Positions 1 to 64,000 of a DNA stretch of 64,000 bases are shown here, in pieces. The first letter of the stretch is position 1. Each line of letters opens with the position of its first letter. Under the pieces are notes generated by a model, which ran no database searches, was not told the origin of the DNA, and worked only from the letters and a program-made list of their open reading frames with translations. Source of the DNA: Jezberella montanilacus (GTDB lineage: Bacteria; Pseudomonadota; Gammaproteobacteria; Burkholderiales; Burkholderiaceae_B). The translations under genes and the position numbers were made by a program. The DNA lies in NCBI RefSeq assembly GCF_003003055.1, contig NZ_PVTV01000011.1:124001-188000 (forward strand), given 5' to 3'.

Positions 1-339
1 TTACGTGGCCTGTCCTTGACGGCAACACGAGAGAACTTAAGAAATATGATTACTACCTCTCAAGCCAGTGGGGCTAAAGTGCTCTTGCTTGGCATGCAAA
101 TACCGCCGAACTATGGTCAAGACTACAGTCGAAAATTCAAACAACTTTTTCAAGATCTTGGTCGAGAAACAGGATGCACAACGATTGCATTTTTTTTAGA
201 GGCCATTGCAGCCAACAAAGAAATGTTTCAAGCAGATGGGTTACACCCTACAAGTGCTGCGCAACCCATCCTGATGCAAACCGTGAAGGCAGCTTTAGCA
301 CCCATGATTACTTTTGTTCGTCCAGCTCACCAGAAATAA
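1..339 (+). CDS. tesA: TesA-type SGNH esterase/thioesterase, C-terminal part
   Basis: The reading frame is open from the first base, so the gene starts upstream and only the last 112 residues are present. They begin with LRGLS, which fits the GGNDGLRG block that carries the catalytic-site Asn in TesA-like esterases. Further on, LLLGMQIPPNYG is typical of block III and DGLHP (about residues 79-83) carries the last catalytic Asp and His. The family hydrolyses acyl-CoA thioesters and aryl or lysophospholipid esters and is usually periplasmic; the signal peptide would lie outside the window. The 3' end overlaps the convergent ppiD gene by 32 bases. The symbol rests on family resemblance, and a general arylesterase is equally possible. 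Confidence 0.85.
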   Translation, partial: LRGLSLTATRENLRNMITTSQASGAKVLLLGMQIPPNYGQDYSRKFKQLFQDLGRETGCTTIAFFLEAIAANKEMFQADGLHPTSAAQPILMQTVKAALAPMITFVRPAHQK

Positions 340-2275
340 CTTTGGCAGCGGCGGGTAACATTTCAACTTTATAAGTTTGGCGTAAAACAGCAAGCGCTGC
401 ACGTTCTTCAGCCCCACCAAGCGCCTGAGCCAACTCTTGCCGAAGCTGAGCCAATTGACCAGGCTCGGCCTGGGGTGCCGCCTCAACTTTGCTGAGTTCA
501 ATCACATCGTAGCCAGTGGCGGCAGGCATAGAAACAAACTGAGGCAAGACTTTTGCGTCAAGGACCATAACTCTGTCTACTTGCTCTTTGGTTAACGAGC
601 CGCGGTTCTGACGTGAAATAGTCAGAGGCGCATCGAAACCTTTTAGCTTGCTCGCAGCCTGACCGGACTTTAATTCTTCTACACGCTTATCAGCAGCGAG
701 TTTAGCCAGTTCAAGGGCTTTCTCGACTGTCAATTTGCTATTAATTACTTCGGATACGTCTTTTAAGGGCGGTACGTGAGTCCCATTGACTTTGGATACA
801 CGCAACGCCAACATTGTGTCTGGGGATAATGTGATCACACCTGAATTCAAACGGCTTTTAAAGACATCTGCTGAAAACGCAGTTTGAGCAACTTTGGGGT
901 TGTTCAGAACCACCGCTTCGGGAGATGACTCCTCAAGTTTGCTACCGCCTTGGTTAACAGGCAGAAGTCCCGTTCTCGACAAGCCTTGTGCAGTCAAAAC
1001 AGGTAAGCCTAACGCGTCGGCGACAGGCTTGAGGCTGTCACGCTGATCGTAGATCAGCTTGGTCATTTTGTCAGACATTGTGGCAAAACGATCAGATGAA
1101 ATTTGTTTGCGAATCTCCGTGACGATATCGGCTTTGACTTCACCTAGGGGCTTGACGGTAATCGGCTGGATATCTGCGACATGAATGACGTGATAACCGA
1201 AGGGGCTCTCGACTGGTCCCGAAATCGTCCCTTTATCAACTGCGAAAATTTCGGACTCTACTTGAGGCACGAGCATGCCCTTCGTGATCCAACCTAAATC
1301 ACCACCTGAGTCTTTTGAACCCGTATCTTGCGAAAACTTTTTCGCGAGATCACTAAAACCTGGCGGATGTGCATTTGCCTGTTTTGTCAGGTCAGTCGCA
1401 AGTTCTTGCGCTTTCTTTTTAAGTTCAGGGGTTGCGTCTGGCGCGACTTCAATCAGAATATGACTTACCCGACGACGTTCAGGCTGACTATAACGAGCCT
1501 GATTTTGTTTATAGAAAGCGTCGATGTCAGCATCTGATACGGTGATATCTTTCGACGCAGCGCTTTCGTTAACTAGCAAATACTCAATGTCGACACTTTC
1601 AGGGATCTGCAAGCTAGCTTGGTTCGATTCGTACCACGCATTAATCTGTTCAGGCGTGACAATGACCGATTTCTTGTAACCATCGGCATTAAAGGACTGA
1701 ACTGCGACCACACGCTTCTCACCTAGCAGTGCGGCAAATTTTTGTACGACTGCGTCAGGCACTAACACACTACTGGATACTGGACTCAAAACCTGTGCAA
1801 GCGCGAGATCTCGTCTTAAGCTGTTTTCAAAGCCCGTGGCAGTCATGCCTTGCGATGCCAGAATTTGGTGGTATCTCTCAGGTGAAAACTGCCCGTCTTG
1901 CTGAACCGCTGGAATAGATGCAATGGTGCGACGCAGTGTCTCATCAGAGACCGTGAAACGTCCTTTCTCAGCGGCAAGCGCCACCGTTTTTTGATCAATT
2001 ACGTTATTCAAAACCTGCTTACGCATCTCGGCGGTGTCAAGCGTAGCCGGATCAAACTGACCACCCAACACTGACTGGTATTGATCAAGTTGCGCCTTAC
2101 GTGCGCGGTTGAAGTCACTAAGCGTAATCCCGCTACCGTCAACCGTCGCTAGCTCGGGTTCACGATTCATGAAACTTGTGTAGCTTTGCACGCCAAAAAA
2201 GGCAAAGGATGGGAGGATGAGCAGGATTAAAATGCCCTGCATCCAACGCTGATGCTGACGAATGAAATCAAACAT
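308..2275 (-). CDS. ppiD: PpiD-like periplasmic folding chaperone (SurA-N/parvulin)
   Basis: A membrane-anchored periplasmic chaperone that helps newly secreted outer-membrane proteins fold. I start it at the ATG giving MFDFIRQHQRW, the conserved PpiD N-terminus. A GTG 14 codons upstream is also open but adds residues that do not belong to the family. Residues 12-30 form a single transmembrane anchor after a short basic cytoplasmic tail. A SurA-N-like helical region follows, and a parvulin domain lies at roughly 255-365 (VSHILIEV at its start, FGYHVIHV at its end). The rest is the alpha-helical C-terminal part. The length of 655 aa is normal for PpiD in betaproteobacteria. It is divergent from the phosphodiesterase gene, with 59 bases between the starts. 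Confidence 0.93.
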   Translation of the reverse strand: MFDFIRQHQRWMQGILILLILPSFAFFGVQSYTSFMNREPELATVDGSGITLSDFNRARKAQLDQYQSVLGGQFDPATLDTAEMRKQVLNNVIDQKTVALAAEKGRFTVSDETLRRTIASIPAVQQDGQFSPERYHQILASQGMTATGFENSLRRDLALAQVLSPVSSSVLVPDAVVQKFAALLGEKRVVAVQSFNADGYKKSVIVTPEQINAWYESNQASLQIPESVDIEYLLVNESAASKDITVSDADIDAFYKQNQARYSQPERRRVSHILIEVAPDATPELKKKAQELATDLTKQANAHPPGFSDLAKKFSQDTGSKDSGGDLGWITKGMLVPQVESEIFAVDKGTISGPVESPFGYHVIHVADIQPITVKPLGEVKADIVTEIRKQISSDRFATMSDKMTKLIYDQRDSLKPVADALGLPVLTAQGLSRTGLLPVNQGGSKLEESSPEAVVLNNPKVAQTAFSADVFKSRLNSGVITLSPDTMLALRVSKVNGTHVPPLKDVSEVINSKLTVEKALELAKLAADKRVEELKSGQAASKLKGFDAPLTISRQNRGSLTKEQVDRVMVLDAKVLPQFVSMPAATGYDVIELSKVEAAPQAEPGQLAQLRQELAQALGGAEERAALAVLRQTYKVEMLPAAAKVISGELDEQK

Positions 2276-2334
2276 GGATGAATTTTCGAGCCTAAAATAA
2301 GGTTGCGAGTTTACCACCCGCGGAGCCTCTTGCG

Positions 2335-3078
2335 ATGAAACAGCTTTCCCCCTGGCCCTACCCGAAACTAATCGCCCATCGCGGCGCTGGCAAACTTGCC
2401 CCTGAAAACACCTTAGCAGCGCTGCGACTTGGTCAGCATTTCGGCTACTCCGCCTTTGAATTTGACGTCAAGCTCACTCGTGATCGGATTGCCATCCTGC
2501 TTCACGACGCCGATCTGGCAAGAACGACCAACGGACTGGGACGGGCGGAGGACTGGCTGTTCAGCGACCTCGCTCAACTAAATGCCGGGGGTTGGCATAG
2601 TAAGGAGTACTCGGGCGAGCCCATCCCCACTCTGCAAAATATCGCACAATATCTGATCAGTAACGGCTTGGGATGCAATATAGAAATAAAGCCAACTCCG
2701 GGGCTTGAAACAATCACAGGTGAAATGGTGGCGAAGTGCGCTCAACAGTACTGGGCATCTGTCCAAGTAAAGCCGGTCTTGTCCTCGTTTTCTTACGATA
2801 GCCTGGCAGCAGCTAAAACGATTTGCCCAGCCATGCCCAGAGGGTTTTTAACTAATGAACTGCCAGAAAACTGGCTCCAGATTTTAACCGACCTCGATTG
2901 TGCATCGATTCACCTATCCCATAAAACGCTGACACAAACGACTGTAGACGCCATCAAACGCGCTGGCTTTCGAGTGTGCGCGTGGACGGTGAACGATCCC
3001 AAGATGGCGCAGGACATGCTGCAATGGGGGGTTGATTCGGTTATCACGGACTGCGTCGACACCATTGCTCCTTTTTGA
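2335..3078 (+). CDS. ugpQ: Glycerophosphodiester phosphodiesterase (GDPD family)
   Basis: Hydrolyses glycerophosphodiesters from phospholipid turnover to glycerol-3-phosphate and an alcohol. The protein has 247 aa, one GDPD TIM barrel and no signal peptide, so it is of the cytoplasmic UgpQ type. Visible active-site blocks are HRGAG (15-19), PENT (23-26), FEFDVK with the metal-binding Glu42 and Asp44, and LLHDAD with His57. Later IEIKP and the C-terminal WTVNDP and GVDSVITD blocks complete the family pattern. It is divergent from ppiD and 38 bases upstream of rlmJ on the same strand. No ugp transporter genes lie nearby, so the symbol reflects enzyme type rather than operon context. Confidence 0.92.
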   Translation: MKQLSPWPYPKLIAHRGAGKLAPENTLAALRLGQHFGYSAFEFDVKLTRDRIAILLHDADLARTTNGLGRAEDWLFSDLAQLNAGGWHSKEYSGEPIPTLQNIAQYLISNGLGCNIEIKPTPGLETITGEMVAKCAQQYWASVQVKPVLSSFSYDSLAAAKTICPAMPRGFLTNELPENWLQILTDLDCASIHLSHKTLTQTTVDAIKRAGFRVCAWTVNDPKMAQDMLQWGVDSVITDCVDTIAPF

Positions 3079-3106
3079 AGTCTCATTTAAGCCGTCTACC
3101 GGCACC

Positions 3107-3119
3107 GGAGTAAACATTG
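3107..3119 (+). promoter_or_regulatory. Ribosome binding site that fixes the TTG start of rlmJ
   Basis: GGAG at 3107-3110 lies 6 bases before TTG at 3117. The protein read from this TTG begins MFSYRHAFHAGNHADVLKH, which matches the start of RlmJ proteins, and there is no nearby in-frame ATG. The combination supports a non-ATG start. Confidence 0.75.
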
Positions 3120-3974
3120 TTCAGTTACCGCCACGCTTTTCATGCAGGCAATCACGCAGACGTGCTCAAGCATCTGGTGCTGGTTCATATTCTTGACTAC
3201 TACAACCAGAAAGATGCACCCTACTGGTTTATTGATCTGCACGCCGGCGCGGGGTTGTATGACCTAGAGGGCAAATGGGCGCAAACCAAAGGCGAGTTCG
3301 TCGACGGGATCGCCCGAATCTGGGATAAGCCCGATGCACCGCAAGCAGTAAAAGCCTATTTAGAACAAGTCGCGGCACTTAATCCTGATAGTAATTTGCG
3401 TTACTACCCTGGGTCGCCCTGGATTGCTCAGCAGATGCTTCGTCCGACAGATAAACTCAGACTGTTTGAATTGCATCCAAGTGAGGTAGAGATCCTGAAC
3501 TTAAACCTCGAGGCGCAAGGTAAGCGCATCCCTCGCCAAACGACCGTTTTCGATACAGATGGATTTGCTGGTTTGAAAGGCCAGTTGCCACCTCCTCCAC
3601 GCAGAGCAGTTGTACTAATCGACCCATCATACGAAGACAAGCAAGACTATCGCCGAACCATGGATACGTTAAAGGATGCTGTGCAACGCTTCGCAACTGG
3701 TTGCTATGTCGTTTGGTACCCACAGATACAAAGATTAGAAGCTCAACAGATGGTGCGGCAATTAGACCGGTTAGATGTGAAATCGTGGCTTCACGTCAGC
3801 TTGACCGTTAAAAAATCAAGCCCTGATGGCGTGGGCTTAAACGGCAGTGGCATGTTTATTGTCAATCCGCCCTACACGCTCAAAGAAGCGCTCAAGCCAG
3901 CTATGCCCTGGATGGTGAAAATGCTAGGGCAGGATGACCGGGCGCTGTACAAACTAGACGACAAGAGCGCTTAG
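3117..3974 (+). CDS. rlmJ: 23S rRNA (adenine2030-N6)-methyltransferase
   Basis: Methylates N6 of A2030 in 23S rRNA. The 285-residue protein opens with the RlmJ signature SYRHAFHAGNHADVLKH, has a SAM-binding DLHAGAG loop (40-46) and a catalytic block IDPSYE (168-173). The usual block is DPPY, so the second Pro is Ser here. The C-terminal GSGMFIVNPPY (about 242-252) is also typical. The start codon is TTG, chosen because of the GGAG site just upstream and because the protein aligns from its first residue. The gene ends 20 bases before the convergent pseudouridine synthase. Confidence 0.93.
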   Translation: MFSYRHAFHAGNHADVLKHLVLVHILDYYNQKDAPYWFIDLHAGAGLYDLEGKWAQTKGEFVDGIARIWDKPDAPQAVKAYLEQVAALNPDSNLRYYPGSPWIAQQMLRPTDKLRLFELHPSEVEILNLNLEAQGKRIPRQTTVFDTDGFAGLKGQLPPPPRRAVVLIDPSYEDKQDYRRTMDTLKDAVQRFATGCYVVWYPQIQRLEAQQMVRQLDRLDVKSWLHVSLTVKKSSPDGVGLNGSGMFIVNPPYTLKEALKPAMPWMVKMLGQDDRALYKLDDKSA

Positions 3975-3994
3975 TCACTGCGTCGCTGTTCATC

Positions 3995-4723
3995 TCAGAA
4001 GTGCTCTGTCGACCTCAAGTAGCGCCATTGGCCAGGCGGTAGGTCGCCAAGCCTGACATTACCCACCCTCACCCGTTTTAGGCCAATTACTTGCAACCCG
4101 ACCAATTCGCACATTCGTCTGATTTGGCGTTTTTTGCCTTCCTTCAGGATGAATTGCAATTGGTCATCGTTTTGCCAGCGGACCTGCGCGGGTTTCAAGG
4201 CCTTACCGTCTAACGACAAACCGACATTTAGCAAAGCAAGTCCGCGCTCCGATAATTTACCGCTTACCCGAACCAAGTACTCTTTTTCAACGTCTGATGT
4301 CTCTCCGATCAGGTGGCGTGCAACGCGTCCGTCTTGCGTCAGAACAAGCAAACCAGTCGAATCGATGTCGAGACGTCCTGCCACCGCAATGCCTCTTAAA
4401 TGTGCACGCTCGAATCGGATATTAGATCTGTCATCAACCCATTGCGTTCTCGGCTCGATGAGGGCAACAGCAGGTGTATAGCCGTCCTCAGCCTGACCAG
4501 ATACATATCCCATTGGCTTATGGATCAAAATCGTGACGGACTGAGCTTGTTGTTTTGCGGCAGAACGATCGAGTGTAATGGTTTGATCCGGGAAGGCCCG
4601 CTCCCCCAGGACAGCGATTTGACCGTCAACTTTGACCCAGCCTTTTTCTATATAGGCGTCTGCCTCGCGGCGTGAACATAAACCTTGCTCCGCCATGAGC
4701 TTTGAAATTCTTACTTTCTCCAT
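3995..4723 (-). CDS. RsuA/RluB/RluF-family rRNA pseudouridine synthase
   Basis: Converts a specific uridine of ribosomal RNA to pseudouridine. It has an S4 RNA-binding domain at residues 4-55 ([17 protein letters not shown]) followed by the synthase domain. HKPMGYVSG (68-76) and [14 protein letters not shown] (116-129) carry the family motifs, with Asp119 as the expected nucleophile. [14 protein letters not shown] near the C-terminus is the other conserved block. At 242 aa it is close to RsuA in size. The exact target (16S U516, 23S U2604 or U2605) cannot be read from motifs, so no symbol is given. It is divergent from ubiC with a 42-base gap. Confidence 0.88.
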
Positions 4724-4765
4724 ACTTGAGATAATACAACCTCCGTGAGCTATTTTTGAGTCGAA

Positions 4766-5308
4766 ATGAACTGGTTATCCCGTCCTTCTCCTATTGTTTC
4801 TCGATCAAAACGGACCTGGATGATGCGCCCTGGCGCCTTGACGAAAGGCTTGCGAGACATAGGAAGGGTAGAGTTAAAGATTCTCAAACAAGACATTGGC
4901 GCTCTTCAAAGGGAAGAAGCCAAGCTGCTTAACTTACCAGTCCGCAGTCTGGTTTGGACACGCCAAATCAGCATGTGGATTGACGGTGAATTATGTGTGG
5001 TCGCTCGAAGTGTGGCACCTTTAAGAGATACTCACGGGGTATGGAGAGGTGTGAAAGGTCTGAATACCCGACCGCTCGCAGATATTCTTTATCAAGACCC
5101 ATCAATTAACCGATCAAGTTTTGAGGTATCTCGGGTCAGATGCGCAGCACCGCTGTATTTAATCGCAAAAAAAACGCTAAGATCCGCGTGCCCAAACGCT
5201 CTCTACGCGAGACGCTCGGTATTCTGGCGCACCGGAAAACCGCTGATGGTGTCCGAGTGTTTCTTGCCCGCATTCTGGCGCCTGCTTGCGCGCCAGAACA
5301 ACCACTAA
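4766..5308 (+). CDS. ubiC: Chorismate--pyruvate lyase
   Basis: Removes pyruvate from chorismate to give 4-hydroxybenzoate, the first committed step of ubiquinone synthesis. The 180-residue protein shows the sparse UbiC pattern. It has a basic TKGLRD region near residue 26, ARSVAP with Arg81 (equivalent of E. coli Arg76), TRPLADILY (101-109), YARRSVFW (147-154) and SECFLPAF with Glu164 (equivalent of Glu155). These are the residues that hold the product in known structures. No ubiA is adjacent. It converges on glnB with a 23-base gap. Confidence 0.88.
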
Positions 5309-5331
5309 TCCATGAAGCTCAACGCAAGTTA

Positions 5332-7372
<2,041 letters not shown>

Positions 7373-7456
7373 CTTGATCTCTGCTAGGATTTGTTTTCTT
7401 GATCAAAATTATCGCACGATGACTAGGCATCTGCCCGGCTCTATAATCGTTTCACC

Positions 7457-8884
7457 ATGAAAAACCCAAATCAATCCAACGAAGACCAGTTCGCCAAAAA
7501 ATCGCAGGCGTGGTCTGCCCGCTTCTCTGAACCTGTCTCAGACCTCGTCAAACGCTACACGGCCTCAGTCAGTTTTGACAAACGGATGGCTCAAGTCGAC
7601 ATTCAAGGCTCGATTGCTCACGCGACCATGTTACGAACAGTCGGGGTGCTTGGGCAGGACGACTTGAGCAGTATTGAACGCGGTATGGCTCAAATTTCAA
7701 CCGAAATAGCCGAAGGTCGGTTTGAGTGGTTATTGGATCTTGAGGATGTGCATCTCAACATCGAGAAACGTCTGGTTGACTTGATTGGTGATGCAGGCAA
7801 ACGATTGCATACCGGTCGCTCTCGCAACGACCAAGTTGCCACGGACATCCGTCTTTGGGTCAGAACCGAGATCGATCATCAGATCGCTTTACTCGGGCAA
7901 ATCAGGCGCGCGCTAGCCACTGTCGCCCTTGAACATGCCGAGACGATCATGCCCGGTTTTACCCACATGCAAGTTGCGCAGCCGGTGACCTTTGGTCATC
8001 ATCTGCTGGCGTATGCAGAAATGTTTGGTCGTGATGGGTCCAGACTAACTGATTGCCGAAAACGAGTTAACCAGTTACCGCTTGGCGCAGCTGCCTTGGC
8101 AGGCACGAGCTATCCCATTGATCGTCAACAAGTTGCGGATTTACTGGGTTTCGAAGGCATTTGTGCCAATTCGCTCGATGCTGTGTCTGACCGGGATTTT
8201 GCTATCGAATTTTGTGCTGCTGCGGCGTTGATCATGACGCATATCTCGCGCTTATCTGAAGAACTTGTGATTTGGATGAGCCCGCGCGTTGGTTTTATCG
8301 ACCTGGCAGATCGTTTCTGCACGGGCAGCTCAATCATGCCTCAGAAAAAAAATCCAGATGTGCCAGAGCTGGCCCGTGGCAAGACCGGTCGCGTCAACGG
8401 CCATTTGGTGGCACTGCTGACACTTATGAAAGGCCAGCCACTGGCCTACAACAAAGATAATCAAGAGGATAAAGAAGGTTTGTTCGATACTGCCGACACA
8501 GTGCGCGACACGCTCACCATTTTTGTCGATTTGATCAGTGGCATCAAAGTGAAGGCCGACGCGATGCGGGCTGCCGCGCTACAAGGCTACGCAACAGCCA
8601 CTGATCTGGCTGATTATCTGGTCAAGAAAGGCCTTCCTTTCAGAGATGCGCATGAGACGGTTGCCCATGCAGTCCGGCATTGCGAGCAAAAGGCTTGTGA
8701 TCTCGCTGATTTATCGCTAGCTGATCTCAAGCAGTTTAATGCGTCAATAGACCAGGACGTATTTACGGTATTGACCCTGGAGGGTTCAGTTGCCGCTCGA
8801 TCACATATCGGTGGGACTGCACCGGTTCGGGTCAGAGAGGCCGCTCAGAAAATACTCGCTGAGCCATCCTCATCAGTCCTCTGA
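7457..8884 (+). CDS. argH: Argininosuccinate lyase
   Basis: Splits argininosuccinate into arginine and fumarate, the last step of arginine synthesis. The 475-residue protein has the fumarase/lyase superfamily signature [12 protein letters not shown] near residue 290, carrying the catalytic Ser, plus [16 protein letters not shown] (about 117-132) and [11 protein letters not shown]. The N-terminus up to WSARFSEP is ordinary for the family. Single gene, divergent from nadE. It ends 7 bases before the convergent exporter gene. Confidence 0.97.
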
Positions 8885-8891
8885 TTTGGGA

Positions 8892-9803
8892 TCATCTCCG
8901 TAGCCCCAAAAAAATGACAGTACCCACGACAATGAAAGCACCAATTAGCTGACTCAGCGACACGGATTGATTAAGAATCAGCCAACCAAGTCCGAGGGCA
9001 CAGATGGGCTCAACGTTCATGATCGCTGAATTTCCCACTGCGCCAATTTTCGGCAAAATGGTGAACATGATGGTGAAGCCTGTCCCATAGAAAAGGGTTA
9101 ACCCGGCTAGGCCTCCCCAACCTGCCAATTCGTGAGGCCACTGCAAGCCACCTGTTGCCTCGACGCCGATTAAGGTAAACGTACCTACCATTGTCATGAC
9201 AAGACCAGTGCGAACTCGGCCATCAATCTCTTTTGTTTCGTTCTGAGTCAGTACCATGGCGATCCCAAAGGTTGTCGCCGATGTCAGTGCAAAAGCAACC
9301 CCCGCGCCAATTTCCATCCATTGGCCTTTTATCCCTAAACCAGACGACGTGCCAAAAACGTCGAGGGCCAGCGCCAAACCGACCAACAGCACTGGCATCG
9401 CTCTGAGCATGGTGACCGGCGTTTTTTCACCGTAGATTACTTTCGCCCAAAACGTAATCCACAAAGGATAGGTATTAAACGCAAGCAAGGCTAAGGAAAC
9501 GGGTAATCGAGCAACTGCTGAGTACAAACAATAGCCCTGCACAGTCATCAACACACCGATCAACGGCATCATTCTGACCTGTTGTTTTGTCAACGCGACT
9601 GGCACCTTCTGCAAGTACACGAGCAAAGCCATCACCATCACGATCGCAACACTGCGCACCACGACCGCTGTACCGACACTCAACCCATGATTAAAAGCAA
9701 TTCGCGCAGAAACATGGTTTGAACCCATAATTAAACCAACCAGCAACAAGGTCATAAAAGCAGTGCCAGTTAGTGAATTTTTTCTATTGCTCTGATTCGT
9801 CAT
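8892..9803 (-). CDS. DMT-superfamily transporter with two EamA domains
   Basis: A 303-residue inner-membrane protein with about ten hydrophobic segments arranged as two tandem EamA repeats. The N-terminal one includes GSNHVSARIAFNHGLS and the C-terminal one ends VVGTVIFLGLRR. Members export amino acids or other metabolites, but the substrate cannot be read from sequence. It stands alone, convergent with argH and divergent from the broken kinase gene. Confidence 0.85.
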   Translation of the reverse strand: MTNQSNRKNSLTGTAFMTLLLVGLIMGSNHVSARIAFNHGLSVGTAVVVRSVAIVMVMALLVYLQKVPVALTKQQVRMMPLIGVLMTVQGYCLYSAVARLPVSLALLAFNTYPLWITFWAKVIYGEKTPVTMLRAMPVLLVGLALALDVFGTSSGLGIKGQWMEIGAGVAFALTSATTFGIAMVLTQNETKEIDGRVRTGLVMTMVGTFTLIGVEATGGLQWPHELAGWGGLAGLTLFYGTGFTIMFTILPKIGAVGNSAIMNVEPICALGLGWLILNQSVSLSQLIGAFIVVGTVIFLGLRR

Positions 9804-9827
9804 ACAGACCTTTGATCAGGGTTGCCG

Positions 9828-10280
9828 ATGATAGAATCTGGCAACTATTTGTTTTTATGTCTGACCATCTTACGCACTGGCTGCCACACATTGCAAGACT
9901 TTCAAACAATCGAATCGCTGAAAGCAGAGCTCGCACAAGTGGTGAGTGATAAGAATCGACTGCTTGAAATGCTCTCTGCTTTACTCAAATCTGACAGCAC
10001 AGCGCCTTTTATCGCGTCGCTTGTACACGAACTTGCGCAACCCCTCGCGGCAACTCGTATCAATATTTATACGCAGAGTGCGACGCCAATGCCACAACAA
10101 ACGATTCAGTCTTATCAGGAGACGTTGCAAAGAATAGACTCGGATACCGAGCGAGCAATCTATCTGGTTAATAAACTTCGCGATCTTTTTACTGCATCCC
10201 CAGCGGCCTCAAGTTTGTTTTCTCGTGACACGATGCTCGAGGAACTAACGTCGATTTTTCAGCACGAACCAAGGTGGTGA
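9828..10280 (+). pseudogene. Histidine kinase remnant (dimerisation/phosphoacceptor region only)
   Basis: The frame reads MIESGNYLF... from an ATG preceded by CAGGG; a TTG two codons earlier is also possible. A coiled-coil stretch (TIESLKAELAQVV) is followed by a phosphoacceptor box SLVHELAQPLAATRINI with the expected His. No sensory domain precedes it, and the frame stops at 10278-10280 before any ATP-binding domain. From 10262 to 10378 another frame stays open and reads ARTKVVTKLSPARIDMR then SSDLIKGVF, which resembles the opening of a HATPase domain. That suggests a one-base indel near 10262 and loss of the rest. The remnant converges on an intact response regulator. It could instead be a small genuine protein. 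Confidence 0.55.
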
Positions 10281-10333
10281 CAAAACTCAGTCCGGCACGG
10301 ATAGATATGCGAGCGCCATCTTTCAGTAGTGAC

Positions 10334-10951
10334 TTAATCAAAGGCGTTTTTCTTAGTGCCTTTAAACATTTCCATTAAGTCGGCGAGCGATTGAGCACCC
10401 ATTTTGTCTAACACTCGGGAACGGTGCAACTTGATCGTGGAAGCCACTGTCCCACTCTGTTCAGCAATCTGTTTATTGGTTTTACCGTCTAGCATCTCAC
10501 GACAAATTTGTTTCTCGCGGGGGGTTAACCCATTAAACGCTTTGCCTAAACGATCGTATCTTGCGATGAGCTCTTGCTGCCGAGCATCCTTATCCAGTGC
10601 TTGATTCAGAACGCCCAACAACTGTTCGATTGAAAACGGCTTTATCAGAAAATCAAAAGCCCCCTGCCGCATTGCAGTAATAATCTCAGTTGATTCCGCC
10701 GACCCACTCATAAAAACGATGGGGGTTTCACACTTCATCTGCTTAAGCGTAGCCTGAACAGCTACCCCGCTGCTATCTGGCAGGCGCATATCCAAAAGAA
10801 TGACGGCAGGCGACCTGCTAGGTGGTTGATTAAAAAAAGATTTGGCATCTTCAAAGCAATCCACGTTGTACCCCAGTTGAACTAAGGCGTTGAACAAAGA
10901 CGCTCTTATCGACTCATCATCGTCAACTAGATATATTTGTCCCAAGCTCAT
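10334..10951 (-). CDS. FixJ/LuxR-type two-component response regulator
   Basis: A transcription regulator of 205 aa. The receiver domain (1 to about 120) has the acidic pair VDDDE at 9-13, the phosphorylation site Asp54 in LLDMRLPD, Ser82 in FMSGS and Lys104 in LIKPF. The C-terminal LuxR-type helix-turn-helix covers about 137-195 (GLTPREKQICREMLDGKTNKQIA), as in FixJ and TtrR. Its natural partner kinase would be expected next door, and what lies there is the kinase remnant. Either it is served by a kinase elsewhere or it is left without input. The target genes are unknown. Confidence 0.9.
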   Translation of the reverse strand: MSLGQIYLVDDDESIRASLFNALVQLGYNVDCFEDAKSFFNQPPSRSPAVILLDMRLPDSSGVAVQATLKQMKCETPIVFMSGSAESTEIITAMRQGAFDFLIKPFSIEQLLGVLNQALDKDARQQELIARYDRLGKAFNGLTPREKQICREMLDGKTNKQIAEQSGTVASTIKLHRSRVLDKMGAQSLADLMEMFKGTKKNAFD

Positions 10952-10988
10952 CGTGATTGATCCGTCTCTGCGCTAATAGGATACTAAA

Positions 10989-12311
10989 CTAATCTGAAGA
11001 TAACAAATCAAAAACAGCAATTGACTCAACGTGTCCCGTATGTGGAAACATATTAATCACACCGGCAGTTTTTAAAACGTAACCACCGTCATTGACCAAG
11101 ACAGCAGCATCTCGCGCCAGTGTCGCTGGATTACAAGAGACATAAACGATTCGGCTTGGTTTGGCTGACTGCGTCAAACCAGCAATCGCGTGCGAAACAG
11201 CCACGGCGCCTTCACGGGGCGGATCAAGCAACATTCGATCAAATTTACCTAAACCCTCTAGCCAATGGCTATCGACTTCGAACAAATTCAAAGTAGTGAA
11301 ACTGGCGTTATTAAGACCTGCCAAGCTTGCTGCCTCGCCAGCTCTTTGTGTAAGCATCGCACTTCCCTCAATCCCAACGACAAATTGAGCTTTAGTCGCA
11401 AGAGGTAAGGTGAAATTACCCAACCCACAAAACATGTCTGCAACACGGTCCGTATCTTTTACAGCGAGCAGTTTGACCGCTTTAGAGACGAGCGCCTGAT
11501 TAATATATTGATTGACTTGCGTAAAGTCGGTGGGTCGATAGGGCATACGCAGACCGAACTCGGGGAGCACATAAGCCAGATCACCCTCTTGAGACGGATC
11601 AAGTAATACGACCGTGTCAGGCCCCTTACTCTGCAACCACCACTGTATCTGATGCTCTTGGGCAAAAGCACGCAACAAGACAACATCATCCTCACTCAGT
11701 GGCATCAAATGACGCAATACCAGAGCAGTAACACGATCCCCAACGCTCACTTCAATTTGAGGGATGCGATCAGGCATAGACAAACCCATCACCAGCTGAC
11801 GCAAAGGCATAAGCAACGCCGATACGTGCGGTGGCAAAATTTGACAGCTCTGCATATCGGCGACGAAGCTGCTTTTTCTCTCGTGAAAGCCGACGAGTAC
11901 ACCGCCTTTTTTCGTGACGTGGCGAACACTGAACCGGGCACGATATCGATAGCCCCAAGAGGGACCATGTAACGCCGGCAACATGCTTTCTGCCTTGAGA
12001 GCACCAATGTGAGCCAAACTATCTTCTAGCGCTCGCTGCTTCACTGCCACTTGCGCGGCTGGGTCCAGGTGTTGCATCATGCAGCCACCACAGATGCCGG
12101 CATAAATGCATTTTGGCGTGACGCGCTGGCTGGACTGCCGGGCAATGACTTCAACCTTGCCAATCTCGAACGAAGGTTTTTTACGAAAAACGTTAGCCGT
12201 GACAAGCTCGCCGGGGAGCGCACCTTCGATAAAAACGACTTTACCTTCGCGGCGGGCAATACCACGCGCCTCGAGATCCAAGGACTCGACCGTTAAAAGC
12301 TCTGTAGACAT
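10989..12311 (-). CDS. rlmD: 23S rRNA (uracil1939-C5)-methyltransferase
   Basis: Methylates U1939 of 23S rRNA using SAM. The 440-residue protein starts with a TRAM-like RNA-binding domain (about 1-58). It has the iron-sulfur ligands Cys68, Cys74, Cys77 ([10 protein letters not shown]) and a later Cys near 156 in MQSCQIL, then a Rossmann methyltransferase domain with FCGLGNF and the catalytic Cys393 in [12 protein letters not shown]. This four-cysteine set separates RlmD from TrmA. It follows the Spy-like gene with a 10-base gap on the same strand. In related genomes this gene usually follows rpoS; see findings. Confidence 0.95.
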
Positions 12312-12321
12312 GAAAGATTTT

Positions 12322-12819
12322 CTATTTGCTGCGTTGCTTTGCGAGCGCGGCGTGCTGCTCTCGCATATATTGGACGAGAGTATTACGCTGGGTCTGGCTC
12401 AAGCTGTCCCAAAACAGTAGCCACTTTTGCTGCACAGCGTCTACTCGAGCGTCCATTGCGACACGCGCCTGTTCGCGCTGCTTAATAACGGCTCTTGGAT
12501 CGAATCTGTCAGAAGACAACTGCTCAGTGAGTGATTGATAGGCTGCATCACGCGAAGCAAGATTAGCTGACTGTGACGCTTTGCGCGCGGCCGTGGCACT
12601 ATCCATCAAGGACTTTTGCCCAGCAGTCAAGCCCAACTGATCAACAACTTTACCAGGCAAGGGGCCGCCAACCGGATCTGCTTGGCGAGCACTCATCGTC
12701 GAGGCAGGTTTCTCAGCGCTCTTAGCATCAGCCTCAACTGTCGCTGTTTGCGCACAAGCGACTGCAGTGGCCATACTAAGAGACAGCGCCGTCAAAGCAT
12801 TTTTTAAAATTAGTTTCAT
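12322..12819 (-). CDS. Predicted periplasmic Spy/CpxP-like protein
   Basis: A 165-residue protein with a clear signal peptide (basic start, hydrophobic stretch, cleavage near ACAQT). The mature part is helical and charged. It carries two LTxxQ-like segments, [14 protein letters not shown] and [19 protein letters not shown], which are the hallmark of the Spy/CpxP group of periplasmic chaperones and stress sensors. The middle is Ala/Ser rich. It sits between nlpD (17 bases away) and rlmD on the same strand. Family assignment rests on the spaced LTxxQ motifs and helical pattern only, so its function is uncertain. Confidence 0.65.
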
Positions 12820-12836
12820 CGTGGCTCAACTCAAAT

Positions 12837-13679
12837 CTATTTAACAGGCAAATACTGCATGGGGTCTACGGGCGAATTTTGACGTCTCACTTCAAAATGT
12901 AAGCGGGGCGACGTGGCATCACTTTGGCCCAATTCAGCAATCTTGCTACCCTGTTTGACGCTTTGCTCAGTCTTGACTAACAGTGTTTTGTTGTGCGCGT
13001 AGGCAGTGATAAAACCGTTGTCATGCTGCAAAATCACTAGATTGCCTAAACCTCGGATACCGTTGCCCGCATAAACGACTTTCCCATTAGCAGCCGCGAC
13101 AACGGGATCACCCACGTTGCCAGAAATATCGATGCCTTTGGTCGTCGCAGAATAGCCTTGAATCACTGCTCCATTCGCAGGCCACGTCAAATTGACTGCA
13201 GCCGCATCAGGTGCGCGCGTGACCGAGCCATCTGTAGCCTTGCTGGCGCCAGCGTCCGATGATGCTGGGGAATCAAGTGGTCGCGCAACTGGCTTACTGG
13301 AACTTGCAATAGGCGCAGCACCGACGTTGCTATCCCCTTTATCCGACAGGCGCAAAACCTGCCCCACCTTGATATTGTTTGGATTAGATATGTTGTTTAA
13401 TCTAATAATGGTGTTTTCATCGACGCCTGTCGCTGTTGCAATCTTGCGCAAAGAATCGCCCGGCTTGACGGTATAGGTCTGCCCACCGCCTAAACTTGAT
13501 GCGTTTGAAGAACCTGACTCATTGAGGTTTCTTACGGGAGCAGGTGACCCTGAATTGTTTGTGCAAGCTGCCAACAAAACAGCTATCAGACCTAGTCCTA
13601 AAACTCGCATCATCTTTTTACTATAGACCGAGTCGCTAAACCCACTTGGGCTCGATTGCGACGCTTGTCCTGAAAGCAT
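12837..13679 (-). CDS. nlpD: NlpD-like lipoprotein with LysM and degenerate LytM/M23 domain
   Basis: An outer-membrane lipoprotein that activates an amidase during cell separation. The lipobox LLAAC is near residue 39 after a long signal region. A LysM domain follows at roughly 66-110 (YTVKPGDSLRKIA), then a Ser/Ala-rich linker, then an M23 domain from about 162. The metal ligands are missing. The usual HxxxD reads KGIDI and the usual HxH reads RLHFE, as in NlpD/EnvC activators, so it should not cut peptidoglycan itself. The start is the ATG of MLSGQ because AGGAG lies 6 bases upstream; a GTG seven codons earlier overlaps pcm. It belongs to the surE-pcm-nlpD set. Confidence 0.9.
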   Translation of the reverse strand: MLSGQASQSSPSGFSDSVYSKKMMRVLGLGLIAVLLAACTNNSGSPAPVRNLNESGSSNASSLGGGQTYTVKPGDSLRKIATATGVDENTIIRLNNISNPNNIKVGQVLRLSDKGDSNVGAAPIASSSKPVARPLDSPASSDAGASKATDGSVTRAPDAAAVNLTWPANGAVIQGYSATTKGIDISGNVGDPVVAAANGKVVYAGNGIRGLGNLVILQHDNGFITAYAHNKTLLVKTEQSVKQGSKIAELGQSDATSPRLHFEVRRQNSPVDPMQYLPVK

Positions 13680-13690
13680 ATAAATCTCCT
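13680..13690 (-). promoter_or_regulatory. Ribosome binding site deciding the nlpD start
   Basis: On the reverse strand AGGAG (plus-strand CTCCT at 13686-13690) lies 6 bases before the ATG at 13679. This favours that ATG over the upstream GTG at 13700. Confidence 0.7.
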
Positions 13691-13696
13691 GTTTGA

Positions 13697-14503
13697 TCAC
13701 GGTTGCACTCCGGCACGCAAAGGCACAAACCTGACTGCTTCGAGTTCGACCCGTTCAAAACTGTCTTGACCAGTTCGAGTAATTTTTACCAGCTTTTGCG
13801 ATGTCCCGCCTTCAGGTGCAATCAGCACTCCGCTTTCGGCTAACTGTAACAAAAGTGCGTTAGGTATCTTGACACCCGCTGCAGCAACGATAATCGCATC
13901 AAACGGTGCCGATACCGCCCAACCATCCATACCGTCGGCATGGGTGAGCCTAATTTTAGTGAGTTTTAGATCGCGCAATTTCTCTTTGGCAATATCGTAC
14001 AACGCCCGTATCCGTTCGATAGAATAGACCTGCGGAAACAACTGCGCCATCACCGCTGCCTGGTAGCCACAACCCGTACCGACCTCAAGTACTCGCTTAG
14101 GGCTGCTCTGTTCGCAAACAGCAGCAATCATTCGTGCCACAACCCAGGGTTGTGAGATGGTCTGACCGTAGCCAATCGGCAAGGCTGCGTCGTCATAAGC
14201 TCTGCTCGCCAAAGCCTCATCAACAAACACGTGACGAGGTACTTTCTGCATTGCCGCCAGGACATATTCATTGGTAATGCCCTGCACTCTTAGCCGTTTG
14301 ACCATTGCTTCACGCAGACGCTCTGAGTTCAACCCGAGGTTACTGGGTGCCCCCGTGACAACAGTCGTATTCACCTTAGACGGCAAGCGTGAAGCTGAAA
14401 TCTTGGTGTTACTGTTGGTCGGAGTAATACCCTGCAAACCCTTGGAGGCCCCGGATCGAGTGTCTCGAGCCGCCATCAGTAAGCACGATCGCTTGCTCAT
14501 CAT
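13697..14503 (-). CDS. pcm: Protein-L-isoaspartate O-methyltransferase
   Basis: Repairs isoaspartyl residues in aged proteins by methylating them with SAM. The start is set at the ATG that overlaps the surE stop as ATGA (14500-14503). An upstream TTG would add five residues. A long, low-complexity N-terminal region of about 70 residues precedes the catalytic domain, which starts near [14 protein letters not shown]. Family blocks seen are [21 protein letters not shown], the [11 protein letters not shown] segment and the SAM loop EVGTGCGYQ. The extra N-terminal region is longer than in E. coli Pcm (208 aa). The overlap with surE suggests translational coupling. Confidence 0.93.
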
Positions 14504-15246
14504 AGGGACTGCGCCCAAGCGGATAGAGAGGGCAATTGATCGTAATGGGTCAGATCAAGTCGCAAAGGAGTAATAGACACGTAGCCGTCTGCTATGGCTG
14601 CAAAATCAGTTCCCTCGCTTGCATCGACAGCCTCACCTGCCGGCCCTATCCAATAAACAGGCTCGCCATACGGAGTCTGTGCCGCCATCACTGGTTGCGA
14701 TGGGTGACGCTTACCCAGCCGCGTTACTTTCGTGCCTTTGATTTGCCCCCCCGCCAAACTGGGGATGTTAACGTTCAATAAGACTGGCGCTTGAATTGGC
14801 TGGGCAATCTGTTGCTTGACGATCTGGACAGCGATTTCTGCCGCCTGATCCAACCCAAACCAAGCGCGTCCGGTTAACGAAAAAGCAATAGCTGGAATCC
14901 CAAATAGATAGGCTTCAGTCGCGGCAGCAACCGTACCTGAGTAGAGGGTATCGTCGCCCATATTTGCACCATTGTTGATGCCTGAAACGACCAGATCGGG
15001 TCTCTGTTTGAGCACACCGGTCAGCGCAACGTGAACACAATCTGAAGGCGTGCCATTGACGTACACAAAACCATTTGCCGCCTCTTTTACCATCAAGGGC
15101 CGGTTTAGGGTAAGCGAATTGGAGGCACCACTGTGATTGACCTCGGGCGCAAACACCGTCACATCTGCAAATTTGCTCAACGATGCAGCGAGTACCTCAA
15201 GACCTGGGGCTGTATAACCGTCATCGTTCGAAATTAATATGTGCAT
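14500..15246 (-). CDS. surE: 5'/3'-nucleotidase SurE
   Basis: A metal-dependent phosphatase that dephosphorylates nucleoside monophosphates and helps stationary-phase survival. The 248-residue protein opens with the signature SNDDG (Asp8, Asp9). Ser39 is in NHSGASNS and the fourth metal ligand Asn92 is in [12 protein letters not shown]. The typical LYSGTVAAA block follows. First gene of the surE-pcm-nlpD run; its promoter should lie in the 155-base gap shared with plsY. Confidence 0.96.
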
Positions 15247-15401
15247 CTAATCAATAAGCCAAGCATGAGAGTTTTACGCGCCATTTTGTAGCCGCTTTGG
15301 CTGATTGTACCCTTGCGTCCCAGAGAAAATGCGGACTTTAGCTTGCAATTGAACACAAGCTAGAATACAGCTCATCTTAATCATCCGACTGAACCGAATT
15401 T

Positions 15402-16031
15402 ATGCTGGCACCTGACAGTTTTTTATTTATTTTGCAAGCAGTCGTGCTGGCTTATTTGCTCGGATCGATCCCCTTTGCGGTGGTGGTCAGTAAGGCCATG
15501 GGTCTGAAGGATCCCCGTTCTTATGGATCTGGTAACCCAGGCGCCACCAACGTATTACGCTCCGGAAACAAACCCGCTGCTGCCTTGACTTTACTGGGGG
15601 ATGCCTTAAAAGGTTGGCTGGCAATGTGGTTCGCCATGCGTGCAGGTCTGGACGTAACGGGTTTGGCCTGGGTCGCATTAGCCGTCTTCCTCGGCCACCT
15701 GTACCCAGTATTCTTATCATTTAAAGGTGGCAAGGGCGTTGCGACAGCGCTAGGGGTGGTCGCAGCCATCGCCCCCCTTCTGGCCCTCGGTTTAGTCATT
15801 GTTTGGATTGTTGTGGTGTTGCTATCGAGATTCTCGTCTCTAGGCGCAATCTCTGCCGCAATCTTAGCCCCGGTATTCTATGTGCTCGGTGGCCACGACA
15901 GCTTGTGGCCCACTCACGATGAACTAGCGGTCGTTATCGCGGTCATCGGTGCACTGCTACTCTACCGGCACCGAGCGAATATAGGGCGGCTGATCAAAGG
16001 GCTCGAGCCCAAATTAGGCAAAAAGAGCTGA
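15402..16031 (+). CDS. plsY: Acyl-phosphate:glycerol-3-phosphate acyltransferase
   Basis: Transfers an acyl group from acyl-phosphate to glycerol-3-phosphate, the first acylation in phospholipid synthesis. It is an integral inner-membrane protein of 209 aa with about five transmembrane segments. The three family motifs are visible: GSIPF (27-31), [13 protein letters not shown] (43-55) and the [12 protein letters not shown] loop (about 107-118). It is divergent from surE and converges on tsaD with a 33-base gap. Confidence 0.95.
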
Positions 16032-16064
16032 GCACTGCTTTTACCTGTCTAGGGCCAATGATTA

Positions 16065-17141
16065 TCAAATTGAAGCTAAATCCCAGCGTGGTGTGACGTT
16101 AAACGAATAATCACGTGGGTTATTCAAATCGACCAGACCGTGCTTGACTCGCTCTGCCGCAGCAAACGCAATCATCGCGCCATTATCGGTACATAATTCT
16201 AGCGGCGGGAAAAACACCTCTGCCTGAAGGCGTTCGAGCTTCTTGGCCAGCTGTCGCCGCAAATCGCTATTGGCGCCCACGCCTCCAGCTACCACCAAGC
16301 GCCTCAGACCTGTTTGCTTCAGCGCGGAGACCGATTTAGCAACAAGGACTTCAACAATGGCGCTCTGCGTTGCAGCGGCGAGATCAGCTGCCAAAACCAT
16401 CGATTTTGCAGGGGAGTCAGCCGCAAGCTCTGCATCGATCAACGCGGTTTCCGTTAATTTAGCCGTCGCTTCTTTGAGCCGAGTCATCACAGCTGTTTTC
16501 AAGCCACTGAAACTAAAGTCCAAGTCCTGGCTATGCAGCATAGGCCTGGGCAAACTAATTTTGCTGGCATCACCCTGTGTCGCCAACTGCGCCAGGGCGG
16601 GACCACCGGGGTAGCCCAAGCCGAGCAATTTCGCGGTTTTATCGAATGCTTCGCCAGCCGCATCATCAAGCGTCTCACCCAGCAGGGTGTACCGCGCGAC
16701 ACCATCTACGCGCATCAATTGCGTGTGCCCGCCCGAAACGAGTAAAGCAACAAAGGGAAAGTCTGGACAGGGGTCCGCCATACGGGGCGATAACAGGTGC
16801 CCTTCCAGGTGATGGACCGGTATAGTTGGCAGGTCGAGCGACCACGCCATCGCAACGGCAGCACTTGCGCCGACCAATAGAGCACCTGCCAACCCAGGAC
16901 CAGCGGTATAGGCAATTGCACCCACTTGATGCAAATCAATGCCAGCTTGTTTCAAGACGGTACGGGTCAACGGGACGATACGGCGTATGTGGTCACGGGA
17001 GGCTAACTCTGGCACAACCCCGCCGTAAGCAGCATGCATCGCAACTTGCGTGTGCAGTGCGTGCGCTAACAAACCACGTTCGGTGCAAACTGCCGCAACG
17101 CCGGTCTCATCGCACGAGCTTTCAAATCCCAGAATAATCAT
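16065..17141 (-). CDS. tsaD: tRNA N6-adenosine threonylcarbamoyltransferase subunit TsaD
   Basis: Transfers threonylcarbamoyl to A37 of tRNAs that read ANN codons, acting with TsaB and TsaE. I use the ATG giving [14 protein letters not shown], the family N-terminus. A TTG nine codons upstream would overlap ybiT by 11 bases. Metal ligands His111 and His115 lie in VHHLEGH, exactly as in E. coli TsaD, and the late Asp is in [12 protein letters not shown]. The 358-residue length is normal. Downstream of ybiT on the same strand. Confidence 0.95.
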
Positions 17142-17157
17142 GTTGGGATTGTAATAG

Positions 17158-18762
17158 TTAGCTCTCAATGCCCTTGGATACTAAGTACTCTTCGTAAGGA
17201 CCACGATAGTCAACCACCTCACCATCTGGTTGGATTTCCCAAATACGTGTGGCCAGGCCAGACACAAACTCGCGGTCATGCGACACAAAAAATAACGTAC
17301 CGGCGAATTTTTCGAGTGCGAATTGCAAAGATTCGATGGATTCCATATCCAGATGATTGGTTGGCTCATCCATCAGCAAAACATTATGGCGTCCGAGCAT
17401 CAAACGACCAAAAGTCATGCGATTCTTTTCGCCACCAGATAACACCTTAGGTGCTTTAGGTAAATCATCGGCTGAAAACAGCAGACGCCCCAAGATAGAG
17501 CGAATTGACTGATCATCGTCACCTTGTTGACGGTAATACGTCATCCAGTCAAACAGATTGATATCGGTTTGTGTGAACAGATCGGATACATCCTGCGCCA
17601 TGTAACCAATATCAGCATTCTCTGACCATTTGAGTGTGCCGCGATCTGGCGCAAGATCGCCAGCCAACATCCTGAGTAATGTCGTCTTACCCACGCCGTT
17701 GGCGCCGATGATCGCAATCTTGTCACCCGCTTCAATCATGGACGAGAAAGGTTTAATAACCGGTGTGTCGTAAGCTTTTTGTATGTGTTCAATTGTTACA
17801 GCGAGTCGGTGCAGCGGTTTATTTTGCTCAAAACGGATAAAAGGGTTTTGGCGTGATGAAGGTTTAACTTCGATTTGAGCGGCCTTAATCCGGTCAATCT
17901 GCTTCAACCGCGAAGTTGCCTGGCGCGCTTTAGATTTATTCGCAGAAAATCGCCGCACGAAGTCCTGAAGCTCAACAACCCGCTCTTTCGCCTTAGCGTT
18001 CGATGACTGCACCCGTTCGCGCGCTTGAGTCGATGCGAGCATGTACTCGTCGTAATTACCCGGATATAAACGCAACTCACCGAAATCGAGATCAGCCATG
18101 TGTGAACACACTTGATTCAAGAAATGTCGGTCATGGCTAATGATGATCATGGTGCTTTGATACGCGTTCAGCACATCTTCTAACCAGCGAATGGTATTGA
18201 TATCCAGATTATTGGTTGGTTCGTCAAGCAACATGACATCAGGTGCTGAGAACAACGCCTGGGCAAGCAAGACGCGCAGTTTCCATCCCGGGGCAATCTC
18301 ACGCATCGGCAACTGATGTTGCTCGACCGGGAAGTCCAGACCTAACAACAACTCGCCAGCCCTTGCCTCAGCGGTATAGCCATCGTACTCAGCGAACTTG
18401 GCCTCGAGATCAGCCGCACGCATGTAATCGTCGTCAGTCGCCTCTGGGTTTGCGTAGATGGCATCACGAGCCGACATTGCTTCCCACATTTCCGTGTGCC
18501 CCATTAGTACGACATCGAGCACTCTCACGTCTTCGAAGGCAAACTGATCTTGCCGTAATTTACCAAGGCGAAGTCCAGGTTCCAGTGAAACGTTGCCTGC
18601 GGTTGAATCAAGGTCGCCGCCGATGATTTTCATCAAAGTCGACTTGCCGGATCCGTTCGCCCCAATAAGGCCGTAACGATTTCCTTCGCCAAATTTGACA
18701 TTGACATTTTCGAATAGAGGCTTGGGGCCGAACTGTATGGTGAGATTGGATGCTGTTATCAC
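17158..18762 (-). CDS. ybiT: ABC-F family ATPase YbiT
   Basis: A soluble ABC-F ATPase with two nucleotide-binding domains and no membrane part; the family acts on ribosomes at the E site. Domain one has Walker [10 protein letters not shown] (34-42) and Walker [11 protein letters not shown], with APGWKLR in place of the usual LSGGE signature. Domain two has [17 protein letters not shown] and [10 protein letters not shown]. Between them is the charged linker with [18 protein letters not shown]. The N-terminal [15 protein letters not shown] and the GELLLG block match YbiT rather than EttA or Uup. The start codon is GTG, and the protein aligns from it. Confidence 0.92.
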
Positions 18763-18861
18763 GGGGGACCGATTGAGTAAATACTTTGGTTACATCTAGC
18801 AATATAAGTTTTCAGTGTAACAACTGTGCGACAGTCTGATTGACGCACCTATGATCCGCAG

Positions 18862-18887
18862 CGGCTTTGCAACAAAAAGCAAAGCCG
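18862..18887. promoter_or_regulatory. Inverted repeat in the leader of the agcS gene
   Basis: A perfect 9-base inverted repeat (CGGCTTTGC, 8-base loop, GCAAAGCCG) ends 26 bases before the symporter start. A second, weaker one (GTGCG at 18826-18830 with CGCAC at 18844-18848) lies upstream. Neither is followed by a T run on either strand, so a simple terminator is unlikely. An operator or an mRNA hairpin is possible, but nothing identifies a regulator. Confidence 0.4.
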
Positions 18888-18913
18888 TATTTCAGACATA
18901 GAGGAGCACGACA

Positions 18914-20251
18914 TTGGAAACAACATTGCATTTTTTTCATACCCTGGGTGGATATATCTGGGGTCCCACGATGATTATTTTGTTGGTTGGAACAGGCGCT
19001 TACCTGACCGTCAGACTCGGGTTTCTACAATTTTCCTTATTACCTTATGCATTACGCATGGCATTTAGCCGTAAGCAAGACCAATCGTCGCCGGGTGATA
19101 TCTCGCAATTTCAAGCCTTAATGACGGCCCTGGCGGGCACCATCGGGACCGGCAATATTGCTGGGGTTGCAACCGCTGTCGTCATGGGCGGTCCCGGGGC
19201 TATTTTCTGGATGTGGATGACGGCACTGGTAGGCATGGCTACCAAGTACGCCGAGGGTCTACTTGCCGTGAAGTATCGCGTGAGGGACGAACTGGGCAAT
19301 ATGTCTGGTGGGCCGATGTATTACATCGAAAAGGGCCTGAACATGAAGTGGCTCGCCATGCTCTTTGCGTTTTTTGGAATGATCGCGTCGTTGGGGACTG
19401 GCTCTTCAGTGCAATCGAACTCCGTCGCGGAGTCCATACAAAGCAGTTTTGGCATCCCGGGCTGGCTTACTGGAGTCGTGCTAACTGCCATGACAGCTTT
19501 GGTGCTGATTGGGGGTATCAGATCGATCGGCAAGGTGGCCTCGGTGATCGTGCCATTCATGGCCGTCTTCTACGTCTTAGGTGGCTTGGGCATCATATTG
19601 ACCCACTATCAACAGGTACTACCCGCTCTGGGGCTGATTTTTCAAGATGCGTTCACCGGTCAAGCCGTTGCTGGTGGCGCGCTAGGCACGGTCATCCGCT
19701 TTGGCGTAGCGAGGGGACTCTTTTCGAACGAAGCGGGTTTAGGCACGGCACCGATTGCAGCCGCAGCAGCTAAGACGGATGTGCCAGCAAAACAGGCCTT
19801 GGTATCCATGACCGGTACTTTTATCGACACCATTGTTGTTTGCTCAATCACTGGCTTGGCGCTGGTGATAGGTGGCTTATACACGGGTCAAGGCGGGCTA
19901 ACCGGTGCCGCACTTACCACTCAAACCTTCGAACAAATGTTGCCTGGTCCCGGTGGTTGGGTTGTCACGATTGGTCTGGTGTTTTTCTCTTTCTCGACCA
20001 TTCTGGGCTGGAGTTACTACGGCGAAAAATGCACGCAGTACCTTTTCGGGACAGCTGCCGTCAAGCCTTATCGAACGATATATACAGCTTTTGTGATGCT
20101 CGGCGCCGTCGCCTCCCTTGATATCGTCTGGGCATTATCAGACATCTTCAATGGGCTAATGGCCTTCCCTAATTTAGTCGGTATCCTGCTGTTATCCGGC
20201 GTTGTAATCACCGAAACTAAGCTATTCATTGCATCAAACAGGAAAGGATAA
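18914..20251 (+). CDS. Sodium:alanine/glycine symporter (AGCS family)
   Basis: An inner-membrane secondary transporter that takes up alanine or glycine with Na+ or H+. The 445-residue protein has about eleven hydrophobic segments and the AGCS signatures: GTIGTGNIAGVATA near 76-89, GGPMYYIEKG and RGLFSNEAGLGTAPIAAAAA near 270-289. The start codon is TTG, supported by GAGGAG at 18901-18906, 7 bases upstream, and by alignment from METTLHFFH. It stands alone between ybiT (divergent) and the liv genes. Confidence 0.93.
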   Translation: METTLHFFHTLGGYIWGPTMIILLVGTGAYLTVRLGFLQFSLLPYALRMAFSRKQDQSSPGDISQFQALMTALAGTIGTGNIAGVATAVVMGGPGAIFWMWMTALVGMATKYAEGLLAVKYRVRDELGNMSGGPMYYIEKGLNMKWLAMLFAFFGMIASLGTGSSVQSNSVAESIQSSFGIPGWLTGVVLTAMTALVLIGGIRSIGKVASVIVPFMAVFYVLGGLGIILTHYQQVLPALGLIFQDAFTGQAVAGGALGTVIRFGVARGLFSNEAGLGTAPIAAAAAKTDVPAKQALVSMTGTFIDTIVVCSITGLALVIGGLYTGQGGLTGAALTTQTFEQMLPGPGGWVVTIGLVFFSFSTILGWSYYGEKCTQYLFGTAAVKPYRTIYTAFVMLGAVASLDIVWALSDIFNGLMAFPNLVGILLLSGVVITETKLFIASNRKG

Positions 20252-20273
20252 AAAATACTAAGGCTTTTACCGT

Positions 20274-20315
20274 GAAAACCCCTAGTGAAACTCAACTGCA
20301 ACATTAGAGGTTTTC
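20274..20315 (+). terminator. Imperfect hairpin after the symporter gene
   Basis: GAAAACCCCTA (20274-20284) can pair with TAGAGGTTTTC (20305-20315) with one mismatch around a 20-base loop. It lies 22 bases after the agcS stop. There is no T tract, so it may be a weak or factor-aided terminator, or a leader structure for livK. Confidence 0.35.
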
Positions 20316-20366
20316 GCTAAAATCTGCTTACTTCTGCTCGAGAGCAAAGACTAAGGAGATTTCTTG

Positions 20367-21566
20367 ATGAAACTACAACACAAATTATTAACCGTTGCTG
20401 CCGCTTGCCTGTTGACAGGCGCAGCCTTCGCCCAGGATACGATCAAAATTGGTGTAATCGGCCCCTTCACTGGCGGCTCATCTTCGATGGGCGTCAGTAT
20501 GCGTGACGGCGTTACCCTCGCAGCCAACCAAATCAACGCCGCTGGCGGCGTGCTTGGCAAAAAAATTGAACTCGTGCTGCGGGATGACGAAGCCAAGAAC
20601 GAGCGTGGTGTAGAAATCGCTCAAGAATTCATCAACAACACAAAAGTTGTCGCAGCCGTCGGCTATATCAATACTGGGGTTGCCTTGGCATCACAGCGCT
20701 TCTTTCAGGAAGCCAAGATCCCGGTTATTAATAACGTTGCAACTGGCACGCTGGTGACCCATCAGTTTGATAAAGAACCAGATAACTTTGTTTTTCGTAA
20801 CGCGGCACCTGATGTGATTCAGGCTCCCATGATTGTTGAAGAAGCTGTGACTCGTCGCGGTTTCAAGAAAGTGGCAATCCTGGCTGACTCGACGGCCTAT
20901 GGTGACTTGGGCCGGAAAGATTTGACCGCAGCACTGGAAGCCAAAGGGGTGGCGCCTGTAGCGAGCGAAAAATTCAACATCAAAGACACTGACATGACAG
21001 CTCAATTGCTCAAAGCAAAAGAAGCCGGTGCAGAAGTGATTTTGACCTATGCAATTGGCCCTGAGCTTGCATCAATTGCGAACAGCATGGCAAAGATTGG
21101 CTGGAAAAAACCAATGATCGGCAGCTGGACCCTGTCGATGGCTAACTTTATCGATACAGCTGGTAAAAACGGTAATGGGGCGACGATGCCACAGACTTTT
21201 ATTCAAGATCCCAACACCCCAACCCGTAAAGCCTTCATCGACGACTACCTGAAAGAGTTCAAACCTAAAAAAGGTCGGATCGACTCACCAGTGTCGGCCG
21301 CTCAAGGCTATGACTCGATTTACTTGCTCGCTGCCGCGATCAAGCAAGCAGGCGGCACAGACGGTGTGAAAATCAAAGAGGCTCTCGAAAATCTCTCTAC
21401 ACCTGTGAATGGCGTTGTAACGGTGTACAACAAACCCTTCACCAAAACGGACCACGAAGCCATCACTGCCAACATCCCGCTCATGGGCGAAGTGAAAGAA
21501 GGCCGTGTGACTTACGCAAGCGAAGCAGACGCAAAAGCTAACCCAGTACGCGTCAAAAACCCTTAA
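20367..21566 (+). CDS. livK: Branched-chain amino-acid ABC transporter substrate-binding protein
   Basis: The periplasmic receptor of a high-affinity importer for leucine, isoleucine, valine or similar amino acids. AAGGAG at 20353-20358 sits 8 bases before the chosen ATG; the TTG directly before it is less likely. A signal peptide ends near GAAFAQD. The mature protein follows the type I periplasmic-binding fold: IKIGVIGPFTGGSSSMG, then INAAGGVLGKKIELVLRDDEA. A strong hairpin terminator follows the gene, before livH, so the receptor can be made in excess over the membrane parts. The exact ligand is not readable. Confidence 0.92.
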   Translation: MKLQHKLLTVAAACLLTGAAFAQDTIKIGVIGPFTGGSSSMGVSMRDGVTLAANQINAAGGVLGKKIELVLRDDEAKNERGVEIAQEFINNTKVVAAVGYINTGVALASQRFFQEAKIPVINNVATGTLVTHQFDKEPDNFVFRNAAPDVIQAPMIVEEAVTRRGFKKVAILADSTAYGDLGRKDLTAALEAKGVAPVASEKFNIKDTDMTAQLLKAKEAGAEVILTYAIGPELASIANSMAKIGWKKPMIGSWTLSMANFIDTAGKNGNGATMPQTFIQDPNTPTRKAFIDDYLKEFKPKKGRIDSPVSAAQGYDSIYLLAAAIKQAGGTDGVKIKEALENLSTPVNGVVTVYNKPFTKTDHEAITANIPLMGEVKEGRVTYASEADAKANPVRVKNP

Positions 21567-21585
21567 GCCATACCAGCGAAATATG

Positions 21586-21620
21586 AAAAACGCCGCGCAA
21601 GTTGTGCGGCGGTTTTTTTT
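21586..21620 (+). terminator. Rho-independent terminator between livK and livH
   Basis: A GC-rich stem (CGCCGCGCA at 21591-21599 pairing with TGTGCGGCG at 21603-21611, one G-U pair) is followed by eight T residues at 21613-21620. It probably lets some transcripts read into livHMGF while stopping most after livK. Confidence 0.9.
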
Positions 21621-21690
21621 GTAGTACGAAATTTATTCAGTGCCTGAATAGGCCTATTGGCCTCACTTATCGCCTCGTTGAGAACGACTC

Positions 21691-22569
21691 ATGGAAAACC
21701 TTTTACAACTTGTTTATAGCGGTATCTCTTACGGGATGATCTATGCGTTAATCGCATTCGGCTATCAACTGACTTTCGCCACCTCAGGCACGCTGAATTT
21801 TGGTCAAGGCGAGGCGTTAATGTTGGGATCACTGGTTGGCTTGACGCTCTGCGACACTTTCGAAATTAATTACTGGTTGATGATCCCCATTGTCTGTCTG
21901 TTTGGTGCGTTGCAGGGCTCGTTTGTCGAATTTTTAGGCGTCAGACCGGCAATCAGGATCAAGTCCGAGTTTGGCTGGATCATGTCAACGATCGCACTGG
22001 GAATCATCTTCAAAAATGTCGCCGAGAACGTCTGGGGTAGAGATGACCTGCCTTTCCCCTCACCCATGGACGACGAGCCGATTAAAGTTTTGGGAGCCAA
22101 CGTCTTACCCATGGAACTCGTCGTGATTGGCGGTGCTTTCACGATGATGCTGCTCGTTGAATTGTTCAACCGCAAAAGTATTTACGGTAAAGCAGTCGTT
22201 GCCACATCCAATGATCGAGACGCTGCAGGTTTGATGGGCATCAACACGGGCCTGGTCATCACTTTTTCTTATGCTTTGTCTTCCTTGACTGCCTCTTTTG
22301 CCGGGGTATTGGTTTCGCCCCTGACACTAACGGGTGCGACCATGGGCGCGTCCTTAGGTTTAAAAGCTTTCGCTGTCGCCATTATCGGTGGGTTATCCAG
22401 TGGCATGGGTATTGTTGTCGGTGGCCTGATTCTGGGGATCGCTGAGACCGTCACTGGCTTTTACCTATCCACTGGGTATAAAGATGTGCCGGGTCTCGTG
22501 TTGTTGTTATTGGTTCTTGCGATGAAGCCGTCTGGTCTTTTTGGCAAAACAGCCATCAAGAAGGTGTAA
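21691..22569 (+). CDS. livH: Branched-chain amino-acid ABC transporter permease LivH
   Basis: One of the two membrane subunits of the importer. The 292-residue protein has about eight hydrophobic segments. It has the LivH N-terminal pattern YGMIYALIAFGYQLTFATSGTLNFGQGE, with the conserved NFGQGE loop, and the EAA-like loop SNDRDAAGLMGIN near 171-183 that contacts the ATPase. It is followed directly by the fused livM-livG gene, whose start is 4 bases after the livH stop. Confidence 0.94.
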   Translation: MENLLQLVYSGISYGMIYALIAFGYQLTFATSGTLNFGQGEALMLGSLVGLTLCDTFEINYWLMIPIVCLFGALQGSFVEFLGVRPAIRIKSEFGWIMSTIALGIIFKNVAENVWGRDDLPFPSPMDDEPIKVLGANVLPMELVVIGGAFTMMLLVELFNRKSIYGKAVVATSNDRDAAGLMGINTGLVITFSYALSSLTASFAGVLVSPLTLTGATMGASLGLKAFAVAIIGGLSSGMGIVVGGLILGIAETVTGFYLSTGYKDVPGLVLLLLVLAMKPSGLFGKTAIKKV

Positions 22570-22573
22570 CAAA

Positions 22574-24514
22574 ATGAAACTAAAAACACTACTGTTAGTC
22601 GCAGCGATCGCGCTGTTGTTTGCTTTCCCCTTGCTTGTGCCCAATCCCTATTACGTACACATGATTGAACGTATCCTGATTTACAGCATTTTGCTCTTTG
22701 GCTTGGATATTGTTGTGGGTTACACGGGGCAAGTTTCTCTGGGCCATGCGGGTCTGTTTGGCATCGGTGCTTATACAGCTGGGATTTTGTTTTTTAAACT
22801 GCACTTGCCATTTGTGTTGACCGTACCTCTGTCGATTGCGGTGACCGCAGCTTTTGGTGGTTTGCTGGCATTGCCCGCCCTGAAAGTCATCGGCCCTTAT
22901 CTTGCCATGGTCACGCTGGCATTCGGTACGATCATTCAAATTTTGATTAACGAGATGAGTTTTTTGACCGAAGGCCCAGTTGGGATCAAATTAACCAAGC
23001 CAAGTCTTGGATCCTATGTCGTCACAGAGCGCGAGTACTTCTGGATCGTTGCCGCACTGATGCTTATCGCTTTACTCGTTGCGCACCGGACGTTGAAGTC
23101 TCACCTGGGACGTGCCTTTGAAGCCTTGCGCGATAGCCCGATTGCCTGCGATTGCATGGGTGTCTCTGTTTACCGTTACAAAGTCTACGCCTTTGTAATC
23201 AGTGCCGGTTTTGCGGGTTTAGCCGGTAATTTGTATGCCTATTCAGAGCAATACATCTCGCCCAATACCTACGTGATCGAGCTGAGCATCCTGTTCTTGC
23301 TCGCCGTGATTATGGGTGGTCGCAAGTCGCGCATTGGATCAATTCTAGGCGCAGCAATCATCGTCCTTTTGCCTAAATTGCTGGATGACGTTGTACTCTT
23401 TCGACAAGTGATGGTGGTGCTATCGGTCTTGATGGTGCTCTTGTCAGGCTTATCATTAGTCAAAGGATTAACGACCATCAAAAAACTGTTGGTTCCCGTG
23501 ATCGGTACGATAGGGTTAACAGTATTCTCGTTTTTCCTCAAAAACATTACCGACTGGCGTTTGACGATTTTTGGTTGCATGATTTTGCTGGTCGTGTATT
23601 ACCTTCAAGATGGCATTGTTGGCTTTGTACGCAACTACTACGCTGCCGTGATGGGTAAGCAATCGGTGCACGAACACACTTTAGTTGCCGATACAGTCGT
23701 GCATTCTGACAAAGATGTGATCAGTGCTGCCCAGCAACGTGTGCAGTCCGGGCCCTTGCTCTCTGTCCAATCAATCTTGATGCAATTCGGTGGTTTGAAA
23801 GCCTTGAATAACGTTGACCTGACGGTCGAGCGTGGCACCATACACGGCTTGATCGGCCCGAATGGGTCAGGTAAGAGCACCATGATGAACGTATTGACAG
23901 GCATCTATGTCCCAACCGCAGGTGATGTGGTCTACGCGAGTAATAGCGTGGTGGGCAAAACTTCCTCTGAAATTGCTCTATCAGGCATTGCAAGGACGTT
24001 TCAAAACGTACAGTTGTTTGGTGAGATGACTGCCCTTGAAAACATACTGGTTGGCTTGCACCACACCTTTGACTCGAGCTTGCTGGACGTCGCTCTGCAT
24101 CTACCCAAATACACGAATGAAGAATCTGACGCACGTGTACGTGCGCTGGGACTGCTTGACTTTGTTGGCTTGGCAGCGGAGGCCAATGAGGAAGCACGCA
24201 ACCTGCCCTACGGCAAACAACGTGTGCTAGAAATCGCACGAGCGCTCGCGCTCGATCCGACCTTATTGCTACTTGACGAACCTGCCGCGGGTCTCACAGC
24301 ACCCGATATCAAAGATTTACTGGCAATCATTCAGAAGATCCGCGAGCACGGCATCACGATTATTTTGATCGAACATCATATGGACGTCGTCTCAGCCGCT
24401 TGCGACACCGTTTCAGTTTTGGACTTCGGCCAAAAGATCGCTGAAGGGAAGCCTGCAGAGGTTCAATCCAACGAAAAAGTCATCGAAGCCTATCTGGGCG
24501 GACAAGCGACCTAA
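22574..24514 (+). CDS. livM: Fused LivM permease and LivG ATPase
   Basis: A single 646-residue protein joining the second membrane subunit to one ATPase of the importer. Start chosen at the ATG after AAGGTG; an earlier in-frame start lies inside livH. Residues 1 to about 370 are LivM-like, with GYTGQVSLGHAGLFGIGAY and the DSPIACDCMGV coupling loop. About 50 hydrophobic residues (near 275-330) separate the normal LivM end from the segment DWRLTIFGC. The ABC domain begins near 395, with Walker A GPNGSGKST near 427, the LivG-type YGKQRVLEIARAL signature near 546 and Walker B LLLLDEPAAGL near 564. There is no separate livG gene. Confidence 0.93.
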   Translation: MKLKTLLLVAAIALLFAFPLLVPNPYYVHMIERILIYSILLFGLDIVVGYTGQVSLGHAGLFGIGAYTAGILFFKLHLPFVLTVPLSIAVTAAFGGLLALPALKVIGPYLAMVTLAFGTIIQILINEMSFLTEGPVGIKLTKPSLGSYVVTEREYFWIVAALMLIALLVAHRTLKSHLGRAFEALRDSPIACDCMGVSVYRYKVYAFVISAGFAGLAGNLYAYSEQYISPNTYVIELSILFLLAVIMGGRKSRIGSILGAAIIVLLPKLLDDVVLFRQVMVVLSVLMVLLSGLSLVKGLTTIKKLLVPVIGTIGLTVFSFFLKNITDWRLTIFGCMILLVVYYLQDGIVGFVRNYYAAVMGKQSVHEHTLVADTVVHSDKDVISAAQQRVQSGPLLSVQSILMQFGGLKALNNVDLTVERGTIHGLIGPNGSGKSTMMNVLTGIYVPTAGDVVYASNSVVGKTSSEIALSGIARTFQNVQLFGEMTALENILVGLHHTFDSSLLDVALHLPKYTNEESDARVRALGLLDFVGLAAEANEEARNLPYGKQRVLEIARALALDPTLLLLDEPAAGLTAPDIKDLLAIIQKIREHGITIILIEHHMDVVSAACDTVSVLDFGQKIAEGKPAEVQSNEKVIEAYLGGQAT

Positions 24515-24542
24515 AGCGTAAGCGCACAGACAAGGAATTCAT

Positions 24543-25265
24543 ATGCTATCTATCAAAAATCTCGAAGCAGGCTATGGCAAAGTCAAAGTCTTGCATGGCA
24601 TCACGATTGAAGTACCCAAAGGCCAAGTGATCACCTTGATTGGCTCGAATGGTGCTGGCAAAACCACCACGATGCGTGCCATTACTGGCATGATTAAACC
24701 GACTGCAGGCGACATCGAACTGGATGGTAAAAAAATAGCTGGCTTTGAATCGTACAAAATTGCTAAGCTGGGATTAGCCCACTCACCTGAGGGCCGCCGG
24801 GTGTTTTCAACGATGTCGGTGACAGACAATCTTTTGCTGGGTGCCTTCCCCCGTCTGACAGGCAGTCGCCCCAAGGGCGATGTCAAGCATGACCTGGATA
24901 GGGCCATGGACCTCTTCCCTCGCCTAAAAGAGCGTCGCAATCAACTTGCTGGTACGTTGTCAGGTGGTGAGCAGCAAATGCTTGCTATGGCTCGCGCCAT
25001 CATGCTTAATCCAGAGGTGATTTTGCTTGACGAGCCTTCGATGGGTTTGGCACCGATCCTGGTGGATGAAGTGTTTCGCATTATTTCTCGCCTAAAAAGC
25101 GAAGGCATGACCATGCTGCTGGTCGAACAGTTCGCCGCTGCGGCATTAAACGTTGCTGACTATGGTTACGTACTCGAGAATGGTCGTATCAGTGCCCAAG
25201 GCGCTGCAGAGAGCCTTAAGAACGATCCGGCAGTGAAGGCAGCCTATTTGGGCGGTGGGCACTAG
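24543..25265 (+). CDS. livF: Branched-chain amino-acid ABC transporter ATPase LivF
   Basis: The second ATPase of the importer, pairing with the LivG domain of the upstream fusion. The 240-residue protein has Walker A GSNGAGKTT (near 34), the LSGGEQQMLAMARA signature and Walker B ILLDEPSMGLAP. The LivF-type C-terminus YVLENGRISAQG is present. AAGGAA lies about 6 bases before the ATG. It is the last gene of livK-livH-livMG-livF. Confidence 0.95.
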   Translation: MLSIKNLEAGYGKVKVLHGITIEVPKGQVITLIGSNGAGKTTTMRAITGMIKPTAGDIELDGKKIAGFESYKIAKLGLAHSPEGRRVFSTMSVTDNLLLGAFPRLTGSRPKGDVKHDLDRAMDLFPRLKERRNQLAGTLSGGEQQMLAMARAIMLNPEVILLDEPSMGLAPILVDEVFRIISRLKSEGMTMLLVEQFAAAALNVADYGYVLENGRISAQGAAESLKNDPAVKAAYLGGGH

Positions 25266-25296
25266 GTAGTCAGAGCGGTGTCCTTAGTGCACCGGT

Positions 25297-26211
25297 TCAG
25301 TGTTCATGTTCATCCAGCACCAAATGGACCAGGCCTCGTTCAGTCGCGAGCCCTACTTTCGCCCCAACCGGAAGTGTTACTTTCATCGGCGTGTGACCAA
25401 AGGGTAAGCCTGTGATCACAGGAATCCCATAGGTTTTTCTCACGTATTTGATGACCGCTGGTAAGTCATAGCCTTGATCATGCGGGGCCAGCCGATAGTC
25501 GGTAAACTGCCCCAAAATCAGCGCTTTCTGTTTGCCAAGAATCCCAGCCTGATAGAGCTGATTGAGCATGCGCTCAACGCGATAAGGATGCTCGTTAACG
25601 TCTTCGACGAACAATATTCCGCCACTGATCTTAGGCATGTAAGGTGTGCCGATTAGCGTGCACAAAGTCGCAAGATTACCGCCCCATAAGGTGCCACGGC
25701 AATCGATAGAATCGGCATCCCTGGTCTCAAAACTCAGGATTTCAAGCTCACCGCGCATTGCCTCGCCAAAGACCTCTGCTGTTAAGAGGTCTAGTTTGTT
25801 TGCTCCAAAGTCAGCACAGGCTGTTGGGCCTACATAGCTCACTGCCCCTGTCTTAGCCAGTAAAGCAAGATTGAAAGCGGTGAAGTCACTCTGTCCGATA
25901 AAACGTTTGCCTGAGTCAGCAATCGCTTTGAAATCAAGCTGAGGCAATAAGCGGGTTAATCCGTAACCACCGCGACTTGCCATCACGATCGGTAGCTTTT
26001 GTTTTATCGCTCGGGAAAAAGCACTTAAGCGCTGCGCATCAGTGCCAGCAAAACGCTGATTCACCGCCAGCGCCTGACGATCAATGGCCACTTTATAACC
26101 TAGCTTAGTGAGCCGAACTGAAGCACGCTCAAGCGTCTTTGGATCTGCTATAGCGCTTGATGGCGAAATGACATAAATGCCGTGAGCGTCTGGCGTTGCG
26201 TATTCAGTCAT
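25297..26211 (-). CDS. ldcA: LD-carboxypeptidase (peptidase S66), muropeptide recycling
   Basis: Removes the terminal D-alanine from cytoplasmic murein tetrapeptides, so that recycled peptides re-enter cell-wall synthesis. The 304-residue protein has no signal peptide. The nucleophile Ser is in MASRGGYGLTRLLPQLD near residue 107, with the typical IGQSDFTAFNLAL block after it. The late catalytic Glu is near FVEDVNEHPYRVERML and the His is in LPFGHTPMKVTLPVG near the C-terminus. It is convergent with livF (31-base gap) and sits downstream of tadA. Confidence 0.9.
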   Translation of the reverse strand: MTEYATPDAHGIYVISPSSAIADPKTLERASVRLTKLGYKVAIDRQALAVNQRFAGTDAQRLSAFSRAIKQKLPIVMASRGGYGLTRLLPQLDFKAIADSGKRFIGQSDFTAFNLALLAKTGAVSYVGPTACADFGANKLDLLTAEVFGEAMRGELEILSFETRDADSIDCRGTLWGGNLATLCTLIGTPYMPKISGGILFVEDVNEHPYRVERMLNQLYQAGILGKQKALILGQFTDYRLAPHDQGYDLPAVIKYVRKTYGIPVITGLPFGHTPMKVTLPVGAKVGLATERGLVHLVLDEHEH

Positions 26212-26282
26212 GAAGTTATTTTCTCGTGTTCAATCAATTCGAAGTCGACCGTATCATAGGACATATCGGTGTGACAAAAAGC

Positions 26283-26750
26283 TTAATTTTTTTGACGCTT
26301 TCGTTGAAAAAAATCTGTTAGTGTTTCACCACAAATTTGACTCATGATGCCACCAATTACTTCAGCGTGATGGTTGAGCCTAGGCTCGGCGGGCAGGTCA
26401 ATCACACTGCCGCAGACACCTGTTTTAGCGTCTCGCGCGCCAAATACCACCCGTTTAATACGCGCATGCATGATGGCGCCCATGCACATTGCACAGGGCT
26501 CGAGGGTCACATATAAAGAGGCTCCAGTCAGCCGATAATTTTGCAGCGTCAATGCCGCATTTCTTAGCGCCACGACTTCTGCGTGCGCAGTCGGGTCATG
26601 CGTGGTGATCGTCTGATTGAACCCTTCGCCAATGACCTCACCCACTTCGTTAACGACAATGGCGCCAACTGGCACCTCACCGCTCAACTCGGCCTGTTTG
26701 GCTTGCCTGAGCGCTAAACCCATATAGTGTTCGTCAACCGAAGCAATCAT
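26283..26750 (-). CDS. tadA: tRNA-specific adenosine deaminase
   Basis: Deaminates A34 to inosine in tRNA-Arg(ACG), which is needed to read CGC and CGA codons. The 155-residue protein has the zinc and catalytic set HAE (His56, Glu58) and PCAMC (Cys86, Cys89) of the cytidine-deaminase fold, with MCMGAIMHARIKRVVFGA as in TadA. Start MIASVDEHYMGLALRQA is normal. It lies 45 bases downstream of the HAD phosphatase gene on the same strand. Confidence 0.95.
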   Translation of the reverse strand: MIASVDEHYMGLALRQAKQAELSGEVPVGAIVVNEVGEVIGEGFNQTITTHDPTAHAEVVALRNAALTLQNYRLTGASLYVTLEPCAMCMGAIMHARIKRVVFGARDAKTGVCGSVIDLPAEPRLNHHAEVIGGIMSQICGETLTDFFQRKRQKN

Positions 26751-26795
26751 TGACCAGAACGCCCCAACAAGGGATAAGGACTCGCTACGAGCTGA

Positions 26796-27656
26796 CTATC
26801 CACGATATTGTCGCGACTTCAAGGCCACCCGACTAGCAAGGCTTGTCAATGCCTCTTCAAGCCATTGATACAGCTCTGCATCTTCGTCATAGCGCGCTTG
26901 ATTCAAGTTCGATACCCTGCCATCTTCAATAAATCCCCATGCTCGACTGCGCTTGTCGCGATGCTTGGGATCCCAGACCCCAAAGGCATAACCGCCCCCT
27001 CGCTTAACGACTGAAAAGCACGGAATGTCTGTATAGCCATCGCCGACAAAAACCATTTGATCAAAAGGGACTCTCAAGCGATCCTCGGCTACTTTACGAT
27101 TCACTTCAAAGGGCTTGCCGACATAGGCTGGCCCGACAATACCCTTTTGAATATGGAACAAATAGCGAGTTTTATCAGTAAAGCTCACAATCCGCCTTGG
27201 GAAGCTGATCCCGCCCGTTTCATCGTAAATAAACTCAGATGCCCAGATATCGGTGAACTCTTTGGCAATCGGTGTGTTACGAACCACATCGCCAATTCCG
27301 CTTGAAATCAGATAGAACTCAAGCTGCACTTGTGGATGCCTTTTACGTACCTGCTCGCGCAAACGAGTAAAGAGCGTAGCAACGCCGACATGAAGGGGTA
27401 AACGCTGCCCCCAGTTGACAAGATCCGCCTGCTTAATGGCCTCAGCACCACCAGAGCTTGCCGCTCGAGATTTAGACAATTCAATCATCTCGTGCAAATA
27501 AGCCGGCACTGGATCCCAATCCTGATTGAGCAGAGGATCGACCCTACCCGACCAGAACTGTTGCGTGTCTACGCCAATTGACTCGAGAAAGCCAGACGTG
27601 CTGTCAGGCGCCAGGGTATCGTCAAAATCAAAAATCAAGGCAATGACATCAGACAT
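26796..27656 (-). CDS. HAD-superfamily hydrolase, probable small-molecule phosphatase
   Basis: A 286-residue protein of the haloacid dehalogenase fold. Motif I is FDFDDTLAP with the nucleophile Asp10 and the acid Asp12. Motif II is LISSG and motif III/IV FVGDGYTDIPCF, which closes the active site. It resembles phosphoserine-phosphatase-like HADs, but the cap region is unassigned and the substrate is unknown. GGAAAG lies upstream of the ATG. It precedes tadA and ldcA on the reverse strand, and is divergent from the methyltransferase gene with 113 bases between the starts. Confidence 0.8.
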   Translation of the reverse strand: MSDVIALIFDFDDTLAPDSTSGFLESIGVDTQQFWSGRVDPLLNQDWDPVPAYLHEMIELSKSRAASSGGAEAIKQADLVNWGQRLPLHVGVATLFTRLREQVRKRHPQVQLEFYLISSGIGDVVRNTPIAKEFTDIWASEFIYDETGGISFPRRIVSFTDKTRYLFHIQKGIVGPAYVGKPFEVNRKVAEDRLRVPFDQMVFVGDGYTDIPCFSVVKRGGGYAFGVWDPKHRDKRSRAWGFIEDGRVSNLNQARYDEDAELYQWLEEALTSLASRVALKSRQYRG

Positions 27657-27769
27657 ACTTTTGCTTTCCGTGACAGGAGTTGATTACGCTTCGACTGGCA
27701 AAGCAGCAATATTTGCCCCTGAGTTGACCGTGAATGCAATATTATTCGCTTTTAGACGAGCGCTAAGCC

Positions 27770-28624
27770 ATGAGCAATACAGAAATCCGTCCTGACCAAT
27801 CAATTGAACTGCTGAAAGCGCTACACATTCTGACCCGCGACGGTAAACTCAATCAGGATAGTCGGCGCAAACTCAAGCAAGTCAATCATCTTTACCAGTT
27901 CATCGAACCCTTATTACAAGAACTGGCATCCTCTCGTGACACCTTTACAGTCGTCGACCACGGCGCAGGCAAATCGTATCTGGGATTTATTCTGACCGAT
28001 CTGTTTCTGCGACATCACGCACTCAATGCAACGATGGTGGGGATTGAAACCAGACCAGAATTGGTGGCAAGCTCTGAGGGGCTCGCGAAAAACCTGGGAT
28101 TTAAACAAATGCGGTTTTTGAATTTGTCTGCAGCTGAGTCAATTACCTCGGCGTTATTGCCGCCAAAAATTGAACTAGTCACAGCCTTACATGCTTGCAA
28201 TACAGCAACAGACGATGCGATCCGTTTTGGCTTGGAAAAACAGGCCGACCACATGGTTCTCGTGCCCTGCTGTCAGGCAGAGGTCGCCTCGGTACTCAAA
28301 AAGCACAAAGCGCGGCAACTCAAAGACCCATTAGCTGAAATTTGGCGACATCCTATCCATACCCGCGAATTCGGTAGCCACGTGACGAATGCGCTGCGCT
28401 GTTTACAGCTTGAAGCAAATGGCTATCAAGTGACGGTAACTGAATTAGTGGGATGGGAGCACTCGATGAAAAACGAACTGATCATTGCGACGCGTAAAGG
28501 TTCGCACAATCAACAGGCGGCCAAGCGTTTGCAAGCGTTGCTCGACCGCCTTGGCTTGGAAGAATTGACTGCACGTTTTCTGACACAACCCGTCAACCCA
28601 CCCGGGCACGAGGCTCACGTTTGA
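27770..28624 (+). CDS. SAM-dependent methyltransferase of the Methyltransf_32 type
   Basis: A 284-residue cytoplasmic protein. The SAM-binding loop reads VVDHGAGKSYLGFIL (61-75), in which a Lys-Ser-Tyr segment replaces the usual GxG ending; this is the mark of the Methyltransf_32 family (related to GSTCD/METTL25-like proteins). ALHACNTATDDAI (about 143-155) and the VPCCQAEV cysteine pair are the other conserved blocks. Substrate unknown; an RNA or protein target is a guess. It overlaps the frame of the following epimerase-like gene only if the latter uses its early TTG. Confidence 0.78.
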   Translation: MSNTEIRPDQSIELLKALHILTRDGKLNQDSRRKLKQVNHLYQFIEPLLQELASSRDTFTVVDHGAGKSYLGFILTDLFLRHHALNATMVGIETRPELVASSEGLAKNLGFKQMRFLNLSAAESITSALLPPKIELVTALHACNTATDDAIRFGLEKQADHMVLVPCCQAEVASVLKKHKARQLKDPLAEIWRHPIHTREFGSHVTNALRCLQLEANGYQVTVTELVGWEHSMKNELIIATRKGSHNQQAAKRLQALLDRLGLEELTARFLTQPVNPPGHEAHV

Positions 28625-28638
28625 ACCGAGCAGAAAAG

Positions 28639-29517
28639 ATGTCAACTCAAAAAGTTTTGATTGCTGGGTGTGGTGATCTGGGCTTGCGCATCGCAAGGCT
28701 TCTGCTTATGCATACGGGAACCGAGGTGTGGGCGCTGCGTCGCCAAATACCAGCGATCTCCGAAGAGACGTTGCCTGATCCAGTACAAGCTCACATTCAC
28801 TGGATTGAAGCAGATCTGACTAAGATAGAGACGCTAGATCAGATCCCGTCTGGGGTTACGCACATTATTTACGCCGCCTCTGCTGATGGCCGAAACGAAG
28901 CTTCATACCGCGCTATCTATTTAAACGGTTTAGAAAACATCATCACAGCCTGTAAAACCAAGCAACTTAAGCAAGTTATCTTTATCTCGTCTACCGCTGT
29001 GTATGAGGACCACGAAGGTAGCTTAGTCGATGAAATGACCATCAGCACACCACAATCGTTTAATGGTCGCATCATGCTTGAAGCCGAAACTTGGCTGGCA
29101 GCACAAACAGATATCGCCAGCACGGTCAGTCTGAGGCTTTCTGGGATCTACGGGCCGGGCCGACAATTTCTCATTAATCGTCTCAGAGCAGGTTTAGTCA
29201 CTGCACCGCCATCCAACCAGCATTGGGTTAATCGTATCCATATCGATGACGCAGCTAGAGCAGTCGCACACATCATGGGCATGTCGGAACCTCAAAAGCT
29301 TTACCTGGTGACCGACAGCACCCCTTTACCGATGCGTGTGCTTTATGAAGCCATTGCACTCATGGTGGGTGGCCCTGTGCCTGCGATGGGGCCCGCCCCT
29401 TTATCGGTGGGCAGTAAGAGATTATCGAATGCCCGTCTATTATCGACAGGCTTTGCTTTTGATTGGCCTGATAGTCGACTGGGACACGCAGCCTTACTGC
29501 AAAACGAAGATAGCTAA
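28639..29517 (+). CDS. NAD(P)-dependent epimerase/SDR-like protein (YeeZ type)
   Basis: A 292-residue Rossmann-fold protein read from the ATG of MSTQKVLIAGCGDLG. A TTG six codons earlier overlaps the previous stop. The nucleotide loop is GCGDLGLRIA, with the first glycines of the GxGxxG pattern. Later blocks are HIIYAAS, FISSTAVYED and LRLSGIYGPGRQ, as in atypical extended SDRs such as YeeZ. The YxxxK catalytic pair is not clear. Physiological substrate unknown. It ends 70 bases before the convergent greB. Confidence 0.8.
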   Translation: MSTQKVLIAGCGDLGLRIARLLLMHTGTEVWALRRQIPAISEETLPDPVQAHIHWIEADLTKIETLDQIPSGVTHIIYAASADGRNEASYRAIYLNGLENIITACKTKQLKQVIFISSTAVYEDHEGSLVDEMTISTPQSFNGRIMLEAETWLAAQTDIASTVSLRLSGIYGPGRQFLINRLRAGLVTAPPSNQHWVNRIHIDDAARAVAHIMGMSEPQKLYLVTDSTPLPMRVLYEAIALMVGGPVPAMGPAPLSVGSKRLSNARLLSTGFAFDWPDSRLGHAALLQNEDS

Positions 29518-29587
29518 CAAAGCAATATCCGAGTGCGCGTTTCAGCGGTGCTTCAAACGCAGTCTCGCATTGCCTTTCAAGCGTAAT

Positions 29588-30139
29588 TTACGCGGGATAA
29601 GTAATCTCAAGGATATCGAGCTCATCGATCCCCGCAGGGGTTCGTAAGATCACGGTATCGCCTTCTTTTGCCTTGTTCAATGCCCGCGCAACGGGCGAGA
29701 TCCAGCTGATCTTGCCGTTGAGTGGTTCTGCCTCATCAACACCCACAATCGTGACGCGATACGTTTGACCTGCCTTGTCTACATAATGCACCGTTGCGCC
29801 AAAGAACACTTGATCACGATTCGTCTGCAGCGCAGGATCAACGACCTCGGCGATTCCGAGTCGTTTCGTTAAAAAACGCATGCGCCGATCAATTTCTCGC
29901 AGGCGTTTTTTACCGTACAGGTAATCACCGTTTTCGGATCGATCGCCGTTAGAGGCAGCCCAAGAGACAACCTGCACCATGGCAGGACGCTCTTCATTCA
30001 TCAGATGCTGCAACTCATTACGCATCGCAGCATACCCCCCGGGAGTCAGGTAGTTTTTTGTTCCTGCGGGCAGCGTTAAACCAACCGGGATGTCTTCATC
30101 CTCATCTTGCGATGTTTCTTTTACAAATGCTTTGTTCAT
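29588..30139 (-). CDS. greB: Transcription elongation factor GreB
   Basis: Rescues backtracked RNA polymerase by stimulating cleavage of the transcript 3' end. It has an N-terminal coiled coil whose tip carries the acidic residues (NGDRSENGDYLYGKKRLREIDRRMRFL, about 64-90), including the DxxE pair in DRSENGD, and a C-terminal FKBP-like domain. GreB rather than GreA is indicated by the YGKKRLREIDRR segment. At 183 aa it has about 25 extra N-terminal residues (MNKAFVKETSQDEDED) over E. coli GreB. It lies 12 bases downstream of the PHP-domain gene on the same strand. Confidence 0.93.
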   Translation of the reverse strand: MNKAFVKETSQDEDEDIPVGLTLPAGTKNYLTPGGYAAMRNELQHLMNEERPAMVQVVSWAASNGDRSENGDYLYGKKRLREIDRRMRFLTKRLGIAEVVDPALQTNRDQVFFGATVHYVDKAGQTYRVTIVGVDEAEPLNGKISWISPVARALNKAKEGDTVILRTPAGIDELDILEITYPA

Positions 30140-30151
30140 GTCAGACTTTAA

Positions 30152-31009
30152 TCAAACTGCGAGATGTTGCCACACCGGCGTGAGGTCAGCGGGAAGCGCT
30201 GGTAAGCTACCCAGATCATGCTGGCTCTCCTGTGGGCTATGGAAATCTGATCCGCAAGACGCGAGAAAGCCGTAGTTTCTGGCAACTGCTGCGAACTCGG
30301 TATATTGGGCGGGGGTGTGACTTCCAGTTACGACCTCGATACCAAGCCCGCCCGCCTCTTTAAAGCTGTTGAATAAACCATCGAATTGCGTCTCGTCGTA
30401 GCGGTAGCGACCAGGATGAGCAATCACCGCGACCCCCCCAGCACCATTAATCCAACCGACCGCATCTTCAAGCTTGGCCCAATGCATGGGAACGTAGGCC
30501 GGGCCACCGTCGTGAAGATATTGGTTAAACACGGCCTGCACATCTTTAAATTTTTCAGGATAGGCCTGCGCCAGATACCGAGCAAAATGAGTACGGCTAA
30601 TGAGCTCTGGGTTGCCGACAAAGGGCAATGAGCCATCAAAAGCACCTGGCATGCCTAGGTGCGCCAATTTATCACTCATCGCACGAGCCCGAGCCGAACG
30701 GCCATGACGCGTGCGCTCGAGCCCTTGAATTAAATCCACGTTCTCGATATCAACCCCCAGACCCACGATATGAACGGTCTGGTTGGCCCAAGTCACAGAA
30801 ATCTCAACACCGCTCAGATACGTCATCCCCAAAGCTTCTGCCGTCTGACGGGCAATAACTTGACCGCCTAATTCATCATGATCGGTCAAGGACCAGAGGG
30901 TGACACCACGGTCTGCAGCACGTCTTGCCACAACAGCCGGAGCCAGACTGCCGTCAGAGACAGTCGAGTGACAATGCAAATCGGCGCGAATGAGGTCGTC
31001 GTTAATCAT
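30152..31009 (-). CDS. rnm: PHP-domain phosphoesterase, RNase AM-like
   Basis: In the E. coli counterpart (YciV/RNase AM) this enzyme removes nucleotides from 5' ends of RNA and hydrolyses 3',5'-nucleoside bisphosphates. The PHP metal ligands are in RADLHCHSTVSDGS (8-21) and SLTDHDELGG (about 40-49). Later ones are in AHPGRYRY and CGSDFHSP near residue 250. The 285-residue length is right. Its ATG overlaps the end of the alpha/beta hydrolase gene by 8 bases, which suggests coupled translation. Confidence 0.87.
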   Translation of the reverse strand: MINDDLIRADLHCHSTVSDGSLAPAVVARRAADRGVTLWSLTDHDELGGQVIARQTAEALGMTYLSGVEISVTWANQTVHIVGLGVDIENVDLIQGLERTRHGRSARARAMSDKLAHLGMPGAFDGSLPFVGNPELISRTHFARYLAQAYPEKFKDVQAVFNQYLHDGGPAYVPMHWAKLEDAVGWINGAGGVAVIAHPGRYRYDETQFDGLFNSFKEAGGLGIEVVTGSHTPAQYTEFAAVARNYGFLASCGSDFHSPQESQHDLGSLPALPADLTPVWQHLAV

Positions 31010-31934
31010 GTAGAAACTCTGTTATTACCGCAATTTGATCGGTCTGCATCAACGTGGGGGCATGCCCCACACCTGCAAACTCTGCAGCGCGAGCCAAAGG
31101 GTTAATTGACAACATTTTCGACAAAGTGGTGCCAGATAGCAAATCTGACTCGGCGCCTCGTGTAATCAGCACAGGGCGTTTGTGTGAGGCGTAGGACGAC
31201 CACAGCATCATTTCACCTTGCGCGACCAATGCCGGCGTCATTGACTTAAAGGGAATGGCAATATCCAAATCATAGTGCTTGATCCAGTGCCCACTGTCTT
31301 CGACAAAATAGTGACGGGCAAGCGCTTGCCATTGCTCGTCAGTGTGAGGACCAAAAGATTGCGAAACGATTTTAAGGTAATTAACGGCTTCGTTGAAACT
31401 CGACAAAGCGACCTGAGCGCCCACGTATTCACCGATACGAGCAAGAGACTCGGGCTCGATATGAGGCCCTACGTCATTCAAAACTAGCTTATTCACAAGA
31501 TAGTTAGACTCTGGGACAAGGGAATTGGCTGCCGGGCCTACCCTTTGCTTAGATTGCGAGACACGTGAGGCTTCGATGGCCCCCACATAGGCCATGCCAA
31601 TCAAACCGCCCATTGAGGTGCCAACCCAGTTAAGTTGTTTGGGCTGGACTTTATTTAATAGGCTGACCATATCAGCCACATATTGCCCCACCGCATAAAG
31701 CGAGGGGTTCAACAAGCGATCAGATAATCCCCTGCCAGCTACATCTGGGCAAATGACTCGATACTCTTTGGATAGTTCAGCCGCCAAGGCATCAAAATCA
31801 CGTCCGCTTCGAGTCAAACCATGTACGCAAAGCACAACCCGAGGATTGTCAACAGCGCCCCATTCGCAATACGCCATGCGATGCAAGCCCATCGGACTTG
31901 AACACGTGACTGCGTTGAGGCGAGGACTGGTCAT
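31002..31934 (-). CDS. Alpha/beta-fold hydrolase
   Basis: A 310-residue soluble hydrolase. The oxyanion block HGLTRSG (about 39-45) is followed by the nucleophile elbow GTSMGGLIG with the catalytic Ser near 114. A late Asp in RGAESDLLSG and the His in GVGHAPTL complete the triad. It resembles esterases and C-C hydrolases, but nothing fixes the substrate. It overlaps the RNase AM-like gene by 8 bases and is 58 bases downstream of comEC on the same strand. Confidence 0.85.
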   Translation of the reverse strand: MTSPRLNAVTCSSPMGLHRMAYCEWGAVDNPRVVLCVHGLTRSGRDFDALAAELSKEYRVICPDVAGRGLSDRLLNPSLYAVGQYVADMVSLLNKVQPKQLNWVGTSMGGLIGMAYVGAIEASRVSQSKQRVGPAANSLVPESNYLVNKLVLNDVGPHIEPESLARIGEYVGAQVALSSFNEAVNYLKIVSQSFGPHTDEQWQALARHYFVEDSGHWIKHYDLDIAIPFKSMTPALVAQGEMMLWSSYASHKRPVLITRGAESDLLSGTTLSKMLSINPLARAAEFAGVGHAPTLMQTDQIAVITEFLHD

Positions 31935-31992
31935 TTTTTTTCCCGTTGTTGGCGCGCGATCAGATGAGCTTATTGTAAGGGTTCTCGGCGAC

Positions 31993-34497
31993 CTAGCGGT
32001 GATGCCAGTAGCGTCCGTTTGTCTGTCTGCTTTTGCTCACAAACAAGCTTAACCCTTGTGATTTTGCAGTCACGGCCCCGTCACGATCGGTTCGCCACAC
32101 GTTGGATCCCGAACTTAGCCAGCGTGCGACGACTTCAGGATGAGGATGATTAAAACGATTATGCCTACCCATCTGCGCAATCGCATGCTTTGCTGACACT
32201 TGCTGAACAAACTCCCATGAAGATGACGTTCTGGAGCCATGGTGAGGCACGATGACGACGTCTGCTTGTACGGTGTAGCGCTCAACGATGGATCGCTCTT
32301 CAGCAGCGCCAATATCGCCAGAAAGAAGCGCCGAGTGCTTTGCCCCTTGAATGTAAAGAACACAGCTCAGCGCGTTGGCTTTGACAGCATTCTGTTGGAT
32401 GCGAGCGAAGCGGGCTGGATCTGGGTGTAAAAATCGAAACTCAACCCCATCAATGCGCCACATTTGCTCAGCTCGGCACAAATCAATATTATCCGGATCA
32501 AGACTGAGTGTGGTTTTGGTATCGTGCTTGTTGATATAACTAATCAGATCGAAAGAGCTCGATATCCTTCTAACCGACATACCCTTAAACAAACTGACTA
32601 AGCCACCTGCGTGATCATTGTCACTGTGCGAAACAACTAAATGATCAAGCTCTGTAATTCCCAACGCTCGCAGCAGCGGTAGCAGCACTCTCTGGGCTGA
32701 ATCGTTATTGCCCAGTTTCAAGCCAGTGTCGAACAGAATATTTTGACGATGCGTTTGAATCAAAACAGCACCAGCCTGACCGACATCGACAGCGATTAAT
32801 GTCCAATCACCTAGTCCAGGACGTGGTGGTTTGTACAGAAATAGTGGAAGAAAGCACACCCAAGCAGCGACCTTAGCCGGAGTGCCTTGAGGTGCGAGTC
32901 CCAACGCCAAGGCGACCGTAGCCAACACAACCGTCCAAACTGGTACGGCGGAAAAATTAAAGAGTAACCATTCGAGATCTGCCAACGCTTGCACAGGCAA
33001 CATCATCCAGTTGAAACAGTGATGAGCAATTTTTAGACACCAATACGCAAGGTAAGAACCGCCGGGTACTAAAACCAGCACGGCACCTGCCAAGGCTAAC
33101 GGGGTAACGACGAGACTAATAGTTGGGATGGCGACGGCGTTTGCAAGCAATGAGCTTGCTGAAAATTGCTGAAAGAGAAAAATCAGGATCGGACATAACG
33201 CAACTGAGATCAACCACTGCAATTTGCATGCTTCATAAAGGAAAGAAGCACCTCGTTTGCAAGTATCTCGGAATTTATTGCCATGTCCTTTGCTACTGCT
33301 GCGCCCAGAGCCGGAATTTGCTCCGAGATAAAACAGCACCGCGACCGCAGCAAACGACAGCCAAAACCCCGTCGTGATTGTTGACCATGGATCGATCACA
33401 GAGACGGCCACCGCAGCGATGCACAACACACGAGCTAGGCTGGGCGGAAAATTGCTCAACTGAAAACAAGCCATCGCGCACAACATATAGAAAGTTCTCT
33501 GAGCTGGTACGCCCCACCCGGCTAGTAAGCAATAGAGCCATGCAAGGATTAGTGCGCAGAGGGTCGCGATTTTTCTGGCGGGCATAAAATCGCAGAGTGA
33601 GTGATCTTTTAGCTTGATCCGTTTAACCAGCCACAGCACCAGACCAGCACCGACCGCGGCCATCATGGTGACATGCGATCCGCTAATACTCACAAGATGC
33701 GTGATTCCAGTCAAATTAAAAACACGCCAGTCATCGGCTGAAACACTATTCTGATCACCAATCGCTAAAGCAATCAATACGGGACCATAGCGAGCAGCTT
33801 CTAATGCAACACGCATCCGCTCTCTTATCTTCTGTCGAATTTTCTCGACAAAGATCAACCAGTTCAAGGTGGCAGGCTTAGCTAATAAAACAGGCTTCCC
33901 TCTGACCTTGCCAAGTGCTCGAACCCCCCGTTGAAACATCAACGACTCATAATCAAAACCATGCGGGTTCATCAGACCATGTGGTCGTTTAAGTAATAGG
34001 GCGACCCTCCAGACTTGGCCCGGTTCCAAATCAGGCGTCGCCTTCGTCACTTTAGGCCTCACTTCATCTGCCGTCGCATCGGGTGTCTGATAAGACACCT
34101 CGGTTGCGCGAGGCCAGTTGACTTGTATGCGAGCTGGCACACCAGCGGGCCGTTCATTGAGCACGTTGGCATCAAAACGCATACTAAGACCATCATCCTG
34201 AATCATGGATGTGATCTGTATATTTAGTCGAGTGACGAAGTTCTCAAGAGACTCAGCGAGCTGGTCATCCAGACGGATTTGAGCCCGGTAGCTTGACCAT
34301 GCCATCCCGAGGACAAACGCCGCCACCAAGGCTAGCACCAGCTTGATGAGATGAATCTTGGTCAGTAACCCCGTCACAACCGCAGCGGATAATAAGACCA
34401 AGCCTGCACCAAGCAAATGCTGCCAAGGTACTAGCGATGACAACAGGTGTGTACAAGCAATGCCGGCGGTGATGCCGAACGCAAAAAGTCGGCCCAT
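31993..34497 (-). CDS. comEC: ComEC/Rec2 DNA-uptake channel protein
   Basis: Carries single-stranded DNA across the inner membrane during natural transformation. The 834-residue protein has three parts. The N-terminal segment has four short membrane helices and a soluble DUF4131-like region (about 90-190). The competence domain is polytopic (about 225-520, GISHLVSISGSHVTM at its start, VPAQRTFYMLCAMA inside). The C-terminal metallo-beta-lactamase-like domain has the pattern VSHSDNDHAGG near 620 and PHHGSRTSS later. All parts are intact. No other competence genes are in the window. It lies 95 bases downstream of tatD. Confidence 0.92.
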   Translation of the reverse strand: MGRLFAFGITAGIACTHLLSSLVPWQHLLGAGLVLLSAAVVTGLLTKIHLIKLVLALVAAFVLGMAWSSYRAQIRLDDQLAESLENFVTRLNIQITSMIQDDGLSMRFDANVLNERPAGVPARIQVNWPRATEVSYQTPDATADEVRPKVTKATPDLEPGQVWRVALLLKRPHGLMNPHGFDYESLMFQRGVRALGKVRGKPVLLAKPATLNWLIFVEKIRQKIRERMRVALEAARYGPVLIALAIGDQNSVSADDWRVFNLTGITHLVSISGSHVTMMAAVGAGLVLWLVKRIKLKDHSLCDFMPARKIATLCALILAWLYCLLAGWGVPAQRTFYMLCAMACFQLSNFPPSLARVLCIAAVAVSVIDPWSTITTGFWLSFAAVAVLFYLGANSGSGRSSSKGHGNKFRDTCKRGASFLYEACKLQWLISVALCPILIFLFQQFSASSLLANAVAIPTISLVVTPLALAGAVLVLVPGGSYLAYWCLKIAHHCFNWMMLPVQALADLEWLLFNFSAVPVWTVVLATVALALGLAPQGTPAKVAAWVCFLPLFLYKPPRPGLGDWTLIAVDVGQAGAVLIQTHRQNILFDTGLKLGNNDSAQRVLLPLLRALGITELDHLVVSHSDNDHAGGLVSLFKGMSVRRISSSFDLISYINKHDTKTTLSLDPDNIDLCRAEQMWRIDGVEFRFLHPDPARFARIQQNAVKANALSCVLYIQGAKHSALLSGDIGAAEERSIVERYTVQADVVIVPHHGSRTSSSWEFVQQVSAKHAIAQMGRHNRFNHPHPEVVARWLSSGSNVWRTDRDGAVTAKSQGLSLFVSKSRQTNGRYWHHR

Positions 34498-34592
34498 GAT
34501 CGCCAGAAAAATAGCTATCTTGCTTATTCAATGCTTGAAACTCAAGGGCTCAGTGACCCTTTTGCCGCGCGTTTGTGTCAGTCAAGCATGGT

Positions 34593-35450
34593 TCAACGAT
34601 CGCGTTCAGTTGCAGCGCAAGCTTGCTCGTGTCTGTTGCCCCGCCCTGTCGAAAAAGCAAGGGCTAATTTCGGACACACACGCGTTGCCGTCTGGCCCGT
34701 GGTTTCAATGATGTCTTCAAGCTTTTGACCTCTGAGTTCCGCCAAATGCCTCGCGACGCCCAAGACTTGCGCAGGGGTATTTCGGCGATCAGTTTTTTGC
34801 CATGCTGGGGCGATGTCTGGTGAATCTGTCTCAAGCACTAATGACTCCAGGGGTATCGTCTGAGCGATCCGTTGAATCTGCAAGGCCCTTGAATAGGTCA
34901 TCGCGCCCCCCATCCCCAAAGCAAAACCCAAGTCAACGAACTGGTGCGCCTGTTGCAAGCTGCCGTTAAACGCGTGCGCAAAACCCCCTATCGAGCTACG
35001 TCTGCGAAGGTATTTCAGTAAAGTATCTTGAGATCGACGCACGTGCAACAAGACCGGCAATTTAAACTCCACGGCTAAATCAAGCTGCGCTTCGTAGAAA
35101 TATTCTTGTCGCTGACGAGCATCCTTAGTCGATAGCTCAGGGATAAAAAAATCTAAACCGATTTCACCAATGGCGATGAGTTTTGGGTCATTTTGATGGG
35201 TCTCTAGAGCAAGCTTTAACTGGTCGAGTGCATCCGTCTGCGCCTGCTGTACATATAGGGGGTGTATCCCAAGGGCGTAACACCCCTGATCGAACGAATG
35301 CGCGAGCTCTCGCACCGTGTCAAAATTATTTGCTTCGACTGAGGGGATGAGAATCGCATGCACACCAGCAGCGACAGCCTGACCAATTACCTCATCTCGA
35401 TCTGCCGCCAGCTCTGGTGCGTCGAGATGGCAATGCGTGTCAATCAACAT
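34593..35450 (-). CDS. tatD: TatD-family metal-dependent DNase
   Basis: A TIM-barrel metallohydrolase of the TatD/YcfH group, thought to act as a 3'-5' exonuclease. The metal-binding residues are in DTHCHLD (4-10), GEIGLDFF, LLHVRRSQ, FAHAFNG and LETDSPDIAP. At 285 aa it has about 20 more C-terminal residues (from about TRVCPKLALAFS) than E. coli TatD, replacing the usual NA.RLF ending. The barrel itself looks complete. It lies 2 bases downstream of lolD and upstream of comEC. Whether it is TatD or the paralogue YcfH cannot be told. Confidence 0.87.
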   Translation of the reverse strand: MLIDTHCHLDAPELAADRDEVIGQAVAAGVHAILIPSVEANNFDTVRELAHSFDQGCYALGIHPLYVQQAQTDALDQLKLALETHQNDPKLIAIGEIGLDFFIPELSTKDARQRQEYFYEAQLDLAVEFKLPVLLHVRRSQDTLLKYLRRRSSIGGFAHAFNGSLQQAHQFVDLGFALGMGGAMTYSRALQIQRIAQTIPLESLVLETDSPDIAPAWQKTDRRNTPAQVLGVARHLAELRGQKLEDIIETTGQTATRVCPKLALAFSTGRGNRHEQACAATERDR

Positions 35451-35452
35451 GG

Positions 35453-36136
35453 CTATGCCAGTTGGCCGTTACTGACAAAAAGTTGACGGTCGGCTAGCGA
35501 GGCCAGTTCGTTATCATGAGTCACGATAACCAAAGCCGTGCCCGAGTCACGATTGACTTGTTTGAGCAAATCAAACATTTGCACGGCAGTGTGACGATCA
35601 AGATTGCCTGTCGGCTCATCCGCCAGGACACACGCGGGTTTAGTCACCAAGGCTCTGGCCAGGGCAACACGCTGGCGTTCACCACCCGAGAGCTGTCCGG
35701 GAAAATGCGTTAAGCGAGCAGCCAACCCCACTTGCTCAAGTACTGCTTTGGCGGCCTCACGCGCTTGTTGCGGATCGACCCGCCTGACTATCAATGGCAT
35801 GGCGACATTATCAAGCGCCGAGAACTCAGGTAGCAGGTGATGAAACTGATAAACAAAACCTAGTGATCGATTGCGCAGTCGACTTCGTTCAGTTTCGGAT
35901 AAGCCTGTTGCGACTACCCCGTCAATCGTGATCTCACCAAAGTTAGGTGTATCGAGCAAACCGAGTATGTGCAGCAAAGTGCTTTTACCTGAACCTGAGG
36001 CACCCAAAATGGCAACCATTTCGCCTCTGAGGATGGACAAGCTCACGTCGAGCAGGACATCAATGCGATCGACCCCATCGTCGTAATGCTTAGAAAGATG
36101 TTGAGCAGAGATGGCAACAGCGTTTGGATTAGTCAT
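35453..36136 (-). CDS. lolD: Lipoprotein-release ABC transporter ATPase LolD
   Basis: Powers extraction of outer-membrane lipoproteins from the inner membrane. The 227-residue protein has Walker A GASGSGKST (near 42), the Q-loop YQFHHLLPEFSALDNVAMPL typical of LolD, LSGGERQRVALARAL and Walker B CVLADEPTGNLD. It overlaps the permease gene by 8 bases, so the two are probably translated together. Confidence 0.95.
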   Translation of the reverse strand: MTNPNAVAISAQHLSKHYDDGVDRIDVLLDVSLSILRGEMVAILGASGSGKSTLLHILGLLDTPNFGEITIDGVVATGLSETERSRLRNRSLGFVYQFHHLLPEFSALDNVAMPLIVRRVDPQQAREAAKAVLEQVGLAARLTHFPGQLSGGERQRVALARALVTKPACVLADEPTGNLDRHTAVQMFDLLKQVNRDSGTALVIVTHDNELASLADRQLFVSNGQLA

Positions 36137-37409
36137 GACGCAACACCTGTGCAGGTTGCAATCTCGACGCCCGCCAGCTCGGATACAAAGTCGCCAGCAG
36201 CGACATCACCAACGACGTGATGCCAATCGTTGCGATATCAGTGATCCGCGGGTCCGAGGGTAGCCGACTGATAAAGTAGACCTCTCTGGGCAGGAACTGA
36301 ACCCCTGCCATGCGCTCAAGCGCTGGGATGATGACGTCAATATTGAACGCAATCAGGCACCCAAGACCAACCCCTAACAGGGTACCAATCACTCCGATCA
36401 AAGCCCCTTGAACAAGAAAGATTTTCGCAATCTCACCTGGTGTTGAGCCAAAGCTTCTTAAAATAGCGATATCCGATTGTTTATCCTTGACTGCCATCAC
36501 GAGAGACGACAAAAGGTTAAATGCTGCGACGGCCACGATCAATGCCAGGATCAGGAACATCATGCGTTTTTCGGTCTGAACAGCGTCGAACCAAGTCTTG
36601 TTATTGCGTGACCAGTCGGCTACCAGCACGTTTCGGGGCATCAGACTGGCCAAAGCGAGTGCAACGTCTGGCGCGCGATACATGTCCTTGACCTTGAGTC
36701 TGACCCCAGCGGTGCCGCTGTCGCGAAACATCTTGGCGGTATCCTCAACATGGGTAAACACCAGTGAAGAATCGTATTCGTAGTGACCCGACCGAAAAAT
36801 CCCAACTACCGCAAATTGCCGCATGCGTGGCGCAAAACCTGCCGGGCTAATGCTGCCCTGGGGCGCCAGCATCATCAAGGTATCCCCCTGTTTTAACGAT
36901 AAGGCATCAGCTAATTCTGCGCCGATCACAACCCCGAAGCCTCCTGCTTTCAGATCGGTGAGTTTGCCAACCACCATCTGCCGACCAACATCAGACACCG
37001 CAGCCTCAGCAGTAGGTTCGATTCCCCGCACCTGAACACCTCGCAAAGACTGCCCACGCATCACCATGGCTTGGGCCGCCACAAAAGGCGCTTCGCCCAG
37101 CACTTCAGGCGACTGTTTGGCACGCAACATCAAATCGGGGGTTTGTTGCAAGACTTGCTCAGGATCCATGCCTGGCAAATAAAGCTCAACATGCGGTAAA
37201 ACCGACAACATGCGATCACGGACTTCTTTTTGAAAGCCGTTCATGACCGAAAGCACGACAATCAATGCAGCAACACCCAGTGCAATGCCTACCATCGAAG
37301 TCGCCGCAACAAACGAGACGAACTTATCCCGCCCACCGCGTTGACCGCGCAGGCTCACCAACCCAGCGTAGCGGGCCCCAATCCACAATTCATAAGGTAG
37401 TTTGATCAC
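36129..37409 (-). CDS. Lipoprotein-release ABC transporter permease LolC/LolE
   Basis: The membrane part of the lipoprotein-release machine. The 426-residue protein has one N-terminal membrane helix (VGIALGVAALIVVLSVMNGF), a periplasmic domain of about 200 residues and three C-terminal helices (FLILALIVAVAAFNLLSS onward). The C-terminus LYPSWRASRLQPAQVLRHD is the family ending. The start is GTG. There is one permease gene here, not the LolC plus LolE pair of E. coli, so it may form a homodimer (a LolF-like arrangement). Divergent from the PGM-like gene. Confidence 0.9.
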   Translation of the reverse strand: MIKLPYELWIGARYAGLVSLRGQRGGRDKFVSFVAATSMVGIALGVAALIVVLSVMNGFQKEVRDRMLSVLPHVELYLPGMDPEQVLQQTPDLMLRAKQSPEVLGEAPFVAAQAMVMRGQSLRGVQVRGIEPTAEAAVSDVGRQMVVGKLTDLKAGGFGVVIGAELADALSLKQGDTLMMLAPQGSISPAGFAPRMRQFAVVGIFRSGHYEYDSSLVFTHVEDTAKMFRDSGTAGVRLKVKDMYRAPDVALALASLMPRNVLVADWSRNNKTWFDAVQTEKRMMFLILALIVAVAAFNLLSSLVMAVKDKQSDIAILRSFGSTPGEIAKIFLVQGALIGVIGTLLGVGLGCLIAFNIDVIIPALERMAGVQFLPREVYFISRLPSDPRITDIATIGITSLVMSLLATLYPSWRASRLQPAQVLRHD

Positions 37410-37486
37410 AGGTGGATTATCGCATTAACTTTACGACGATTAGCGCACGGCTGACGAGTCGGGAATCGAGATCTACAATCAGCCTC

Positions 37487-38464
37487 ATGAATATCGTCCT
37501 CGCTGGTATCTTGCCACCCGCCAACCTCGCGCCAGAGCTCTTCGCTTATGTCGAAAAAGATTGTCCTGCCCTAGTAACAAGGATGCAGACAGCGGTTATT
37601 GAAACGACCTTTCTTGAACCCGCCGAGCTGGGTTGCACACCTCTTGAATGGATACAACTGCGACAAGCTGGCTATGAACAACAGCCAGGTCAGACAGTCG
37701 GGGCCAACATGGCTTTGAGGGTCGCTGAGGTAAAAGACGGTTTAGATCCTGTATACGTTGCAGAGCTGACCAGTGTGAACATCGGACGCGACCGGATGTC
37801 AATGATTCAGCCGAGTTTGCTTGAGGTGACACAAGCCGAATGCGACGAGTTATTTGAGTCTGTTTCGATGTTGTGGGATGGCACAGGCCTGTCAGCATTA
37901 CCAATCAACGCAAGACAATGGCGCGTTTGGTTGCCCGAACCAGCAGTGATGGACTCCATCACCCCGGCAGCGGCTTCAAACTACAACATCACAGATTGGT
38001 GGCCACAAGACCCTAGTTTGAAAAACTGGCGCAAACTGGTCAACGAAATTCAAATGGTATGGCACGATCACCCTGTTAACGAACGGCGGGCTGAGCTGGG
38101 CCAACCACCGATCAACAGTGTGTGGTTGTTCGGGGGTGCGATCCCTCGAGCAACAACGTCAGCAAGTAAAGAAGCGATCGTCGCAGACCTAGGCAATGCC
38201 ACCAATGGCGCACGGACGCTCAGACAATCAGACCAACTCATCGATATACTCGCCAGCGCTCATGCCACCCATGAATGGGCAGCGTGGATCGCCGGCCTGA
38301 CCGAACTCAACAGAAAAATACAATCGGTGCCGAGGGACAGCACGCTCAACTTGCTCGGCTACAACCGAATCATCACTTTGACCCCCAGCACACCGCGCTG
38401 GTGGCACAAAGTGATCAGACCACGCCCGACTGACTGGAAATCCTGGTGGATCAACCAAAACTAA
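37487..38464 (+). CDS. PGM-like protein of the alkaline-phosphatase/iPGM fold, function unknown
   Basis: A 325-residue protein that I recognise only as the protein usually found before recJ in Burkholderiales and often annotated as cofactor-independent phosphoglycerate mutase-like. Visible marks are RQAGYEQQPGQTVGANMALRV, NEIQMVWHDHPVNERRAELG (about 188-207) and NSVWLFGGAIPR (about 213-224). I do not see the full metal-binding set of a working iPGM, so enzymatic activity is doubtful. Start at the ATG of MNIVLAGILPP; a GTG 25 codons earlier is also open. It overlaps recJ by 19 bases. Confidence 0.7.
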   Translation: MNIVLAGILPPANLAPELFAYVEKDCPALVTRMQTAVIETTFLEPAELGCTPLEWIQLRQAGYEQQPGQTVGANMALRVAEVKDGLDPVYVAELTSVNIGRDRMSMIQPSLLEVTQAECDELFESVSMLWDGTGLSALPINARQWRVWLPEPAVMDSITPAAASNYNITDWWPQDPSLKNWRKLVNEIQMVWHDHPVNERRAELGQPPINSVWLFGGAIPRATTSASKEAIVADLGNATNGARTLRQSDQLIDILASAHATHEWAAWIAGLTELNRKIQSVPRDSTLNLLGYNRIITLTPSTPRWWHKVIRPRPTDWKSWWINQN

Positions 38465-40155
38465 GCGTTCGACCAAACAATCCCGCTGCTGCCGAGCACC
38501 TGGCCGCAAGCGGCATTCATCCCTTATTAGCAAGACTATGGGCAGCTCGAGGTGTTCAACGGGCAGATGACGTGCGCCTTGAATGGCCAGCGATGTTACC
38601 GCCAACCGAACTCACTCATGCTCAGTACGCGGCCACCTTAATCGCCGACGCCATCGCAGCAGGCAAAAAACTGCTAATCGTTGCGGATTATGATTGCGAC
38701 GGGGCAACCGCCTGCGCCGTGGGAATCAGGGGTTTACGTGCCATGGGTGCTGTTGTAGATTTTCTTGTGCCTAATCGGTTTGAAACGGGTTACGGCCTGT
38801 CACCTGCGGTGATCGACCTTGCGCTTGTACACAAATCAGGAAAGCCCGATCTGATCATTACCGTTGATAACGGCATTGCCAGCGTTGAAGGGATCGCCTG
38901 TGCCAATGAACACGGCATTGGTGTCATCGTGACCGACCATCACTTGCCGGGTGACCAGATACCCGCGGCGCTGGCGATCGTCAATCCCAATCAGCATGGC
39001 TGTGGCTTCCCCTCAAAAAATCTTGCCGGTGTGGGGGTCATTTTTTATTTGTTACTCGCTCTCCGCGCCGAATTACGACGCCGCGGTGTTCTACCTGCGA
39101 CAGGCGGTCCCCGACTTGATGCACTGGCTGATTTAGTCGCCTTGGGTACCGTTGCGGATGTCGTCAAGCTGGACGCAAACAATCGTTTACTTGTCACTCG
39201 GGGTCTGGATAGGATACGCAAAGGTCTGATGCAACCGGGCATCCGTGCGCTCTTCGCGGTCGCATCCCGTGACCCCCAGGCAGCGAGTGCCTTTGACTTC
39301 GGCTTTGCGCTGGGGCCACGGATCAATGCTGCTGGTCGTCTGGCCGACATGAGCCTGGGTATCCAATGCCTGATTACTGATGACGACATGCAGGCGCTCG
39401 ATTGCGCCCGTCAACTCGATTCAATCAATAAGGAACGCCGTCAGATCGAAAACGTCATGAAAGAGCAGGCGCTCGCAGCGAGCGAGCAAATACATGGCGC
39501 GGGGGTCGGTGCCAGCGTTTGCGTCTTTCACCCAGAATGGCATCAGGGTGTGGTGGGCTTAGTGGCATCAAGGCTGAAAGAAAAGTTTTTTAGGCCAACG
39601 CTGGCCTTTGCGCTCGCCTCTGACGATGAAATCAGAGGGTCTGGGCGATCTATCCCAGACGTTCATCTCAGGGATGCACTTGATCTTGTCTCCAAAAGAC
39701 ATCCAGCTCTAATCAGGAAATTTGGTGGCCACGCCATGGCGGCAGGACTGACATTGGCACGTCATGATTTTGACGCTTTCGTCCCAGCGTTTGATGCTGC
39801 AGTAATCGAACTAACAGGCAAAAGCAGTTTTGAGCCCAATATCGAGACTGATGGATCGCTGGAATCTGGTTTCACCAATGCGCATGTTGCAGGCTTGCTG
39901 GCTCAAGAAGTCTGGGGGGCTGGGTTTGCTGCCCCGCTCTTTTTAGATGAGTTCATCGTGCGCAGCCAGAAGCTTGTGGGTGAAAAGCATCTGAAACTAA
40001 ACCTGCAGCGTGGCATCCAGCGCTTTGATGCCATTTGGTTTGGTCAAACCGACAGTTTGCCCGAGCGAATTCAAGCTGCTTATAAGCTAGAACAGAATAT
40101 CTGGAATGGCATGGTGAACGTCCAGCTCATCATCGAATACGCTCGCCCTGCCTGA
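38446..40155 (+). CDS. recJ: Single-stranded-DNA-specific exonuclease RecJ
   Basis: A 5'-3' exonuclease that prepares DNA ends in RecF-pathway recombination and in mismatch and base-excision repair. The DHH-family motifs are present: VADYDCDGATACAVG (motif I, about 82-96), TVDNGI, VTDHHLPGD (DHH itself), GTVADVV and the DHHA1 part GHAMAAGL later. A C-terminal OB-like domain ends the 569 residues, as usual. The start is GTG, 19 bases inside the previous gene, and the protein aligns well from there. prfB starts 46 bases downstream. Confidence 0.95.
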   Translation: MDQPKLSVRPNNPAAAEHLAASGIHPLLARLWAARGVQRADDVRLEWPAMLPPTELTHAQYAATLIADAIAAGKKLLIVADYDCDGATACAVGIRGLRAMGAVVDFLVPNRFETGYGLSPAVIDLALVHKSGKPDLIITVDNGIASVEGIACANEHGIGVIVTDHHLPGDQIPAALAIVNPNQHGCGFPSKNLAGVGVIFYLLLALRAELRRRGVLPATGGPRLDALADLVALGTVADVVKLDANNRLLVTRGLDRIRKGLMQPGIRALFAVASRDPQAASAFDFGFALGPRINAAGRLADMSLGIQCLITDDDMQALDCARQLDSINKERRQIENVMKEQALAASEQIHGAGVGASVCVFHPEWHQGVVGLVASRLKEKFFRPTLAFALASDDEIRGSGRSIPDVHLRDALDLVSKRHPALIRKFGGHAMAAGLTLARHDFDAFVPAFDAAVIELTGKSSFEPNIETDGSLESGFTNAHVAGLLAQEVWGAGFAAPLFLDEFIVRSQKLVGEKHLKLNLQRGIQRFDAIWFGQTDSLPERIQAAYKLEQNIWNGMVNVQLIIEYARPA

Positions 40156-40201
40156 GCTAAAATAGCGGGTTACTTGCACAAATAGCCGGATGTAGAAAGA
40201 A

Positions 40202-41306
40202 ATGGAAGCAGAACGTCAGAATTTGATCGCCAGCCGCCTGGCCGATTACGCCGCCCGTGAAGTCGCACTTCGGGGGTATCTTTGACTACGAAGCAAAAGC
40301 TGAACGCCTGCACGTCGTCAACGCTGAGCTAGAAGATCCAGCAGTATGGGGCGACCCTAAACATGCTCAAGAGCTGGGACGAGAAAAAAAGAACATCGAA
40401 GGCGTTGTTGAAACCCTCACGCAGCTAGCTCAATCCATTGCAGACTCAACCGAGCTATTTGAACTGGCTGCGGCTGACGGGGATGACTCAACCCTGGAGG
40501 CAATTGAACAAGATGCCGATCAATATCAGGTCAGCCTCGAAGGGATGGAGTTCCGTCGGATGTTCTCAAATCCGGCTGATCCACTTAATTGCTTTTTGGA
40601 CATCCAGGCGGGTGCTGGCGGGACCGAAGCGCAAGACTGGGCGTCGATGCTATTGCGTCAGTATCTTAAATATGGCGAGCGCAAAGGCTTCAAAACCGAA
40701 CTGCTGGAAGAATCTGAAGGCGAAGTTGCCGGTATCAAATCTGCCACCATCAAGATTGAAGGGGAATACGCGTTTGGGTTTTTAAGAACCGAATCTGGCG
40801 TGCATCGTCTGGTACGCAAAAGCCCCTTTGATTCCTCGGGTGGTCGCCACACCTCTTTTGCTAGTGTGTTTGTGTATCCCGAGGTTGATGATTCGATTGA
40901 AATCGATATCAATCCAGCTGATCTGCGTGTCGACACGTATCGCGCGAGCGGCGCTGGTGGGCAGCACATTAACAAAACTGATTCAGCTGTTCGTATTACC
41001 CATATTCCCACCAATATCGTTGTGCAATGCCAGAACGACCGGTCTCAACATCGCAATCGCGCCGAAGCCATGCAGATGCTTAAGTCGCGTTTGTTCGAGC
41101 TTGAAATGCGCAATCGCATGGCTGAGCAGCAAAAGATGGAGGATGCCAAAACCGACGTGGGCTGGGGCCATCAAATCCGCTCGTACGTGCTCGATCAAAG
41201 CCGCATTAAGGATTTAAGAACCAACGTTGAGATATCCAACACGCAAAAAGTGCTTGACGGCGATCTCGATCCATTTATTCAAGCAAGTCTAAAACAAGGG
41301 GTGTAA
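40202..41306 (+). CDS. prfB: Peptide chain release factor 2 (needs programmed +1 frameshift)
   Basis: Ends translation at UGA and UAA codons. The gene starts at the ATG at 40202 and runs 27 codons to CTT, then meets TGA at 40283-40285. A +1 slip at CTT-TGAC joins the upstream frame to the long downstream frame (codons from 40284), giving about 367 aa, the normal RF2 size. The RF2 recognition motif SPF is in [10 protein letters not shown] and the catalytic GGQ is in [15 protein letters not shown]. In RF2 the frameshift is self-regulating, since low RF2 lets the ribosome pause and slip. lysS lies further downstream with an SDR gene between. Confidence 0.97.
40272..40286 (+). promoter_or_regulatory. 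Programmed +1 frameshift site of prfB
   Basis: The sequence GGGGG TAT CTT TGA C contains an internal Shine-Dalgarno-like GGGGG at 40272-40276, then TAT, the slippery CTT codon and the in-frame stop TGA followed by C. Apart from the base before GGGGG it is identical to the classic E. coli prfB element. Confidence 0.96.
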
Positions 41307-41308
41307 AG

Positions 41309-42076
41309 ATGGGCGTTCTGTTTATCCTGACTGGGACTACAAAAGGTTTAGGCGAAGCACTGGCAAAGCAAATTCTGACAAGCGCTTCAACTGAAGAACG
41401 CCATCTTGTCACGCTATCACGTAAGCCCACGCAAGAGCTAATGGACCTCGCGGCCAAACAGTCAATCAAGCTGACGCACCTTAACGTCGACTTGCAGGAC
41501 GGCGCAGCTGTAGCAAAGACTGCCAAACAACTCAGCGAGATCATTGCTTCGACGCCTAGCGACTGGAAACTGCGCGTTATTCAAAACGCGGGGGTTGTCG
41601 CACCTGTGCTCGCTGCAAGCCGGTTAACCGAGCTGGACGCAATCAACGCAGCCTTTCAAATTAACATCACAGCGCCGATCGTGTTGAACGGTCATATTCT
41701 GGCTGCTGCGCAAGCAATGCAAGACAAGCGCATTATGTTGATTTCTTCAGGTGCAGGCCGCTCTCCGACTGCCGGTTGGGGTGTCTACTGTGCGACGAAG
41801 GCAGCGATGGATCGCTACGTGGAAGTTGTTGCACTTGAACAAGGTGAGAAAGTACGCATTACTTCTATGGCGCCCGGTATTATTGATACAGCCATGCAAG
41901 TACAAATCCGTGCAAGCGATCCCGCAGACTTCCCCGCCATTGATCGCTTTAAAGGGTTTCATGAGCAAGGTCAACTTGGTTCAGCAGAGACCATCGCTAG
42001 TCGTCTGCTCACAGCCTTTGAATTAGCCGACTATGGCTCAAAACCAATCGACGATATTCGTCAATACACTTTCTAA
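41309..42076 (+). CDS. Short-chain dehydrogenase/reductase
   Basis: A 255-residue classical SDR. The nucleotide loop is TGTTKGLGEALA (8-19), where the usual GxxxGxG has Thr for the first glycines. NAG is in IQNAGVV near 93, the catalytic Ser in LISSGAGRS near 149 and the YxxxK pair in YCATKAAMD near 162. The sequence resembles benzil- or sepiapterin-reductase-like proteins. The substrate is unknown. It lies 2 bases after prfB and 3 bases before lysS, so it looks like part of their transcription unit. Confidence 0.87.
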   Translation: MGVLFILTGTTKGLGEALAKQILTSASTEERHLVTLSRKPTQELMDLAAKQSIKLTHLNVDLQDGAAVAKTAKQLSEIIASTPSDWKLRVIQNAGVVAPVLAASRLTELDAINAAFQINITAPIVLNGHILAAAQAMQDKRIMLISSGAGRSPTAGWGVYCATKAAMDRYVEVVALEQGEKVRITSMAPGIIDTAMQVQIRASDPADFPAIDRFKGFHEQGQLGSAETIASRLLTAFELADYGSKPIDDIRQYTF

Positions 42077-42079
42077 ATC

Positions 42080-43594
42080 ATGACCGAACAAACTGCCCCA
42101 CAACAAGACGAAAACCATTTAATCGCAGAACGTCGCAGCAAGCTTGCTGCCTTGCGCGCGACCGGTGTGGCTTTTCCGAATGATTTTGTCCCCTCTGATC
42201 GGGCACAACCATTGCAAGACCAGTATGGCAACGAAGAGAAAGCAACGCTAGATGAAGCGAAACATCCCGCTTCGGTGGCAGGTCGGATGATGCTCAAACG
42301 TGTCATGGGCAAGGCCAGCTTTGCAACATTACAAGACAGCACGGGCCGCATCCAAATCTATCTGGATCGCAACTCGTTAGGCGAAGAGGTCTACGACAGT
42401 TTCAAACAGTGGGATATCGGTGACATCATTGCTGTGACTGGGTTTGTGTTTAAAACAAACAAAGGCGAGTTATCCATTCATGCAGCAAGCGCCAAGATTT
42501 TGTCCAAGTCTTTGCGTCCTCTGCCTGATAAATTTCATGGGGTGTCGGATCAAGAGATCCGCTACCGACAGCGCTACGTCGACTTGATCATGACTGAGCA
42601 AACGCGCCAAACCTTCCTGGCACGCAGTAAGGCCGTCAGCTCGATTCGTCAGATCATGACGGATGCGAAGTTTCTCGAAGTTGAAACGCCCATGCTGCAT
42701 CCCATCCCAGGTGGCGCAGCTGCCAAGCCTTTCGAGACTCACCATAACGCGCTCGACATGCAGATGTTTTTGCGTATCGCGCCCGAGCTTTATCTGAAGC
42801 GCTTGATCGTTGGTGGTTTTGAACGAGTCTTTGAAATCAACCGTAACTTTCGCAACGAGGGTGTGAGCCCCAGACACAATCCCGAATTCACCATGATGGA
42901 GTTCTATGCGGCTTATGCAGACTATCAATGGTTGATGGATTTCACAGAAAACCTGATTCGTGCCACAGCCATTCAAACATGCGGTACCGCAACGCTGACC
43001 TATCAAGGTAAAACCTTGGATCTGTCGCTACCCTTCCATAGACTGACGATCGTGCAAGCAATCCTCCAGCATGCCCCGCATTACAGTGAGGCTCAGTTAA
43101 ACGACATCGACTTCATCAAACCTGAACTTAAAAAACTCGGTGCTGACATTCATGCCCCTAACCTTGTCAATGCCGGTCTGGGTGCGCTGCAACTTGCCCT
43201 ATTTGAAGAGACAGCCGAGTCACAGTTGTGGCATCCAACCTACATCATTGACTACCCGATTGAAGTGTCGCCTTTAGCACGCGAATCAGATACCCGGCCA
43301 GGAATCACCGAGCGCTTTGAGCTCTTCATCACGGGCCGCGAGATTGCTAACGGTTTTTCAGAGTTGAACGACCCTGAAGATCAGGCTGCTCGGTTTCAAG
43401 CACAAGTTCAAGCCAAGGATGCGGGCGACGAAGAAGCCATGTATTACGACGCCGATTACATCCGTGCGCTCGAGTACGGGATGCCACCCACTGGTGGCTG
43501 CGGTATTGGCATTGACCGACTAGTCATGTTGTTATCTGACAGTCCCAGTATTAGAGACGTGATACTCTTCCCGCACTTACGTAAAGAGGACTAA
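42080..43594 (+). CDS. lysS: Lysyl-tRNA synthetase, class II
   Basis: Charges tRNA-Lys. The 504-residue protein has an N-terminal OB anticodon-binding domain (about 65-170, [21 protein letters not shown]) and a class II catalytic core. Motif 2 is [25 protein letters not shown] (about 252-276) and motif 3 is [19 protein letters not shown] near the C-terminus. Third gene after prfB and the SDR with tiny gaps, so probably co-transcribed. Confidence 0.97.
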
Positions 43595-43622
43595 CACGGC
43601 CAAACAAGGCAAACAGTCTTTT

Positions 43623-44381
43623 ATGCAAAAGTTACATAACCCACAGATAGACCTACGCTATTGGATCTTGATCAGTCTAGCCAGTATTTTTGGCACGAAT
43701 ACCGGTGACTTGACCGTTCGCTTATTTAATCTGACCGGGCAGTCTTAGTTTGGTTTAAAGCACTTAGGTCCTTTACCGCTGCTCATCTTAGCTTTCGCAG
43801 CCGTCTATCTGATCGAGAAAAAAGATCAGCGCTCAGGCGAAGCTTATTTCTGGACTGCGATCATTTTGATTCGCACAGCGGCCACTCAAATTGCTGACAC
43901 GGTCAATGGCGATCTGGGTGTAGATCTTATCTTTTTGATAGGTGGACTAGCTTTTGTACTAGTTGTTTTAACCCTTCAATGGCAATCAAAGCGCACAAAA
44001 CCCCTAGACCTCGTGCTAGTGCCTGATACGACCCAGATGTATTGGCTCACCATGCTGATTGCAGGCGTCTTAGGCACAGTGATTGGAGACGAGCTCTGGC
44101 ATATTATGGGTTTAGCGTCATCTTCGCTGGTCTTAAGTATAAGCATGGGTATCCTGGTCTTTCTGGGACACAAAAGCTTTTTGAAACTAACCGCCCTTTA
44201 TTGGTTTGGAGTGCTGTTTGCGCGGATCGCCGGCACGGCGGTCGGCGACTGGCTAGCCAAAACAATCGCAAGAGGTGGCGCGGGCCTTACCTTAGAAGGT
44301 GCCACGTTGCTTAGTGGCTTGGTTTTTATCGGCGTTTGCTATTTTTGGAAATGGCAACAGCGCGATCAAGACAATCGCTAA
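43623..44381 (+). pseudogene. Integral membrane protein (COG4705-like) interrupted by one in-frame stop
   Basis: From ATG 43623 the frame reads MQKLHNPQIDLRYW and a first membrane segment with GTNTGDLTVRLFN. A TAG follows at 43746-43748. The same frame then continues without break, FGLKHLGPLPLLI through several hydrophobic segments to a normal stop at 44381. Repeated motifs are visible: GTNTGD, ATQIADTVNGDLG, GTVIGDELWH and GTAVGDWLAK. This fits the COG4705-type repeat membrane proteins whose half-repeats carry a G-T-x-x-G-D pattern. Only the stop breaks it, so decay is recent, or the base is a sequencing error or strain variant. Intact length would be 252 aa. Confidence 0.8.
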
Positions 44382-44387
44382 TCTTAC

Positions 44388-45224
44388 TCAAACCGGTATT
44401 TGCCCCGCCAGCGTGATTCTATGTAAGAGCCGCTTATGACCGTGATAATCATTAATCGGATTGTGCAGCACGCAACGGTTATCCCACAAAGCGATTGAAT
44501 TTGGTTGCCACACGAAGCGGCAGGTGAATTCAGGCCTGATTTGATGAGCAAACAAGTAGTCCAACAGACCTTGGCTCTCTTCTTCGGTCCAGCCGACGAA
44601 CTTCGTTGTGTGCCCTGGATTCAGATAGAGAGACAAACGGCCAGTCTCAGGATGAATTCGTAACACGGGATGTTCAGAATTAAACTCGGACTTTGCAGGT
44701 TTACCGGGCGCATCGGCCATTCTGTCCTCGCGCGAATGTGTGACTACTGCCTTGGCAGACGAATTCACGGCCTTCAAGCCTTTTAAGGTCTGTTTTAGAC
44801 CTTCGGACAATCTTTCATAGGCGGCATAGCCGCTTGCAAATAAAGTATCTCCACCGACTGGAGGCAATTCACGTGCGATCAGCATGGTCGCTGCTGGTGG
44901 GACATCCAGATAAGTCGTATCGCTGTGCCAAACCCCGCCAAAATTGTGCGTCTCATGAGGCAACTTCAAGACTGGGATAATCAGAGGATGATCCGGCAGA
45001 CCCTTCACGAACGGGTATTCGACAATGTCGCCAAAGCGCCTGGCAAATGCCAGGAAACCGTCCGAATCAAGCGGCTGATCTCTAAAAAAGATTACCCCGT
45101 GTTTTAGCCAGATTTGGCGAATCTCGGCCACCACTGCATCGCTCAACGGTTCGAGCAGGTTAACGCCAAGAACTTCTGCACCGACTGCTGTGCTCAGCGG
45201 TTTGACTTCAAGGGTATATGTCAT
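44388..45224 (-). CDS. TauD/TfdA-family Fe(II)/2-oxoglutarate dioxygenase
   Basis: An oxygenase that hydroxylates a small substrate using 2-oxoglutarate and O2. The 278-residue protein has the iron facial triad His100 and Asp102 (VWHSDTTY) and His254 (VLHNPINDY), with the 2-oxoglutarate-binding Arg near 269 in HRITLAG. The N-terminus with VGAEVLGVNL is TauD-like. No taurine or sulfonate transporter genes lie nearby, so taurine is only one of several possible substrates and I give no symbol. It is 6 bases from the convergent broken membrane gene and downstream of the isomerase-like gene. Confidence 0.88.
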   Translation of the reverse strand: MTYTLEVKPLSTAVGAEVLGVNLLEPLSDAVVAEIRQIWLKHGVIFFRDQPLDSDGFLAFARRFGDIVEYPFVKGLPDHPLIIPVLKLPHETHNFGGVWHSDTTYLDVPPAATMLIARELPPVGGDTLFASGYAAYERLSEGLKQTLKGLKAVNSSAKAVVTHSREDRMADAPGKPAKSEFNSEHPVLRIHPETGRLSLYLNPGHTTKFVGWTEEESQGLLDYLFAHQIRPEFTCRFVWQPNSIALWDNRCVLHNPINDYHGHKRLLHRITLAGQIPV

Positions 45225-45312
45225 ATTAGGCTATTGTCTCTTGATCTGTTTATTCTTTGAAGCTTATCAACATAGAATAAATCAAAACCTGACCGAACAA
45301 AACACCCGCAGA

Positions 45313-46092
45313 CTAGTGCCGAGTGTAAGGCTTGAGCCACTCAAGGCCCTCTTCAACGCCTGCGCGGGGTTTGTACTCAGCCCCGATCCAGCCCTTGTAA
45401 CCAAGCGCATCAATATGCTCAATCACGACTTCGTACCTGACTTCGCCTTCGTCCGGCTCTGCACGACTAGGCACAGCTGCTATCTGGATATGCCCGATAT
45501 GAGGCAGAAACTGCTCAAGCTTCTTGAGAATATCACCCTCTGATACGCCGACATGGTAGACGTCAAACATCAACTTGACGTTGTCACGTTGGCAGGCAGC
45601 TCGGATAGCATTGGCTTGGGATTGACGGGAATACAGGTAAGCAGGCTTGTCACGTTCATTAATCGCCTCAAGCAAAATCGTGATGTTGTGCTCAGCAGCC
45701 AAATCCGCGGCCCACTTAACGTTCTCGATCATCATGAGAATGCCTTTATCGATCAAATTAGTTGGGACAACACCCGCCATTACATGAATCGAGTTTGCGC
45801 CACTCTCTGTGCACCATTGCAAGGTTTGCTGAAAACCTTTGCGAAAATCCTTCTGTCTGCCTGGCAATCCGGCCAAGCCAGACTCGCCCTGACTGGTATC
45901 ACCAAGATGGGTATTGATTCCCAATAAAGTCAGACCCAATTTTTTACAGGCTGCTTTAACGTCAGCTGCTGGAGTGTCGTACGGCCAGTGTAGTTCTATC
46001 GCTTTAAAGCCAGCTGCAGCAGCTTTTTCTATCCGCTCAAGCAAGGGCAAGTTCGCCCATAGAAATCCTAAATTAGCTGAAAAACGAGCCAT
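45313..46092 (-). CDS. Hydroxypyruvate isomerase-like TIM-barrel protein
   Basis: A 259-residue sugar-isomerase-type TIM barrel. Metal-binding or catalytic acids are in ILLEAINERDKP (about 139-150), MFDVYHVGVSEGD, HIQIAAVPSRAEPDEGEV and GAEYKPR (Glu239). It matches the Hyi/OtnI group, which interconverts hydroxypyruvate and tartronate semialdehyde or 2-oxo-tetronates. None of the usual glyoxylate genes (gcl, glxR, glxK) is nearby, so the exact role is open. Its start is 17 bases after fdx on the same strand, which places it behind the isc operon. Confidence 0.86.
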   Translation of the reverse strand: MARFSANLGFLWANLPLLERIEKAAAAGFKAIELHWPYDTPAADVKAACKKLGLTLLGINTHLGDTSQGESGLAGLPGRQKDFRKGFQQTLQWCTESGANSIHVMAGVVPTNLIDKGILMMIENVKWAADLAAEHNITILLEAINERDKPAYLYSRQSQANAIRAACQRDNVKLMFDVYHVGVSEGDILKKLEQFLPHIGHIQIAAVPSRAEPDEGEVRYEVVIEHIDALGYKGWIGAEYKPRAGVEEGLEWLKPYTRH

Positions 46093-46109
46093 CAGTGATA
46101 CCTTTTTTA

Positions 46110-46448
46110 TTAGTGACTTTCTTTGGCGTGATTGATTGTGTAGCGGGGGATTTCAACCACGAGGTCTATCGCGGCCAGCTTCGCCTGGCACGCCAATCGC
46201 GAGGTCGTTGATAAACCCCAGGCCCGATCGAGCAAATCTTCTTCTGCGTCACTCGCCTCTTCTAAGGAGGCATAGCCCTCTCTAATGATCACATGACAGG
46301 TGGTGCAAGCGCACGATAATTCACATGCATGCTCAATCTCAATGTGATGATTGAGCAAGATACGACAGATCGACTCACCAGAGGCAGACTCTATGATTGC
46401 GCCATCTGGACAAATGTCGGGATGAGGAAGAACCGTTATTTTAGGCAT
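46110..46448 (-). CDS. fdx: ISC-type 2Fe-2S ferredoxin
   Basis: Supplies electrons for iron-sulfur cluster assembly on IscU. The 112-residue protein has the adrenodoxin-type ligands Cys42, Cys48, Cys51 and Cys87 (CELSCACTTC and RLACQAK) with an extra Cys46 inside the motif. Last recognised isc gene here, 2 bases after hscA. The usual small iscX does not follow; see findings. Confidence 0.95.
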   Translation of the reverse strand: MPKITVLPHPDICPDGAIIESASGESICRILLNHHIEIEHACELSCACTTCHVIIREGYASLEEASDAEEDLLDRAWGLSTTSRLACQAKLAAIDLVVEIPRYTINHAKESH

Positions 46449-46450
46449 GA

Positions 46451-48310
46451 TTAACTAATGTCATTAAGAGATTTACCGGTCAGTACCGCTCGGATACTGC
46501 GATCCATTCTTTTTGCGGCAAAATCATCAGTCGCCTCTGAGAGCGATTTAATCGCTGAGCGGATCGCCTCGACATCAGCAACGTCGCAAGCTGCTTTCGC
46601 AGCAGCAATACGCTGATCGATTCGGGCGTTTTCGTCAACCGATAACAAATCGCCATCACTGGCTATCGCAGCAAGAATCGACTCAATCAACCCCGCGGCG
46701 TCGACTTGTTGCTCACGCAACATACGTGCTTTAGCGTCGTCATCGGCTTTTGACATCGAATCTGAAAGCATTCGAGCCACTTCATCATCGGTCAATCCAT
46801 AGGATGGTTTAACTGTCACGGACGCTTCGACACCAGAAACCTGCTCTCTGGCGGTCACGCTCAGTAGACCATCCGCATCAACTTGAAAAGTCACGCGGAT
46901 GCGAGCCGCGCCTGCAACCATGGGGGGAATCCCTCGTAACTCAAATTTCGCAAGCGATCGGCAGTCAGACACGAGGTCGCGTTCGCCCTGCACGATATGC
47001 AGGGACAGCGCAGTCTGGCCGTCTTTGAAAGTCGTGAACTCTTGAGCACGAGCAACCGGAATGGTGCTATTGCGGGGAATAATCTGTTCAACTAAACCAC
47101 CCATGGTCTCTAGACCAAGGGTCAACGGGGTGACATCGAGTAATAGCCAATCATCATCTGCACTGCGATTGCCTGCAAGCAAATTAGCCTGCAAAGCAGC
47201 CCCCAAAGCCACGACTTGATCAGGATCTTGATCGATCAGCGGCTCTGAGCCAAACAGCTCTTTGACCTTGGCCCTTACGATAGGCATGCGAGTCGCACCT
47301 CCCACCATGACCACGCCTTTCACATCCGAGACAGTCAAACCGGCATCATTTAACGCGCGTCTCGCACTAGATAGGGTACGGTCAAGCAAGGGTTGGGCCA
47401 GTTGCTCAAAGTGAGACCGATCCAGCGTCAGTGTCAAGTTGCGACCTGTAAGGAAGACACTCTCGGCTGCTGTGGCGTGATCACTGATAAATTCACGCAA
47501 GCGTTGAGCGGCCGATAACAGGACTCGACGATCCTGCAATGACAAATCGCTCAACGCGTGTTGCCTGATCAAGTCGCTAGCAATTAATTGATCAAAATCA
47601 TCGCCGCCCAGTGCTGTATCGCCGCCTGTGGCAATCACTTCAAACACACCTCGCGCGAGTCTCAGCAGCGAGATATCAAAGGTACCACCACCCAAATCGT
47701 AGACGGCATAAATACCCTCTGATCCATGATCCAAACCATAGGCAATCGCAGCAGCAGTCGGCTCGTTGAGCAAGCGCAAGACGTTTAATCCTGCCAATCT
47801 CGCGGCATCTCGCGTAGCCTGGCGCTGCGCATCATCAAAATACGCTGGTACGGTAATCACTGCACCGACCAGATCATTGCCGAGGGTTAGTTCAGCCAGT
47901 CGCCTGAGTTTTTCAAGAACTTTGGCTGCAACTTCGACCGGCGAGATAGATTCGTGAGTGGTCTTGATACGAACCGATTGGCCATCCTCACTAAACTCGT
48001 AGGGCAACTGGGTTTGAATAGCGTCTGCGTAGGACCGCCCCATGATCCGCTTGATAGACATCAAGGTATCGGTGGGCATCGTGCCTAGGTGTGAAAGCGC
48101 CTCAACACCAATTTTGTACTGTTGACCTGCACCGACAAAGACAACCGAGGGGATCAGCAACTGCCCTGTTTCATCAGCCAAAACCTCAGCAACGCTGCTG
48201 CGCACTGAAGCAACCAGAGAATGGGTCGTGCCTAAATCAATCCCTATCGCTAAACGCCTTTGATGCGGTGCAGGAGATTGCCCTGGTTCAGAAATTTGCA
48301 ATAAGCTCAT
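46451..48310 (-). CDS. hscA: Hsp70-type Fe-S chaperone HscA
   Basis: Uses ATP to help move iron-sulfur clusters from IscU to target proteins. The 619-residue protein has a Hsp70 ATPase domain (phosphate loop [14 protein letters not shown] near 24, [13 protein letters not shown] near 196, GGATRMP near 335) and a substrate-binding domain that recognises the LPPVK motif present in this IscU. The N-terminus before GIDLGTT has about 22 residues, as in other HscA. Paired with hscB, 32 bases upstream. Confidence 0.96.
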
Positions 48311-48342
48311 TGTTCAACTTTATGGATATCGGCACGGACTGA

Positions 48343-48861
48343 TCAGTACCCTTGAGGTAGCGTGGTACGCACTTGAGACATCATTTTTTCAAGAAACATC
48401 CATTCGCGAATTTTAATTGATGCGCCTTGATAATCCGCAACACGAAGCAAAATGGCACATTGTTCGATGAGGTCGGAGAGAACCTCAGTCAATTCGGATT
48501 CGAACCGTTCTTTTGCAGCACTATCTTCCGCAGCAGAGATTTCGTCGAGTTGCTCATGCCACTGCATTTGCTGCATTAAAAAGTCCGGGCTCATCGCCGT
48601 ATTGGTCTCCGTTTGCAGATCAATCCCAGCGAGTTCACAAAGGTACCTCGCCCGGGACAAAGGCTGGCGCAGGATCCTATAGGCTTCGTTGGCGCGCGAG
48701 CTCCATTGCATGGCTACTCGGCGCTCGGCTGCAGAGGCTGTTGCAAATTTGTCTGGATGGACTGCGAGTGCAACCCGCTTCCAAGCATGCTCCAGCTCGC
48801 CCGCATCCAAATCAAACGATCGCACCAAACCAAACAATGCAAAGTAATCAGAATCGTTCAC
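48343..48861 (-). CDS. hscB: Co-chaperone HscB
   Basis: J-domain partner that delivers IscU to HscA and stimulates its ATPase. The 172-residue protein begins with the HscB-type J-domain, with the HPD tripeptide at 35-37 (AVHPDKF). The C-terminal helical bundle binds IscU. Start MNDSDYFALFGL is the family start. It lies 3 bases after iscA in the isc operon. Confidence 0.95.
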   Translation of the reverse strand: MNDSDYFALFGLVRSFDLDAGELEHAWKRVALAVHPDKFATASAAERRVAMQWSSRANEAYRILRQPLSRARYLCELAGIDLQTETNTAMSPDFLMQQMQWHEQLDEISAAEDSAAKERFESELTEVLSDLIEQCAILLRVADYQGASIKIREWMFLEKMMSQVRTTLPQGY

Positions 48862-48864
48862 AGC

Positions 48865-49188
48865 TTAGACAGTGAACGATTCACCGCAGCCGCAGGTCGC
48901 TTTCTCGTTTGGGTTACGAAATTTAAAACCTTCGTTCAGACCTTCGCGCGCATAGTCAAGCTCGGTTCCGTCAAGGTAAGACAAGCTTTTGGGATCAATA
49001 AAAACTTTGACACCAAAACTCTCGAACACCTGATCTTGCTCGACCGGCTCGTCGACATACTCGAGCTTGTAGGCCATGCCAGAGCAGCCGGTCGTGCGCA
49101 CGCCCAAGCGTAAGCCAATACCCTTGCCACGCTTTTGCAGGTATTTGCCGATGTGATCAGCAGCTTGTGAGGTGAGTGTGACAGCCAT
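48865..49188 (-). CDS. iscA: Iron-sulfur assembly protein IscA
   Basis: An A-type carrier that passes Fe-S clusters to apoproteins. Start at the ATG of [17 protein letters not shown], the family start; the frame is open further upstream but that part overlaps iscU. The 107-residue protein has the three conserved cysteines Cys35 (TTGCSGMAY), Cys99 and Cys101 (TCGCGESF). It begins 1 base after the iscU stop. Confidence 0.95.
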
Positions 49189-49189
49189 A

Positions 49190-49573
49190 TCAACCTGCGT
49201 GCTTTTCTTTGTAATCTTGGACGGCGGCCTTGATTGCATCTTCTGCCAAAATTGAACAATGAATTTTGACAGGCGGCAAAGCAAGTTCTTGAGCGATTTC
49301 AGTATTACGGATGGTAAGTGCCTGATCCAGCGTTTTACCCTTGACCCACTCAGTCACCAACGAACTCGATGCGATGGCTGAACCACAGCCATAGGTCTTA
49401 AAACGAGCGTCTTCAATGATGCCCGCGTCGTTAACTCGGATTTGCAATTTCATGACATCGCCGCAAGCAGGTGCGCCAACCATCCCTGTGCCAACGCTCG
49501 CATCGCCTTTATCGAAGGTGCCCACGTTGCGGGGGTTTTCATAATGATCTAGTACTTTATCGCTATAAGCCAT
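49190..49573 (-). CDS. iscU: Fe-S cluster scaffold protein IscU
   Basis: The scaffold on which IscS builds 2Fe-2S clusters. Its ligands are Cys37 (PACGDV), Cys63 (YGCGSA) and Cys106 (KIHCSI) with Asp39 and His105. LPPVK at 99-103 is the HscA-binding motif. The 127-residue length is standard. It follows iscS by 39 bases. Confidence 0.97.
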
Positions 49574-49612
49574 GGTGGTTCTCCAGTCTGTATATTCGGT
49601 TGAGCGGTCTGA

Positions 49613-50824
49613 TTAGTGAGCTGCCCACTGAACGGAATTCAAATCGATACCCTCTTGTGCCATTTCCCATAGAGGAGACATATCTCGTAATTTGCCTACC
49701 CGAGTCTTGAGGAGATCAACCGCAAAATCGATCTCTTTCTCGGTCGTATAGCGGCCAATTGTGAAACGAATCGAGCTGTGAGCCAACTCGTCATTACGCC
49801 CCAAGGCACGCAAAACATACGAGGGCTCAAGACTTGCCGACGTACAGGCCGAGCCACTAGAAACTGCAATCTCTTTGATCGCCATAATCAGAGACTCGCC
49901 CTCGACGTAGTTGAAGCTCACGTTTAAGTTATGCGGGACACGGTGCTCAAGGTCACCGTTGAGATAGACCTCTTCAATCTGTGACAAGCCAGCCCAGAGC
50001 CGGTCACGCAGCATACGGATTCGCTCGTTTTCTTTACCCATTTCAAGCTTGGCCAGGTGGAAGCACTCGCCCATACCGACGATTTGATGGGTGGCAAGTG
50101 TGCCTGAGCGAAAACCTCTTTCATGACCACCGCCGTGCATCTGGGCTTCAATTCGAATACGTGGTTTGCGACGCACATATAAAGCACCGATACCCTTAGG
50201 CCCATATGTCTTATGGGCACAGAAAGACATCAAATCGACCTTCAGCTTTTGAAGATCAATCTCGACTTTTCCTGTCGCTTGAGCAGCATCGACGTGAAAA
50301 ATCGTATTGTTAGCGCGACACAACTCACCGATCGCTGGGATATCTTGAATCACGCCAATTTCATTATTGACGAACATAACCGACACCAGAACCGTATCGG
50401 GCCTTAGCGCAGCTTTGAAAACATCCAGATCAATCAAACCGTTTTCTTTAACGTCTAGATAAGTTACCTCAAAGCCATGGCGTTCAAGCTCACGGCAAGG
50501 ATCAAGCACTGCCTTGTGCTCAGTTTTGACGGTGATAATGTGCTTGCCGCGCTCAGCGTAAAAGCCCGCAGCGCCTTTTATCGCAAGATTATTTGACTCA
50601 GTTGCGCCTGAAGTCCAGATAATTTCTCTGGGATCGGCATTGACCAACTCTGCCACCTGGATACGTGCATGCTCTACCGCTGCTTCGGCCTCCCAGCCAT
50701 AGGCGTGACTGCGCGACGCGGGGTTGCCTGCATGCTCATACAACCAGGGCACCATTTTATCGACCACTCGGGGATCGACAGGGGTCGTTGCAGAGTAATC
50801 AAAGTAAATTGGAAGCGTTGACAT
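49613..50824 (-). CDS. iscS: Cysteine desulfurase IscS
   Basis: PLP enzyme that takes sulfur from cysteine for Fe-S clusters, tRNA thiolation and cofactors. The PLP Lys205 is in [10 protein letters not shown] and the persulfide Cys327 is in [17 protein letters not shown]. The start is [17 protein letters not shown]. It follows iscR by 23 bases and heads the structural part of the isc operon. Confidence 0.97.
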
Positions 50825-50847
50825 CAGGACTCCGATAACGAATGTTA

Positions 50848-51411
50848 TTAAGCTACTGCGTGCGGTACACGCTTGGCAGGACTTGCAGGGTTCGAGGGAC
50901 TGGCATCCCCGGATGCGTTAGCTGGATCAGCGTGACTGATAGCACTTACCATGACACCAACGCCTTTACCTGTACTTTCTGTCAATTGACGCATGCGCTG
51001 TTGATCAACCAGGTCTTGTACTGAGACCGAATCAAGAAAGTCGACCATTTTGCGATTCAAAGCAGACCACAACTCGTGCGTCATGCAAATGCCGGGCTTA
51101 CCGTCAGTGCCACTATTGCAATCAGTTTTACCTGCACAATTCGTGGCATCCAGTGGCTCATCCACTGCAAAAATAATATCGGCGACGGTGATTTCACGGG
51201 CTAGTCTAGCCAAGTTATAGCCACCACCAGGGCCTCGCACGCTTTCAACTAGCTCGTGGCGACGTAACTTACCGAACAATTGTTCAAGATAAGATAATGA
51301 AATATTTTGTCGTTGGCTGATCGCAGATAAGGTCACAGGACCACTCTGCTGGCGCAGGGCCAAGTCGATCATCGCGGTAACCGCAAACCTGCCTTTCGTG
51401 GTGAGCCTCAT
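50848..51411 (-). CDS. iscR: Fe-S sensing repressor IscR
   Basis: An Rrf2-type regulator that represses the isc operon when its 2Fe-2S cluster is present. Start at ATG 51411; the GTG just before is less likely. The N-terminal winged helix ([31 protein letters not shown]-like block) is normal. Cluster ligands are Cys92, Cys98, Cys109 and His112. The loop between Cys98 and Cys109 has 10 residues, against 5 in E. coli IscR. The 187-residue protein has a longer, Ala/Pro/Ser-rich tail. Two IscR-type boxes lie upstream, so autoregulation is expected. Confidence 0.95.
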
Positions 51412-51435
51412 CACAGCATCCTTAAGATGGTTTTA

Positions 51436-51460
51436 TTACCTTAGTAATATAGTCAAGTAT
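51436..51460 (-). promoter_or_regulatory. IscR type 1 box, promoter-proximal
   Basis: On the reverse strand the 25 bases run from ATACTTGACT to AAGGTAA. By my count 22 of 25 agree with the type 1 consensus ATASYYGACTRWWWYAGTCR(RSTAT). It is the nearer of two boxes, 24 bases from the iscR start. Confidence 0.8.
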
Positions 51461-51464
51461 AGCA
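51456..51464 (-). promoter_or_regulatory. Extended -10 promoter element of iscR
   Basis: TGCTATACT on the reverse strand (TATACT at 51456-51461 with TG one base upstream) is a good extended -10 element. It lies between and overlaps the IscR boxes, where bound IscR would block polymerase. No good -35 hexamer is seen at the right distance. Confidence 0.6.
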
Positions 51465-51465
51465 A

Positions 51466-51490
51466 ATTCCCGACTAAATTGCTAGGCTAT
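51466..51490 (-). promoter_or_regulatory. IscR type 1 box, distal
   Basis: On the reverse strand the 25 bases run from ATAGCCTAGC to TCGGGAAT. By my count 21 of 25 agree with the type 1 consensus, with mismatches mainly in the left half GACT. Spaced 5 bases from the proximal box, so the two centres are 30 bases apart. Confidence 0.7.
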
Positions 51491-51514
51491 TAGACCCAAC
51501 CCCAGAACGTTCTG

Positions 51515-51556
51515 ACAAAAAAATACCGCGAGTCAATTTAACGCGCGGTATTTTTA
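51515..51556. terminator. Bidirectional-looking terminator between the phosphatase gene and iscR
   Basis: A 12-base perfect stem (51519-51530 with 51544-51555, core ATACCGCG/CGCGGTAT) with a 13-base loop. On the reverse strand it is followed by a run of seven T, which suits the phosphatase transcript. The plus strand has five T. It separates that gene from the isc promoter. Confidence 0.88.
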
Positions 51557-51571
51557 GACAGAATTGCGAAA

Positions 51572-52063
51572 CTAAGCAGCTTGGTACTGTGTCGCACGCT
51601 TGCGCACAAGCTCAAGCACGCCCTGACAAGCATCTTCAAGGTAATCGAGTACTTTGCTAAAGCCTTCTGGGCCGCCGTAGTAAGGATCGGGAACCGTTGC
51701 TTCTTCAAACTCGTTGGCAAAGCGCATCATCAACATCAACTTGTGCTGATGCAACTTTGGACATTGCTGCTGAAGTGCCGATAAATTTTCCCAATCCATC
51801 GCCAGAATCAAATCGTATTCGCGGAAATCTTCAGCAGTAATCTGCCGAGCGTGACCATGACCGATCTCATAGCCGCGTTTACGTGCAGCGGCGATCGCCC
51901 GAGCATCGGGTGCCTCGCCAACGTGGAAATTGTGTGTCCCTGCCGAATCAATGCCCACCACGTCGGCCAAACCGGCCTCGTTGAGCAGATGGCGGAACAC
52001 ACCTTCAGCCGAGGGCGACCGGCAAATATTGCCCATGCATACGAATAGAACTTTTGTCATCAT
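51572..52063 (-). CDS. Low-molecular-weight protein-tyrosine phosphatase
   Basis: A 163-residue cysteine phosphatase. The P-loop CMGNICRS (Cys9 to Arg15) and the general acid Asp in VPDPYYG near 128 are intact. The family dephosphorylates protein tyrosine, in some bacteria linked to exopolysaccharide control. No tyrosine kinase or capsule genes are nearby. It lies upstream of iscR on the same strand but is separated from it by a strong terminator. Its own promoter should lie in the AT-rich gap after uvrB. Confidence 0.92.
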   Translation of the reverse strand: MMTKVLFVCMGNICRSPSAEGVFRHLLNEAGLADVVGIDSAGTHNFHVGEAPDARAIAAARKRGYEIGHGHARQITAEDFREYDLILAMDWENLSALQQQCPKLHQHKLMLMMRFANEFEEATVPDPYYGGPEGFSKVLDYLEDACQGVLELVRKRATQYQAA

Positions 52064-52100
52064 GGTGCATATTGTGAGGGGAAACCCGTAAATTGTCTAG

Positions 52101-52230
52101 TTTTTTTTGCAAAAAAATTATGCTAAGTATAATAACCATTAAATTTTATATTATTTTATATATCAATAAGTTAAAAGAATTAATTAATTTTTTACATTAA
52201 TATAATTATCGATAAATAAACATTTAGAAA
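52101..52230. other. AT-rich intergenic patch
   Basis: I count 15 G or C in these 130 bases (about 12 %), against roughly 50 % nearby. It fills most of the 233-base gap between the uvrB stop and the phosphatase start. No open frame of note and no long repeat is seen; it holds many TTAATT/ATATTA-type stretches. A promoter with upstream A-tracts, a nucleoid-protein site or a scar of inserted DNA are all possible. Confidence 0.8.
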
Positions 52231-52296
52231 CAGTTGGAAACATCTAATGACCCGCTTATTTCCTCGCAACGCACCAATGTGACCCGAAAAAATGTG

Positions 52297-54405
52297 TTAA
52301 GCACCATAACGAAGCACTTGATCTTGGAGGGTTCTTAAGCTGTCCCGTACTGCGGCAGCCTGTTCAAATTCGAGATTTTTGGCATGGTCAAACATCAGCC
52401 TTTCCAGGCGCTTAATCTCGCGAGCGACCGCTTTTTCATCTTTTAGTAATTCAATAGGAATTGCTTCGATTTCCTCATCCTGCGAGCTAGGTACCACAAT
52501 ACCGTCGATGAGTTCACGCACCGCTTTTCTGACGCTTCGAGCTTCTATGCCGTGCTCGATATTGAACGCTAGTTGCTTGTCCCGACGCCGTTGTGTCTCG
52601 TTGATGGCACGATGCATTGAATCGGTCATCTTGTCAGCGTAGAGAATGGCTTTCCCGTTCAAGTTTCGCGCCGCGCGACCAATTGTCTGAATCAGACTCC
52701 TCTCAGATCGCAAGAACCCTTCCTTGTCGGCATCCAGAATTGCCACGAGGGAAACTTCCGGGATATCTAAGCCCTCGCGCAGAAGGTTAATCCCCACCAG
52801 CACGTCAAAAACACCCAACCTCAAGTCGCGCAGAATCTCAACTCGTTCAACCGTGTCAATATCAGAGTGCAGGTACCGCACTCGCACGCCATGCTCGGTC
52901 AGATAATCTGTCAAGTCTTCCGCCATGCGCTTGGTCAGAGTCGTCACCAGTACGCGTTCTTCAAGCGCGACGCGCAACTTAATCTCACCAAGCAAATCAT
53001 CGACCTGAGTACGTGCCGGACGAATTTCTACCACCGGATCAACTAGCCCAGTCGGGCGCACAACCTGTTCTACGACATTGTCGCTATGCTCTTTCTCATA
53101 ATTACTTGGGGTGGCCGAAACAAATACGCATTGGCGCATTCTGACCTCGAACTCCTCCATTTTGAGTGGACGATTATCCATTGCCGAGGGTAACCTGAAC
53201 CCATAGGTCACCAGTGTTTCTTTCCGTGCCCGGTCACCTCGATACATGCCCCCAAGCTGTCCGATCGTGACATGACTCTCATCAATAAACATCAAAGCGT
53301 CAGCCGGCAAATAGTCGATCAATGTTGGCGGAGGATCACCGGGTGCCGCACCAGACAAATGCCGAGAATAATTTTCAATCCCTTTACAAAAGCCAAGCTC
53401 AACCAGCATTTCCAAATCGAATTTGGTCCGCTGTTCAATCCGTTGTGCTTCAACTAAGTGCCCAGAGTCAACGAAGTATTTAACTCTCTCACGCAACTCT
53501 TCTTTGATGGTTTCAATTGCACGCAAGACTGTATCTCGAGGCGTAACATAATGTGAACCTGGATAAACGGTAAAGCGTGGAACCTTGTGCCGGATCTTTC
53601 CAGTCAGCGGATCAAATAGCTCAAGCGACTCGACTTCATCATCGAACAAAGATACTCGCAAGGCAAGCTCAGCGCTTTCTGCGGGAAAAATATCGATCGT
53701 CTCGCCCCGCGCCCGAAAGATCCCTCGCGTGAACTCCAGATCATTACGCTCATACTGCATCGCAACCAGACGCGCAAGAATTTCGCGTCTGTCGATCCGA
53801 TCACCAACCCTTAAAATAAGCACCATTGCGTGATAATCGCTTGGGTTGCCGATACCGTAGATACAGGACACCGTCCCGACAATAATGGTGTCACGGCGCT
53901 CTAACAGGCTTTTTGTGGCGGACAGGCGCATTTGCTCGATGTGCTCATTGATCGAAGAATCCTTTTCAATAAACAAATCACGTGTCGGGACGTAAGCCTC
54001 TGGCTGATAATAATCGTAGTATGAGACAAAATACTCGACCGCATTCTTGGGAAAAAACTCTCGCATCTCAGCATAAAGCTGGGCAGCCAGCGTTTTATTG
54101 GGAGCCAAAACGATAGCAGGACGACCTGTTCTGGCGATCAAATTGGCCATGGTAAAAGTCTTGCCAGATCCGGTAACACCGAGCAAGGTTTGATTCATCA
54201 AACCATCTCTAATGCCCTGCTCCAGTTGATCGATCGCGCGGGGCTGATCGCCCGCCGGCGGATAAGGCTGAAAAAGGTGAAATGGGCTGTCGGGATAATC
54301 AACAAACCGTGGCCCGACACTACCTGCCACAATCGGCTTGTAGGTGTCGTCGTGAATGTCGTTTTCGCCTTGCGCGAGCGGGATGGGTTTATCTTCGGTG
54401 GTCAT
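52297..54405 (-). CDS. uvrB: Excinuclease ABC subunit B
   Basis: Damage-verifying helicase-like subunit of nucleotide excision repair. Start at the ATG of MTTEDK; a longer frame from 54450 adds 15 doubtful residues. The 702-residue protein has about 45 residues before the usual UvrB start ([17 protein letters not shown]). Walker [11 protein letters not shown], the beta-hairpin [18 protein letters not shown] ([18 protein letters not shown]), motif [11 protein letters not shown] and a C-terminal UVR domain ([18 protein letters not shown]) are all seen. No SOS box is visible in front of it. Divergent from tyrB. Confidence 0.96.
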
Positions 54406-54568
54406 GCTAGACTTGTTAAAGCGCTCCTGAAACAGAGAGCAGCTATCCATTATGTTCTGACTGGATCAAAGCGTCCACTCCCACGTTGCAGGCGCCCAAT
54501 CAGAATCAGTTTTTTGACTTTGAACTCAGCAACGCGCTCCACTTTCACATATCACTCTTACAACACTC

Positions 54569-55768
54569 ATGAGCACCTTATTTCAGTCTGTCGAACTAGC
54601 CCCCCGTGACCCTATCCTGGGTCTGACCGAACAGTACAACGCTGACCAAAATCCAGCCAAAGTCAATCTTGGCGTCGGTGTTTACTATGATGATCAAGGG
54701 CGTATACCTGTACTCAAAGCCGTCGCCCAAGCGGAAGCTCTGCGTGCGCAAGCTGGCGCCGCTCGCGGTTACCTGCCCATTGAGGGCCTCACAGGTTATA
54801 ACCAGGCAGCTCAGAAATTACTGCTGGGTAAAGACTCTCCGCTCCTCGCTGCCGGACGCACGCTCACTTTTCAGAGTCTCGGCGGGACGGGTGCCTTGAA
54901 GATTGGTGCCGATTTCATCAAACAGCTCGTTCCTGGCGCCAAAGTTGCGATCAGTAATCCAAGCTGGGAAAACCACCGCGCACTATTTGAGCGCGCAGGT
55001 TTCGAGGTCGTGAATTATCCATACTATGACCCCGCCACTCACGGAGTCGATTTTGCTGCAATGACCGCCTTCCTCAAAACGCTGCCTGCGCAAAGCGTTG
55101 TGGTCTTGCATGCTTGTTGCCATAACCCGACAGGCGCTGATCTGACTACTGATCAATGGCGTGAGGTTGCTCAAATCGTTCAGGCCGGCAATTTGATCCC
55201 ATTTCTCGATATTGCTTATCAAGGGTTTGGCGACAGCGTCGACGGTGACGCGGCTGCCGTCAGGCTATTCGCAGACATGGACATGACCATGTTCATCAGT
55301 TCATCATTTTCGAAATCATTTTCGTTTTATGGTGAGCGCGTAGGAGCATTGACGATTGTTACCGGCAGTAAAGACGAATCAAACCGTGTCTTGAGTCAAG
55401 TCAAGCGGGTCATCCGGTCAAATTACTCCAACCCACCCACTCACGGCGGTACGATCGTCGCCATGGTGCTCAATACGCCTGAACTTGCAGCCATGTGGGA
55501 CCAGGAACTCGGAGCAATGCGTGACCGTATCCGTCTGATGCGCCAGCAGTTGGTGGATAAACTCAAAGCCAAAGGTGTAAAAAAGGACTTTGACTTTGTG
55601 CTCAAACAGCGCGGCATGTTCTCCTACTCAGGATTGACCTCAGCTCAAGTTGATCGTATGCGAGAAGAACATGGCGTCTATGCCATTAGCAGCGGCCGCA
55701 TTTGTGTCGCAGCACTCAACAGCGGTAACATCGACCGCGTCGTAGACGCCATCGCGGCCGTTCTGTAA
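54569..55768 (+). CDS. tyrB: Aromatic/aspartate aminotransferase, class I
   Basis: PLP-dependent transaminase that makes tyrosine, phenylalanine or aspartate from the matching 2-oxo acids. The 399-residue protein has the PLP Lys249 in SSSFSKSFSFYGERVG, GYLPIEGLTGYN (68-79), SNPSWENH (129-136) and HACCHNPTGAD (181-191). The C-terminal arginine that binds the substrate carboxylate is in SSGRICVAALN. TyrB versus AspC cannot be decided from sequence. Divergent from uvrB, 164 bases between starts. Confidence 0.93.
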   Translation: MSTLFQSVELAPRDPILGLTEQYNADQNPAKVNLGVGVYYDDQGRIPVLKAVAQAEALRAQAGAARGYLPIEGLTGYNQAAQKLLLGKDSPLLAAGRTLTFQSLGGTGALKIGADFIKQLVPGAKVAISNPSWENHRALFERAGFEVVNYPYYDPATHGVDFAAMTAFLKTLPAQSVVVLHACCHNPTGADLTTDQWREVAQIVQAGNLIPFLDIAYQGFGDSVDGDAAAVRLFADMDMTMFISSSFSKSFSFYGERVGALTIVTGSKDESNRVLSQVKRVIRSNYSNPPTHGGTIVAMVLNTPELAAMWDQELGAMRDRIRLMRQQLVDKLKAKGVKKDFDFVLKQRGMFSYSGLTSAQVDRMREEHGVYAISSGRICVAALNSGNIDRVVDAIAAVL

Positions 55769-55783
55769 ACGCTCGGCACCACC

Positions 55784-55813
55784 ACCTCGCTCGGCAATTA
55801 ACGCCGGCGAGGT
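55784..55813 (+). terminator. Strong hairpin after tyrB
   Basis: ACCTCGC and CGGC (55784-55795, one bulged T) pair with GCCG and GCGAGGT (55803-55813) to give an 11-pair GC-rich stem with a short loop. It begins 15 bases after the tyrB stop. There is no T run, so it may stop transcription only partly or protect the 3' end. Confidence 0.5.
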
Positions 55814-55864
55814 CAAAACTTGCTTAAAACTTGCATTTATTGGTAATTGCGTTCAAAATACAGG

Positions 55865-55880
55865 CTGTATATAAAAACAG
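55865..55880 (+). promoter_or_regulatory. LexA (SOS) box upstream of lexA
   Basis: CTGTATATAAAAACAG fits the SOS-box form CTGT-N8-ACAG with both half-sites exact. It ends 67 bases before the lexA ATG. TATAAA at 55886-55891 could serve as the -10, which would place the box across the -35 region. A second partial copy (CTGT at 55883) has the wrong spacing and is probably not a full site. Confidence 0.85.
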
Positions 55881-55947
55881 CACTGTATAAAATTCAGCCA
55901 TCTCTTTTGACTGAAGTAATCAGCAAGACCACCAGCGAGGCAAACAT

Positions 55948-56643
55948 ATGGCAAGCTTACTGACCGAGCGACAACAGCAGGTTCTGGATCTTATCCGACA
56001 GGCGTTAGCGAATACCGGGTTTCCACCTACGCGGGCTGAGATTGCGCAAACGCTCGGTTTCAAGTCTGCTAACGCAGCTGAAGACCATCTCAGGGCACTT
56101 GCCAAGAAAGGCGTGATTGAACTGACAGCCGGTGCATCCCGCGGTATCAAGTTAACTGATGCGGCTCGTCTGTTTGATAGTGAAGCCGAGCTTGACCAGA
56201 ATGAATATCAGGCTAAGGAGTCAAAATTTTTACTCACGGCTGCTGGCTTGGGCCAGCTAATTTTGCCCGTTATTGGCCGTGTCGCGGCAGGTAACCCTGT
56301 CCTTGCTGTCGAAAATATTGAACGGGAAATCAATGTCGATCCTGCCTTATTTACTCAAACACCCGATTATCTGCTCAGAGTGAAAGGGCTTAGCATGCGC
56401 GATGCAGGCATACTAGACGGAGACCTACTGGCTGTAAAACGAGCAAGCGAAGCAAGAAATGGGCAAATTGTTGTAGCCAGAATTAACGACGAAGTAACCG
56501 TCAAACGGTATAACAAACGAGGCTCAAAAATTGAATTACTCCCAGAGAATCCGGATTTTGAGCCCATCGTGATCTCAGCTGATCAAGACTTTTCCCTCGA
56601 AGGCATCGCGACTGGCTTGATCAGAACGTCCGCTCTGCATTGA
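55948..56643 (+). CDS. lexA: SOS repressor LexA
   Basis: Represses DNA-damage genes and cleaves itself when RecA filaments form. The N-terminal winged helix (about 1-70) includes [34 protein letters not shown]. The Ala114-Gly115 cleavage site is in GRVAAGNP. The catalytic pair is Ser149 ([10 protein letters not shown]) and Lys186 (EVTVKRYNK). At 231 aa it is longer than E. coli LexA because of an extra stretch (about 74-105) between the domains. An SOS box lies upstream. It ends 48 bases before the convergent hslR. Confidence 0.97.
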
Positions 56644-56691
56644 AGGCACCTAACAAGCCTGGCTGGATCAAGCAAAGCTGTCACTGATTGC

Positions 56692-57087
56692 TTAAAGATC
56701 CCGCCAACTATCCAGATTTCGTCTATCTCTCTTGGTCGGCCTGCCCTCAATGGTATTGGCAGGTTCTCGATAAAAACGGCGGTTTTCGGTCGTTTGTTGT
56801 CGCCTCAGCAGGCTCTCAGCCGTCTCATCAAACAATAACCGCGCTAAGGCAGCCCCGCGCCTCACGTCAGTAATGCCCTTGATCACAATTTCAGTCTTAT
56901 CCTGCTCTCGGACAATTAAAAGCCTGTCCCCCACCTTAACACCGCGGGCAGGCTTGGCCCGATCGCCGTTGATATGGACTCGGCCAGCTTCGATTGAGGC
57001 AGTGGCTAAGGACCGCGATTTAAAAAACCTCGCTGCCCAGAGCCACTTGTCCACACGGACCGAATCTGAAAGTTCCATGACCAACAT
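56692..57087 (-). CDS. hslR: Heat-shock ribosome-recycling protein Hsp15
   Basis: A small S4-domain RNA-binding protein that in E. coli binds the 50S subunit carrying a stuck peptidyl-tRNA. The 131-residue protein has the S4 block VRVDKWLWAARFFKSRSLATASIEAGRVHING (about 9-41) and a basic C-terminal tail (RPTKRDRRNLDSWRDL). Start MLVMELSD; the internal ATG three codons on is equally possible. It lies 17 bases downstream of lon. Confidence 0.88.
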   Translation of the reverse strand: MLVMELSDSVRVDKWLWAARFFKSRSLATASIEAGRVHINGDRAKPARGVKVGDRLLIVREQDKTEIVIKGITDVRRGAALARLLFDETAESLLRRQQTTENRRFYREPANTIEGRPTKRDRRNLDSWRDL

Positions 57088-57104
57088 TAAGCAACCAAAG
57101 CGGA

Positions 57105-59558
57105 TTAGTGCTTGAGAACAGGATCCTCGCCTTCCACTGCGTCCGGTTTAACAGCGACCACAGTCTCTGGCACAGGCGTCTCATCCGGCAAGGGCTGAGG
57201 TGCACGTTCAAGAGCGACTTCAAGCACTTTATCAATCCAGCGGACTGGCACGATCTCAAGATGATTTTTGACATTATCAGGGATCTCTGCGAGGTCTTTG
57301 ACGTTCTCTTCTGGGATCAAAACAGTCTTAATCCCACCGCGATGTGCTGCCAACAGCTTCTCTTTTAGGCCGCCAATCGCAAGCACTTCGCCACGCAAAG
57401 TAATCTCTCCAGTCATTGCTACATCAGCACGCACGGGGATGTGGGTCAAGGCAGAAACAATCGCTGTCGTAATCGCAATACCAGCGGAAGGACCGTCTTT
57501 TGGCGTCGCCCCTTCTGGGAAGTGGACATGAATATCACGCTTCTCAAAAAGGCTATCGGCAATACCAAGTCGTCTGGATCTCGCCCGCACCACTGAACGT
57601 GCTGCTTCAACGGACTCCTTCATGACATCGCCAATCGAACCAGTGCGCTGAATAACACCTTTACCTGGCATGTCAGCCACTTCAATCGTCAGGAGATCGC
57701 CACCCACCTCAGTCCAGGCCAACCCTGTTACCTGACCGATTTGATTGTCCTTTTCGGCCATACCAAAGGTGTATTTACGCACACCAAGATAATCATTCAG
57801 GTTGTCGGAATTGACTAACACTTGAGGCAATGGATCTTTACTCTTCGCAAGCTTGCTCACTTCAGCATCGGCAAGCAACTTCTTCACAACTTTACGACAA
57901 ATCTTACCCACCTCGCGCTCAAGCGAACGGACACCAGCCTCGCGCGTGTAGTAGCGCACGATATCGCGAACAGCTGATTCATCGACCAACAATTCTTCTG
58001 GCTTGACGCCATTATTTTTCATGACCTTGGGCAACAAGTGATCGGTTGCAATGTGAATCTTTTCGTCTTCGGTGTAGCCAGACAAACGAATCACTTCCAT
58101 CCGGTCAAGCAAAGCTGGCGGAATATTCAAGGTGTTACTCGTCGCGACAAACATCACATCCGACAAGTCAAAGTCAACTTCAATATAGTGATCCTGAAAC
58201 GTGTGGTTTTGCTCGGGATCAAGCACCTCAAGCAAAGCAGACGCTGGATCGCCCCGAAAATCCATACCAAGCTTGTCGATTTCGTCAAGCAAGAACAAAG
58301 GATTACGAACTGCAACTTTTGTCATGTTCTGAAGAATCTTGCCTGGCATCGATCCAATGTAAGTGCGGCGATGACCACGAATCTCCGCTTCATCACGGAC
58401 ACCGCCGAGTGCCATCCTGACAAACTTACGGTTCGTCGCCTTAGCGATGGACTGACCCAGAGAAGTTTTACCCACACCTGGTGGCCCAACTAAACACAAG
58501 ATTGGCGCCTTAACCTTGTCTACCCGTTGCTGAACAGCAAGATATTCAAGAATGCGCTCCTTAACTTTTTCAAGGCCATAGTGGTCATTATCCAAAACCG
58601 TTTCTGCGTTCGGAATTGAGTTATTAACCTTGCTCTTCTTGCGCCAAGGTAAGTTGATGACTGTGTCGATGTAGTTACGAACGACAGTTGCTTCAGCTGA
58701 CATGGGTGACATCAGTTTGAGTTTTTTCAACTCACTGTCTACTTTTTTACGAGCATCTTTAGGCAGCTGCGCGGCTTGGATTTTTTTCTCAAGCTCTTCA
58801 ATATCCGCGCCCTCTTCGCCTTCGCCGAGCTCTTTCTGAATCGCCTTTACTTGCTCATTCAAATAGTAATCGCGCTGGCTTTTTTCCATCTGCTTCTTAA
58901 CGCGACCACGAATGCGTTTTTCAACTTGCAGGATATCAATTTCTGTTTCAAGTTGTGAAAGTAAGGCCTCGAGACGCTCAGACGTAGTGACAATCTCGAG
59001 CATTTTCTGCTTTTGCTCAAGTTTCAATGGTAGGTGCGCGGCGATTGTGTCTGCGAGTCTGCCTGCGTCGTCGATACCACCCAAGGAAGTCAAAATCTCA
59101 GGGGGAATTTTCTTATTGAGTTTCACATACTGTTCAAACTGAGCAACGATAGCCCGACGCAAGGCCTCAACCTCTGAACCTGCAGATACATCAGGCGCAA
59201 TCGGTAACACTTCAGCACTGAAATGAGTTTCGGAATCTTGAATCGAAGCGACGCGAGCCCGCTGAGAACCCTCAACAAGCACTTTAACGGTACCGTCAGG
59301 CAACTTGAGCATCTGCAAAATGACTGCCACGCAACCAATCTCATAGACATCATCGGGAGTCGGATCGTCTTTACCAGCTGATTTCTGGGCAGCTAGCATG
59401 ATGCTCTTGCCTGCTTCCATCGCGGCTTCAAGCGCACGAATTGAGCGCGGACGACCAACGAACAAAGGGATAACCATGTGGGGGAAGACCACCACATCGC
59501 GAAGAGGCAACAAGGGTAAGTTAATTAACTCGGAAGGAAGGGTCTGATTTCCAGACAT
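57105..59558 (-). CDS. lon: ATP-dependent protease Lon
   Basis: Degrades misfolded and short-lived regulatory proteins in the cytoplasm. The 817-residue protein has an N-terminal substrate-binding domain (1 to about 210, [23 protein letters not shown]), a coiled-coil linker, a AAA+ domain with Walker [10 protein letters not shown] near 361, and a C-terminal protease domain. The catalytic Ser691 is in PKDGPSAG and the Lys lies about 43 residues later. AGGATC lies upstream of the ATG. A heat-shock-type promoter is visible about 80-110 bases upstream, after the clpX terminator. hslR follows. Confidence 0.97.
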
Positions 59559-59639
59559 AAGTAGATCCTAATCAATTCTCGGCAAATCCGAACAGGGCAA
59601 AGCAGCCGGCGCGATACCCGTAATAGCACTACCATTCTG

Positions 59640-59667
59640 TTATGTAGACGATAGCCTAAATTTCAAG
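59640..59667 (-). promoter_or_regulatory. Putative sigma-32 (heat-shock) promoter of lon
   Basis: On the reverse strand CTTGAAA (59661-59667) is an exact sigma-32 -35 element. After 13 bases comes CTACATAA (59640-59647), which fits part of the CCCCATnT -10. The position between the clpX terminator and lon supports it. Confidence 0.6.
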
Positions 59668-59684
59668 CTTTTTTTCATTAGGGT

Positions 59685-59722
59685 AAAAAAAAAGCCCCCA
59701 AACACGCTGAAGGCTATTTTTG
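59685..59722 (-). terminator. Terminator after clpX
   Basis: On the reverse strand AGCC and GGCT pair across a 15-base loop, extended by flanking A and T runs, followed by a tract of nine T. It ends the clpX transcript and separates it from the lon promoter. Confidence 0.75.
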
Positions 59723-59741
59723 AACAAATGAACCGTACAAA

Positions 59742-61046
59742 TCAAGCGGCTGCGTCTTGAATATTTTTGGTCACGTGAGCACCGTCGACTGGCTTCTTCG
59801 TATCGTCTCCGTAAACTAAAAGTGGCTTGCTCTTGCCATCGATGCAAGCATCGTCCACCACCACACGCTTGACGTTGCCATGAGTGGGCAACTCGTACAT
59901 GGTGTCGAGTAATGCCGCCTCAAGAATTGATCTTAATCCTCGAGCCCCTGTTTTGCGTTTGATTGCCTTGAGTGCGATCGCTTTCAAGGCAGTGGGCCGA
60001 ATATCGAGTTCAGCACCTTCCATGGAAAACAACTTCTGAAACTGTTTAACCACGGCGTTTTTCGGTTCAGTCAAAATTTGAACCAACGCCTCTTCGTCTA
60101 GTTCTTGGAGCGTTGCGACAACAGGCAAGCGGCCCACTAACTCAGGAATAATCCCGAACTTGACCAAATCCTCGGGCTCAACTTCAAGAAAGGTTGCGCC
60201 AGTGGATTTCTCGGACTTGGCATCGACCGAAGCCCCAAAACCAATACCTGAGCGCTCAGTGCGATTGCGGATAACTTTCTCAAGGCCATCAAAAGCGCCA
60301 CCCACAATAAACAAAATATTGGTCGTGTCGACTTGAACAAAATCCTGATTAGGATGTTTGCGACCACCTTGAGGAGGCACTGAAGCGACAGTTCCCTCAA
60401 TCAGTTTAAGCAGCGCTTGCTGCACGCCCTCGCCAGAAACGTCACGAGTAATAGACGGATTGTCAGACTTACGCGAAATCTTGTCAATTTCATCAATATA
60501 GACAATCGCTTGCTGTGCTTTTTCGACTTCGTAATTGCAATTTTGCAGCAATTTCTGGATGATATTTTCGACGTCTTCACCGACATAGCCCGCTTCGGTC
60601 AAGGTGGTTGCATCGGCCATCACAAACGGCACGTTAAGCTGACGGGCAAGCGTCTGGGCAAGTAGCGTTTTACCAGAGCCTGTAGGGCCAATCAGCAAGA
60701 TATTGCTTTTCGAGAGCTCAACGTCGTCGCCTTTGATATCCCCATGGCGCAAACGCTTGTAATGGTTGTAAACAGCAACAGCCAAAACACGTTTGGGACC
60801 TTCCTGGCCGATAACATACTGATCAAGAAATGACTTGATCACTGCTGGAGTTGGCAGATCTGACTTAATGGATGCGCGCGCGCTAGCTTGTGCTTCTTCG
60901 CGAATAATTTCGTTGCACAGGTCGATGCACTCGTCGCACACAAAAACAGACGGTCCAGCGATTAATTTTTTGACTTCCTGTTGCGTTTTGTTACAGAACG
61001 AACAGTGCAAGGTTTTTGTCGAGGCTGAACCTTTCTTTTCTGTCAT
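59742..61046 (-). CDS. clpX: Clp protease ATP-binding subunit ClpX
   Basis: AAA+ unfoldase that feeds proteins to ClpP. The 434-residue protein has an N-terminal C4 zinc domain (Cys15, Cys18, Cys37, Cys40), Walker A GPTGSGKT near 121, and the IGF loop that docks on ClpP in RSGIGFGAS. The C-terminus is ordinary. It lies 53 bases downstream of clpP in the tig-clpP-clpX-lon order found in many proteobacteria. Confidence 0.97.
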
Positions 61047-61099
61047 ATCAATCCGTCACCACTTTTTGAGAAAATCACTGTAATGAGAAGACTTCAAGG

Positions 61100-61768
61100 T
61101 CACTTTGCCTGCTCTGCCGCTTCAGCTCGTGAAACCAATACTTTGTCGATTAACCCATAAGATACAGCGTCTTCGGCAGACATGAAGTTATCACGTTCGG
61201 TGTCTTGCGAGATCCGTTCTACTGATTGCCCTGTCTTCTCTGCAAGAATTTTATCCAACCGAGCCCGTAAATCGAGGATTTCGCGCGCTTGAATTTGAAT
61301 ATCAGTCGACTGCCCTTGAGCACCGCCCGAAGGTTGGTGAATCATGATGCGAGAGTTTGGCAGAGAGAAGCGCTTGTCTTTGGCACCAGCAGCCAATAAA
61401 AATGCGCCCATGCTTGCCGCCAAACCGGTGCAAAGGGTTGACACATCAGGCTTGACGAAATTCATCGTATCAAAAATAGCCATGCCGGCATAAACAGAAC
61501 CGCCAGGGGAGTTAATGTAGAGAGCGATGTCTTTATCTGGGTTCTCAGACTCGAGAAACAACAACTGAGCAACAACAAGATTTGCCGTCTGATCATTAAC
61601 TGGCCCGACCATAAAGATCACTCGCTCTTTCAGCAAACGAGAGAAAATATCGTAAGACCGCTCACCACGACCTGACTGTTCGATCACCATTGGGATGTAA
61701 CCGAGCCCAGTCGGCGTCACTGACGAACCACCATGCACAGAGGCGTAAAAATCAGTGAATCGTTGCAT
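61100..61768 (-). CDS. clpP: Clp protease proteolytic subunit ClpP
   Basis: Self-compartmentalised serine protease partnered by ClpX. The 222-residue protein has the catalytic Ser119 (GLAASMGAF) and His144 (MIHQPSGG); the Asp is in the [19 protein letters not shown] region. The ATG directly abuts the tig stop (TAAATG), so translation may be coupled. The first 26 residues before [20 protein letters not shown] are less conserved; an alternative internal start at that Met is possible. Confidence 0.96.
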
Positions 61769-63079
61769 TTAACGGTTTCCCATGATGTCTTCAAATGGAA
61801 CTTCTTGTTCCGTGACCTTAGCTTTGCCTAAAACAAACTGTACAACGTTATCTTCTAACACGATGCCTTCGACTTCAGCACGTCGCGCACGGTCAGTCAG
61901 ATAATAGCTCACGACTTGAGCGGGTTGCTCGTAGCTGGCGGCGAACTCTTCGATGCGTGCACGGACTTGTTCAGGTTTAGCTTGCAACTGTTCTTTGGCG
62001 ATTAACTCGGACACTAAAAGGCCGAGTTTGACCCGACGTTCTGCTTCCGCAACAAATTCTTCTTCCGGAATCGGCATTTTGTCTGCGTTCGGGAACCCGC
62101 GCTCTTTCAGCGACTCACGTGCGGCGGCAATGCGATCCTGTACTTCACTATCGACCAGGGCTTTTGGTACCTCAAAGCTTGCAGCCTGAGCCAATGCATC
62201 CATCACACTGGTTTTGGTACGTGCAGCGGTGCGCGCCTTACTTTCTCGGTCAATATTGCCACGAATGTCGGCGGCAAGCTTATCAATATTGCCATCTGGC
62301 TCACCCAAGGTTTTGGCGAACTCCGCATCGAACTCAGGTAAAACCGGCTCAGCCACTTCTTTTACTGTTGACGTGAATTCAGCCTTCTTGCCAGCAACAT
62401 CTTTGCCCGCATAGTCTTCAGGAAAGTGTACTGGGAACACTTTAACGTCGCCTGCTTTCATGCCACGCGCAGCCTCTTCAAACTCAGGCAGCATACGGCC
62501 TTCGCCGAGCACGAAAGAGAAGTCATCAGCCTGGCCGCCCTCAAAGGGCACGCCGTCAATTTTACCTAGAAAATCAAGCGTCACTTTATCCTGATCGACG
62601 GCTGCGCGACCATCGCGTGCGACGTAGTTTGCACGCTGCTTACGCAGAATGTCGACGGTACGCTGAAACTCTGTATCGCCGACCGAAGTCACAATACGGC
62701 TGACTTCAAGTGCGCTGATGTCAGGCACTTCAACGACGGGATAGACCTCGAATGTCGCAAGAAAAGTCATTGTTTCATCAGAAGCCGAGTCGGCTTTGGG
62801 CTCAAGCTTTGGCGTGCCAGCAATCCGTAACTGGGCCGCAGCAATGGTTTCTTGGAGTTTGTCACTGACCTGCTGGTTGATGACGTCATAGCGGATGCCG
62901 GGGCCATGCGTGCGCTCAAGCATGGACACGGGGACCTTGCCTGGACGGAACCCTGCTACTTTGGCCGTGCGGGAGACACGCTTTAACTCGGCCTGAACAG
63001 CCTGTTCAATCTGAGCCATGGCAACAGACAATTCAACTCGGCGCTCAAGGCCGGAAAGAGTTTCAACCACTGATTGCAT
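61769..63079 (-). CDS. tig: Trigger factor
   Basis: Ribosome-bound chaperone that receives nascent chains. Start at the ATG of MQSVVETLSGLERRVELSV, the family start, with GGTAGG upstream. The longer open frame runs into the tRNA and is not coding there. The 436-residue protein has the ribosome-docking block GFRPGKVP (about 44-51), a PPIase FKBP-type domain (about 155-240, DKVTLDFLGKIDGVPFEGG) and a C-terminal helical chaperone domain. Directly upstream is tRNA-Leu, and clpP follows with no gap. Confidence 0.95.
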   Translation of the reverse strand: MQSVVETLSGLERRVELSVAMAQIEQAVQAELKRVSRTAKVAGFRPGKVPVSMLERTHGPGIRYDVINQQVSDKLQETIAAAQLRIAGTPKLEPKADSASDETMTFLATFEVYPVVEVPDISALEVSRIVTSVGDTEFQRTVDILRKQRANYVARDGRAAVDQDKVTLDFLGKIDGVPFEGGQADDFSFVLGEGRMLPEFEEAARGMKAGDVKVFPVHFPEDYAGKDVAGKKAEFTSTVKEVAEPVLPEFDAEFAKTLGEPDGNIDKLAADIRGNIDRESKARTAARTKTSVMDALAQAASFEVPKALVDSEVQDRIAAARESLKERGFPNADKMPIPEEEFVAEAERRVKLGLLVSELIAKEQLQAKPEQVRARIEEFAASYEQPAQVVSYYLTDRARRAEVEGIVLEDNVVQFVLGKAKVTEQEVPFEDIMGNR

Positions 63080-63161
63080 GTAGAGACCTACCAAACAAGA
63101 TAAAAGAAGAATCACAATCAAGCGCAGAAACAACACCCACGCCTGATTGCACAGACAGTAT

Positions 63162-63248
63162 TGGTGCGAAGGGGGGGACTCGAACCCCCACACCTGTTAC
63201 GGCGTCAGGACCTAAACCTGGTGCGTCTACCAATTTCGCCACCTTCGC
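63162..63248 (-). tRNA. tRNA-Leu(UAG)
   Basis: Reading the reverse strand, the acceptor stem GCGAAGG pairs with CCTTCGC, followed by A and an encoded CCA. The anticodon loop TTTAGGT gives UAG, which reads CUA and CUG leucine codons. A long variable arm (class II tRNA) with the run GACGCCGTAACAGGTGT fits leucine, and the T arm has GGTTCGAGTC. 87 bases with CCA. It sits 82 bases upstream of tig. Confidence 0.95.
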
Positions 63249-63334
63249 GGTAGCAGAACATTGTAACGCACCCTGAGAGGATCAATACGTCTAGCAAAAA
63301 CCCTAAATGCATCTGGATGGTTAAAATACCCTTC

Positions 63335-64000
63335 ATGAACCCAAGACTGCAAGCGCTACAGCCCTATCCATTCGAAAAATTGCGTGCACTGATCGCAAGT
63401 GCAGGTCAAGCCCCTTCGACCCTGAAACCGATCAATCTATCGATTGGCGAGCCCAAACACGAGGCTCCACAGTGCGTTAAGGATGCCATCACGGGTGGCT
63501 TAGATGGGCTGTCGGTGTACCCGGCTTCGAAGGGTGAGCCCAGACTGCGGCAGGCGATTGCAAACTGGATTTCGCGCCGCTACCAGATACCGGCCCCGGA
63601 CGCAGAAACACAAGTACTGCCCGCTTTGGGCTCTCGCGAAGCACTATTTGCGTTTGCTCAAACCATTTTGAACCCAATTGAAGGGGCGACAGTTGTGTGT
63701 CCCAACCCTTTCTATCAGATTTACGAAGGCGCTGCCTTATTAGCAGGTGCGAAGCCCTATTACGTCAATAGCGATCCCAAACAAAACTTTCGCACCACTT
63801 GGGATGCTGTACCTGAGGATGTTTGGGCTAAAACTCAGTTGGTGTTCGTTTGTTCACCGGGCAATCCGGCAGGCAACGTCATGACTCTGGCGGACTGGAA
63901 GTATCTGTTTGACCTGTCAGATCGGTTTGGTTTTGCTATCGCTTCAGACGAGTGCTACTCGGAAATATACTTGGATGAAACAACACCTCCGTTGGGTGGT
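63335..64000 (+). CDS. dapC: Succinyldiaminopimelate transaminase DapC, N-terminal part
   Basis: PLP aminotransferase that makes N-succinyl-LL-2,6-diaminopimelate for lysine and peptidoglycan synthesis. From ATG 63335 (MNPRLQALQPYPFEKLRALI) the frame is open to the window edge, 222 residues. Seen are LSIGEPKHEAP, VYPASKGEPRLRQAIANW, SREALFAFAQTIL, CPNPFYQIYEGAA and VFVCSPGNPAGNV, all class I/II fold blocks. The PLP lysine and the C-terminus lie beyond the window. In related genomes dapC stands beside tRNA-Leu and tig, which supports the name over other aminotransferases. Confidence 0.88.
   Translation, partial: MNPRLQALQPYPFEKLRALIASAGQAPSTLKPINLSIGEPKHEAPQCVKDAITGGLDGLSVYPASKGEPRLRQAIANWISRRYQIPAPDAETQVLPALGSREALFAFAQTILNPIEGATVVCPNPFYQIYEGAALLAGAKPYYVNSDPKQNFRTTWDAVPEDVWAKTQLVFVCSPGNPAGNVMTLADWKYLFDLSDRFGFAIASDECYSEIYLDETTPPLGG

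Follow-up and report, generated by a model that had tools for sequence, protein, structure and literature searches.

A probable recent nonsense break in a DUF347-family membrane protein gene of Jezberella montanilacus

Introduction

A reading frame that is open from end to end except for one stop codon raises a simple question. Is the gene broken, or is the stop codon not what it seems? Such a frame lies just downstream of lysS in the DNA of Jezberella montanilacus analysed here, a stretch of 64,000 nucleotides referred to as the window. The most likely answer is an ordinary kind of event, namely the nonsense break of a gene from an uncharacterised membrane family. The evidence for this, and the readings that compete with it, are set out below.

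The interrupted frame

An ATG at 43623 opens 41 codons that end in a TAG at 43746-43748. In the same frame throughout, 210 sense codons and a TAA at 44379-44381 follow, and the TAG is the only internal stop in the 43623-44381 frame. Reading the frame thus bears out the original prediction, made from the letters of the window, that the two parts are a single frame differing only by this codon. The G-T-x-x-G-D repeat that it described as common to both parts is also there, as GTNTGD 5' of the stop and as GTVIGD and GTAVGD 3' of it. Codon usage scores the part 3' of the TAG best in its own frame (0.257) and is uninformative for the short part 5' of it, which scores 0.104 in frame and higher, at 0.311, on the reverse strand. 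The features of the locus are as follows, with helices assigned by position on a structural model of a relative, L073 (see below).

42080..43594, plus strand: lysS (lysine--tRNA ligase), directly upstream and the anchor for comparison with congeners; NCBIfam NF001756, 732.7 bits (cut-off 468)
43623..43745, plus strand: first part of the DUF347 gene, 41 codons that take in the start, helix 1 and the first of the GTxxGD motifs
43704..43763, plus strand: loop joining helices 1 and 2, measured from Gly-Asp of repeat 1 as far as Gly-Leu-Lys-His, 20 codons with the stop counted
43746..43748, plus strand: premature in-frame TAG; no internal stop seen in the 70 related loci, whose matches cover this site in 69 cases
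43749..44381, plus strand: remainder of the DUF347 gene, 210 codons and the TAA
44388..45224, minus strand: TauD/TfdA-family dioxygenase gene; Pfam PF02668, 240.4 bits
45313..46092, minus strand: xylose-isomerase-like TIM-barrel gene; Pfam PF01261, 135.3 bits

Family assignment

What kind of protein would the frame encode? With an X at the stop, it matches Pfam DUF347 (PF03988) at 73.4 bits in four stretches, counted at E values up to 0.1 (the curated cut-off is 28.2 bits). The second half by itself scores 64.3 bits in three stretches, above the cut-off, and the first half by itself 18.8 bits (E 0.0019), under it. A genome-wide search at E<=0.001 returns only two DUF347 stretches, both 3' of the TAG, and the genome holds a single DUF347 copy. 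We take the Pfam description of PF03988 to be one of four tandem repeats, and the architecture is presumably that of an eight-helix membrane protein with two helices per repeat. Four such stretches are found in the read-through frame. Judged from these matches, the interrupted gene is one for a DUF347 (PF03988) repeat membrane protein, and the search with the joined frame in this way upholds the earlier description of it as a membrane-protein gene. Matches to DUF1614, DUF2070 and DUF2304 are weak and all under their cut-offs, and no NCBIfam family matches the gene.

Relatives of the gene and the private stop

Neither a protein search nor the Pfam model found the gene in any of the genus's 31 other genomes, 17 of which have completeness of 90% or more and contamination of 5% or less, and the comparison was therefore made with other genera. 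With a five-row alignment as query, public genome contigs yielded 70 related loci. The close subfamily was recovered by this alignment-based scan only: single-protein scans of genome contigs and viral contigs gave no relative, a phage collection gave no match at E 1e-5, and a plasmid collection gave 33 records, all of less than 60% identity. The closest seven loci, at 51-58% identity, are L073 (an Oxalobacteraceae MAG), L074-L078 (Burkholderiales MAGs) and L079 (Polynucleobacter rarus). All seven match across the TAG site, from residue 1 to residues 243-251, without a stop. Because DUF347 is found in both halves and the homology of the relatives spans the TAG, chance is excluded and the two halves come from one protein. 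This is the single gene cut once that had been proposed.

In a tree of 23 rows the window gene and L073-L079 form a clade with 100/100 support, and the window gene pairs with L073 at 82/76. The branches of L061, L063 and L068 are long and their placement is unsure.

Is the stop shared by any relative? Relatives with a stop at the same place, the observation that the original prediction had asked to be looked for, were not seen. None of the 70 loci has an internal stop or an out-of-frame length in the stretch matched, which spans the TAG site in 69 of them (L142 ends before it) and in many stops short of the gene end. Matches beyond these loci were also surveyed. Within the wider family, matches at E<=0.001 occur in 26 of 268 genomes, the window's own included, and the others among the matches listed are distant, at 21-31% identity. 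Evenly drawn genomes match in 32 of 399 cases for the order (E<=1e-9), 2 of 369 for the class and 7 of 398 for the phylum (both E<=1e-15), again with the own genome included, and the best of these matches are 36-37% identical.

One other DUF347 gene with an internal stop turned up among the matches listed in the genome searches, at L043:1501-2070 (genome G573, same order). It has a single in-frame TGA where its relatives have Trp, in a frame that is otherwise open and a gene that is otherwise conserved, and so resembles the window gene. However, its TGA lies about three quarters of the way along and it belongs to another subfamily, so that the two are independent events.

Structural place of the stop and length of the loop

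Where in the protein does the stop fall? The AlphaFold2 model of L073 (mean pLDDT 89.3, pTM 0.87) has eight long helices, a count that belongs to this relative and not to the window allele. On it, the interrupted loop connects helix 11-37 to helix 55-71, the first and second of the eight. Hydropathy along the window frame, scanned at a cut-off of 1.4, marks about five to six segments and leaves helix 1 unmarked, so the helix count is taken from the model; six segments are given in a section of a paper on Frankia (PMC4531530). No solved structure clearly matches the L073 model. Foldseek gave no match to PDB chains at E<=0.001, and a profile search of PDB sequences returned only two antibody chains (E 0.45 and 0.69). 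VIA-align against 998 chains gave Z of at most 6.1, which says nothing for or against a shared fold.

The stop is not the only peculiarity of this loop. From the repeat-1 Gly-Asp to Gly-Leu-Lys/Arg-His there are 20 codons in the window, TAG included, versus 24 in L073-L078 and 25 in L079. Between the first Gly-Asp and the Trp motif of repeat 2 lie 45 residues in the window. Six of the close relatives have 49 there and the seventh has 50, and 47 other loci have 37 (the pattern caught 56 of the 70 loci, two of which falsely read 157). The comparison reveals a long-loop Burkholderiales subfamily within an uncharacterised membrane family. With L073-L079 the window gene shares the repeats, identity over nearly the full length and a loop longer than that of the 47 others. 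In contrast to the window gene, these seven are uninterrupted and have a first loop that is 4-5 codons longer. The stop is thus not all that sets the window allele apart from the seven close relatives: its loop falls short of theirs by 4-5 codons. An in-frame deletion may have created the TAG or may have accompanied it, the length comparison being compatible with either order of events. Direct-repeat families of at least 12 nt, sought within 43500-44500 as a source of slippage deletion, were not found there.

Age of the break

A pseudogene is expected to carry a disabling change that its intact relatives lack, as this gene does, and to decay further. Further decay is not seen. There is no second stop, and the window gene has changed at one of 34 conserved columns (N89Q), where a column counts as conserved if at most one of 22 relatives departs from it. 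Relatives treated likewise show 0 to 8 departures in 34-39 columns. Nor is the end branch in the tree long: it measures 0.42 for the window gene, 0.54 for L073 and 0.43 at the median. From the number of codons one step away from a stop, about 32 new stops would be expected per neutral substitution per site. The lack of a second stop then limits neutral change since the loss to about 0.09 substitutions per site or less (95%; our own estimate, which assumes equal rates for all changes). Since the rest of the gene is without decay, either it was lost recently or the draft is wrong at the stop. Absence of further decay is what is expected of a very recent pseudogene. A single, unshared premature stop in a frame that is otherwise open is also what the window gene has in common with nonsense-interrupted bacterial genes classed as recent pseudogenes. 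It has no feature that would set it apart from ordinary examples, and the loss of its product is presumed.

The explanation that fits best, and in which we have fairly high confidence, is a recently broken gene, a probably acquired DUF347 membrane protein gene in which a nonsense codon interrupts the loop joining helices 1 and 2. An in-frame deletion in that loop may itself have generated the TAG. Ribosomes starting at 43623 would halt after 41 residues and leave a single membrane helix. A restart at the TTG at 43866 would yield at best a fragment missing all of repeat 1 and the beginning of repeat 2. On the structural model, neither piece is likely to work alone. An annotation as a probable recent pseudogene is then appropriate, and metal-related traits that would be ascribed to this genome because it carries DUF347 (see below) are doubtful.

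Alternative explanations

What if the organism has an intact gene, with the TAG due to a miscalled base in the draft? This sequencing or assembly error is an unlikely reading. A single base could explain the stop, the remainder of the gene looks functional, and the genome is a draft in 19 contigs. With one strain and a draft assembly, a base-calling or assembly error is possible, and an intact remainder fits a gene still under selection as well as one broken recently. Moreover, the closest relatives are 51-58% identical, so the intact state before the break is unobserved, and the grouping with L073 is supported at no more than 82/76. An observation that does not fit is the loop. One erroneous base is insufficient to make it 4-5 codons shorter, in frame, than in all seven close relatives, although that change of length could be older and harmless. 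The assembly is also listed as 100% complete with 0.05 contamination. If the stop is nevertheless a sequencing error, the TAG is an error to correct.

Could the TAG be decoded as an amino acid, by read-through or by reassignment of the stop, so that the full protein is made? The frame is intact and conserved motifs lie on both sides of the TAG, yet the idea is very improbable. If decoding were the rule, relatives might be expected to share the stop, and none of the 70 does. The Rfam tRNA model marks 39 places in the genome. ARAGORN makes 57 calls on these loci, with 39 distinct sequences and at least one call per locus. An anticodon for UAG (CTA), UAA or UGA is not among the 39 tRNAs found, a set from which the model may miss members. 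In addition, TAG ends nine of the 46 non-overlapping window ORFs of at least 200 amino acids, including the neighbouring isomerase-like gene. On the tRNA set and on the use of TAG as a normal terminator, stop reassignment was rejected, and the original prediction was right to rate read-through as the less likely outcome. A stop that is probably recoded lies nearby for comparison. The gene for release factor 2, prfB, at 40202-41306 on the plus strand and 3.5 kb upstream, contains an in-frame TGA at 40283-40285, as CTT TGA C after a G-run, which we take to be the textbook programmed +1 frameshift signal. The stop in the DUF347 gene is without the context seen at the prfB TGA. As an aside, the mechanical ORF list starts prfB too late, at 40257.

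It is hardly plausible that the locus holds two working genes, one for a 41-residue peptide with one helix and one for a C-terminal protein started downstream. In-frame ATG, GTG or TTG codons are present in both parts, but the first one 3' of the TAG is the TTG at 43866, inside helix 3 by position on the L073 model, and its product would be without repeat 1 and part of repeat 2. None of the 70 relatives is split at the TAG site. A scan of 43400-45400 found no promoter-like site where 2.3 are expected by chance, which makes it a weak scan. The split gene was rejected because there is no ATG, GTG or TTG between the TAG and helix 3. Equally far-fetched is a leaky switch placed in a loop tolerant of changes in length, in which low-level amber read-through would yield a little full transporter and the shortened loop would be adapted to the inserted residue.

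Origin of the gene

If the gene was recently broken, as we prefer to think, where had it come from? The gene order around lysS offers a clue. lysS was found in 24 of the 31 congeners and 23 of these loci were compared, L166 being left out because of a truncated lysS. The isomerase-like gene lies 15-158 bases past lysS, on the opposite strand, in 13 of the 23. It is 928 bases from lysS in L163, and in nine loci it is absent from the sequence examined (450 bases for L160, otherwise about 1500). The window has the DUF347 and TauD genes at this place, in the interval 43595-45312 that separates lysS from the isomerase-like gene. A TauD gene follows lysS in none of the 23 congener loci over the stretch examined; TauD matches at E<=1e-40 are present in 29 of the 31 congeners. 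Judged by gene order, the DUF347 and TauD pair occupies a lineage-specific site, a putative insertion or rearrangement.

Because it was found in none of the 31 congeners and because 13 of 23 loci have lysS directly beside the isomerase-like gene, the DUF347 gene looks acquired. The source was probably other Burkholderiales. Gain would be a simpler account than loss in all congeners. The sequence of events would be a gain from other Burkholderiales and then a recent disruption. Five neighbour genes from the window were sought in the 70 related loci and none was found there. The isomerase-like gene itself matches the NCBIfam models for 2-oxo-tetronate isomerase and hydroxypyruvate isomerase below their cut-offs.

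Function of intact relatives

What would have been lost? Going by the literature and by gene neighbours, intact relatives probably act as metal-related membrane transporters or permeases. Metal export has been proposed for DUF347 in Frankia, in a section of that paper that bases the proposal on lead-induced operons of an undecaprenyl phosphatase and DUF347, in another bacterium, in a Bacillus isolate or in Frankia (PMC4531530). A passage of another paper terms the family a stress-associated metal transporter (PMC9756366). Among the close relatives, one suggestive locus is that of Polynucleobacter rarus (L079:288-6026). There the uninterrupted DUF347 gene is flanked on one side by a TonB-dependent receptor gene and on the other by tonB-exbB-exbD with a second exbD-like gene (judged by eye), all on one strand. 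An ArsA-type ATPase gene is found about 1 kb upstream of the DUF347 gene in L076, and a CNNM/CorC-type gene is its neighbour in L077. The neighbours in these three loci fit metal or metalloid handling, though they vary by locus. Neighbours in other close loci are unrelated, an example being a PhoD-like phosphatase gene in L073. The Polynucleobacter rarus locus is a useful lead to function and possibly to the substrate.

Plasmid-borne DUF347 genes of the other subfamily have neighbours of a different kind. In L062, L064 and L065, from Sinorhizobium, Thioclava and Nostoc, they lie near a response-regulator/winged-helix gene and a sensor-kinase gene, the latter annotated on the Nostoc plasmid only as an ATP-binding protein.
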